Below, one piece after another: positions 1 through 41,039 of a stretch of 41,039 nucleotides of DNA. Below the pieces are notes generated by a model. The model ran no database searches, had not been told where the DNA came from, and saw only the letters and a list, made by a program, of their open reading frames with translations. Position numbers and translations under genes: made by a program. The stretch's first letter is position 1; each line of letters begins with the position of its first letter. The stretch is taken from assembly GCA_023700255.1 (NCBI GenBank), contig JAJPRD010000011.1:1-41039 (forward strand), given 5' to 3'. Source of the DNA: Candidatus Thalassarchaeaceae archaeon (GTDB lineage: Archaea > Thermoplasmatota > Poseidoniia > Poseidoniales > Thalassarchaeaceae).

Positions 1-55
1 ACGGTATTCCTTCATCCTCTTGAAGTTCTAATACACGGTCGATGATATTCTTCAC
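1..55 (-). CDS. 5' end of an unidentified gene cut by the window edge
   Basis: Reading leftwards from a GTG at 55-53 the frame stays open to the edge for 18 codons and gives a charged amphipathic N-terminus (VKNIIDRVLELQEDEGIP, with V read as initiator Met). An in-frame TGA lies two codons upstream of the GTG, so this is the only reasonable start. The stretch is too short for family assignment and an open frame of this length can occur by chance. If real, it would be the next gene in the same direction as the CDP-alcohol transferase at 145-825. Confidence 0.35.
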   Translation of the reverse strand, partial: MKNIIDRVLELQEDEGIP

Positions 56-144
56 AGTTCATAGGCGGATTGGGGAGAGGATAACCATTACCCTTCCAAG
101 GTAGGCTTTGCTTGCTATTTCTTAGTATAATTTGATATTACGAA

Positions 145-825
145 TCATAATTCTAGTAATTGTTTTCTTGTACTATTAAATCTAACTAAAAATGTGTAAA
201 CTCCGCCCCAGGCAGATATCGCTAGTGCTGCAGTCATGCCATTTAATTCATTATTTCCTAGTAATAGATATCCAAAATATTCATGATATGGAGTAATATC
301 GATCCCTACTCCTCCAGTATATGCTTGCATAGCAGCAACTAGAAGTCCTACAAGAGTGACAATCATCCGATCTGCTCTAGAAAATCCCCCATATATTCTA
401 TCAAGTCCTACTGACTGTGCCTGTGTTCCCATATAAGACCCTAAAAGGGTTAGAAGTCCTGCGGCTAAACCAGCATTGGGACTGCTTACAAACGCAGCAT
501 TCATTCCAATCGCTACTAGTAACCCTACATCGACAATACGATCTATGGTGTGGTCTAGGAAGTCTCCATATGCCCCGTCTGTACCTTGGTGTCTCGCTAA
601 TGCCCCATCTAAGGCGTCTAAGACTCCTGCAATTAATACAAGAATTACTGCTACTACTATCATTATAGCACCTGTTGTACTTATTCCAGATATGGACAAT
701 ATATAGAATCCAGCAAGTGATACAAATAATGACGTCCAAGTGAGCACAGAAGGATCTAAATCTCCCATTTTTAGTACAAGTGGTTGTATTGCCTTCGTCC
801 ATGTGTCTCTCATTTTTTCAAACAT
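145..825 (-). CDS. CDP-alcohol phosphatidyltransferase (archaetidylinositol-phosphate-synthase-like)
   Basis: Integral membrane enzyme of the CDP-alcohol phosphotransferase family, which joins a polar head-group alcohol to a CDP-activated lipid. The full family signature D-x2-D-G-x2-A-R-x8-G-x3-D-x3-D is present, with acidic residues D70, D73, D91 and D95, followed by four or so hydrophobic segments. Length (226 residues) is normal. In archaea such small members usually make archaetidylinositol phosphate or another ether-lipid head group; the exact alcohol cannot be read from sequence. The ATG lies one base after the stop of the adenylate kinase gene and its ribosome site (GGAGG) lies within the last codons of that gene, so the two are translationally linked. 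Confidence 0.9.
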   Translation of the reverse strand: MFEKMRDTWTKAIQPLVLKMGDLDPSVLTWTSLFVSLAGFYILSISGISTTGAIMIVVAVILVLIAGVLDALDGALARHQGTDGAYGDFLDHTIDRIVDVGLLVAIGMNAAFVSSPNAGLAAGLLTLLGSYMGTQAQSVGLDRIYGGFSRADRMIVTLVGLLVAAMQAYTGGVGIDITPYHEYFGYLLLGNNELNGMTAALAISAWGGVYTFLVRFNSTRKQLLEL

Positions 826-826
826 A

Positions 827-1369
827 TTATTCCTCCATTATTCCAATCCAGTCAATTTCAGTATCTTCAGTAGTTGGTTTGAAACCATCTTGAATCCACT
901 TAAGAATATATTCAAGAATCTCATTTGGATTATGTTCCGTAGTATCTAACTCCAACCAACCGTCTGATGTGTCTTTGTCATTCCACGGCCCTCCAATTAA
1001 TTCCCATTCTACATTTCCTTGAATTTTTTCTTTAGTATAATCTCTATTTTCTAATCTAGTTTGTAATATATCGGGTTGACATCTTAGAATAACCGTTGCA
1101 TCACAGGGTAACTGATGGCTCAAATGACCATCTACTATAATTGGATATTCTGATTCTTTAGACCAAGCAATATTCAGAAGATGATATAACTTTTCTAAAT
1201 CAATAGGTTTGGAATTATCAGAACTATCAACTTCACCTAAACAATCGTATTTATTTGCTAAAGATTCTAGAGAAATAATAGTATATCCTTGTCCATTAAG
1301 TAATGATGCAATTGTACTCTTACCAGTTCCTGGAGTTCCGCTCAGAGCTAGTCGAAACCCTCCTTCCAC
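827..1369 (-). CDS. AK6/Fap7-like adenylate kinase (archaeal AK)
   Basis: Small P-loop NMP kinase of the archaeal AK6/Fap7 type; members catalyse ATP+AMP phosphotransfer and eukaryotic homologues help mature the small ribosomal subunit. The Walker A motif GTPGTGKS lies at residues 11-18 and the segment IVDGHLSHQLPCDATVILRC matches the family's nucleotide-monophosphate region. The frame can be extended to a TTG at 1468, but that would overlap the divergent antiporter gene and add an atypical 33-residue leader; the GTG at 1369-1367 gives the usual position of the P-loop near the N-terminus and is preferred. The gene precedes and is coupled to the CDP-alcohol transferase. Confidence 0.85.
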   Translation of the reverse strand: MEGGFRLALSGTPGTGKSTIASLLNGQGYTIISLESLANKYDCLGEVDSSDNSKPIDLEKLYHLLNIAWSKESEYPIIVDGHLSHQLPCDATVILRCQPDILQTRLENRDYTKEKIQGNVEWELIGGPWNDKDTSDGWLELDTTEHNPNEILEYILKWIQDGFKPTTEDTEIDWIGIMEE

Positions 1370-1452
1370 GACTCTCGGCGATTGCTTTAACAGATGAATA
1401 CTCCCTATTGTAGGCGTAACATTGACTTGATTACATCCTTCGCAGTCAAATA

Positions 1453-2580
1453 ATGGTTGATACCGCAAGTATAGTCAGGGCCTTTGACCCTCGTGAAAGT
1501 AAACTAAATCTTTTATTGATTGCCGTCCCAATGACGGTCTATTTCAATTACTTTGCACATGATGCAAATATATCTTTCATCACATCAATGATTGCGATAA
1601 TGCCTCTCGCTTTCTTAATGGGTAAAGCAACAGAAGAAATTGCCCTAAGAACTTCTGAATCAGTTGGCGGGTTATTGAATGCAACTTTTGGTAATGCTGC
1701 GGAAATAATAATCTGTGTATTAGCACTTTTGACTGCATACGAGGCAGGAGTTGGCACAGAAACAGCAGAAATAATGATCAATATTGTACAAGCCAGTCTA
1801 ATTGGTAGTATTCTTGGAAACTTGTTGCTAGTAATGGGACTTTCATTTGTTTGGGGAGGAATTCATCATTCGGAACAGAAGTTCTCAGAGACTCAAGTAA
1901 GTTCGAATGGTTCACTTCTTTTACTTTCAGTAATTGTTTTGATAATTCCAACCGTATTCAATTTCACAGTCGATGGTTCAGCGGGCGATGACGGTGTTGA
2001 GAAATTATCTCATGCTGCGGCAATAATTCTTTTGGCCATATACGGTTTCTTTCTTCTATTCCAATTAAAGACACATTCACATCTTTTTGCAACAGAAAAT
2101 GTTCATCATGAAGAACCTCAAATGGATCAAAAAGATGCAATTGTTTTACTCATAATTGCTACTGTAATGGTTTCATGGATGGCTGAAATACTCGTTCATT
2201 CGGTAGAATCTGCCGCAGAAGAATATCATCTTCCATATCTTTTCATTGGAGTTATTCTTTTACCTCTGTTTGGTAATGCAGCAGAACATTTCACGGCTGT
2301 ATCGGTTGCTGCAAAAAATAAGATGGATCTTTCTTTCGCAATATCTATTGGGTCCTCTACACAAATTGCAGTATTTGTAGCTCCTTTAATGGTGGTTATT
2401 GCTTGGATTCTGAATCTTCCACTAACCTTCGAGTTTGGTATCTTAGAGACAATCGCGGTTTTCCTTGCAGTTACAATAGCAAATTTGACAGCAGCAGATG
2501 GTAAATCAAACTGGCTTGAAGGGCTAATGCTTTTAGCTACTTATGCAATTCTAGCCTTAGCCTTTTACTTCCATCCTTGA
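1453..2580 (+). CDS. Calcium/proton antiporter, CAX (CaCA) family
   Basis: Polytopic membrane protein of 375 residues with the two inverted CaCA repeats. The hallmark ion-binding motifs appear as GNAAE at about residues 80-84 and again at 274-278, each inside a hydrophobic helix, and an acidic/His-rich loop (about 205-225) separates the halves. Known members exchange cytosolic Ca2+ for H+ (or Na+). About 11 hydrophobic helices can be counted. The ATG at 1453 follows an 80-base divergent region shared with the adenylate kinase. Substrate specificity beyond a divalent cation is inferred from family membership. Confidence 0.92.
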   Translation: MVDTASIVRAFDPRESKLNLLLIAVPMTVYFNYFAHDANISFITSMIAIMPLAFLMGKATEEIALRTSESVGGLLNATFGNAAEIIICVLALLTAYEAGVGTETAEIMINIVQASLIGSILGNLLLVMGLSFVWGGIHHSEQKFSETQVSSNGSLLLLSVIVLIIPTVFNFTVDGSAGDDGVEKLSHAAAIILLAIYGFFLLFQLKTHSHLFATENVHHEEPQMDQKDAIVLLIIATVMVSWMAEILVHSVESAAEEYHLPYLFIGVILLPLFGNAAEHFTAVSVAAKNKMDLSFAISIGSSTQIAVFVAPLMVVIAWILNLPLTFEFGILETIAVFLAVTIANLTAADGKSNWLEGLMLLATYAILALAFYFHP

Positions 2581-2619
2581 AACTACTAATTATAATAGTA
2601 ATTACAACTCGCAATAAAT

Positions 2620-3651
2620 ATGGAGATTGGTATTGACAGTTTTGCTGAAGTAAAACTTGACAATGGTCAGAGTTACCCTGTTAATAGTGCTCAGTCAATC
2701 TCTGAATTACTTGAAAGGATAGAACATGCAGATAAGATGGGACTTGATGTATTTGGAATTGGCGAACATTATCGCCGAGAATTTCTTGATTCTGCAAATT
2801 CTGTGATATTATCTGCCGCCGCTGCTCGAACAGAAAAGATTCGTTTGACTAGTGCAGTTACAGTTCTAAGTGCAGCAGATCCAGTTCGGGCTTTCCAAAA
2901 CTTTGCAACACTTGACTTAGTTTCTTCAGGACGGGCCGAAATGGTTGTTGGCCGTGGTTCTTTTACTGAATCATATCCATTATTTGGCTTGAATTTAAAT
3001 GAATATGATGAAATATTCTCAGAAAAATTAGATCTTTTATTATCTATTAGAGATAATGAAACCGTCAATTGGTCAGGTAAATTCAGACCCGCACTAAGAA
3101 ATCAACAAATATATCCTAGGCCTCTACAAGAAAAATTACCTATCTGGTTAGGAGTTGGAGGAACTCCTCAATCCTTTGTTAGAGCAGGATTACTTGGGTT
3201 ACCGCTGATGATTGCAGTAATAGGTGGCGAAACTCATCGTTTCCGTCCATTAGTAGATTTGTACAGAGAAGCAGGTGAACGCGCAGGTCACTCACCAAGC
3301 CAATTGAAAGTCGGCTTACATTCACTAGGTTTTGTTGCAAATGATTCCCAAGAGGCACGAGATATCTATTTCCCTGGATATGCTAAAGCATTCACAAAAA
3401 TAGGTCTTGAAAGAGGATGGCCTCCAGTCACTAGACATAGATTTGATGAACAAACTGGTCCACTTGGAGCATATGTAATTGGTGATCCAGAAGAAGTTGC
3501 TGAGAAAATAATTAGACATAGCGAGGCATTGGGCGGTATATCTCGTTTTTCATTCCAATTGGATAATGCTGGACTTTCACATAATCAGTTAATGAATACC
3601 ATAGGTCTGATCGGAAAAGAGGTCTCACCCCTGATAAATAAGGGACTTTAA
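2620..3651 (+). CDS. LLM-class (luciferase-like) flavin-dependent monooxygenase
   Basis: 343-residue protein of the bacterial-luciferase-like superfamily, TIM-barrel enzymes that use reduced FMN or F420. Evidence is the N-terminal beta strand, GIGEHY near residues 46-51 in place of the usual ExH motif, the RIRLTSAVTVLS-type strand, and the middle segment VVGRGSFTESYPLFG followed by LPIWLGVGGTPQSFVRAG, all typical of the LLM family. The C-terminal ISRFSFQLDNAGLSHNQ segment matches the barrel end. Its substrate is unknown; neighbours give no clear pathway. It lies 39 bases after the antiporter in the same direction. Confidence 0.88.
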   Translation: MEIGIDSFAEVKLDNGQSYPVNSAQSISELLERIEHADKMGLDVFGIGEHYRREFLDSANSVILSAAAARTEKIRLTSAVTVLSAADPVRAFQNFATLDLVSSGRAEMVVGRGSFTESYPLFGLNLNEYDEIFSEKLDLLLSIRDNETVNWSGKFRPALRNQQIYPRPLQEKLPIWLGVGGTPQSFVRAGLLGLPLMIAVIGGETHRFRPLVDLYREAGERAGHSPSQLKVGLHSLGFVANDSQEARDIYFPGYAKAFTKIGLERGWPPVTRHRFDEQTGPLGAYVIGDPEEVAEKIIRHSEALGGISRFSFQLDNAGLSHNQLMNTIGLIGKEVSPLINKGL

Positions 3652-3815
3652 CCGATTAATCAAAGACCAGATACTTATCCCTAATAATATGAGTCTGTTC
3701 AGAACTGGTCTGAAGACGAACTCTCATCCTACTATTTTGAAAGAGAAATAGATTTATCTTGGCTCACTAAATCTTCTAGGCATCAGTTTCGGTGGAAATC
3801 CTGCGAATCTTTGAG
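3652..3815. other. Convergent intergenic gap without recognisable gene
   Basis: This 164-base gap lies between the 3' ends of the LLM monooxygenase and the helicase. Only frames of about 20 codons are open, and no tRNA-like fold or repeat was recognised by eye. Confidence 0.6.
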
Positions 3816-6599
3816 CTAAGTAAATACGCTTTTACTATGGAAATCTCCTCTTGGTGAAAGATCTTGTTCCACTGCCCAACGAACTTGCTCTCTTCCATCT
3901 TTACTGTAACCATACGTTACTTCTCCTGGACTAACTTCAAAATTCCAATGCTTTTGGAAAATTGCTGCATCTTCCTTATTTTGAGCAAGTTTCTTCGGTA
4001 CCGAATGGAACATAACTAACCTCTTTTTCTTTCTTCTGAAATATTTTCCTATGACCTCAGGAAGTAATTTGCTCACCCAATTGTCACTAATCATCTTGAC
4101 ATGTCTTGGAATCATATATCTTGGATTATCTAGTGGACCTAGTACTTGCTCCATTGCTTCTGTGAATATTTTTGAATCTTCTTCAGAGGCATCTTCAAGA
4201 TATGCCCTCATCCATCCTCCTCCTCTATCTCCTGATGCAATTGTAGGACTTGTATTCAAATTACCAGTTTCTCTTAATGCACCGGAAACAGCAGTCGCTA
4301 TTGCGAGTACTAATGATTCATCATTCCATTCAGGTCTCTGAAATGAAACACTCAATATAGGCCATCCACCTGAAAATCCATCCTTCATTTTCATTTCAAT
4401 TGCTTCTTTTGGTTTCGCATTAAACGGTTCACCAATTTTCCATAATTCTCTGGTTCTTTCTCTATTCTTAGCTCTACGTATCATTTCATCATTGAATACG
4501 TCTAAAGTTTCCGAGATTCCCTCTGGACGAGCTTCAGTAAATGCAGCATGTACATGCCCTACCCCCTTCTCAATAGCACTATCATCACAAACTCCATAGA
4601 GCCTCGAATGCTTTCTTTTGAAACGGTAATAATCATCAAAACCTTTACTGAATTCTTCTGCCAAGCATACAATATCCCAATTATTAGCAACCTTTTCTGG
4701 ATTATTTTTGTCGAGTCTAAATGAGCGCCCTCTTAATTGATTAATGCTCATACTAGTTGTTACTGTAGTCAAATCAATTAGAACATTAATTTTACTTGCA
4801 TCCCAACCTTCTCCAAGTAGACCTCTGGTGCCTACTATACATTTTGTAACTCCTTCTTGAAATAATTCAGTAATCATTTCAGTATAGTATCTAGGCTTCC
4901 ATTGATTACCCCTGCCTCTAATTTCACTAAAACCGTCTTTTTTAGTATGCTCAAGTTTAATTTTTAATCCTTTTTCTTCAATCCATTGTTCAAATCTAGG
5001 TAATATTATTTCACACAAATCATCATCTACTAACACGGTGGAACCAGTCATTAGAACGGGATTAAGTCTATCAGTTGCCTCATCAACTAGAACCGAACGG
5101 AATGCTGCAATAGCTCCACCCGCATTCTTATCTAGAACTCCTTCAACTAGAGCCGTAGCAGATGTCTTCTCAAAGTCTGTAACAATTACTGCTCTAATAT
5201 CCGGCCCCAATGCTTGCATTTCCGCAGTTAAGATATCTCTCAAAGCATCATATTTTGCCGATGCATACGCCATTACACGCCCGACTGGTGACGCACATGG
5301 TCTCATTCCAGTCTCAGTAATTTGATGACCTAGCATTCTCAGCCTTTGGATAGCTACTTCTGCTAACTCATGATCTTTTTTATTTTTTGAACGAAGAAGC
5401 CCATGTCTGATATAACGATCTAATAAGGTAATCATGACTTGATTTTTTGTCAAATCCAAATCGATTAATTTTTTTTCAGGATATGGGACATTTTCTGGTA
5501 AATCTATATTTTTATACAGGAGATAAAGTCTAGCAGAATTAGCCAAATTTTCGTCTCTTTTAACGAATGAAGTCCAATTTTTTACTGACCCACTTGGGAG
5601 CAATAATTTACTTAGAATTTCAGTTAACCAAATATCTAATTTTGGTGTTCGATTTTTTGTATCTTCAGGTCCATTACTAATTTCTTCAATTAACTCCTCA
5701 AATTCTTTATCAACATTAGCTATATATCTTAATTCCTCGGGGTTTGGCCTTACAAAATAGGCTAGATCTTGATAGGGAGATAAATTAGAATCTCTAACTA
5801 ATGCTGGAACAGGTACTTCATAATCAACTTCTCCAAAAAATTCTTTGTATCTTTCACCATCATCAATACTCACAGAACCAATGTCAGGAGGTGTCGCTGT
5901 GAGCCCTAAAACAATTGGATTACCAAAATATTCTCTAATTTCGCTTAGAACTCTCCCCCAGTGTCCGAGCAGATGATGGCATTCATCAAGAATTATCAAG
6001 CCAATTCCGGTTTTCGCAAGGTTCTCTAGATTCTTTTTCGAAGATTCATGTAATACCGATAAAGCATTTCCATGAGTCGTTAAATCATCTCTTACTTGTT
6101 TTCTATATGAGCTAAACCTTTCTGTAAAATAATCCCTATTATTATCTTCCAAGTCTTTTATCCAAGCCTTAGCAGTTTCCTCATTATCTGCTTCGTTTTC
6201 AGAAATTAATTTTTTAATCCATATATCCATTGCAGCGCTATCAAGATTTTCATCAGCACGCTTTGGAAGTGTGACCGATTGATAAGTAAGTGATGTAAGT
6301 AAACCTGGGACGTTAGGATCCGTCCCAATTTGTTCTTCTTTCCCATCTAAATCGAATAGTTCTCTCGCTCTTGCAACCCATTGTGCCTGTATTGCTGAAT
6401 TGGGACTTAGAACTAGTGTAGGCAATCTCACTAAATCCGACCATGTATACAACCCTAGTACTGTTTTTCCAGAACCTGGTGGAGCTACGATATGCAAGTT
6501 CTTTTCACCTGATTCTAATTGTTTACGAATAATATCTGATGAAGCAACCTGCGATGGCCTTAATTTTCCAGAAAAACCAATCTGCCCGAATTCCTCCAT
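3816..6599 (-). CDS. Large SF2 DEAD/DEAH-type helicase with unassigned C-terminal region
   Basis: 927-residue superfamily 2 ATPase. Visible motifs: Q/RPSQ box at 14-17, Walker A APPGSGKT at 39-46, motif Ia LSPNSAIQAQW at 64-74, DECH at 205-208, TATP at 234-237, motif V GTRGLLGEGWDAS at 590-602 and motif VI QLRGRSFR at 621-628. A long insertion separates the two RecA-like domains (about 250-440), and roughly 200 residues after motif VI (about 720-927) match nothing I recognise. It resembles the restriction-subunit/XPB-like helicase group, yet no methylase, nuclease or specificity gene is adjacent, so a stand-alone repair or genome-defence role cannot be separated. Promoter region is the 112-base divergent gap at 6600-6711. 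Confidence 0.85.
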   Translation of the reverse strand: MEEFGQIGFSGKLRPSQVASSDIIRKQLESGEKNLHIVAPPGSGKTVLGLYTWSDLVRLPTLVLSPNSAIQAQWVARARELFDLDGKEEQIGTDPNVPGLLTSLTYQSVTLPKRADENLDSAAMDIWIKKLISENEADNEETAKAWIKDLEDNNRDYFTERFSSYRKQVRDDLTTHGNALSVLHESSKKNLENLAKTGIGLIILDECHHLLGHWGRVLSEIREYFGNPIVLGLTATPPDIGSVSIDDGERYKEFFGEVDYEVPVPALVRDSNLSPYQDLAYFVRPNPEELRYIANVDKEFEELIEEISNGPEDTKNRTPKLDIWLTEILSKLLLPSGSVKNWTSFVKRDENLANSARLYLLYKNIDLPENVPYPEKKLIDLDLTKNQVMITLLDRYIRHGLLRSKNKKDHELAEVAIQRLRMLGHQITETGMRPCASPVGRVMAYASAKYDALRDILTAEMQALGPDIRAVIVTDFEKTSATALVEGVLDKNAGGAIAAFRSVLVDEATDRLNPVLMTGSTVLVDDDLCEIILPRFEQWIEEKGLKIKLEHTKKDGFSEIRGRGNQWKPRYYTEMITELFQEGVTKCIVGTRGLLGEGWDASKINVLIDLTTVTTSMSINQLRGRSFRLDKNNPEKVANNWDIVCLAEEFSKGFDDYYRFKRKHSRLYGVCDDSAIEKGVGHVHAAFTEARPEGISETLDVFNDEMIRRAKNRERTRELWKIGEPFNAKPKEAIEMKMKDGFSGGWPILSVSFQRPEWNDESLVLAIATAVSGALRETGNLNTSPTIASGDRGGGWMRAYLEDASEEDSKIFTEAMEQVLGPLDNPRYMIPRHVKMISDNWVSKLLPEVIGKYFRRKKKRLVMFHSVPKKLAQNKEDAAIFQKHWNFEVSPGEVTYGYSKDGREQVRWAVEQDLSPRGDFHSKSVFT

Positions 6600-6711
6600 A
6601 CCAATGTCTCAAGTATCAGAGATAAAGAAATTATTCACTACGGTGTTTTAGAAATACTATTCTTATTTGGTTTAACCAAAGATTGACGGTAAAGGACCGT
6701 TTGGGAGAATC

Positions 6712-7977
6712 ATGGTTGTATCTGAGTCGGGGCTAAGGCGAGTGACGAATACTCGTTTAATCGATCATGATGGCAAAGTTAACTTTGGTAATTTTTTACT
6801 ACATGACGATGGAACTTATTCGCTTAGCAATGGTGATGAGGATGTTATTGAAACCATAGATGGTTCAATGCGCTTAATTACTCGCTCATTCCAAAATTGG
6901 CACACACATCTAGCCATGGTTCTTAATCGCGGAATGGGTGAAGGTTTACCGTTAATGGAGTGGTTAGAAACCTCTATATTTCCTGTAGAAAAATTCCTCA
7001 CGCCAGAGTTTGTTGCAATAGGTACTCGTGCAGCAGCAGCAGAATTAATTTCAACAGGTACAACATTTGCTTGTGATATGTACTTTCATACTGAAGTAAT
7101 AGGAGATACTCTTGCTGAAACTGGGCTCCGAGCTGAATTATGTGGACCAATAACCGATGGGCTCACACCTAATTTCAAAACAGGATCTGGTGATGCTTTG
7201 AGGCATATGGAATCTCTAATCAAGAATGGCTCTTCACGCCCAGATAGAATCTCATATGGCATAGGTGCCCATTCAGTTTATGTTTGTAGCGAAGAAACTC
7301 TGAGAAAAGCGTCGGAAGTTTCTAAAAAAACAAATTGTAAACTTAGTATTCATACCTCAGAAACTCGTAAAGAAGTCGCTGATTGCCATGCGGCAACAGG
7401 AATGTATCCAATCGAGTATCTTGATTCATTAGATTTTTTTTCAGATGGTAACACCGTATGCGCTCATTGTGGTTGGGTTACAAAAAAAGAAATGAGGATA
7501 TTGGCCGGACATGATGTTCATGCTGTCCATTGTCCAACTTCTAATCAGAAACTTGCCTGCGGTGGAACACTTTCGTATCCGGCTATGAGAAATGCAGGTG
7601 TTGATGTCAGATTAGGTACAGATGGAGCGGCAAGTAACAATAGTCTTGATATGCGTGCAGAATCTAAAGCTGCAAGTTTAGTCCAAAGACACGATCATTG
7701 GGATGCAAAAATCCTCAATCCAATTGAAACATGGAAATTAGCTACTAAAGATTCCAAAGATTGGATAACTTGGGATCTTGATGATATTCGAATGCGTCCA
7801 TTTGGTAAAAATAGCCGTAGAATACTTGCTAACGTAATATATTCCGGTGGAAGGGTACTAGACGTTCTAGTTTCTGGTGAACCTCTACGCCGTAACGGGA
7901 ACACTCTGACAATAGATGAGAGTCTTGTAGGCCAAGATATTGAAGAAGCAGTCGTAGACTACTATGCTGGAATCTAA
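6712..7977 (+). CDS. Amidohydrolase, MTA/SAH deaminase-like
   Basis: 421-residue metal-dependent deaminase of the amidohydrolase superfamily. Metal and catalytic residues of the MtaD/guanine-deaminase group are all in place: HxH at 64 and 66, H187 in GAHSVY, H214 and E217 in SIHTSE, H252 in CAHCGW and D304 in LGTDGAASNN. Known relatives deaminate 5'-methylthioadenosine, S-adenosylhomocysteine or adenosine in the cytoplasm, feeding inosine-type products to purine and methionine salvage. The ATG at 6712 is preceded by GGGAGAATC. The last 24 codons are duplicated downstream of the first cold-shock gene (see 8288-8358). Confidence 0.88.
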   Translation: MVVSESGLRRVTNTRLIDHDGKVNFGNFLLHDDGTYSLSNGDEDVIETIDGSMRLITRSFQNWHTHLAMVLNRGMGEGLPLMEWLETSIFPVEKFLTPEFVAIGTRAAAAELISTGTTFACDMYFHTEVIGDTLAETGLRAELCGPITDGLTPNFKTGSGDALRHMESLIKNGSSRPDRISYGIGAHSVYVCSEETLRKASEVSKKTNCKLSIHTSETRKEVADCHAATGMYPIEYLDSLDFFSDGNTVCAHCGWVTKKEMRILAGHDVHAVHCPTSNQKLACGGTLSYPAMRNAGVDVRLGTDGAASNNSLDMRAESKAASLVQRHDHWDAKILNPIETWKLATKDSKDWITWDLDDIRMRPFGKNSRRILANVIYSGGRVLDVLVSGEPLRRNGNTLTIDESLVGQDIEEAVVDYYAGI

Positions 7978-8232
7978 ATAATTAGATCGAGTTTTCACTC
8001 TGATTTTTTGACGTTAATAGCATTAGGGCCTTTAGGACCTTCACCGACTTCGAACTCAACTGAGTCGCCATCTGCGATGACGCCTTCCACTTGAGTATGA
8101 TGGCAGAATAAATCCTCTCCATCCTCTTGTTCGATGAATCCGAACCCTTTTTGCTGATTAAACCACTTGACTGTACCTTGAGGCATATTCTCCCTCGCGA
8201 TGCCCATACTACTTCAACTGATTTGATGAACG
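7907..8232. repeat. Tandem duplication copy 1 (amidohydrolase 3' end plus csp gene)
   Basis: About 326 bases covering the last 24 codons of the amidohydrolase, the short intergenic spacer, the whole cold-shock gene and about 45 bases upstream of it. The same block recurs at 8288-8613 with a 381-base offset that stays constant until a single-base insertion just upstream of the second csp start. The 55 bases between the copies (8233-8287) are unique. Confidence 0.93.
7995..8186 (-). CDS. Cold-shock protein, CspA family (copy 1)
   Basis: 63-residue OB-fold nucleic-acid chaperone. RNP1-like KGFGFIEQ and RNP2-like DLFCHHTQV are intact, with the typical MPQGTVKWFN start. The upstream in-frame ATG at 8207 is not used: the matching ATG of copy 2 is out of frame because of a one-base difference. 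A strong ribosome site (GAGGGAG) precedes the ATG. Coding sequence differs from copy 2 at three bases only, two of which change the protein (Gln/Lys after FNQ, Pro/Ala at residue 2). CspA-type proteins are found in Marine Group II and a few haloarchaea but not in most archaea. Confidence 0.95.
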   Translation of the reverse strand: MPQGTVKWFNQQKGFGFIEQEDGEDLFCHHTQVEGVIADGDSVEFEVGEGPKGPNAINVKKSE

Positions 8233-8287
8233 ATACTGAATGAAAGCTGAATTTACCCTCTAATTACTTCTCTGAATAATAAAAATT

Positions 8288-8358
8288 TGACAATAGATGA
8301 GAGTTGTTCAGGCTAAGCAATTGAGGAAGCAGTCGTAGACTACTATGCTGAAATCTAA
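8288..8358 (+). pseudogene. Relic of the amidohydrolase 3' end
   Basis: A decayed copy of the last 24 codons of the gene ending at 7977. It aligns without gaps at 381-base offset. Several substitutions have accumulated, and one turns a Gln codon (CAA) into an in-frame TAA, while the final EEAVVDYYA segment is still readable. It has no upstream gene body and cannot be functional as protein. Confidence 0.93.
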
Positions 8359-8375
8359 ATAGTTAGATCGAGTTT

Positions 8376-8567
8376 TCACTCTGATTTTTTGACGTTAATA
8401 GCATTAGGGCCTTTAGGACCTTCACCGACTTCGAACTCAACTGAGTCGCCATCTGCGATGACGCCTTCCACTTGAGTATGATGGCAGAATAAATCCTCTC
8501 CATCCTCTTGTTCGATGAATCCGAACCCTTTTTTCTGATTAAACCACTTGACTGTTCCTTGAGCCAT
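8376..8567 (-). CDS. Cold-shock protein, CspA family (copy 2)
   Basis: 63-residue paralogue of the protein at 7995-8186, starting MAQGTVKWFNQKKGFGF. RNP1 and RNP2 segments are unchanged. The ribosome site seen in copy 1 (GAGGGAG) is altered to GAGTAAAG here, so the copies may be translated at different levels. It lies 54 bases after the PrxQ gene on the same strand and could receive read-through from the photolyase operon. Confidence 0.95.
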   Translation of the reverse strand: MAQGTVKWFNQKKGFGFIEQEDGEDLFCHHTQVEGVIADGDSVEFEVGEGPKGPNAINVKKSE

Positions 8568-8621
8568 ATTCTTTACTCGCAATGACCATACTACTTCAAT
8601 TGATTTGATGAAAAGTACTTA

Positions 8622-9116
8622 TTATGTTGAACTTAATTGATTTTCACTGGCAGCACTTATGGTTTTTATTGCTTTTAATGCCTTATTTACGTGTCCAGTG
8701 ACTCCAAGTTGACTCGTGTGAGTATAAACAATGACTCCTTTAGGATTTATCACAAAAGTTACTCTGGCATTTAGCATACCAAAGTTTTTTTTCAATTTCA
8801 ATGCTTTAGAAACCCTATTTTCTTTATCACTCAATAGGGAATATAGTAGATTATATTTCTTCTTAAATCTTTTATGCGAGGCGATTGAATCTGAAGAAAC
8901 CCCATAAAGTAAGATTCCTTGTTTGTAGAATTCTTCATATCTGTCTCTAAATGAACAGGCTTGCAATGTACATCCTGGAGAATCATCTTTAGGATAGAAG
9001 AACATAACTGTCCATTTTTGCTGTATTTCATTATTTGTTACTAGAACTCCCTCATCATCATAAATACTAAAATCCGGAAATTTAGTATCTAATAAATATG
9101 CATGGGAATCTGACAT
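8622..9116 (-). CDS. Peroxiredoxin, PrxQ/BCP type
   Basis: 164-residue thiol peroxidase reducing hydrogen and organic peroxides. The active-site segment FYPKDDSPGCTLQACSF holds the peroxidatic Cys and, five residues later, the resolving Cys, the intramolecular arrangement of the PrxQ class. SSDSIASHKRFKKKY and the TFVINPKG strand follow as in the family. The ATG is five bases after the stop of the SRPBCC-epimerase gene and its ribosome site (GGAGAT) overlaps that gene's end, so it is the third gene of the photolyase operon. Confidence 0.95.
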   Translation of the reverse strand: MSDSHAYLLDTKFPDFSIYDDEGVLVTNNEIQQKWTVMFFYPKDDSPGCTLQACSFRDRYEEFYKQGILLYGVSSDSIASHKRFKKKYNLLYSLLSDKENRVSKALKLKKNFGMLNARVTFVINPKGVIVYTHTSQLGVTGHVNKALKAIKTISAASENQLSST

Positions 9117-9120
9117 TACT

Positions 9121-10518
9121 TTATCTCCACTTCCCTAATGAGTCGGCCAATGCATCTTCAAGGTATTCATGAGTAAATTCATAATCGGAATTTTGTAAGT
9201 TTTTTGGAATGACTCTTTGACTATCTAAAGTTAATTTTACACCCATTTCTCCAAATAATAATTTCATCATAAATCCTGGAAGTGGTGCAAAAGAAGGTCT
9301 TCTCAGTACTTTCCCAAGAGTTTTGGCAAATTCTTTCTGTCTCACAGGATTAGGTGATGTAATGTTGTATTCCCCCGAAGATTTTTCATTCATCATTAAG
9401 TGATACATTGAATATATTTGATCATCCATAGAAATCCAAGACATCCATTGTTTTCCCCCGCCTATAGGTCCACCTGCACCCATTTTTGCTGGCAACAACA
9501 TTTTCCCTAAAGCTCCTCCAACTGCAGATAATACAATACCCGTTCTTAGGTGAACTGTTCTGATCCCTGCATCTTTGGCAGGAATCGCACTGTCTTCCCA
9601 TTCTTTGCAAATATCAGTCAGAAAACCATCTCCCATGGTACTATTTTCATCTAACTCTTCATCTCCACGACTTCCATAGTATCCAATAGCACTAGCCATC
9701 ATAAATAACTCTGGTTTACTATTTAGTTCTGCTAAAGTTTTACTTAGAAGTTTCGTACTATCTACTCTACTATCTCTAATTGCAGACTTTCTTTTTGTAC
9801 TCCATCTCTTATCGCCTATTCCTACACCACCTAGATGTATTACTATGTCAAATCCTTCAAGCTCTTTAGCATTAATTATACCTTTACTTGGTGCCCAAGA
9901 TATTTCTTTCTTATCCTTATTCGCCTCTCTTCTAACCATTCTCCATACTTCATGATTTCCTGTATCTAGAAATGCAACTAATTGTGTACCAATCAAACCT
10001 GATGATCCCACAACAAGAATCTTTTTTCTTTTTACATCAGCAAACTTAGTATGGTTCTTCATATCTCTTTGAAGACGTAATTCTCTTGCTCTAAACATAG
10101 ATGAAATACGTCCCGTAACTAGCGACCCTCCAAGTATTCGATCAACTAACATGCCTAATGGACCAAATGGGACACTATATGTGACATCATCAACAACTGT
10201 TGTGATTCCATTTTTTTCAGTTAAATAATGATCATGATTCCACTTCCAGAATGGTCCTTTAATCATAGTATCAGCAAAATAGTTTGGCTTATCATAACCG
10301 GTGTGTTCAGCGACCCAAGTCATATTCAGGAATGGAATTCCAGGAGCCGGAAATCGGAATACTCTTTGCGAACCAACTTCCAGAGAGTCATCTGCTCGCA
10401 CTTCTTCAGCAACTTCCCAAGGTGGCATCAATCTTCTGAACGACCCTTCGTGTTCAAACCAATCAAAAGTGGATTTAATATCTGCATTGACAATAGTCTC
10501 GTGTTTGTATTTAGTCAT
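9121..10518 (-). CDS. SRPBCC domain - TIGR01777 NAD-dependent epimerase fusion
   Basis: 465-residue two-domain protein. Residues 1-150 form an SRPBCC (START-like) ligand-binding domain; residues 165-465 are an atypical SDR of the TIGR01777/YfcH (SDR39U1) family with the nucleotide-binding GSSGLIG at about 171-177, ASAIGYYGSRG in the active-site region and the C-terminal DUF1731 segment (RRPSFAPLPGFMMKLLFGEMG). Substrate is unknown; the fusion is known from bacteria, where the family often accompanies photolyase and light-response genes. An extended GTG start at 10527 overlaps the photolyase stop; the ATG at 10518 is better, with GGGTGA six bases upstream overlapping that stop. Confidence 0.9.
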   Translation of the reverse strand: MTKYKHETIVNADIKSTFDWFEHEGSFRRLMPPWEVAEEVRADDSLEVGSQRVFRFPAPGIPFLNMTWVAEHTGYDKPNYFADTMIKGPFWKWNHDHYLTEKNGITTVVDDVTYSVPFGPLGMLVDRILGGSLVTGRISSMFRARELRLQRDMKNHTKFADVKRKKILVVGSSGLIGTQLVAFLDTGNHEVWRMVRREANKDKKEISWAPSKGIINAKELEGFDIVIHLGGVGIGDKRWSTKRKSAIRDSRVDSTKLLSKTLAELNSKPELFMMASAIGYYGSRGDEELDENSTMGDGFLTDICKEWEDSAIPAKDAGIRTVHLRTGIVLSAVGGALGKMLLPAKMGAGGPIGGGKQWMSWISMDDQIYSMYHLMMNEKSSGEYNITSPNPVRQKEFAKTLGKVLRRPSFAPLPGFMMKLLFGEMGVKLTLDSQRVIPKNLQNSDYEFTHEYLEDALADSLGKWR

Positions 10519-10523
10519 TTTTT

Positions 10524-12074
10524 TCACCCAAATTTAGCTAAAGTCATTTTTTCTTCTTTAGCATATCTTTCAAGATAATTCTTTAGTTTCAATTTTCTCA
10601 TTGCGGATTCAGAAGACATATATCTGACTTTTCCAAATATAGGTCTTTCACCCCATGCTCTATCGTGTCTTCCAAGAACCCAAAATATTCCTGTATAGGA
10701 GTTCGGATCTCTTCCATCCAATGCCCACTTGTCATTAATATAAATCATCCTTTCAGCCGCAGTTTCAGGATTGGGTGACCATTCTAGAATTTTCTTACCC
10801 CATAACATTCTCATATAATTATGCATTTGTCCTGTTCTAACTAATTCTCTTTGAGCAGCATTCCATACCTCATCATGAGTCTCTGCTTGCTCCAGTTCAT
10901 CAAGAGAGTATAGCAATCTATCATCATTTAGATGTTCTGACATTGATATTTTAGCCCAATTTGGAATTGTCTCAATTGTTGCATGATCTGGTCTATTATA
11001 AGCAAAATTAAAACCTAATTCTCTCCATGTAATAATCTGGTCTAAGAATGACGACGCAGACTCTGAAGTACCCCACCATCCACTTCTTGTCCCTTTACCC
11101 GTATCTTCATGATTCAATGAATCAGGGCCCCAATTTTCTAGAAGAAAGACTTTCTCAATTATTTCGAATGATGAGATATGACCAAAGTGTAGCCAAGGAG
11201 ACAGACTACTTACAGCAGGATCATCAGGATTATTTCTTTCATCACCATATTTATTCAGTTTATAATTTAAGAATTTTTGAAGACGAATCCTTGCTTCATC
11301 GACTCCACCTTTAGTGGTTGAAACTGCAGAGACGCTGTGATCGATAGGGAGTTCAGCCATTGCATCATCTCCAGTCTTTCCTCCTTCTGCTACTCTCCAA
11401 AGCCATTCTAAAGGCGTTGCCTTAAATCCAGTCTCTTGTTCAATAAATTTCAAATCCTTATCATCTAATGACAAATCTTCATTGACATCAATCATTGAAT
11501 TTTTATTTGGTATAGTTTGTAACGCATCAAGTAAGTTTTTCTGCATATTTTTCCTAAAATAATATGCAGTAGTGAATTCTTTTTCAGACCATTTCATTGG
11601 AAGAATCCCATTTGAATCGCCTGCATCAACACGAATATCTAAAATTTTAGACGCAGAATTAAGAATTTTGTTAGGGGTATATGTTGGATAATCATCCATA
11701 ACTACGCAACAGGCATATTTAGATAATGAAACTAACATCCTAGTCCCGGGTTTCTCTTTAATTTCTACCCAAGGTACGTAAGTTAAACCATTATCCTCGT
11801 AATCTCTAATATTATTCATTATTCCCTGAACCATAAATGATAGAAACCTATCATTAGCGAATTTATGTTTTATAGAAACTGCTTCCACCACTAAAATCGG
11901 TTTTTTGAGGTCCCTTGATAACGATATAGCATGCTGTAATGATGCATTATAATTGAATCTTCTACATGATGTCATCCAATACAGTATGAATTTTCCATTA
12001 GGATTTATTTCATGGCCATTCATTGTCCGAATTCGTGATTTAGAGAATTCATTTGACGTGAAGAACCCGTTCAT
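10524..12074 (-). CDS. phr: Class II CPD photolyase
   Basis: About 516 residues; light-driven FAD enzyme that splits cyclobutane pyrimidine dimers. The N-terminal YWMTSCRRFNYNASLQHAI strand/helix and the C-terminal block MHNYMRMLWGKKILEWS ... ALDGRDPNSYTGIFW ... GRHDRAWGERPIFGKVRYM are the class II signature. The frame extends to a GTG at 12086, but a TATA-like TTATAT centred at 12101 lies about 27 bases upstream of the ATG at 12074, which fits a leaderless mRNA beginning at that ATG. First gene of a three-gene operon with the epimerase fusion and PrxQ; divergent to ribA. Confidence 0.95.
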   Translation of the reverse strand: MNGFFTSNEFSKSRIRTMNGHEINPNGKFILYWMTSCRRFNYNASLQHAISLSRDLKKPILVVEAVSIKHKFANDRFLSFMVQGIMNNIRDYEDNGLTYVPWVEIKEKPGTRMLVSLSKYACCVVMDDYPTYTPNKILNSASKILDIRVDAGDSNGILPMKWSEKEFTTAYYFRKNMQKNLLDALQTIPNKNSMIDVNEDLSLDDKDLKFIEQETGFKATPLEWLWRVAEGGKTGDDAMAELPIDHSVSAVSTTKGGVDEARIRLQKFLNYKLNKYGDERNNPDDPAVSSLSPWLHFGHISSFEIIEKVFLLENWGPDSLNHEDTGKGTRSGWWGTSESASSFLDQIITWRELGFNFAYNRPDHATIETIPNWAKISMSEHLNDDRLLYSLDELEQAETHDEVWNAAQRELVRTGQMHNYMRMLWGKKILEWSPNPETAAERMIYINDKWALDGRDPNSYTGIFWVLGRHDRAWGERPIFGKVRYMSSESAMRKLKLKNYLERYAKEEKMTLAKFG

Positions 12075-12209
12075 TAAATGTTTCACCTTGAAACTAGCAT
12101 ATAACCAAGTGTTTTCTAATCACTGCGAAGTTGGATTATGATTTCTTATTGATGAATGTGAATCAAGTGCTTAAAACAAACAGTCATTCATAAGTGAATA
12201 AGTCAAGGC
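12075..12209. promoter_or_regulatory. Divergent promoter region, photolyase operon / ribA operon
   Basis: Minus-strand TATA-like TTATAT at 12104-12099 sits about 27 bases from the photolyase ATG at 12074. For ribA, an A-rich CTTAAAAC at about 12170-12177 is a weaker TATA candidate. An imperfect direct repeat AA[CT]CAAGTG[TC]TTT/A occurs at about 12103-12114 and 12161-12172, one copy touching each core promoter. An operator for a shared regulator is possible but rests only on these two copies. Confidence 0.5.
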
Positions 12210-12833
12210 GTGCCTATGACTATACAATTTAGAAAGCCGTTGGATCCTAAAGATATTGATTCCGACGCTCATCTACCTACTGAAAGTGGTAACTTCCGAA
12301 TTTCAATTACATCCGATAATCAAGGATTTGAACATTCGCTAGTATATGTTGAAGGTTTTTCTAATTCTACAAATCCTCTAGTAAGGATTCACTCTGAATG
12401 CCTTACTGGAGATGCTTTTGGCTCACTAAAGTGTGATTGTGGTCCTCAACTAAAGAAGTCAATGGAATTAATTCAACAAGAAGGAGCAGGTGCCATAATT
12501 TACCTTAGGCAAGAGGGCCGAGGTATTGGACTTGAAGCTAAAATTCAGGCATATGCTTTACAAGATTTAGGATACGATACACTCGATGCTAACCTCGCTC
12601 TTGGTTTACCAGCTGATGCACGAGATTACAAAATTGCAGCAGAGATGTTGAAAAAGAAAGGAGTAACCAAAGTTAGGTTGATGACAAATAACCCGTTAAA
12701 GGTTGAAGGTTTGAGAAATAATGGTATTGAAGTATCGGATAGAGTAACGCACATCAGTGGTATTTGTGCATCAAATAGAAACTATCTTAAAACTAAAAGA
12801 GCAAGAATGGGACATCTTCTGGACATTGAGTAA
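12210..12833 (+). CDS. ribA: GTP cyclohydrolase II (riboflavin biosynthesis)
   Basis: 207 residues; opens GTP to the 2,5-diaminopyrimidine precursor of riboflavin, and so of FMN, FAD and F420-type cofactors. Zinc ligands C64, C75 and C77 lie in HSECLTGDAFGSLKCDCG; the catalytic YLRQEGRGIGL segment follows, and RLMTNNPLKVEGL ends the domain as in RibA. No DHBP synthase domain is fused. Start is the GTG at 12210 or the ATG at 12216, with AAGG just upstream. Many archaea use GTP cyclohydrolase III instead, so a bacterial-type RibA suggests acquisition or retention of a bacterial route. Its position opposite the FAD-dependent photolyase makes functional sense. Confidence 0.95.
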   Translation: MPMTIQFRKPLDPKDIDSDAHLPTESGNFRISITSDNQGFEHSLVYVEGFSNSTNPLVRIHSECLTGDAFGSLKCDCGPQLKKSMELIQQEGAGAIIYLRQEGRGIGLEAKIQAYALQDLGYDTLDANLALGLPADARDYKIAAEMLKKKGVTKVRLMTNNPLKVEGLRNNGIEVSDRVTHISGICASNRNYLKTKRARMGHLLDIE

Positions 12834-12864
12834 GTATTTGAGCTAATTATTAGGCGGTTATTGT

Positions 12865-13341
12865 ATGGTTAACATAGTGGGAGACATAGCACCCGACTTT
12901 ACTCTCTTAGATAGTAATGAAAATAGTTTCAATTTTTCAGACTTGGATGGGAGTTGGAAGGTAGTATTTTTTTATGCAAAAGATGGATCTCCAACTTGTA
13001 AGAGGGGATGTTTAAGTTTCAAGGAACAATACGATTTATTTCGTTCACTAACTCCTCCTGTAGAAGTAATTGGTATAAGCCAAGATTCTACCTCTCAACA
13101 TAAAGAATTCAAAGAAGAATTAGGATTACCATTTCCTTTGTTATCTGATCCCGATAGAAAGGTTGCTGACTTATTTGGGGTACCGATGTACCTTGGACAA
13201 TTCCCTGCAAAATCTTCCTTTGTAGTAGGGCCGGATAGAAAAATCCATTATGTCTACGATTGGTTATTCCGACCTCGTAATCATGTGGCTAAGATTCTCG
13301 CTGCTATGAGTGACGTCACAGAAAGGAGAGACTTCAAATGA
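12865..13341 (+). CDS. Peroxiredoxin-like (AhpC/TSA) protein, second paralogue
   Basis: 158-residue thioredoxin-fold peroxidase. FFYAKDGSPTCKRGCLSF carries two Cys separated by three residues at the PrxQ active site, but Gly-Cys-Thr of the usual SPGCT is replaced by Thr-Cys-Lys. GISQDSTSQHKEFKEE and PFPLLSDPDRKVADLFG are family-typical. It is clearly a different sequence from the PrxQ at 8622-9116. The stop overlaps the start of the TrmB gene as ATGA, so the two are co-translated. Confidence 0.9.
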   Translation: MVNIVGDIAPDFTLLDSNENSFNFSDLDGSWKVVFFYAKDGSPTCKRGCLSFKEQYDLFRSLTPPVEVIGISQDSTSQHKEFKEELGLPFPLLSDPDRKVADLFGVPMYLGQFPAKSSFVVGPDRKIHYVYDWLFRPRNHVAKILAAMSDVTERRDFK

Positions 13342-14708
13342 GCTGGGAAACTATATTGAGTGATTCAGGTCTTAATGATAGAGAAATAAAGGCAGTGATT
13401 GTTCTTTCTTCTAAAACGAACCTCAAAGCCAGTGAGTTAGCTAAAGAGTTGGAAACAACTCGTCTTGATGCTTATAATTCTCTAGAGAAATTACAAGCAA
13501 TTGGGCTAGTGAAAACAACTGCAGATAGACCTATGAGGTTTTCTTGCCCCCCTATCGGGGAAGCAGTCGAACACCTTATCGGTATCAGGAAGTTGCAACT
13601 TCAGAGAATTGAACAGTCATATGAAGAAGTAAAAACTAATCCTAATTCTTTAAAATTCAGCAATATAGAAGAAGAGAATACGCATCTTAATCCTAAGTTT
13701 GCAGTGTTAAAAGAGCGAACTCATATTATGAAAAGAATAGAGAAAATGGCCGATGATTCTGATCAAAACTTAATTTTATTATTGGGTAAATTCGGTATTT
13801 TACATCTTTGTAGAAGCCCTACAATAACTGCTGTTAATAATGCTGCAAACAGAGGGATAAATATTCGAGTAATCGGTCAACTAGATCGTAGAACTTTACG
13901 TTTTTATTCAGAATTAGATGATAGTATCGAAGTTCGACATACAGATAATTTAGAGGCCCAAGGCGCATTAATGGATAATTTAGAAACTATTCAGTATCTT
14001 AATATGGAAGAGAATCCAGTCGGCCGAGGGAAAGAAGATGCTGCCTTAGTAATCGAGTCTCCAGATTTCTCAAGCTCCTGGGCGAATCTAGTTGAATCAA
14101 TATGGTTAGAAGGAATTGCCCTAGATTCAGCTTCTAAACGATTTACAGAAAATAGAATAGTAGATCCCCTAAAACTTACTTTTGAAAGCGGTTCATTTTT
14201 AGAGCGTATAAGAGAAATTCTCGATGTCAATGATGATTTACCTACTGAAGATACACCATTTGATCCAGTATCTATTCTATCTGCAGGAATGGAAATTAAT
14301 GAAGCTAGAAAAAAGTTAGAAACAGGAGGCGTTGAAAGTCTTGCTGCCTTTGGAATAGATATTGAAACTTTACTAAGACAAGTTGGCATTAGAATAGGGG
14401 AAGAATTGTCATTCTCTATGAAAGAAATCAAAGGTGACGTTGAATATCTCAATGAAATAATGGATTGGTGGGAACATTCAGGATTAGGGAAATTAAATTA
14501 TGATATAGATCCAGTATTCCATATTGAAGTTAAATTAGAACAAAAAAATTCAGCAGATAAACTTCCTTTGTGGGCGCTAGACGATGGCATTATTGAAGGT
14601 GCAATTATGTCTAGGTATAATGGACGTAATGGCATTCAAATTAATCGTATACTAGGTGATGATGATGTTGATTTCCATAGCCGTTATGAGATAATAATGA
14701 ATTTCTAG
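13338..14708 (+). CDS. TrmB-type transcriptional regulator with V4R-like C-terminal domain
   Basis: 456 residues. Residues 1-75 form the TrmB winged helix (LNDREIKAVIVLSSKTN then KASELAKELETTRLDAYNSLEKL). About 120-260 looks like the PLD-like middle domain of TrmB proteins (LILLLGKFGILHL; NRGINIRVIGQLDR). The last 130 residues (about 325-456) follow the pattern of V4R ligand-binding domains: RIGEELSFSM helix, DWWEHSGLGKL, then LDDGIIEGAIM and a final strand; the Cys residues seen in many V4R domains are absent. Effector unknown. Gene order and ATGA overlap with a peroxiredoxin and proximity to ribA, photolyase and UbiB make it the best candidate regulator of this island. The V4R assignment is inference. 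Confidence 0.78.
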   Translation: MSWETILSDSGLNDREIKAVIVLSSKTNLKASELAKELETTRLDAYNSLEKLQAIGLVKTTADRPMRFSCPPIGEAVEHLIGIRKLQLQRIEQSYEEVKTNPNSLKFSNIEEENTHLNPKFAVLKERTHIMKRIEKMADDSDQNLILLLGKFGILHLCRSPTITAVNNAANRGINIRVIGQLDRRTLRFYSELDDSIEVRHTDNLEAQGALMDNLETIQYLNMEENPVGRGKEDAALVIESPDFSSSWANLVESIWLEGIALDSASKRFTENRIVDPLKLTFESGSFLERIREILDVNDDLPTEDTPFDPVSILSAGMEINEARKKLETGGVESLAAFGIDIETLLRQVGIRIGEELSFSMKEIKGDVEYLNEIMDWWEHSGLGKLNYDIDPVFHIEVKLEQKNSADKLPLWALDDGIIEGAIMSRYNGRNGIQINRILGDDDVDFHSRYEIIMNF

Positions 14709-14727
14709 ATTAAGTCTGATTTCAAGT

Positions 14728-14754
14728 TATTTTTCTAATTTGAATTTTTTGTTT
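14728..14754 (+). terminator. T-rich candidate terminator after trmB
   Basis: Two oligo-T runs (five T near 14730, six T at 14745-14750) follow the TrmB stop by 20-45 bases. Archaeal transcription commonly ends at such U-rich tracts. It would separate the ribA-prx-trmB unit from the UbiB gene. Confidence 0.4.
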
Positions 14755-14776
14755 ATGGTTTTATACGACCCATTAT

Positions 14777-16045
14777 ATGAGTCAATGTTCAGAACAGGCC
14801 GTGAGGTTACTGACATTCTTGTTTTTTATGCGGGAAATCTTGAAAAAGAAGCCAGCAGATTTAGTATGGATTCAAGAGCAAGGTTTACTTTCAGTCAAAC
14901 TAGCGCAAATTTTTGCACTTAGATCTGATTTAATCGGCGTAGATAAATGTAGGCAATTACAACAACTTTACCAACACGCTGCAAGCATACCATCCGAAGA
15001 TGTATTTGCTAATTTAGAACAGCGTGCCCCTCCTGGTTTCTTCGATGCATTCGAAAACATCGAAAAGATTCCATTAGCGGCAGCATCTGTTGGGCAAGTT
15101 CATCGAGCAAAATTGAAAACAGGGGAAGAAGTAGTTGTCAAGATTATTAAAAGCCAGAATTCAAAAGAATTTCGCAGAGATGTAGAAAGAATGCGCAGAT
15201 GGCTTCGAGTATTCTTATTCTTCAATAGAAAACTCCGAAGAGTTGGCAACCCTGTAGCATTACTCAATCATGTTGCTGATTATACGACTAGAGAACTTGA
15301 TTTACGCAACGAAATTAAAGGTGCTGAGGAGTTAGAGACAATAAAAAATGCAATTTCTGAAAATTTCTCTATGAATTTACTAAGATTTCCTAAATATTGG
15401 CCCGAACTATCGAATGAAGATGTCTTAGTGTCAGAATTTATTGAAGGAAAATCTCTTGAAGAAGGTATTGAAGAAAAATCACTTAGCTGGGACACGCTGT
15501 TACAATTATTCCGGATTCATGGAGCCTATCTTTTCGGGATAGGTACATTCCACGGTGACTTACACCCTGGGAATTGTATTATTGATAATGAGGGTAAATT
15601 TGTATTTATTGATAATGGAGCTATATGCCACGCTCCTTCTAAAGTTAATTTATCTCTATTTCAATTCTTTGAACAATTATCTATTAATAATTTTCAAGAA
15701 GCTTTTGATTCATTATTAGGGTTATCAGATTCTCCTCTAGATTCTAACAATCTAGATGCTTATTATAAAAAAATGAATGAAATATATGAGGGGTTTTCTA
15801 ATCAAACTGTAGGAGAAAAAAGTTTAACCCGAATAATGATGCAAACTGTTCAAGCTGCTGTCGAAAAAGCAGGAGCAGATTTCGGTGAAGAAGCCTTCCC
15901 CATTATTCGTGCTTTAATGTATTTAGATGGTTTAGTTCTAAGAACACATCCTAATGTCAAATTAATCGAATCAATGGGACCTTACTTGGAAGAATTTAGA
16001 ACTGGTCTCAATTTGGATAATAAGATAAATCAATTAAAGGTGTAA
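14777..16045 (+). CDS. UbiB/ABC1/AarF family atypical kinase
   Basis: 422-residue protein-kinase-like ATPase. The family-specific KxxQ motif is K41-Q44 (KLAQIFALRSDL), the Ala-rich nucleotide loop is AAASVGQVHRA (about 101-111), the phosphotransfer Lys is K122, the catalytic loop is HGDLHPGN (259-266) and the metal-binding DxG-like triad is D279-N-G. Members such as UbiB and COQ8 support quinone or prenyl-lipid metabolism, and plant homologues act in plastoglobules on carotenoid/tocopherol stability. No C-terminal transmembrane pair as in UbiB is evident. An internal ATG at 14828 is an alternative start. The gene runs into the SDR gene two bases downstream. Confidence 0.92.
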   Translation: MSQCSEQAVRLLTFLFFMREILKKKPADLVWIQEQGLLSVKLAQIFALRSDLIGVDKCRQLQQLYQHAASIPSEDVFANLEQRAPPGFFDAFENIEKIPLAAASVGQVHRAKLKTGEEVVVKIIKSQNSKEFRRDVERMRRWLRVFLFFNRKLRRVGNPVALLNHVADYTTRELDLRNEIKGAEELETIKNAISENFSMNLLRFPKYWPELSNEDVLVSEFIEGKSLEEGIEEKSLSWDTLLQLFRIHGAYLFGIGTFHGDLHPGNCIIDNEGKFVFIDNGAICHAPSKVNLSLFQFFEQLSINNFQEAFDSLLGLSDSPLDSNNLDAYYKKMNEIYEGFSNQTVGEKSLTRIMMQTVQAAVEKAGADFGEEAFPIIRALMYLDGLVLRTHPNVKLIESMGPYLEEFRTGLNLDNKINQLKV

Positions 16046-16047
16046 AT

Positions 16048-16788
16048 ATGTTAAACTCGGAACAAAAAGTAGTATGGATTATAGGCGGCTCTGGCGGAAT
16101 TGGGTCGCATATTGCTAAACGCATGTCTAATAATGGATGGAAAGTCATTATTAGTGCCAGAAATATTGAGAAAATGAATGAAATTTCAAAGCATGGTTCT
16201 ATTGAAGCAATTGTTTTAGATGCAACAGATGCAGATCAAGTTCAATCCAAGGCTGTCGAAATTAGTAAGACTTATGGTTCATTAGACGCTGTAGTAAATT
16301 GTGTAGGTTCAATTTTTCTTCGCCCACTACATGCGACTAGTCCTGAGCAATTTTCAGATACTATAACTCAGAATCTATTCACCTCTTTCAACGTTATTCG
16401 TGCAACTGCAAAAATAATGATGAGGGGGAATGGTGGGAGAATAGTACTTTTCTCATCAGCAGCAGCATCACTAGGTATGCCCAATCACGCCGCAATATCT
16501 GCAGCAAAAGCAGGTGTTGAGGGGTTAGCTCGTGCTGCAGCAGCAGATTACGCTAAGCGTGGGATTCGGATCAATGTCATTTCACCTGGTTTAGTAGACA
16601 CCCCCCTCTCTGCTCACTTATTAGCTAATGAACAAAGTCGAACAATTAGTGAAAATATGCATCCAGTTGGTAGTATTGGAAATGCTGATGATATTGCATC
16701 TGTAGCTGAATGGCTAATCAAAGATGCACCAGATTGGATGACCGGAGATGTCATACCAGTAGATGGCGGTTTAACAAATCTCAAATAA
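16048..16788 (+). CDS. Short-chain dehydrogenase/reductase-like protein lacking the catalytic Tyr
   Basis: 246-residue classical-SDR fold: GGSGGIG dinucleotide motif at 13-19, NCVG at 84-87 for the NNAG motif, FSSAAA with the catalytic Ser near 136, and the C-terminal ISPGLVDTPL and DVIPVDGG segments. The usual YxxxK reads I150-S-A-A-K154, so the general acid Tyr is missing while Lys is kept. I recall bacterial SDR relatives with the same IAAAK-type replacement, so this may define a subfamily rather than decay. ATG two bases after the UbiB stop with AAGGTG upstream: co-transcribed and probably in the same pathway. Confidence 0.88.
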   Translation: MLNSEQKVVWIIGGSGGIGSHIAKRMSNNGWKVIISARNIEKMNEISKHGSIEAIVLDATDADQVQSKAVEISKTYGSLDAVVNCVGSIFLRPLHATSPEQFSDTITQNLFTSFNVIRATAKIMMRGNGGRIVLFSSAAASLGMPNHAAISAAKAGVEGLARAAAADYAKRGIRINVISPGLVDTPLSAHLLANEQSRTISENMHPVGSIGNADDIASVAEWLIKDAPDWMTGDVIPVDGGLTNLK

Positions 16789-16847
16789 TTCGAATAGATG
16801 TTTTTTAATTACAGACATTCAAATGCATTGATATGTCATGAATTACT

Positions 16848-17234
16848 ATGAATTTACACCTAGAAGATAATTTGTGGCACCCTATAATCAAAATTAGTAA
16901 GCTTAAAGACGGCCAGAAAAAGATGCGCCGGATAGGTCTCCGAAGCATTATGATAGTTCGAGAAGATTCTCAAGTTTTTGCAACTGACGCTCTTTGTAGG
17001 CACATGGCGTGGCCTTTGGCTTACGGTGGTAAAGTGAAGGATGATTGTATAACATGTCCACTTCATCAATCTAAATATGATCTAAAAAATGGTGAGGTGA
17101 AGGAATGGTCACCATTCCCTCTTTTACCTATTTATGGACGACTTTTAGGCTCTCTAAGGAAGCCGAGCCCTCTCGTCGTCCATGAGACGAGAGAGTTCGA
17201 CGGTTGGATCGAAGTCCGATTATCTACGGCGTGA
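16848..17234 (+). CDS. Rieske [2Fe-2S] domain protein
   Basis: 128-residue stand-alone Rieske ferredoxin-like domain. The cluster ligands are C50/H52 (CRHM) and C70/H73 (CPLH), 17 residues apart as in oxygenase-type Rieske proteins; there is no N-terminal membrane anchor, signal peptide or oxygenase catalytic domain. It probably passes electrons to a partner, plausibly an enzyme of the UbiB-SDR group. A hairpin-forming inverted repeat CTCTCGTC...GACGAGAG lies in its coding sequence at 17170-17193. The 3' half has been duplicated downstream (17381-17596). Confidence 0.9.
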   Translation: MNLHLEDNLWHPIIKISKLKDGQKKMRRIGLRSIMIVREDSQVFATDALCRHMAWPLAYGGKVKDDCITCPLHQSKYDLKNGEVKEWSPFPLLPIYGRLLGSLRKPSPLVVHETREFDGWIEVRLSTA

Positions 17235-17245
17235 GCTAGAACCAG
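17012..17245. repeat. Tandem duplication copy 1 (Rieske 3' half plus fasciclin-gene tail)
   Basis: The block starts inside the intact Rieske gene and runs past its stop. The last dozen bases beyond the stop, read on the minus strand, resemble the final codons of the fasciclin gene (TCTCTGG, a 5-base insertion, then CTCACGCCGTAGATAA), so the ancestral unit spanned both 3' ends. Copy 2 is at 17381-17596, 369 bases away at the start and 356 at the end owing to net deletion in copy 2. Confidence 0.88.
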
Positions 17246-17380
17246 AGAGTTTTACTTCAATGAAAGAACTGCTGAGAGTCTGCGACTAGGTTCTTCAGAG
17301 GTCTTAAGAAGTAAATATTAAACTAACGAATTTGCTGGCTGGTTTTTACACTAAAAACTCTTTACATATTATTTAGCATA

Positions 17381-17585
17381 GCCTTTGGCTTGTGGTGGTA
17401 AAGTGAAGGGTGATTGTATAACATGCTCACTTGATCAATCTAATCAGATCAAAAAATTGAGAGATGAAGGAATGGTGAACAATCTCACTTAATGGACGAT
17501 TTTTAGGCTCCCTAAGGAGGCCGAGCCCTCTCATCGTCCATGAGACGAGAGAGCTCGACGTTTGGGTCAGTCCGATTATCTACGG
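17381..17585 (+). pseudogene. Decayed partial copy of the Rieske gene
   Basis: Aligns with codons 55 to the end of the Rieske gene. Frameshifting indels and a change of the second cluster motif from CPLH to CSLD remove any function, and the N-terminal ligand pair is not included. The end of the block is also the end of the intact fasciclin gene read in the other direction. It fills most of the 341-base gap 17235-17575; the rest (17246-17380) shows no gene. Confidence 0.9.
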
Positions 17586-17596
17586 CGTGAGCCAGA
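17381..17596. repeat. Tandem duplication copy 2
   Basis: Second copy of the block at 17012-17245. Here the Rieske part is a relic and the fasciclin tail is the working copy. The inverted repeat of copy 1 persists at 17528-17551 with one mismatch. Confidence 0.88.
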
Positions 17597-19933
17597 GACA
17601 ACCAATGCACCGATTAGTGCTATTGCAGCAATACCCGCTGTAAATCCAGGGGTATTGTCATCAGAGTCTACTACGGTAGTAGGTGTTTCACTGATACCAG
17701 TTCCAACAACTACTTGTCCATTCATTCCCGTTGTTGCATGGGGTTCACAGATGTAATAGAACGTTTCATCTTCGGTGAAGGTGAGACGATAATCAACAGT
17801 TGTTGCTGCTGTACCACTGTACTCTCCAGCAACATCTCTGGTAGTATCTCCCTCTTCTCTTACTTGTGCGACGTTGTGTGCCATAGTTGCATCATTCCAA
17901 ATCCAGCATACAGTTTGACCTACATCAATACTTAGATCAGTATTGTCGTAAGCCATTCCATTATCATTTAATCCGATTACGAAATCACATCCATCAGGGA
18001 TAACTGGCTCATCAGCTGGTGGCATTAGTACCATGTCGATGACATGGATAACACCGTTTGATGCCATAACATCAGCTGTAGTTACAGTAGCGTCTCCAAT
18101 CATTACAGTTCCATCTGTTACTGTGAATGAAGCATCATCTCCGTTAACCATTGCTACAGTTAATCCATCTGTTACATCAGCAGCATGTACTGCACCAGAG
18201 TAAACGTGGTAAAGTAAGATATCAGTTAGAGCAGCGATTTCTTCATCAGTTGTGAATGCATCCAAATCGATTCCAGCATCAGTGAATGCTTGGTCAGTTG
18301 GTGCGAATACTGTAAATGGTCCAGTTCCTTGTAATGTACTTACTAGGTCTGCCTTTACTAGAGCAGCAACAAGTGAGTCATGTACTCCAGTTGACATTGC
18401 AACTGCTGCAATATCTACAAGATCAGCTGGTGGCATTAGTACCTTGTCGATGACATGGATTACACCGTTTGATGCAGGCACATCAGCCAACACTACAGTA
18501 GCATCTCCAATCATTACAGTCCCATCTGTTACTGTGAATGAAGCATCATCTCCGTTAACCATTGCTACAGTTAATCCATCTGTTACACCAGCAGCATTGA
18601 CCGCTCCTGAGTAAACATGGTAAAGTAAGATATCTGTTAGAACAGCAATCTCTTCATCTGTATCAAATGTTGACAAATCGATTCCAGCATCAGCGAATGC
18701 TTGATCTGTTGGAGCGAACACTGTGAAAGGTCCGTCGCCTTGTAGTGTGCTAACTAAATTGGATACTGATAGCGCACCTACTAGAGAATTGTGTATTCCT
18801 GTCGACATTGCAGTTGTTGCAATATCTACTGGTGGTGTCCACATGTATGATTCACAAATTGCTTGTGTAGTGTCTGTGAGTGCGTGAGATACTGTATTGT
18901 AGCATCCAGTAAATTCTTCTCCACCCATGCTGTAATTTTCTACGTACATGTATGCGCCACATTCTTCCATTGATGCTCCTGCAGCAATGGTATGTGTTGC
19001 GGAATTGTAGCAAATACCGATTCCGGTGTATGGAGCCGGTGGCATTAGTACCTTGTCGATGACATGGATGACACCGTTTGATGCCATTACATCAGCTGCA
19101 GTTACTGTAGCATCCTCAATCATTACAGTTCCTTCTGTTACTGTGAATTGAGCATAGTCTCCATTAACCATTTGTACTGCTAGACCATCTGTTACACCAG
19201 CTGCATATACTGCACCAGAGTAAACATGGTAAAGTAAGATGTCAGTTAGAGCAGCGATTTCTTCATCAGTTGTGAATGCATCCAAATCGATTCCAGCATC
19301 AGTGAATGCTTGATCTGTTGGAGCGAACACTGTGTACGGTCCAACGCCTTGCATTGTACTTACTAAGTCAGCCTTTACTAGAGCAGCAACAAGTGAGTCG
19401 TGTACTCCTGTTGACATTGCAACTGCTGCAATGTCTACTAAGTCAGCTGGTGGCATTAGTACCATGTCGATGACATGGATAACACCGTTTGATGCCATAA
19501 CATCAGCTGTAGTTACAGTAGCGTCTCCAATCATTACAGTTCCATCTGTTACTGTGAATGAAGCATCATCTCCGTTAGCCATGGCTACAGTTAATCCATC
19601 TGTTACATCAGCTGCATAGACTGCACCTGCTGTGTAAACATGGTAAAGTAAGATATCTGTTAGAACAGCAATCTCTTCATCTGTGTCAAATGTTGACAAA
19701 TCGATTCCAGCATCAGCGAATGCTTGATCTGTTGGAGCGAATACAGTGAAAGGTCCATTTCCTTGTAGTGTACTTACTAAGTCAGCTTGTACAAGAGCAT
19801 CAACTAATGTATCATGTACACCAGTATTTGTCGCATTTGTGGGTATGTCATCATTTGAATCTGCCATAGCAATTGGCATAGTCATTAGACAGGCAGTCAT
19901 TATTAAGGCAATACATGCTTTTCTCTTATGCAT
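17576..19933 (-). CDS. Secreted four-fasciclin plus cupredoxin protein with PGF-CTERM anchor
   Basis: 785 residues from the ATG at 19933 (GGAG seven bases upstream; a GTG two codons earlier is less well placed). Signal peptide ends near AMA-DS (about residue 24). Four fasciclin (FAS1) domains lie at about 35-161, 166-300, 370-500 and 505-639, each with GPFTVFAPTDQAF and LLYHVY. The 300-368 linker has two short repeats starting CYN..., ending C..YM (Cys 308, 325, 344, 360). A plastocyanin-like domain (about 648-745) has Cu ligands H686, C729, H732 and M737. The tail PGF-hydrophobic helix-RRR (762-785) is an archaeosortase A sorting signal. Predicted role: cell-surface adhesion with a copper electron-transfer site. 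Confidence 0.92.
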   Translation of the reverse strand: MHKRKACIALIMTACLMTMPIAMADSNDDIPTNATNTGVHDTLVDALVQADLVSTLQGNGPFTVFAPTDQAFADAGIDLSTFDTDEEIAVLTDILLYHVYTAGAVYAADVTDGLTVAMANGDDASFTVTDGTVMIGDATVTTADVMASNGVIHVIDMVLMPPADLVDIAAVAMSTGVHDSLVAALVKADLVSTMQGVGPYTVFAPTDQAFTDAGIDLDAFTTDEEIAALTDILLYHVYSGAVYAAGVTDGLAVQMVNGDYAQFTVTEGTVMIEDATVTAADVMASNGVIHVIDKVLMPPAPYTGIGICYNSATHTIAAGASMEECGAYMYVENYSMGGEEFTGCYNTVSHALTDTTQAICESYMWTPPVDIATTAMSTGIHNSLVGALSVSNLVSTLQGDGPFTVFAPTDQAFADAGIDLSTFDTDEEIAVLTDILLYHVYSGAVNAAGVTDGLTVAMVNGDDASFTVTDGTVMIGDATVVLADVPASNGVIHVIDKVLMPPADLVDIAAVAMSTGVHDSLVAALVKADLVSTLQGTGPFTVFAPTDQAFTDAGIDLDAFTTDEEIAALTDILLYHVYSGAVHAADVTDGLTVAMVNGDDASFTVTDGTVMIGDATVTTADVMASNGVIHVIDMVLMPPADEPVIPDGCDFVIGLNDNGMAYDNTDLSIDVGQTVCWIWNDATMAHNVAQVREEGDTTRDVAGEYSGTAATTVDYRLTFTEDETFYYICEPHATTGMNGQVVVGTGISETPTTVVDSDDNTPGFTAGIAAIALIGALVVSGSRRR
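18012..18146. repeat. Exact 135-base repeat within the fasciclin gene (in FAS1 domain 4)
   Basis: Identical over 135 bases to 19443-19577, which encodes the same part of FAS1 domain 1. The flanking codons differ. Such identity in domains otherwise separated by many substitutions points to recent gene conversion or unequal exchange. Confidence 0.95.
19443..19577. repeat. Exact 135-base repeat within the fasciclin gene (in FAS1 domain 1)
   Basis: Partner of 18012-18146. Other pairs (for example 18185-18300 with 19210-19325) are nearly identical and relate the N-terminal halves of domains 2 and 4. Confidence 0.95.
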
Positions 19934-20083
19934 GTTCACGCTCCGACATATTTACCCTATTTAATAGATGTATTTTCTGCGAATACATTTTTCTAATTAG
20001 TAGCTTAATGTTTGTTTTATTTTCTTAAAAAATAGATAATTTCAAGAAAAGAATTTCGAAAAATCAATAGAAATAAAAAACGC

Positions 20084-20093
20084 TTTTTTATAT
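20084..20093 (+). promoter_or_regulatory. TATA box of the carotenoid operon
   Basis: TTTTTTATAT centred about 27 bases before the crtI ATG at 20116, in a purine-rich, A/T-rich tract that could hold the BRE. The spacing predicts transcription starting at or next to the ATG, i.e. a leaderless message. The 180-base region 19934-20115 is also the upstream region of the fasciclin gene on the other strand. Confidence 0.65.
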
Positions 20094-20115
20094 CCACCAT
20101 GGTGTTGGCACAACT

Positions 20116-21681
20116 ATGAGTGTAACAAGTTCTCAGGATGTTTTGATTGTAGGAACTGGGCCAGGTGGTCTTGCTTCTGCATTATTATTAGCCCATTCTG
20201 GCGTTAAAGTAACAATGCTTGAGAAATCATCTGAAGTAGGCGGTCGTACAAAAATTATCGAGATGGATGGTTTTAGATTTGATCGTGGGCCGACTTTTTT
20301 TCATTATCCAGAAGTTATAGAAGAAATTTTTCAGGCAATTGGAAGAGATGCTCATTCGGAATTGGGTCTTATCCCTCTTGACCCATCATATAGACTAACT
20401 TTTGGAGCAGGTGGTTTTATTGATGCAACATCTAATCTTGATCAGATGACTGAACGAATTAGAGAATTATCTGGTGATAAAAATGCCAAAGGTTTTGAAA
20501 AGTATGTTCTTGAAAACAGGAAAAAACTAGATTTTTCCCGAGTGTGTCTGCAAACTCCTTGGAAAGGACCTTCAGATCTTCTTACTAAAAGAGCACTAAA
20601 AGTTGCGACAATATTGAAGCCTTGGGCTTCAGTTGCTACCGATTTATCAAGATTATTTGATGATGAAAGAGTCAGGCTGGCTATGTCATTCCAAACCAAA
20701 TATCTTGGAATGAGCCCTTTCCATGCTCCTTCATTATTTACTATTTTAGCATTTTTAGAGTATGAATATGGTATTTTTCATGCCAAAGGCGGTTTAGGCT
20801 CTATAACTAAGAAAATGTCAGAAATCGCCATTGAACTTGGCGCTGAAATTAAATTAGATACTGAAGTGACTGAACTAATTTATGAAGGAAAAACAGTTGT
20901 TGGTGTAAAAACTAATGATAGAGAATATAGGGCTGATAAAATTATTCTAAATGCCGATTTTGCTCACGCTATGACTACCTTAATCCCTGATTCTCGTAGG
21001 AAACGTTGGTCTAATAAAAAGATAGAAAGCAAGGGGTACTCCTGTTCTACCTTTATGTTATACTTAGGAATGGATAAATTATACAAAGATGCTCCTCATC
21101 ATCAAATTTATGCCTCTAAAGATTATGAAGATAATTTGAAAGATATAACTCAACACAAAATAACATGGGATGATCCATCTTTTTATGTTCAGAATGCTTG
21201 TATTACTGATCCCAGTTTAGCACCAGACGGAAAATCTACTTTGTATGTTTTAGTGCCCGTCCCTAATACTGATGAAAGTATAGTTTGGGATGATATTAAA
21301 GATAAATATAGTGAAGTTATTTTAGATATGATGGAAAAAGAACTTGGTTTTGAGAATATAAGGGAATCAATTGTATCAAAAACAATCGTAACTCCTGATG
21401 ATTGGAGTTCGTCAGATATTTATCGTGGAGCTGTATTCAATTTAGCTCACTCATTAGATCAGATGCTTTGGAGACGGCCACATAATAGATTTGAAGAATT
21501 CAATAATTTATTCCTTGTTGGTGGAGGTACTCACCCTGGAAGTGGTCTTCCAACTATATTTGAGAGTGGTAGAATCACTAGTAAATTAGTACTTTCTGAT
21601 TTAGGAATTGAACCTGATTGGAACGGAATAGATACTTGGTTCGGAGATTTAAAGAAACCAAAAATGATTAAAAATCGGTGA
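20116..21681 (+). CDS. crtI: Phytoene desaturase / carotenoid oxidoreductase, CrtI family
   Basis: 521-residue FAD enzyme. The N-terminal dinucleotide fold VGTGPGGLASALLLAHSG plus LEKSSEVGGRTK and FDRGPTFFHYPE match CrtI-type carotene desaturases, and the C-terminal LVGGGTHPGSGLPTIFESGR is the conserved FAD-closing segment. Such enzymes desaturate phytoene towards lycopene; which number of steps this one performs cannot be read. First gene of an operon with a thioredoxin-like lipoprotein and an ABA4-like protein, and it faces crtB, so the assignment to carotenoid synthesis is well supported. Confidence 0.93.
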   Translation: MSVTSSQDVLIVGTGPGGLASALLLAHSGVKVTMLEKSSEVGGRTKIIEMDGFRFDRGPTFFHYPEVIEEIFQAIGRDAHSELGLIPLDPSYRLTFGAGGFIDATSNLDQMTERIRELSGDKNAKGFEKYVLENRKKLDFSRVCLQTPWKGPSDLLTKRALKVATILKPWASVATDLSRLFDDERVRLAMSFQTKYLGMSPFHAPSLFTILAFLEYEYGIFHAKGGLGSITKKMSEIAIELGAEIKLDTEVTELIYEGKTVVGVKTNDREYRADKIILNADFAHAMTTLIPDSRRKRWSNKKIESKGYSCSTFMLYLGMDKLYKDAPHHQIYASKDYEDNLKDITQHKITWDDPSFYVQNACITDPSLAPDGKSTLYVLVPVPNTDESIVWDDIKDKYSEVILDMMEKELGFENIRESIVSKTIVTPDDWSSSDIYRGAVFNLAHSLDQMLWRRPHNRFEEFNNLFLVGGGTHPGSGLPTIFESGRITSKLVLSDLGIEPDWNGIDTWFGDLKKPKMIKNR

Positions 21682-21687
21682 TATAAG

Positions 21688-22275
21688 ATGAAATCATTCG
21701 CTATCATTTTCATTCTTATTAGCAGTATGTTCTGTGGTTGTATTTCTCAAGAACAAATTGTAGTTGAAGAACCAATTATTAGTTCGCCGGAAAGAATATC
21801 GTTTTCTGCTCCATTGATGTCCATGAATTCTAACAATAGTGAAATTGTTTTACAGGAATATGTTTCAGATGGCCCTGTGCTCTTGATTTGGGTCGCAGCA
21901 GGTTGTATGGGGTGTCATTCTTGGACGGATCTAATTGCTGATGAAGTAATTAATGAAAATATTAGTAATTCTTCTATACTCAGTATTCATAGATATCCTT
22001 CTTTCGAATCAGTATCTTATGTTGAGGAAGTTTATGGTACTCATGAAAACGCCACTAATCCTGTATCTTGGCCATTGATTCTTCCCCCAGAAGATACTAT
22101 TGTAATAGATCTCGATACTGGATTAGAAAGCGATATTTCACTTTATGACTCATTTGGATATCCTTCCACACCCACGCTCCAAATTATGGATGCTTCGGGG
22201 AAGATAATTTGGTCTTCTAAAACATACTGGCCATCCGCAAGTGTATTAGATGAAATTAAAAACTTAATAAATTAA
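21688..22275 (+). CDS. Thioredoxin-like (TlpA-type) putative lipoprotein
   Basis: 195 residues. A hydrophobic signal segment ends in FCGC (lipobox-like, modified Cys at 18). A thioredoxin-like fold follows: DGPVLLIWVAAGCMGCHSW with redox pair C73/C76, and YPSTPTLQIMD with the cis-Pro. It would act outside the cytoplasmic membrane as a thiol-disulfide protein. GGTGAT, its ribosome site, overlaps the crtI stop and the next gene starts ten bases after its end, so it is co-expressed with carotenoid genes. No link between thiol redox and carotenoids is established for the family. Confidence 0.75.
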   Translation: MKSFAIIFILISSMFCGCISQEQIVVEEPIISSPERISFSAPLMSMNSNNSEIVLQEYVSDGPVLLIWVAAGCMGCHSWTDLIADEVINENISNSSILSIHRYPSFESVSYVEEVYGTHENATNPVSWPLILPPEDTIVIDLDTGLESDISLYDSFGYPSTPTLQIMDASGKIIWSSKTYWPSASVLDEIKNLIN

Positions 22276-22284
22276 GGTGAAAAT

Positions 22285-22713
22285 ATGGACGTTTATGATA
22301 TTTCTTTCTTCTTATCGACAATGTGGGTAGGTCCTTTTTGGATTGCAATGTTATTTTTCCCTGAACACAAGAAAACACAAGAAATTATGCAGGGTCCTTT
22401 ATTTTTCCTCGGCCCTATTGCGATCTGGTATATCCTTTCATTTTCCGACTTTTCTGGATTGATCCAATTATTCATAGATTCTTTAAATCCTGCAACTGCA
22501 TTACAGGGTCTTGCAGATTTATTGGGTACAAAATCTGGAGCATCAGCTGCCTGGGCACACATGGTTGCAGGGGATATATTTGTGACAAGATGGATTTGGA
22601 TCCGCTGTCTTGATGCAAAATGTGAAAGATGGAAATCATTCATTTCCATATTCTTCGGCGTTATGTTAATGCCATTAGGTTTAGGATTAAATCTATTATT
22701 AGTAAGAAAATAA
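22285..22713 (+). CDS. ABA4-like (DUF4281) membrane protein
   Basis: 142-residue protein with about four membrane helices. WVGPFWIAMLFFPE, MQGPLFFLGPIAIWYIL, WAHMVAGDIFVTRWIW and MPLGLGLNLLL follow the DUF4281/ABA4 family; plant ABA4 is needed to make the xanthophyll neoxanthin. GGTGA precedes the ATG by five bases. Third gene of the crtI operon, with crtB facing it five bases away, so it probably acts on carotenoids here too, but the reaction is unknown. See findings for the lycopene-cyclase idea. Confidence 0.82.
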   Translation: MDVYDISFFLSTMWVGPFWIAMLFFPEHKKTQEIMQGPLFFLGPIAIWYILSFSDFSGLIQLFIDSLNPATALQGLADLLGTKSGASAAWAHMVAGDIFVTRWIWIRCLDAKCERWKSFISIFFGVMLMPLGLGLNLLLVRK

Positions 22714-22731
22714 AAATATTATTTTTTTGTT
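22714..22731 (+). terminator. T-tract at the crt convergent junction
   Basis: Seven T at about 22724-22730 directly after the ABA4-like stop, lying inside the 3' end of crtB. A U-rich archaeal-type terminator for the plus-strand operon is plausible. Confidence 0.35.
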
Positions 22732-23747
22732 GATATTGACCATAATCCGAGAGCAGATAATGCAAAACCTACTTTCTTCATAAAACCAAGTTGTAATCTT
22801 CTTGAGAGAACATCTCCGTTTCTTTTTTCTGCTTCCGATAAAATACTTGAATAAACAGCGCACATCATCTGTGGATTTCTTCTAGAATCACCTTCAATCA
22901 ATGGTATCAAGTTCAAAGCATTGTTCCTATGTGTTTTTGTCCTATTAATATAGTGTTTCATGAAATTTTTCCACTTTTTCGTATTGGCTAAATTCATATC
23001 TCCGATTTCTTCAGGATTAATGTCAAACATTTTTAATTCATCAGTTGGCAAGTAAAGTCTACCTCTTCCTCTATCTTCTTTAATATCCCTGAGTATATTT
23101 ACCATCTGTAAAAATATACCCATTTCTTCAGCGTATTCTCGTGCGTCAGGATTAGAATATCCATATATCTCTATTAGATTAAGTCCGACAGTGGAAGCAA
23201 CTTTGAAGCAATAACTTCTTACATCTTCGAAACTCTCATAGTTAGTTGGAAACAAGTCATCCTCCATTCCTTCAATAAGTAATTTCAAATCTACGATTCT
23301 AATTGGGAATTTTTCCGATGTATCTTTTAGAGCAATAAAAATTGGATGATTCACAGTTATGTTTTTTTCTATAAGTTCAAGATTATCTCTGAACCATAAA
23401 AGAGCTCTAACTCTTTGAAAATGATTTTCATCTCCATTTGACGGCTCACTCATTTTTTTGATTGCTAGAGACATTGCTCTATACTCTGCTCTTTGGTTAA
23501 GAGATACCAATTCTTCTTCACTTAAATTAGAAAGATTAGGCAACCAATCTCCATCCACTATGTCATCTACTTTCCTACAAAAAGCATACAATGCATGTAC
23601 TGATGAACGTTTTTCTACAGGTAATGATTTGAATGACCGTAAGAAAGATGTTGATGCAGAACGAGTAATCTCTTCACAAATTTGATATGCTTCAGAAACC
23701 GAAATTTGATTTACAATTCTCGGCTCGTTGAACAAGACCATGTACAT
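22719..23747 (-). CDS. crtB: Phytoene/squalene synthase (CrtB)
   Basis: 342-residue all-helical prenyltransferase condensing two geranylgeranyl-PP to phytoene. Both Asp-rich motifs are present: DDIVD at 61-65 and NILRDIKED at 217-225 followed by RGRGRLYLP, the latter being the CrtB signature. The start is the ATG at 23747 or 23741. It is convergent with the crtI operon, so crt genes are expressed from two promoters. Squalene synthase activity cannot be fully excluded, but crtI next door favours phytoene. Confidence 0.93.
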   Translation of the reverse strand: MYMVLFNEPRIVNQISVSEAYQICEEITRSASTSFLRSFKSLPVEKRSSVHALYAFCRKVDDIVDGDWLPNLSNLSEEELVSLNQRAEYRAMSLAIKKMSEPSNGDENHFQRVRALLWFRDNLELIEKNITVNHPIFIALKDTSEKFPIRIVDLKLLIEGMEDDLFPTNYESFEDVRSYCFKVASTVGLNLIEIYGYSNPDAREYAEEMGIFLQMVNILRDIKEDRGRGRLYLPTDELKMFDINPEEIGDMNLANTKKWKNFMKHYINRTKTHRNNALNLIPLIEGDSRRNPQMMCAVYSSILSEAEKRNGDVLSRRLQLGFMKKVGFALSALGLWSISTKK

Positions 23748-23846
23748 GTGAAATATCCATAGATTATGAATGGGTGTTTGTTGATTGCTGTATTAGTTGA
23801 GTAATTCATCCCTTATGTTGAAGGATGAAGCCTCCTCCGAAAGAGT

Positions 23847-24173
23847 ATGGGAGATGGTTCGGTACTCACGGATTTAGAACGTAGTGATGAAGATTGTATA
23901 CTAAGGTTTGATGACGGTGTATCTTTCAATTTGAGCTATGTTTCCATAAGATCTAGGTGCCAATGTGCCAAATGCAAACCTCGACAAGAAAATGAACAAA
24001 AAATTATCGAATTAGAAGAAGAAATTTCTCGATTGATATTAGAAAAGCCGAAAGTCGAACTTGTAGGTAGGTATGGAATACGTTTCGAATGGCCTACTGG
24101 ATGTTCATCTGGGATTCATTCATTTATACACTTAAGAAAAGTCTCGGAAGAGCTTGGAAAACCTCTAAATTAA
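23847..24173 (+). CDS. DUF971 (gamma-butyrobetaine-hydroxylase-like N-terminal) domain protein
   Basis: 108 residues forming one DUF971 domain: FDDGVSFNLSYVSIRSRCQCAKC, then VELVGRYGIRFEWPTGCSSGIHSFIHLRK. The Cys trio C-x-C-x2-C and a later His match the zinc or metal site of the domain, which is found as the N-terminal part of gamma-butyrobetaine hydroxylase and, alone, next to Fe-S carrier (ApbC/Mrp) genes in bacteria. Between the halves is a predicted helical insertion (about 50-75). Function unknown; no Fe-S carrier is adjacent here. Confidence 0.82.
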   Translation: MGDGSVLTDLERSDEDCILRFDDGVSFNLSYVSIRSRCQCAKCKPRQENEQKIIELEEEISRLILEKPKVELVGRYGIRFEWPTGCSSGIHSFIHLRKVSEELGKPLN

Positions 24174-24232
24174 TAATTTAAGTATCCGAAGTGCTGAAAT
24201 GTACTCTCTCGGTCGCAGAGGCATCGAATGTT

Positions 24233-24250
24233 CGGGTTATCCCCGTTTTT
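24233..24250 (+). terminator. Small hairpin followed by five T upstream of pus10
   Basis: CGGG-TTATC-CCCG followed by TTTTT, 60 bases after the DUF971 stop and 15 bases before the pus10 ATG. The stem is only four base pairs. It could end the DUF971 transcript or simply be leader sequence; the T run alone could suffice in archaea. Confidence 0.3.
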
Positions 24251-24265
24251 CGATAGGTGATGTAA

Positions 24266-25687
24266 ATGAAAGAAGACAATCATAAGGTAGATTCTGATGA
24301 TGAAGACTCATGGGCACTATATGCTGATGCTAGTTATGGGAAATCAGAAATATTAACTGAAGAATCTAATGCCAATCCTGGAAAAGAAGAAGAAGTTTGG
24401 TATGATGGTGATGATTTTGAGTTTGAGGGTGCAACAATAAATTGGGATGCGCCTCCATGCCCAGCTCCTCTCGGAATTGAACATATTATCCGTATTGGCT
24501 GCTGTAACTTTTGCGTTCAGAGGCTGGCAGGTAGAAGAACCGCATCTAAAGGTGAAGATGGTGGTAAAGAGATAAGGAAAGAGGCATATCAGAGGAATTC
24601 AGAACTAGAAGCATTAGAAAAAAATGATTTATGCCCTCTGTGTGAAAATCTATTTGATGATATTGATAATATTGTTAAAAGAATCATTGAGCAAATCGGT
24701 GAAGTAGAACATTCCTCAATTCAACTTGGAATACACTTGCCTAAAGATCTACTTGAGGATGAAGATAAGATTCGTTCAAGGCACGGCTCCCCTGGTTCAC
24801 CTCATCTCAAGCCCTCTTTTGTTAATGAAATACAGCTTAAACTTTCTAGCTTAGTTCATGGGGTTACTTTTGTTAAAGAGAAACCTGATTTAATGATTTT
24901 AGTCGATGGTCTGACACTGATGGTTGATGTTGATGTTAGGCCTGTATTTTTGTATGGCAGGTATCGTAAATTAATTCGAGATTTACCTCAAACGAGGTGG
25001 CCTTGTCGTGCTTGTCGTGGTCGCGCAGAAGGGTGCGAATCTTGTAATGAAACAGGTCTTCAGTATGCAGAGTCAGTTCAAGATTTGATAGGTGAACCAA
25101 TTCGTCTTTCATTAGCAGCAGAGGATACCTCGTTCCATGGTATGGGCAGGGAAGATATTGATGTAAGGTGTCTAGGAACTGGACGCCCTTTTGTCATAGA
25201 AATAAAGAAACCTAAAACTCGGCTAGCTAATCTGGAGGAAATTCAAAAAGCGGTTAATGAAAATACTGAAGGTAAGGTTGAAATTAATAGTCTTAGATGG
25301 TCAACTCGTTCTGAAGTTGTTAAGGTTAAGGAAAGTCGTTCTGAGAAATCATATACTATCAGGTTTCGAGTAGAAGAAATACTAGATGAAGAAACTGTAA
25401 TTGCGGCCATATCTTCTCTCTCTGGCGTAGAGTTATCGCAAGAGACTCCTAAGCGTGTATCTCATAGGAGAGCCGCGAAAAATAGGAAAAGAAAAGTAGT
25501 CTCACTTTCAAATATTATTGTTGAAGATGACGAGATTCAATTTTCGGTTCGATGTGAAGCTGGAACGTACGTCAAAGAGTTAGTTCATTCTGATGAAGGT
25601 CGAACAGTACCCTCTGTACGCAGCGTTTTAGGTGACAAAGAATGCACCGTTCTTTGGCTTGATGTTGAAGATATTCACTATGAATGA
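24266..25687 (+). CDS. pus10: tRNA pseudouridine synthase Pus10
   Basis: 473 residues. Archaeal Pus10 makes pseudouridine 54 (and 55) in the tRNA T-loop. N-terminal zinc-binding pairs C80/C83 and C123/C126 precede the THUMP-containing accessory domain; a second Cys cluster C247, C250, C257, C260 (CRACRGRAEGCESC) is also typical. The catalytic segment is HGMGREDIDVR (291-301) with its conserved Asp, and RCEAGTYVKELVHSDEGRT near the C-terminus completes the synthase domain. The first 60 residues are acidic and probably disordered. GGTGATG precedes the ATG. Followed by the L21e-rpoF block, as is common in euryarchaea. Confidence 0.95.
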   Translation: MKEDNHKVDSDDEDSWALYADASYGKSEILTEESNANPGKEEEVWYDGDDFEFEGATINWDAPPCPAPLGIEHIIRIGCCNFCVQRLAGRRTASKGEDGGKEIRKEAYQRNSELEALEKNDLCPLCENLFDDIDNIVKRIIEQIGEVEHSSIQLGIHLPKDLLEDEDKIRSRHGSPGSPHLKPSFVNEIQLKLSSLVHGVTFVKEKPDLMILVDGLTLMVDVDVRPVFLYGRYRKLIRDLPQTRWPCRACRGRAEGCESCNETGLQYAESVQDLIGEPIRLSLAAEDTSFHGMGREDIDVRCLGTGRPFVIEIKKPKTRLANLEEIQKAVNENTEGKVEINSLRWSTRSEVVKVKESRSEKSYTIRFRVEEILDEETVIAAISSLSGVELSQETPKRVSHRRAAKNRKRKVVSLSNIIVEDDEIQFSVRCEAGTYVKELVHSDEGRTVPSVRSVLGDKECTVLWLDVEDIHYE

Positions 25688-25766
25688 GTAATTAATCAAA
25701 TCCGAGTCCTTAAGAATACGAGGCAGGTCGACCGCTTCCAAGACATAACGTCTGTAAGGTGATATC

Positions 25767-26063
25767 ATGGTAACAAGGACGCATGGACAACGCCAAGGAA
25801 CACGCTCAATTCTTAAGAAAAGTAAGCGTGAAAAAGGTCGAGTTTTTATTAATAGAGTAATGTACCCGTATGCTGAAGGAGATCGAGTAGCTATTGTTTT
25901 AGATGGTGCTCAACACAAAGGTATGCCTCATCGTAGATTTCAAGGACGCACAGGTATTATTGCAGGTAAGCAAGGACGTGCATACATTGTTAATTTCAAA
26001 GATGGTAATATGAAAAAGACCGCAGTTGCTCGACCTGAGCATCTTAAACCAATTAAGGAATGA
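25767..26063 (+). CDS. rpl21e: 50S ribosomal protein L21e
   Basis: 98-residue archaeal/eukaryotic-specific large-subunit protein. RTHGQRQGTRSILKKS at the start, PYAEGDRVAIVLD, HRRFQGRTGIIAGKQGRAYIV and the final RPEHLKP are the family's conserved blocks. AAGGTGAT lies three bases before the ATG. Stop codon overlaps an upstream in-frame ATG of rpoF. Confidence 0.98.
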   Translation: MVTRTHGQRQGTRSILKKSKREKGRVFINRVMYPYAEGDRVAIVLDGAQHKGMPHRRFQGRTGIIAGKQGRAYIVNFKDGNMKKTAVARPEHLKPIKE

Positions 26064-26068
26064 TTTTA

Positions 26069-26422
26069 ATGAGTGAAAAAGAATTTGTAGACTTTGCTAC
26101 GGTACGTGAACTTCTTTCTGATGCACGTGAAAGACGTGGAGACTTATCATATGAGCAAATAATGGCTTTGCAACATGCAGAATGGGCAGCTTCAACTAAT
26201 CGTGGTGGAACTAAAACTGATCCTAAAGTCTTCACTGCACTATACAATGCTCTTGTTGTAAATGAGAAACTATCTCAATATCCTGAAATCTGTTCTAAAT
26301 TAGCAGAATTAACTCCTTTGAATGTTAAAGGTATTCGAGTTATCATTTCAAGTAAGAGAATTGCAATGGATACTTCAGAAGTCGAAGAACTCATTACTAT
26401 AATTCGTCAACATGTACTTTGA
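26069..26422 (+). CDS. rpoF: DNA-directed RNA polymerase subunit F (Rpo4/Rpb4)
   Basis: 117 residues. Together with Rpo7 it forms the RNA polymerase stalk. VRELLSDARERRGDLSYEQIMALQHAEWAA and the HRDC-like NVKGIRVIISSKRIAM tail fit Rpb4 proteins. An ATG at 26060 overlaps the L21e stop, but AAGGA upstream is correctly spaced for the ATG at 26069, which gives the compact MSEKEF start. Order L21e-rpoF-DUF655-ksgA is conserved in euryarchaea. Confidence 0.95.
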   Translation: MSEKEFVDFATVRELLSDARERRGDLSYEQIMALQHAEWAASTNRGGTKTDPKVFTALYNALVVNEKLSQYPEICSKLAELTPLNVKGIRVIISSKRIAMDTSEVEELITIIRQHVL

Positions 26423-26491
26423 GCGTATAAATTAGTATATGTTCAATGAATTGATTCTTGAATGAAGACCTGTCTGAGGTAGTTGAGCGTA

Positions 26492-27064
26492 ATGCGTGCG
26501 AGCCCCCCTTCTGATGTCGGAGACAGTCCAATGTCTATTTTCTCAGGTGAGACACATTTGAGAATTTTAGATATATCTCAGAGGCGCCCCACTGGCTATG
26601 AAGTTCATGCATTAACCGAACCATCATTGTACCTAGTTCGCGCTCGAGTTTTAGATAAGGAAGGTATAGTAAATGGTTCAAGGTTACTTGTTGAAGAGAA
26701 TAAAGTAGGGCCTATGTCACAACTTCGTTACCGTGATTTATCAACAAATGGTGAAGACATAATTCTTGAAGAATTAATTGGTGCAATCAAGGACAATTCA
26801 GAACTTCATCTTGGTTTTTATAACCGTGCGAATAATATCTCTTTGAAGGTCCATGCATTTCAACTTCTTCCACGTATTGGTAAATCTAAGGCACAAAAAA
26901 TGGTCCAATCTCGAGGAATGGCAGGTTGGCAAGACTTTTCCGAAGTTGATGAGGCTTGTGAAATCGATTCAGTTACATTATTGGCAGAGCGATATCTTAT
27001 TGAAATCGAAGATCCTTTAAACAATCGTAGCATTCTTGATAATCTAATAAGATCATCCAATTAA
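26492..27064 (+). CDS. DUF655 family nucleic-acid-binding-like protein
   Basis: About 190 residues. The family combines an OB-like N-terminal part (ILDISQRRPTGYEVHALTEPSLYLVRARVL) with a helix-hairpin-helix region (HAFQLLPRIGKSKAQKMVQSRG), which is seen here. Its activity is unknown; genomic coupling to ribosomal protein, RNA polymerase subunit and the rRNA methylase KsgA suggests RNA or ribosome work. A TTG at 26483 also opens the frame, but GAGGT is only two bases from it and eleven from the ATG at 26492, which is preferred. Confidence 0.9.
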   Translation: MRASPPSDVGDSPMSIFSGETHLRILDISQRRPTGYEVHALTEPSLYLVRARVLDKEGIVNGSRLLVEENKVGPMSQLRYRDLSTNGEDIILEELIGAIKDNSELHLGFYNRANNISLKVHAFQLLPRIGKSKAQKMVQSRGMAGWQDFSEVDEACEIDSVTLLAERYLIEIEDPLNNRSILDNLIRSSN

Positions 27065-27076
27065 TCAGGGATTAAT

Positions 27077-27982
27077 ATGGATGATTTAAATCCAAGACTT
27101 CTTGTCGATTTACTCCGTGATCAGATTGTACCAGATAAATCACTGGGTCAACATTTTCTTCTAGATAAGAAAGTAATTTCTCGTTCAATTGAGATTTGTA
27201 GTGAAGAGGGTTTCCCTTTAAATTCTGATTCAAAAGTACTTGAAATAGGACCAGGCCCTGGTTCTCTGACTTTATCTCTTTTAAGAAGTGAAGCAAAAGT
27301 AATTGGCATTGAGATCGATGAAGATGCGATTTCACACTTGAAAAGAGTATTTGGTGATGCAAATAATAATCTTGAACTCATTTCAGGCGATGCATTAAAA
27401 TTGAATTGGCCCAGTAATATAACTCATATAGTGGCTAATTTACCTTATCAGATATCCAGTCCAGTACTTGAAAAAATTCAACAATATCATTCTAAAACTC
27501 CTCTTAGTGCAATAGTATTACTTGTTCAAGATGAGTTTGCTGAACGAATGTCTATGGAACATTTTGGTTCTCTAAGTCCTTTGGGATTATCTCTATGGCT
27601 TGATTTCGAGGTTAATTTAGATAGAAAAGTTCCTGGAGGTGCTTTCAGTCCAGCTCCACGAGTGAATTCTAGGTTAGTATCGCTGACTCCTGTTGACCGT
27701 TCTGAGGATAATGGAGAAATTTCTCGTAAAATGTTTAGGCTAATTACTCAACATTGTTTTTCTAGCCGCCGGAAAAAAATAAGAACATTACTTTCCCAAG
27801 TTCCCCGCCGAATTAGCCGAATTCGTGGATGGCATAAGTCTCGTTGGCAATCCGCTATTGAATCCTTATTGCTAAATCCTCCAGAAGAATTTTCCGATGA
27901 TTGGTTTGATAATAGACCAGATGTTCTTGAACCAGAAGAATGGGTTATAATTGCTAATAGAATTTCATCATATGTCGAATAA
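27077..27982 (+). CDS. ksgA: 16S rRNA dimethyladenosine transferase (KsgA/Dim1)
   Basis: 301 residues; SAM-dependent N6-dimethylation of the two adenines in the last 16S helix during small-subunit maturation. LGQHFLLD at 23-30, SAM motif I LEIGPGPGSL, the acidic EIDEDA strand end and the catalytic NLPYQ motif are intact, followed by the helical C-terminal domain. It starts 12 bases after the DUF655 stop. Its last codons overlap a 33-codon open frame at 27972. Confidence 0.97.
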   Translation: MDDLNPRLLVDLLRDQIVPDKSLGQHFLLDKKVISRSIEICSEEGFPLNSDSKVLEIGPGPGSLTLSLLRSEAKVIGIEIDEDAISHLKRVFGDANNNLELISGDALKLNWPSNITHIVANLPYQISSPVLEKIQQYHSKTPLSAIVLLVQDEFAERMSMEHFGSLSPLGLSLWLDFEVNLDRKVPGGAFSPAPRVNSRLVSLTPVDRSEDNGEISRKMFRLITQHCFSSRRKKIRTLLSQVPRRISRIRGWHKSRWQSAIESLLLNPPEEFSDDWFDNRPDVLEPEEWVIIANRISSYVE

Positions 27983-28073
27983 ACGAGATAATTCTGACCG
28001 CGCCTTGATAGCGTACGCATTGTTCGGCGGATTACTGCGAAGCCGATGGTACATTCGCGCAAAGAGGTGTTAA
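27972..28073 (+). CDS. Possible 33-residue basic small protein
   Basis: The ATG overlaps the last 11 bases of ksgA and the TAA ends one base before the next gene's ATG. The product (starts MSNKRDNSDR) has a short hydrophobic stretch ALIAYALFGGLL and a basic end. The stretch is more GC-rich than its surroundings. No ribosome site precedes it and I know no homologue, so it may equally be an untranslated leader for 28075. Confidence 0.3.
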   Translation: MSNKRDNSDRALIAYALFGGLLRSRWYIRAKRC

Positions 28074-28074
28074 T

Positions 28075-29172
28075 ATGGCAAAGAAAGATACCTATCTCGC
28101 ATTATTGCGTCGAGGGATTGATGAAAAGACAGCACAAATCCTGTCAGATGGTGGGATTAAGGTTGGCGACCTAAAAGGTTTAGATGTTGAAACTTTAACT
28201 AACAATTACGGTCTGAAGAAGGAAATAGCAACATCAGTACTAGATGCAGTAAAGTCCGGACCCCGCTCCTCATCCAAACAAAGATATCTTGCCGATGTTC
28301 TTTCTGACAGCAGTGGCGCTAAGAAAAAGATTGATAAAATTGAAGAACAGAGATTCAAGCGTGAGCAAAAAGATCTTCATTCAGAATTATTAGAGAAAAA
28401 AGAACAGTTACGCATTGCTCGAGTCGAACAATTTCGTGAAAAGAAATTAGTAATGAATAGATTGGGCAAGACTGTTGAGCTTATTGTTAAGTTAGAGAAT
28501 ACTTTTGATGAAGAAGGTAAAGATGAACAGCGTACAAAATTAAGAGATCAACTTGAGACAAGAGGACTTGAAGCAGCAAGAGATCATGAATTATTAGATC
28601 TCTCAGGTACTCCTCAAGACATAGTAGACTTCCGCCGAAAATTAGTTCCAGTATTGTGTATGCATGCTTGCCCTGATTGTGGGGAAGAAATGGACCCTAG
28701 GGGTGGAAATGTCATGGATGATATGACTGACTTTATGTTGATTTGTTGGGATTGTGAGAAAGAATTCCGCGCACCAATGGCAGAGATCGTTGAGAATAGA
28801 TTAGGTAATGAAGATAGGCTAATTATAGATCCTCAAAAAGGTCCACGTCTGAAAGTTCATCAACCACCTAAAAAATCAGAACACCTTAGCGTAGATGATT
28901 TAATTAAGAGAGATTTAGAATCTACAGGTGCATCATTTGCTGAAGTTGAAGCTGCAGTAGAAGCAAGCAAATTATCTGGCGGATTAATGAGCATTGAAGA
29001 TTGGATAGAAGAAAAAATCGAATTGAAGGGATACATACAAGCTCAAGAACATAGAGAAGAATTTATTCTTGCAACTGGTGCTGGTGCTACTAAATTCAAT
29101 AAATGGATGAAAAAAGCAGGATTATATTTCAATAAACAAACAGGTCGTTGGACCCGCTGGGAAGATCGTTGA
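28075..29172 (+). CDS. Unrecognised zinc-ribbon and coiled-coil protein with HhH-like N-terminus
   Basis: 365 residues of unknown function. Residues 1-60 (RRGIDEKTAQILSDGGIKVG ... YGLKKEIATSVLDAV) look like helix-hairpin-helix repeats; 83-170 are highly charged and probably coiled coil; 195-230 form a zinc ribbon (C199-x2-C202 and C224-x2-C227). The C-terminus ends GLYFNKQTGRWTRWEDR, rich in aromatic and basic residues as in nucleic-acid binders. GAGGTG lies five bases upstream. Location between ksgA and a ferredoxin suggests a housekeeping nucleic-acid role, which is inference. Confidence 0.8.
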   Translation: MAKKDTYLALLRRGIDEKTAQILSDGGIKVGDLKGLDVETLTNNYGLKKEIATSVLDAVKSGPRSSSKQRYLADVLSDSSGAKKKIDKIEEQRFKREQKDLHSELLEKKEQLRIARVEQFREKKLVMNRLGKTVELIVKLENTFDEEGKDEQRTKLRDQLETRGLEAARDHELLDLSGTPQDIVDFRRKLVPVLCMHACPDCGEEMDPRGGNVMDDMTDFMLICWDCEKEFRAPMAEIVENRLGNEDRLIIDPQKGPRLKVHQPPKKSEHLSVDDLIKRDLESTGASFAEVEAAVEASKLSGGLMSIEDWIEEKIELKGYIQAQEHREEFILATGAGATKFNKWMKKAGLYFNKQTGRWTRWEDR

Positions 29173-29235
29173 GACACTCAAATTCAGATTTGTTTCTTGG
29201 ATGGATTGAAGATACCCCACTCTATGGGATGAATC

Positions 29236-29523
29236 ATGGCCATCGCTCGCTTCTTCCGCGGAAGGTTACTTCTTGGTTCCGTAGAGGTAAAAGAGGGAGA
29301 ATTTCTTGTGGATTTAGCAGATAGTTTAGGGATAGATATTCCTAGAAATTGTACTTCAGGAAATTGTGGTACATGTCTTGTTAGATTGATTTCTGGAAAC
29401 GTCCCATATCCAGATCCTTTACCACCAGGACTAGACGAATTTTTAATAGAAGATGGAGGGATATTAGCCTGTTGCATGAGCCCTGAAGGAGCTTGTGATA
29501 TTGATACTATTCCACCATTATGA
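29236..29523 (+). CDS. Plant-type [2Fe-2S] ferredoxin
   Basis: 95 residues. CTSGNCGTC (C39, C44, C47) and a fourth Cys in ILACC (79 or 80) give the C-x4-C-x2-C...C pattern of [2Fe-2S] ferredoxins, with EGEFLVDLADSLGIDIP in front as usual. It is a soluble one-electron carrier; the partner is unknown. The 52-codon membrane protein gene follows ten bases later with its ribosome site (GAGGTT) starting inside the ferredoxin stop. Confidence 0.92.
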   Translation: MAIARFFRGRLLLGSVEVKEGEFLVDLADSLGIDIPRNCTSGNCGTCLVRLISGNVPYPDPLPPGLDEFLIEDGGILACCMSPEGACDIDTIPPL

Positions 29524-29532
29524 GGTTATATT

Positions 29533-29691
29533 ATGATCGACTGGAGTGATAAAGAATTAGTTCGCCTCCTCATTTTTGATATTTTAGCAATAACATTTGC
29601 AGTTTGGTGGTTATCTCGGCGTGTTAAATCTAAAATTGAAGAAGTCAATAAAAGAAGAGCTAAAAGATGGGAAAGAGATGAGGAAGAATAA
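29533..29691 (+). CDS. 52-residue single-pass membrane protein
   Basis: Short gene between the ferredoxin and the MIP18-like gene. The product has one hydrophobic helix (LVRLLIFDILAITFAVWWL, residues 9-27) and a very charged cytoplasmic-type tail of about 25 residues rich in Lys, Arg and Glu. GAGGTT five bases before the ATG supports translation. No family recognised; co-expression with the ferredoxin is likely from spacing. Confidence 0.7.
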   Translation: MIDWSDKELVRLLIFDILAITFAVWWLSRRVKSKIEEVNKRRAKRWERDEEE

Positions 29692-29696
29692 TAAAA

Positions 29697-29990
29697 TCAT
29701 TCATTTATAGCTGCAGTCCATCTTTTAGCTTGTGGTATTGAAACTACTTCTATATGGCATGCAAGAATTCCTTTTGTATTTTTAATCACCTTTCTTAATT
29801 CTATTAAGTCACTAATGCAACATGGACAATAAGGGTGTGTAGGTTTAATCCATAATTCTGCAATCCCTGATTCATTAATTTCAACTCCTTTCAGAATATT
29901 TACGTCCTTGAATGATTTACCATGTGGCTCTTTTCTTTCTCTAAGAATTTTAGCAATTCTACGTTCTACGGCACTAGAAGCTTGAGGCAC
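29697..29990 (-). CDS. Small MIP18/DUF59-like Fe-S assembly protein (tentative)
   Basis: 97 residues from a GTG start. The strand GIAELWIKPTHPYCPCC followed by a helix and the strand GILACHIEVVSI resembles the DUF59/MIP18 core, in which a conserved Cys after a strand takes part in Fe-S cluster assembly; here three Cys cluster at 55, 57 and 58. Similarity is weak by eye. It ends five bases from the membrane-protein gene, convergent. Confidence 0.55.
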   Translation of the reverse strand: MPQASSAVERRIAKILRERKEPHGKSFKDVNILKGVEINESGIAELWIKPTHPYCPCCISDLIELRKVIKNTKGILACHIEVVSIPQAKRWTAAINE

Positions 29991-30035
29991 AACCCTTCGG
30001 AAGGCTTGTGGGAATTAGTATAATCGCTAGATTCT

Positions 30036-31292
30036 TTAAATCCAATCCGTTATTAGAGGGAATGAATCTCCCATTGTTAGGTATTCCATCCCATCTTTTG
30101 TTCTTACAAAAGTATCTTCAGTTCCCATACAGCCATCAGGGAATATTACTTTAGGTTCAATTGCCATAGTTCCTCCAATACACAAAGGTCGATCGAAACC
30201 CTTTGCAATAACTGGTGTCTCATCTAGTTCTAGTCCCACCGAATGTCCTAGGAAATTAGACTTATCAGGGGCCATTCCCATGAGATTTTCTGAATATCCC
30301 ATCTCTTTAGCCATTAAACTTCCAATTTCCCAGGTTCTAGAGCATTCATCTCCTTTCCCTAGACTACTGACAACAGCATTTCTAATTTCAACCATATGTT
30401 CAAGTCTTTCTAACCAAATATCATCTAGAATTCCAGCACTAAACATACGTGTGCAATCAGAAACATATCCTCGATGTAGGTGTACAATATCTACAGTGAC
30501 TGGGGAATTTCTCTGTACTTTAGCATGCCCTGATCCTAAAGACGATATGGGGCTTGCTCCAATTCCTCCGATTGCAGAGTCAAAATATGATGGGATAGAT
30601 GCTGACGAACCAGCTACAATCACCACTCTATCACAATCCATTGGCCACTTTCTCATTCTTATTCTCCCCCCGAAGCCTGCAGTTCTGCTAACCTCATCAG
30701 CAATTGCTGCCATCTCTAATTCGGTTTTACCTAAACCTCCTTTTTCTCTGATTGCTTCAAACATAGATTTGTTTATATCGCCACTATCGCGGAGCATTTG
30801 TATTTCCCATTCAGATTTCTTTTCTCTTAAATCATAAAAAATTGAAGTACAATCTTTTGATGTTCCATCTAAACCCCCAATTTTTTCAGAGATAAATTTC
30901 CAACGATCATGTGGTATTTTTCCTTCTAATAATGAAGGTTTTGAGATACCTCCTTTTTTCCTGATAGATTCAGCTAATTCGGCCATCCTTGGTTGTGAAA
31001 TAACCGGGTTCGGACAATCACCTCCCCCCGATTCGAAAATTGCTCTTTCGAGAGATCTTTTGACCCAATGTGTTGTTTGAACACCAGAATCCTTCGCTCC
31101 AACTAAAATCATTCCATTTTGTCTTCCACCTGTGAGCCAGTATAATTCCACAGGGTCGTCAATAAGTGCAGATTCAATTCCATTTTCTAACAGAGCTTCT
31201 GCTAACCTCATCCTGCGGTTTTCTAATTCACTTACAGGTACTCTCCAGTCAACACCATCTGGGCCAGTCAATCTTCCGATATCCCATGTCAT
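30036..31292 (-). CDS. M24 family metallopeptidase (Xaa-Pro aminopeptidase-like)
   Basis: 418 residues with an N-terminal creatinase-like domain and a C-terminal pita-bread fold. Metal ligands can be traced: Asp in VTVDIVHLHRGYVSDCTRMF (two Asp), His in FLGHSVGLELDE, Glu in TMAIEPKV and Glu in MGTEDTFV. Such enzymes cut X-Pro peptides. The frame extends to a TTG at 31313; the ATG at 31292 is preferred. Divergent to pgk, with a 90-base shared upstream region. Confidence 0.9.
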   Translation of the reverse strand: MTWDIGRLTGPDGVDWRVPVSELENRRMRLAEALLENGIESALIDDPVELYWLTGGRQNGMILVGAKDSGVQTTHWVKRSLERAIFESGGGDCPNPVISQPRMAELAESIRKKGGISKPSLLEGKIPHDRWKFISEKIGGLDGTSKDCTSIFYDLREKKSEWEIQMLRDSGDINKSMFEAIREKGGLGKTELEMAAIADEVSRTAGFGGRIRMRKWPMDCDRVVIVAGSSASIPSYFDSAIGGIGASPISSLGSGHAKVQRNSPVTVDIVHLHRGYVSDCTRMFSAGILDDIWLERLEHMVEIRNAVVSSLGKGDECSRTWEIGSLMAKEMGYSENLMGMAPDKSNFLGHSVGLELDETPVIAKGFDRPLCIGGTMAIEPKVIFPDGCMGTEDTFVRTKDGMEYLTMGDSFPLITDWI

Positions 31293-31384
31293 ACATATCC
31301 GTAGCAGTACCAATCACAAAGGTATTGGGGAAGGGGTGTAAGACTATTTCGACCATTACGGTGAAAGAGTCCTAGCCTTTGGGC

Positions 31385-32659
31385 GTGAGCGTGAGTGACG
31401 TCCTTACACTGGACAATGTCCGCCTCGGCGGCAAAGTAGTTCTCTATCGTGTAGATGTAAATTCTCCACTTGAACCATCAACTGGGGCCTTCCTTGACGA
31501 TAGTAGATTACGAGCGATTATACCAACTCTTAATTCTCTTAAAAATTCCAAGATTGTAATGATAGGCCATCAATCAAGGCCAGGTAAAATAGATTTTACA
31601 GACATGTCTCAGCATGCGGATCGTATATCTCGATTAATTGGAAAAAAAATCAGCTTTGTTGCAGATATTTGCGGGGAAGCCGCTATTGAGGCAATTAGAA
31701 ATCTTAAAACTGGAGAAATTTTATTCTTAGATAATATTAGAATGCATGATGATGAGAATTCTATGAAGAAAGCATCTCCGGAAGAAACTGCTAGTTCGGA
31801 GATAATACAGAAATTAGCACCTTTAATTGACGTATATGTAACAGATGCTTTTGCAGCAGCACATCGAAATTCTCCCTCTCTAACCGGCTTCTCTGAAGTA
31901 GTCCCTTGTATTGCCGGACGATTAATGGCTAAGGAAATAGATAATCTACAGATTGCAGTCAGTGACCCTCCCAGGCCATATATTGCTATTCTTGGTGGTA
32001 CAAAATGTGATGATTCATTACGTGTGGCTAAGAATTTAATTGATAAGAATATAATTGATACAATTCCAGTTGTTGGTGTTGTTGGTAATATGATGCTATG
32101 GGCTAGTGGAATTGATATTGGAGAAGGTAACAAATCATTTATTCGTAATGCACTAGGTGATGAATTTCAAGAAACTTGGGATCTTGCAGTTAACCTATAT
32201 GAAAATCATTCAGAATACTTTCTTTTACCAACTGATGTAGCTATAGAAGTAGATGGCAATAGAGTCGCTATGAATGTTAAAAACCTTCCAACCAATCATC
32301 CAATTTATGATATTGGAATCTCAACTTTAATGCAAATAAGACCTCTAATGATTAATGCAGGATGCATTTTATGGAATGGTCCTGCATCTTACTTTGAACT
32401 ACCAGGGTTTGCTTTTGGAACAATTGAGATTCTAAATATGTGTACTGAATCATCTGCTGTAACTATAGTTGGTGGAGGACATACTAGCGCCTTAGTTAGT
32501 AATAGAGGCGTAGTTGATTTAGTAACTCATAACAGTACAGGTGGAGGTGCTTGCCTAACTATGCTTTCAGGAGGGTTCATGCCAGTCCTTGACTCATTAG
32601 TCCGTTCAAATACTAAATTCAGATCTATTTTATCATCATTAGAATTAGATAATCGATAA
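31385..32659 (+). CDS. pgk: Phosphoglycerate kinase
   Basis: About 424 residues; converts 1,3-bisphosphoglycerate and ADP to 3-phosphoglycerate and ATP, or the reverse in gluconeogenesis. YRVDVNSP, GHQSRPGK, FLDNIRMHDDEN, ILGGTKCDDS, LWNGPASYFELPGFAFGT and GGGHTSALV are diagnostic, in the archaeal form. Start is uncertain: TTG 31379, GTG 31385 and GTG 31391 are all in frame with no ATG near and no clear ribosome site. Confidence 0.96.
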   Translation: MSVSDVLTLDNVRLGGKVVLYRVDVNSPLEPSTGAFLDDSRLRAIIPTLNSLKNSKIVMIGHQSRPGKIDFTDMSQHADRISRLIGKKISFVADICGEAAIEAIRNLKTGEILFLDNIRMHDDENSMKKASPEETASSEIIQKLAPLIDVYVTDAFAAAHRNSPSLTGFSEVVPCIAGRLMAKEIDNLQIAVSDPPRPYIAILGGTKCDDSLRVAKNLIDKNIIDTIPVVGVVGNMMLWASGIDIGEGNKSFIRNALGDEFQETWDLAVNLYENHSEYFLLPTDVAIEVDGNRVAMNVKNLPTNHPIYDIGISTLMQIRPLMINAGCILWNGPASYFELPGFAFGTIEILNMCTESSAVTIVGGGHTSALVSNRGVVDLVTHNSTGGGACLTMLSGGFMPVLDSLVRSNTKFRSILSSLELDNR

Positions 32660-32707
32660 TTCATTATCGTCCCAAATTCTAAGAGTGTTACCCTACCGGT
32701 ACAATGC

Positions 32708-33238
32708 ATGAGTAATGAAGAAAATGATATATTTTCTGGTTCAGTTAGTCCTCAACCACAAATTGTAAACGTTCAACCAGCAGGTAATTTAATGCTAGTA
32801 GAGAAAAGTTCTATCCCCCAAGTTCTGGGTGTTTTAGTAATTATATTTGGTGCGTTCTCACTTATTTCTGCATTAAGTAACGCCTTGATGGTATTTGTTC
32901 CAGATGATTCTGGACTCGTAATTCTTCCGACTTGGATAATTATTGGACAAACGATTATTGGATCTTTAATTGGTGGTGTTATAATTTTTGGTGGTTATCA
33001 TATGTTCAATTATCAAAAGAAAGGTATTTGGATAACTCTAGGTGCAATTGGTGTTGGATTTGTTAATACTATAGTTTGGTCTTTCCTAAGTACTGATTAT
33101 GTTGATTCTCAGCAGGGAATGGAAGGATTAGGTGCCATATCAGCAGGTTTGAATGGAATATGTGGTTTATTATGTTCTAGTGTGTGTGCATTAATAGTAC
33201 TAATGCCATTATTTTTCGCCAATCATGGTATGGAATAA
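32708..33238 (+). CDS. Four-helix membrane protein, unknown family
   Basis: 176 residues. A 35-residue polar N-terminus with Pro/Gln is followed by about four hydrophobic helices (near 37-62, 75-97, 105-125 and 145-172). No motif recognised. The next small membrane-protein gene begins 17 bases on, so they are probably co-transcribed. Confidence 0.75.
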   Translation: MSNEENDIFSGSVSPQPQIVNVQPAGNLMLVEKSSIPQVLGVLVIIFGAFSLISALSNALMVFVPDDSGLVILPTWIIIGQTIIGSLIGGVIIFGGYHMFNYQKKGIWITLGAIGVGFVNTIVWSFLSTDYVDSQQGMEGLGAISAGLNGICGLLCSSVCALIVLMPLFFANHGME

Positions 33239-33255
33239 AAAAGAATGGTAATCAA

Positions 33256-33615
33256 ATGTCGAGTCTAATTTTTGATATTTTCAAGATTTTATTGACTGCC
33301 TTGATAATTTTCATGGTCGCACAATTAAGCCAGCGAGATACATTACTTGCTGCTGTTCTTGCATCTATACCATTAGTTAGTGTTCTTGCGATGATGTGGA
33401 TGAACCAAGATGGGGCTAGTAACGAAGAGATAGTCAATTTTTCAAAAGATATTGTATGGCTAGTTATTCCCTCATTATTATTATTCATAGTGATGCCAGA
33501 ATTAATTGAACGTGGATGGGATTTCTATCCTGCACTTGGTGGTGGGCTATGTGCCACTATAATTGGATATTTTTTGATGATTGAAGTAATGAATAGATTC
33601 CAATCTATTAGTTAG
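33256..33615 (+). CDS. DUF3147-like membrane protein
   Basis: 119 residues with four hydrophobic helices. AQLSQRDTLLAAVLASIPLVSVLAMMWM and DIVWLVIPSLLLFIVMPELIERG resemble the DUF3147 family of small inner-membrane proteins of unknown function. The open frame extends upstream into the previous gene; the ATG at 33256 just before the first helix is chosen. The stop overlaps the phosphomannomutase stop by four bases in convergent orientation. Confidence 0.7.
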   Translation: MSSLIFDIFKILLTALIIFMVAQLSQRDTLLAAVLASIPLVSVLAMMWMNQDGASNEEIVNFSKDIVWLVIPSLLLFIVMPELIERGWDFYPALGGGLCATIIGYFLMIEVMNRFQSIS

Positions 33616-35000
33616 GCTTCATGAAATTTCTTAAGATTAATTTCTGACCCTAATCTATTCTCAACATCTTCTTTTATTTTTTCTAACCCCTCTTTGCTAT
33701 TTGCCTCTGCCCGCATAACAAGTATTGGTTCAGTATTACTCGGACGGCAAAGATACCAACCATCTGAATATCTTACTCTTACTCCATCTACTATCGATTT
33801 TTGCATATCTGCAAAAGCATTTTTCACCATAATCATAGTTTCTTCTCTGTCACTGATTAGCGGAACTTTAGCCTCTCCTGTTGAAGCATAGTTAGGTAAA
33901 TCGGCAAACCAATCTGAGAATACCGGACCACCACTTTCTGGCGAAGGCTCTCTAGCAATGATTTCGAGCAATCTAGCAGTATTGTATAATGAGTCATCAA
34001 ATCCTGGCCACCTATCGTTCAGGAAGAAATGTCCTGACATCTCTCCTGCTAGAGGTGAATCAGGATTGTTTCTTAATTCTCTTTTCATGAATGAGTGCCC
34101 TGTTCTGACCATTACAGGAATACCTCCTGCAGAAGTGATAACTTCTTCTAACGCCATACTACATTTGACGTCAAAGAATACAGTTCTTTCTGCATCAGTC
34201 CCACCCTTTCTTTCTCTAAGAATATCTTTTGCAAAAATTGTCATTAATCTATCAGGATGGATAAATAAGCCGGATTCATCAACCACACCAATTCTATCTC
34301 CATCTCCATCCATGCCGATTCCAAATTCAGCATTATTTTCTAGAACTGCTTTAGAGAGATCTTTCATATTTTCTGGTCTTGTCGGATCTGGTGGGTGATT
34401 TGGAAATTTATTATCCCAATTACAATGAACTGGGATCAATTCAACACCTAGTTTTTCCATTAATCTAATTGTTAATGGTCCAGGAACTGCATTGCCACAA
34501 TCTATCGCAATTTTCATTTTTCGTTGGGGTATCCCTGCGTTTCTAACAATTGTTTCCAAATATTCATTTTCAAAGTTAGGTAGGTTTTCAATAATTCCAT
34601 TTCCATCTTTGAAATCACCTTTATCAAATGTTTCTTTGAGTTCTTGAAGTTCATTTCCAGCCATAGGTAAACTACCATTGCATATCTTGAATCCATTATA
34701 CTCAGGGGGATTATGGCTTGCAGTAATTACAATGGATGCGTCTACTGGGAGATCTACTGTTGCTCTATACAATACCCCTGTAGTCGTAATCCCTAAGTCT
34801 AAAACATCTGCTCCAGATAAGTTAAGCCCTCTCAAAAGAGCATCATGTAATTCTGGACCAGATTCTCTAATATCTGAAGCTACAGCGACTGATTTTGCAT
34901 CGAGATGAGTTGCAAGAGCGCGACCTAACCTTTCAGCAAATTCAGCATCTAATTCAGAATGCGCTAATCCACGAATATCATACGCCTTGAACACACTCAT
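33612..35000 (-). CDS. Phosphomannomutase/phosphoglucomutase
   Basis: 462-residue alpha-D-phosphohexomutase interconverting hexose 1- and 6-phosphates for sugar-nucleotide synthesis. All four domain signatures are present: FKAYDIRG at the start, the phosphoserine loop TASHNPPEYNG with S95, the metal loop GMDGDGDRIG, the sugar-binding GEMSGHFF and the phosphate-binding RPSNTEPILVMRAE. Specificity for mannose or glucose is not readable. It is followed upstream by RidA, Nudix and UppS on the same strand, suggesting supply of sugars for polyprenyl-linked glycans. Confidence 0.95.
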   Translation of the reverse strand: MSVFKAYDIRGLAHSELDAEFAERLGRALATHLDAKSVAVASDIRESGPELHDALLRGLNLSGADVLDLGITTTGVLYRATVDLPVDASIVITASHNPPEYNGFKICNGSLPMAGNELQELKETFDKGDFKDGNGIIENLPNFENEYLETIVRNAGIPQRKMKIAIDCGNAVPGPLTIRLMEKLGVELIPVHCNWDNKFPNHPPDPTRPENMKDLSKAVLENNAEFGIGMDGDGDRIGVVDESGLFIHPDRLMTIFAKDILRERKGGTDAERTVFFDVKCSMALEEVITSAGGIPVMVRTGHSFMKRELRNNPDSPLAGEMSGHFFLNDRWPGFDDSLYNTARLLEIIAREPSPESGGPVFSDWFADLPNYASTGEAKVPLISDREETMIMVKNAFADMQKSIVDGVRVRYSDGWYLCRPSNTEPILVMRAEANSKEGLEKIKEDVENRLGSEINLKKFHEA

Positions 35001-35071
35001 GCTTACTCCTGCGGGTTTTCCTTCATCATCTCTGTGGGTTATGGTGAGCCTGATTCTAATGAAAATTTCTT

Positions 35072-35449
35072 TTATTCTGTTCCTGAGCCTCTAAAAGCCT
35101 CACATATAATCTCAATTATGGCTCCAGCAGGAAGTTTACTTACTTCATATGCGGCTCTTGCAGGAGGCATTGATTCACCTAACCATTTTCCATATACCTC
35201 GTTAACATCAGAATAATCATCTATGTTAGTTAATAGAATAGTTACCATGACTAAATCATATTTTGAACTATTAGCAATTTCTAATAAATTATCAATTTTT
35301 CGTAATGCTTCTTTAGTCTGAGATACGACATCCTCTCCTCCTTCTATGCCTATTTGCCCTGCAAGCCATATGTGATCTCTAACTGTAATTCCGGGGCTAT
35401 ATGGTGCCCACACCTTACTGTCATTATCAATTTTCAATTTACGAGCCAT
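35072..35449 (-). CDS. RidA family enamine/imine deaminase
   Basis: 125 residues. RidA-type proteins hydrolyse reactive enamines and imines made by PLP enzymes. LAGQIGIEGGEDVVSQTKEALRKIDNLL, NIDDYSDVNEVYGKWLG and the signature PPARAAYEVSKLPAGAIIEI with its conserved Arg are present; a trimer is expected. Confidence 0.93.
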   Translation of the reverse strand: MARKLKIDNDSKVWAPYSPGITVRDHIWLAGQIGIEGGEDVVSQTKEALRKIDNLLEIANSSKYDLVMVTILLTNIDDYSDVNEVYGKWLGESMPPARAAYEVSKLPAGAIIEIICEAFRGSGTE

Positions 35450-35479
35450 GATTCTCGCACTATGTTGTTGCTGATATGT

Positions 35480-35932
35480 TTATTCACGAAGCATATCAAT
35501 TATTTTTGAGTGATCTCCAGCAACATTTTGTTCTGTTAATTCATTAATAGATATCCATTTTGCATCAACAGCATCATCTGCTCCTACTGGTTTAGAATTG
35601 AAATCAACCTCTACTAAGTAGAATAATCCAATACAATGTTTTCTCGGATCTCTACCAGGTTTCCCTAGTATTGTTAAAGTCAAGGGATTTTTCCCTATTA
35701 CACCAGTTTCTTCTATTAATTCCCTTATCACGGCATCTTCAGGATCTTCTCCATAATCTACGAATCCACCTGGAAATGCCCACATACCTTCCCATTCTGG
35801 AGGTTCTGGTCCTCTTTTAATCATTAATAATTCTAGTCCTTCTAGTCCATCTCTCGTTGCGATTGCATCTACTGTAACAGATGGGGTATGGTAATCATCA
35901 CGACCACATTGTAAACATCTCTCACTCCCCAT
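35480..35932 (-). CDS. Nudix hydrolase with N-terminal Cys pair
   Basis: 150 residues. The complete Nudix box G-x5-E-x7-RE-x2-EE-x-G occurs as [20 protein letters not shown] followed by TG. C6-x2-C9 at the N-terminus could form half a zinc knuckle, as in NadM/ADP-ribose-pyrophosphatase-like members, and the fold of ADP-ribose or NDP-sugar hydrolases is plausible. Its start overlaps the UppS 3' end by 11 bases, so the two are coupled. Confidence 0.92.
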
Positions 35933-36803
35933 ATCTTCTCCTCCTACTTTGATAAGAATCTATGGCTTCATACAAATCTTGTTTACTAAATGATGGCCAA
36001 TGTACATCGGTGAAATGTAATTCGGAATATGCAATTTGCCATAATAAGAAATTTGAGATTCTCTCTTCACCACTTGTTCTGATAACTAAGTCTGGATCAG
36101 GCAGATTTGCAGTATAGAGTTTACTTGATATTTTCTTAGTATCTATTTCTTCTAACGTTATTTCACCTTTTGAGTGCTCGTCTGCAACTTTACGTACAGC
36201 ATCTACAATCTCCTCTCTACCCCCATATGCTAAACATACGGTGAATAAGAAATCGGAGTAACTTGAAGTTTTTTCTTCAATATTTTTGATTGCATTTCTT
36301 ACATTTTCAGGCAACATTTCAAGTCTTCCTACAGCCTGAACTTTAACTTTCATATTGTGAATTTTAGGGTCATTTGCCATCTCATTCAAGCCTTCAGTGT
36401 AAAGCTCATACAATGAATTCAGTTCTTCTTGACTTCTTTCTTTGATATTTTCAGTTGAGAGTGCATAAACGGAAAGATACTGAATGTTTAGATCTAATAC
36501 CCAATCCATGACCTGTTTCAACTTCTCTTTTCCTCTTTCATGACCAACTTTTGTTTCAATTTCTCTACTCCATGCAAATCTTCTATTCCCATCCATAATT
36601 ATAGAAATATGTTCTGGCCGAGTATCCTTTAGAATCTTATCTTTCAATCTATTAGTTCGTATTCTATCTGTCCTTGATACTAAACTCCAGGCTAGACTCG
36701 ATCCTGCAATAATTCTTGCAGGAATAGCAATTATTCTAAATTTTAAAAGCCATTTCGCTAATGAGTCAATGCGACGACCAGCAGCTCTGCGTGTTCGACC
36801 CAT
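35922..36803 (-). CDS. uppS: cis-Prenyltransferase (UppS/undecaprenyl or dolichyl diphosphate synthase)
   Basis: 293 residues; extends an allylic diphosphate with isopentenyl-PP to a long cis-polyprenyl carrier lipid for glycan assembly. The catalytic segment [25 protein letters not shown], and [20 protein letters not shown] with TDVHWP are intact. About 70 residues precede the catalytic core, longer than in bacterial UppS, with a hydrophobic amphipathic stretch ([17 protein letters not shown]) that may bind membrane. Coupled to the Nudix gene. Confidence 0.95.
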
Positions 36804-36851
36804 GTTAGAGCGAATGTACCCTGTGTCTAAAGTGGTTGGATTGAGGAATCC

Positions 36852-37394
36852 TTACTCAAATACAATATGTGCATCATTATTCACTTTTTCTAATAGATTC
36901 TTTTCAGGATTAACAACAATAATTTGTCCTGAGTGTTTCCATACCGGCAAATCATGATGGCTATTACCTGCATAACCAAATTTCATATCTCCATACCTCG
37001 CTATTAGAGCCTCTGCTTTTTTCTTTCCTCGAAGGTTATGTTGAGAATCTGAGGCTAGAACATCTGAAAATAGGCCTACATGAGCTGCAACTTGTTCAGC
37101 AATTATTCTATCAGATGCCGTTGCAAGAATCAGAGTTCTTCCTCGAGCATGTTCTCCTGTCAACCAATCTAAAAATGCAACATGATATTCTAATTCAGCG
37201 GGATCAAATACTAACTTTTTTGCTAAGTCTCTTTTCCATTCTGCCCTTTTATTTGTAATTTCTTTAGAAAGCATACTCACTATCATCCATGGCCTCCTTA
37301 GTAGAACTCTTCTGATGCTAATATAACTCATATCTGTTAGAATTAGAGTTCCATCCATATCGACCGCTAGTGGGATGTCCGAGATTTCGCTCAT
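36852..37394 (-). CDS. HAD-superfamily phosphatase
   Basis: 180 residues. DMDGT with the nucleophile D12 and acid D14, motif II in LILATASD, and the motif IV segment FGYAGNSHHDLPVW are present; a cap of about 60 residues is helical. The motif IV wording resembles HAD domains that are fused to UbiA prenyltransferases in bacteria, so a prenyl- or sugar-phosphate substrate is possible. It lies 48 bases upstream of uppS in the same direction. Confidence 0.88.
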   Translation of the reverse strand: MSEISDIPLAVDMDGTLILTDMSYISIRRVLLRRPWMIVSMLSKEITNKRAEWKRDLAKKLVFDPAELEYHVAFLDWLTGEHARGRTLILATASDRIIAEQVAAHVGLFSDVLASDSQHNLRGKKKAEALIARYGDMKFGYAGNSHHDLPVWKHSGQIIVVNPEKNLLEKVNNDAHIVFE

Positions 37395-37481
37395 GTTGTT
37401 GCCTAAACCACCACCATATCAAAGATTCCCTGACCGATTGCATGAAATCTACTACTCCTTCGTAGATACAGGTGAGTCTGT

Positions 37482-38741
37482 ATGTCCGAGACTGAAAATA
37501 GTTGGAAACCTGCTGCTATGTCGCAGTTTGAATCTGATGATGAAGTTCCTGATGGATTCAAATGGTTAGTTTTTGCAGGTATCGGCTTGAAATCCAAAAT
37601 GTTAGAACCTCTTGATGTAAATAACTGGCAAAAAACAATTTCCGATTTACAACCTTGGGGAGAGATTCCTACGGGGGATATCACTGTAGAAGATATAGTG
37701 CACACAGATAGAGGTATTAATTTAAAATTAAACTGTGATGGAGCTTATTGGCTAGCTGAATTTTTCCCTTGGGGTACCGATGGTAGGTTTCGCGCTAGAA
37801 TCAGTCTCGCTCCGCCTGGAAGCATAATTCCGATTGGAGGATACACTTGGAATGGAATCGATATTCTCTCTGTAAGAAAATGGACTGAAGGAAAAAAAGA
37901 TTTAAATTCAAGACTCCAAGATGCAATTCAATCTAGTGATTTAAAAAAATCTAAGGAAATCATTTTTCAATCAGCAGCAGCCATTGGTCGATATCATAAG
38001 GCTGCTGAAAATGCTAGAATAACTCCTCGTGATGCTAAGAGATGGAACAAGAGACTCGAATATCTTGAAGCTTCATTACGTGCAAATACAATATGGCGAG
38101 CCCCTCATACGAAAGATACGGTCTGTATAATTACAATCGGTGATATCCGGTTTTCAGATATTATTGATAAAGAATCTGAATCATACAGTATTCATTTCTC
38201 TAGGCCACGTTTAGCAGACGGCATCATAAAACCAAATTGTGAATTTCCAGCAATAAGGGATTTTTCTTCACTTCTTCATGATCTAAATCGAATATATTTT
38301 TCATGTGAATCCGAACTTAAAATGTCGGAATTACGTCGTTCTTTAATTGAAGGATGGCAATCTACCGCACCACCTGCTTGGTCATCTAAGAATATTTTCT
38401 ATACTCCACGAGGAGGGTCATTTTTTTGGGAATATGAGCAATGCTTACTCGATGTAATTGAATCAGTTTCTCATCAATCTGGTAAACCCGAACCAGCAGT
38501 ATCTATAATCCAAGATGTACCATATTTACAAAAGTCAATGTTCAGTCATAGGACTGTTGCAGCTTTATCTTTCATGACAGGATTTTTCTCAGTAAATGGT
38601 ATTTATCAATATGCTGTAGGTAACTCTAATGGTATATTATTACCATTAATATTAATCCCCATAACTCTAGGTATTTTCATGTCATATCGAAAACTAGCTC
38701 CCTCTCCCGAACTTTCAATTCTAAGGGTATGGAATCAGTAA
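37482..38741 (+). CDS. Unrecognised protein, possibly a membrane-anchored pseudokinase
   Basis: 419 residues of unknown family. Residues 155-270 (IGRYHKAAENARITPRD ... TIGDIRFSDIID ... IHFSRPRLADG ... RDFSSLLHDLNRI) follow the order of an APH/lipopolysaccharide-kinase C-lobe: catalytic HGDxxxxN would correspond to IGDIRFSD, and the metal Asp to His. The key residues are thus missing, so activity as a kinase is doubtful. The C-terminus has two hydrophobic helices (about 362-382 and 386-404). Ends abutting the phosphoglycerate mutase gene with no gap. Confidence 0.75.
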   Translation: MSETENSWKPAAMSQFESDDEVPDGFKWLVFAGIGLKSKMLEPLDVNNWQKTISDLQPWGEIPTGDITVEDIVHTDRGINLKLNCDGAYWLAEFFPWGTDGRFRARISLAPPGSIIPIGGYTWNGIDILSVRKWTEGKKDLNSRLQDAIQSSDLKKSKEIIFQSAAAIGRYHKAAENARITPRDAKRWNKRLEYLEASLRANTIWRAPHTKDTVCIITIGDIRFSDIIDKESESYSIHFSRPRLADGIIKPNCEFPAIRDFSSLLHDLNRIYFSCESELKMSELRRSLIEGWQSTAPPAWSSKNIFYTPRGGSFFWEYEQCLLDVIESVSHQSGKPEPAVSIIQDVPYLQKSMFSHRTVAALSFMTGFFSVNGIYQYAVGNSNGILLPLILIPITLGIFMSYRKLAPSPELSILRVWNQ

Positions 38742-39341
38742 TCATTCTATTTTTGTAAAAATATTATTCTGAAATTCATATGTTCTTGGTACACCAGTCT
38801 GTATTTCTAGTTTAACAATATTTTCTTTTGATATATTTTCAATATGCATTACAATTGATCTTAGAGAATTCCCATGAGCTGAAACAAGCACATTTTTCCC
38901 CTCATTTAGATGTTTTAATATGTCTTCTTTGAAATAAGGTAAAGTTCTTTCAGCAGTCATCTTCAAACTTTCTCCCTCAGGTGGAGCAATATCAAAAGAA
39001 CGTCTCCAAATATGTACTTGCTCCGCACCATATTTTTCAGCAGTTTCAGTCTTATTCAGTCCTTGTAGTGAACCATAATGTCTTTCATTCAACCGTTCAT
39101 CTTTGTAAACTGGCATGTCTTTTGAAATTTTATTATGTTGAATGATGATTTCAGCAGTCCTCTGAGCTCTCATAAGGGCACTTGTGTGGACCACATCAAA
39201 TGAGATATTTTCTAATTTTTTCCCAGCCATTTCTGCTTCATATTCCCCTTTCTTAGAAAGGTCAATATCTGTCCATCCAGTGAATCTATTTTCTGCATTC
39301 CATAATGACTGCCCATGTCTTATGAGAACAAGAATAGCCAT
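38742..39341 (-). CDS. gpmA: 2,3-bisphosphoglycerate-dependent phosphoglycerate mutase
   Basis: 199 residues of the histidine phosphatase superfamily. RHGQSLWNAENRFTGWTDIDLS with the phosphohistidine H9, LNERHYGSLQGLNK, and VSAHGNSLRSIV are diagnostic for dPGM. It interconverts 3- and 2-phosphoglycerate. Many archaea rely on the cofactor-independent ApgM instead; this is the bacterial-type enzyme, and pgk lies 6 kb away. Ten bases downstream of the MscS gene on the same strand, so possibly co-transcribed. Confidence 0.95.
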   Translation of the reverse strand: MAILVLIRHGQSLWNAENRFTGWTDIDLSKKGEYEAEMAGKKLENISFDVVHTSALMRAQRTAEIIIQHNKISKDMPVYKDERLNERHYGSLQGLNKTETAEKYGAEQVHIWRRSFDIAPPEGESLKMTAERTLPYFKEDILKHLNEGKNVLVSAHGNSLRSIVMHIENISKENIVKLEIQTGVPRTYEFQNNIFTKIE

Positions 39342-39350
39342 TCCGTCACC

Positions 39351-40427
39351 TTACTTACTGCTTCTTAGTCGTGGTTCAAAGAATATTAGATTTAGTTTTT
39401 CAGCAGTTTCCCTTGCCATCATTAAGATATCTTCATTTAATTCTCTCTGTGTAGATGCAGATGATACACAATAGAAATTACCTGCCACTAAGACCATTGC
39501 AGTTCCAAAAGTCTGAACTCTAACCCATGAATCATCTTCTTTTATCGATCTAGCATCGTCTCGAACTTTCTTTAGTAGAATGTCACAAAATTCTCTTAGT
39601 GCTGCTGGGTTACTATCTTCTTCGAGTTCGAATTTTGGAGTAATTCTTCGGAATCTTCTTTTACTAAAGTTTTCAACAGGAGAATTTACCATATTAGAAT
39701 TAGGAACAGTAATCATTGTATCTGCTGAAGTTCTAATTAATGTAGTTCTCAGGCCTATGTTTACTACCTCTCCTTCAACTCCATCTACAATAATCCAATC
39801 ACCTACATTGAATGGTTGATCGATTAAGATTGAAATTGCGCCAAAAACATTTGATACAGAATCTTTTGCCGCTAAGGCTAGGGCCAGACCAGTAATTCCT
39901 AGACCTGCTATTAGTCCATTCAAGTCGACACCTACATATCCTGCAATAACGAATCCACCAATTACAACTACAGCAACTCTGCCAACTGATTCAGCGACAC
40001 TTGCTAATGAGCGTCTTGAGGCTATGTTATCGTCTCCTTCAACTACAATAAAAGCGTCTAGATAGTCAACTAGACGGTAAGCAGCAACCAGCATCATAAC
40101 AATAAAAACAGTGAAACTAGCAAATATTATTTCATCCATTATACTTTGATTCCAACCTGCACCTTCGTCACCAAATACATATTCTAGTGCCTGACTGAAA
40201 AATAATGTTCCAATCATCCATCCTAATGAGCGAGGAGCAAACAATGTTTTTCCATCTATCCTTTCAGTTTTAGAAAAGAGATCCATCATAGCCGGGAAAA
40301 CGAATCTTCTTGATAGTATACCAATTGCTATTGAAAGTCCAATTAATGAGATAAAAATAATCAATGAACCTTGTGTAAAACCTTGGAAAATTGCCTCTCC
40401 ATCCATGAAGTCAGTAAGTGTTTGCAT
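39351..40427 (-). CDS. mscS: Small-conductance mechanosensitive channel, MscS family
   Basis: 358 residues. Three to four N-terminal helices are followed by the pore helix GLIAGLGITGLALALAAKDSVSN and the MscS beta domain (FNVGDWIIVDGVEGEVVNIGLRTT, ITVPNSNMVNSPVENFSKR). It opens under membrane tension to release osmolytes. The frame reaches a TTG at 40457, but the ATG at 40427 gives a normal start. Confidence 0.93.
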   Translation of the reverse strand: MQTLTDFMDGEAIFQGFTQGSLIIFISLIGLSIAIGILSRRFVFPAMMDLFSKTERIDGKTLFAPRSLGWMIGTLFFSQALEYVFGDEGAGWNQSIMDEIIFASFTVFIVMMLVAAYRLVDYLDAFIVVEGDDNIASRRSLASVAESVGRVAVVVIGGFVIAGYVGVDLNGLIAGLGITGLALALAAKDSVSNVFGAISILIDQPFNVGDWIIVDGVEGEVVNIGLRTTLIRTSADTMITVPNSNMVNSPVENFSKRRFRRITPKFELEEDSNPAALREFCDILLKKVRDDARSIKEDDSWVRVQTFGTAMVLVAGNFYCVSSASTQRELNEDILMMARETAEKLNLIFFEPRLRSSK

Positions 40428-40528
40428 ATCTAATCGGCTTAACCTGATGCTTATCAATCTCTCTAATGTACTTCATACCGTAAATACGAGGCTTTCAAGA
40501 CCCAAACACTCCTCGAAGGGGTGATAAC

Positions 40529-41039
40529 ATGGTTGGCAGCGGCGTGAATAAGAGTTCTAAATTTTTATCAAATCCTCGAAGAATTCCTGCGATGGCACTT
40601 CTAATGCCCTTGCTGTTGTCCGTTCTTGCTCCAGTAACCTTGATTGCACCAGTGGATGCTCAAGAAACAAATGAGAATCTAGAGCCAGAAGATATCTGGT
40701 CATTTACATATTCTAACCAAATTTTCCCTTGGGGAGGGGATGATAGATTACAATTTCGTGAGTATCACGATTATTTTTCAATGAAAGATAGAATGCAGCA
40801 TCTAGTAGATCAGAATATGGAAATTATGAGTTACCATGAAGGGTTAGTTGGTGGAGTTAACCAAAGAGGTCAGGAAATGACTGCAGATAATTACGAAGGT
40901 TGGTACTATAATCATGCAAGTCCTTGGGTCAAAATTACTGGTGGAGGAGAAGATCTTGAAGGAGTATCTGGTGGAGATTGTAACGTATTCGTAGGAGATT
41001 GCGGTAATTATGCAGATTTACCTGATGTAATGTTAGTTG
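40529..41039 (+). CDS. Secreted protein, 5' part, possibly M14-like zinc carboxypeptidase
   Basis: Open from the ATG at 40529 (GGGGTGAT three bases upstream) to the window end, 170 codons. A basic N-terminus, hydrophobic helix (ALLMPLLLSVLAPVTLIAP) and VDAQ-like cleavage site make a signal peptide. The mature part, FREYHDYFSMKDRMQHLVDQ then SYHEGLVGGVNQRGQEM and GWYYNHASPWVKITG, resembles the start of M14 peptidase domains, but the zinc-ligand HxxE region is outside or not evident. Marine Group II genomes are rich in such secreted peptidases. Confidence 0.6.
   Translation, partial: MVGSGVNKSSKFLSNPRRIPAMALLMPLLLSVLAPVTLIAPVDAQETNENLEPEDIWSFTYSNQIFPWGGDDRLQFREYHDYFSMKDRMQHLVDQNMEIMSYHEGLVGGVNQRGQEMTADNYEGWYYNHASPWVKITGGGEDLEGVSGGDCNVFVGDCGNYADLPDVMLV

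Follow-up and report, generated by a model that had tools for sequence, protein, structure and literature searches.

Duplication of an overlapping Rieske/fasciclin gene junction in a marine Group II archaeon and the apparent parting of protein-coding and RNA-folding constraints

Convergent overlaps are common in compact archaeal genomes, and the constraint on such an overlap is rarely visible. The locus described here, in which the junction between a Rieske gene and a fasciclin gene is present twice, raises the question of what becomes of the DNA shared by two convergent genes once each of them has a copy of its own. The constraint is visible in this case as an RNA helix covarying inside the codons of the other gene, and one lineage shows a duplication that appears to have lifted the conflict.

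The duplicated junction

The DNA under study derives from a marine Group II archaeon (Poseidoniales, Thalassarchaeaceae) with a draft genome of 1.43 Mb in 63 contigs, and the window, that is, the whole stretch of 41,039 nucleotides analysed, is contig C29. Two intact genes are convergent neighbours within this window. The Rieske [2Fe-2S] gene (128 amino acids; 16848-17234, plus strand) was identified as an open reading frame with a match to Pfam PF00355 (E 3.5e-17), and the opposite gene (787 amino acids; 17576-19939, minus strand) as an open reading frame encoding four fasciclin domains plus one of plastocyanin type (Pfam PF02469 and PF00127). The name fas is used here for this fasciclin/plastocyanin gene. 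Halocyanin and plastocyanin genes as a general class, fas not being singled out, are reported to be among the highly transcribed genes of Thalassarchaeaceae (PMC9723583). The four FAS1 repeats of fas (18011-19825), each about 411 bp in length, share a mutual identity of 80-90%, which suggests turnover or conversion inside the gene.

A block of about 234 bp including both gene ends is present as two homologous copies, close together and in the same orientation, as in a local direct duplication. Copy 1 (17007-17240, plus strand) lies within the intact Rieske gene, and copy 2 (17376-17596, plus strand) is a Rieske relic running into the end of fas. The alignment of 17012-17240 (229 bases) with 17381-17596 (216 bases) gave a score of 273, against a maximum of 29 for 300 shuffled sequences, and its start was pushed by eye to 17007 and 17376. 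Comparison of the two copies by blastn gave an E value of 2e-62 with 83.4% identity over 229 columns. The start-to-start distance of the copies drops from 369 to 356 bases because of deletions in copy 2. The Rieske frame of copy 2 contains in-frame stops and frame-shifting deletions, indicating that it is a relic. The stop and last codons of fas were found in both copies; by direct reading of the sequence, the fas relic within copy 1 consists of six codons and the stop (21 bp; 17220-17240, minus strand). The initial annotation of this locus had proposed a decayed repeat of the Rieske 3' half, located 356-369 bases downstream, and the inclusion of the last fas codons in the duplicated block, and the significant alignment of the two blocks bears out both proposals.

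The same annotation described the event as a tandem duplication that left an intact Rieske end and a relic fasciclin tail in copy 1. The adjacent copies in the same orientation and the intact Rieske gene agree with this description; the fas relic, however, is limited to the 21 bp noted above, and the event differs from a plain tandem duplication. In a plain tandem copy no extra sequence stands between the units, and the 135-bp spacer (17241-17375; 33% GC) would consist of fas sequence, none of which is recognizable there. A profile built from nine fas tails detected nothing in the spacer at E<=100, while it recognized the true tail at 6e-48, and a decayed fas tail was rejected as the origin of the spacer. 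No significant match to the spacer was found elsewhere in the same genome or among 39 relatives. The absence of detectable fas homology in the spacer indicates that the duplication was not of the plain tandem type.

The ancestral overlap and a stem-loop on the fas strand

In all eight congeneric species checked, the Rieske and fas genes overlap tail to tail by 15 bp, with the fas stop located inside the Rieske end, in agreement with the direct overlap of about 15 bases that had been predicted for the ancestor and for relatives. The ancestral locus was accordingly a convergent overlapping gene pair. The arrangement in the sister group ranges from a 4-nt overlap to a 1-nt gap. Nine derived bases are common to both copies of the window and missing from all eight relatives, indicating that the duplication arose within the lineage of the window species.

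Across the eight congeners, a stretch of about 150 bp across the two gene ends is 96-98% identical, compared with mostly about 75-90% for the rest of the locus. The GC content of this junction element is 47-67%, against roughly 35% upstream, and synonymous variation was observed for 3 of 25 codons in the block versus 45 of 57 codons upstream. Based on the conservation profile of the congeners, the GC-rich copy of the element next to fas, which covers the fas 3' end and 3' flank, was mapped at 17506-17655 on the minus strand, with an element match at 17506-17610. Open frames are present in the block, but a convincing start for a third overlapping reading frame was not seen.

The minus strand of the junction folds better than shuffled sequences (z -4.9) and contains a stem-loop of 16 bp starting 17-32 nt past the fas stop. 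For 16 species loci (8 congeners and 8 sister-group loci), all 240 pair cells of this helix hold standard pairs, and 7 of the 16 pairs are changed on both sides. When the partner was slid by one to three columns as a control, pairing was 37-55%. Compensatory changes at this level, with complete pairing, indicate a conserved structured RNA. On the plus strand, pairing is limited to 82.9% of the cells, as the G-U pairs of the minus strand turn into A-C. A plus-strand RNA as the folded form is therefore ruled out, indicating that the folded form is the fas-sense RNA, encoded antisense within the Rieske coding DNA.

When 148 genomes of the family were searched with the covariance model, strong matches were confined to g1 and g6, the Rieske/fas clades. 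The search against Rfam gave no match at the gathering score, with only weak unrelated matches below it, and the tRNA scan detected nothing. In the window, both copies were matched by the covariance model: the stem-loop of copy 2 (17520-17559, minus strand), 3' of fas, has all 16 pairs intact, while that of copy 1 (17162-17201, minus strand) has 15 of 16 pairs, with one A-C break. In Thalassarchaeum, the stem-loop probably belongs to a more extensive structured 3' end. In one sister-group genome, G092, two Rieske/fas hairpin loci were detected, on contigs C3 and C30, representing either a duplication or a strain mixture in the assembly.

Stem-loops downstream of fas in other genera and their possible role

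In other genera of the family, fas is located next to other neighbours. The first 100 nt past the fas stop fold strongly in g4, g9, g10 and g11, with mean z values of -5.2 to -8.3 (g10 being one genome), and the sequences of these stem-loops are unrelated. The hairpin signal is weak or absent in g3, g7 and g8. Among the fas 3' flanks of g4, g9 and g11 (L207-L242), the stem-loops are alike within a genus and different between genera. As judged from such sequence comparisons, the fas 3' element seems to have been replaced over time. As a control, the 3' flanks of 151 open reading frames of the same genome gave an average z of -0.40, which rules out 3' hairpins as a property of all genes; among 40 window genes, fas ranks first in 3' folding. 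The sole control beyond z -4.5 was the 3' flank of an open reading frame of 2664 residues (L184, 11333-11432; 14-bp stem, z -6.2), and strong 3' stems may mark a few genes in this genome.

In prokaryotes, stem-loops at the 3' end of mRNA protect the message or terminate its synthesis. The fas element is similar to these in that its stable stem lies no more than about 70 nt from the stop codon, but differs in that it is without a U-run, is encoded within another gene and is rebuilt from unrelated sequence in other genera. We infer that the hairpin is present on the fas transcript, the 3' end of which it would then protect or define. The uncultured marine Group II archaea thereby gain a concrete candidate for a 3' RNA element, on the gene for a plastocyanin-type surface protein.

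The stem-loop might instead be a transcription terminator, perhaps halting fas transcription before it proceeds far into Rieske, rather than a protector of the mRNA end. The position of the stem, 17-70 nt past the fas stop, is suitable for this role. In Haloferax, hairpins are linked to transcript ends and one hairpin tested within a coding region halted 59% of the transcripts, and archaeal terminators inside convergent coding regions are known (PMC7237163). Direct reading of the window and the congeners, however, revealed no U-run directly after the stem, indicating that this is not a standard intrinsic terminator. Moreover, fas stems are also present in genera in which the neighbour is different, so that shielding of Rieske is not the general reason for their presence. 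Taken together, we regard a terminator as possible but somewhat unlikely. For convergent archaeal gene pairs, a transcript ending inside the coding region of the other gene was observed for 52% of the pairs studied in Sulfolobus acidocaldarius and 8% in Methanosarcina mazei (PMC7237163). The Rieske/fas pair is alike in that the neighbours are convergent and the presumed 3' end of one falls within the other's coding sequence. It differs in that a base-paired element covaries through the codons of the other gene and has been duplicated in one lineage.

Fate of the two copies

The duplication in itself is unremarkable, and the interest of the locus is in the covarying antisense RNA element and its apparent separation from the protein code. 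Our preferred reading, to which we assign a probability of roughly two in three, is that a dual-use Rieske/fas segment was duplicated and that the constraints of protein code and RNA fold were separated between the copies. The 3' part of Rieske in this clade would be of dual use, its plus strand coding for the Rieske C-terminus and its minus strand forming the fas 3' flank, the fas-sense RNA of which would fold into a stem-loop of 16-18 bp. Duplication of the block with both gene ends, with the 135-bp filler in between, would have provided each gene with its own copy. The copy of Rieske would then be required only for protein coding and the fas-adjacent copy only for folding, and the constraints could part.

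The lineage-specific changes follow opposite patterns in the two copies. Outside the conserved block, 2 changes were counted for copy 1 and 17 events for copy 2 (141 sites for copy 2), whereas inside the block 5 changes were counted for copy 1 and 3 for copy 2 (93 sites for copy 2). The Fisher test gave p values of 0.011 for all changes, 0.009 for substitutions only and 0.028 after removal of the single copy 1 change that falls outside the Rieske frame, for counts that are small and for block limits set by the conservation among relatives, not by the copies. Copy 1 carries three amino-acid changes in a stretch almost invariant across the genus, together with the one broken stem pair. The sole stem change of copy 2 yields a G-U, and all of its pairs are maintained. 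With respect to the wider structure, the single changes in the two copies are consistent with the model, in numbers too small to serve as evidence. The loss of RNA constraint in copy 1 is only beginning, since 15 of the 16 pairs remain. The decay patterns are those expected if copy 1 only codes for protein and copy 2 only folds, and a functional split is likely on this basis.

In subfunctionalisation, duplicate copies divide the original functions between them. The Rieske/fas junction is alike in that a segment with two jobs was duplicated, one job apparently being retained by each copy, but the jobs differ in kind, being a protein code and an RNA fold on opposite strands, and the unit is a fragment of 234 bp, not a whole gene. 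In its widest form, the locus would represent a natural experiment, in which a protein end and a functional RNA fold on opposite strands were duplicated, the functions parted and each copy is losing the constraint that it does not need, the 3' RNA trait recurring with unrelated sequence in other genera. We consider this wider reading to be on balance probable.

Part of these observations would also follow from a plain neutral duplication, with the copies merely decaying and no division of labour. A duplication with its ends in two neighbouring genes always leaves both genes with one complete copy, the Rieske-only part of copy 2 is clearly decayed, and copy 1 retains nearly all of its stem pairs. 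Neutral decay is in poor agreement, however, with the low number of events inside the block of copy 2 relative to its outside and with the opposite trend in copy 1, and is judged to be improbable. An assembly artefact fusing two strain variants is a very remote explanation. The duplication is known from one draft genome only (81% complete, 3.8% contaminated), but copy 2 consists of a broken piece of Rieske instead of an intact allele, none of the relatives searched has the spacer, and the copies share the nine derived bases and yet differ in their patterns of change. The reading of the palindrome as a by-product of the Rieske peptide or as a double-stranded DNA site is largely excluded. The peptide is conserved, and about 10 of 16 pairs arise when its codons are replaced at random by synonyms, but at most 0.12% of such trials reach 16 pairs, Rieske genes without a neighbouring fas show no helix (4-12 pairs at the corresponding position, as a contrast of one clade against others and not of many independent events), and wobble pairs are tolerated on one strand only, as for RNA rather than DNA.

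The idea that this genome is generally prone to tandem duplication where convergent genes meet was rejected, as some 248 kb sampled outside the window contained no further clear case. Within the window, another direct duplication (7907-8230 and 8288-8612; 94% identical) is located across a convergent junction; it takes in the end of an amidohydrolase gene and a small minus-strand gene for a cold-shock-like protein, the latter being present twice. A direct repeat of 117 bp (88%) was also found between two codirectional genes, at 1122-1238 and 1271-1387 of L188.
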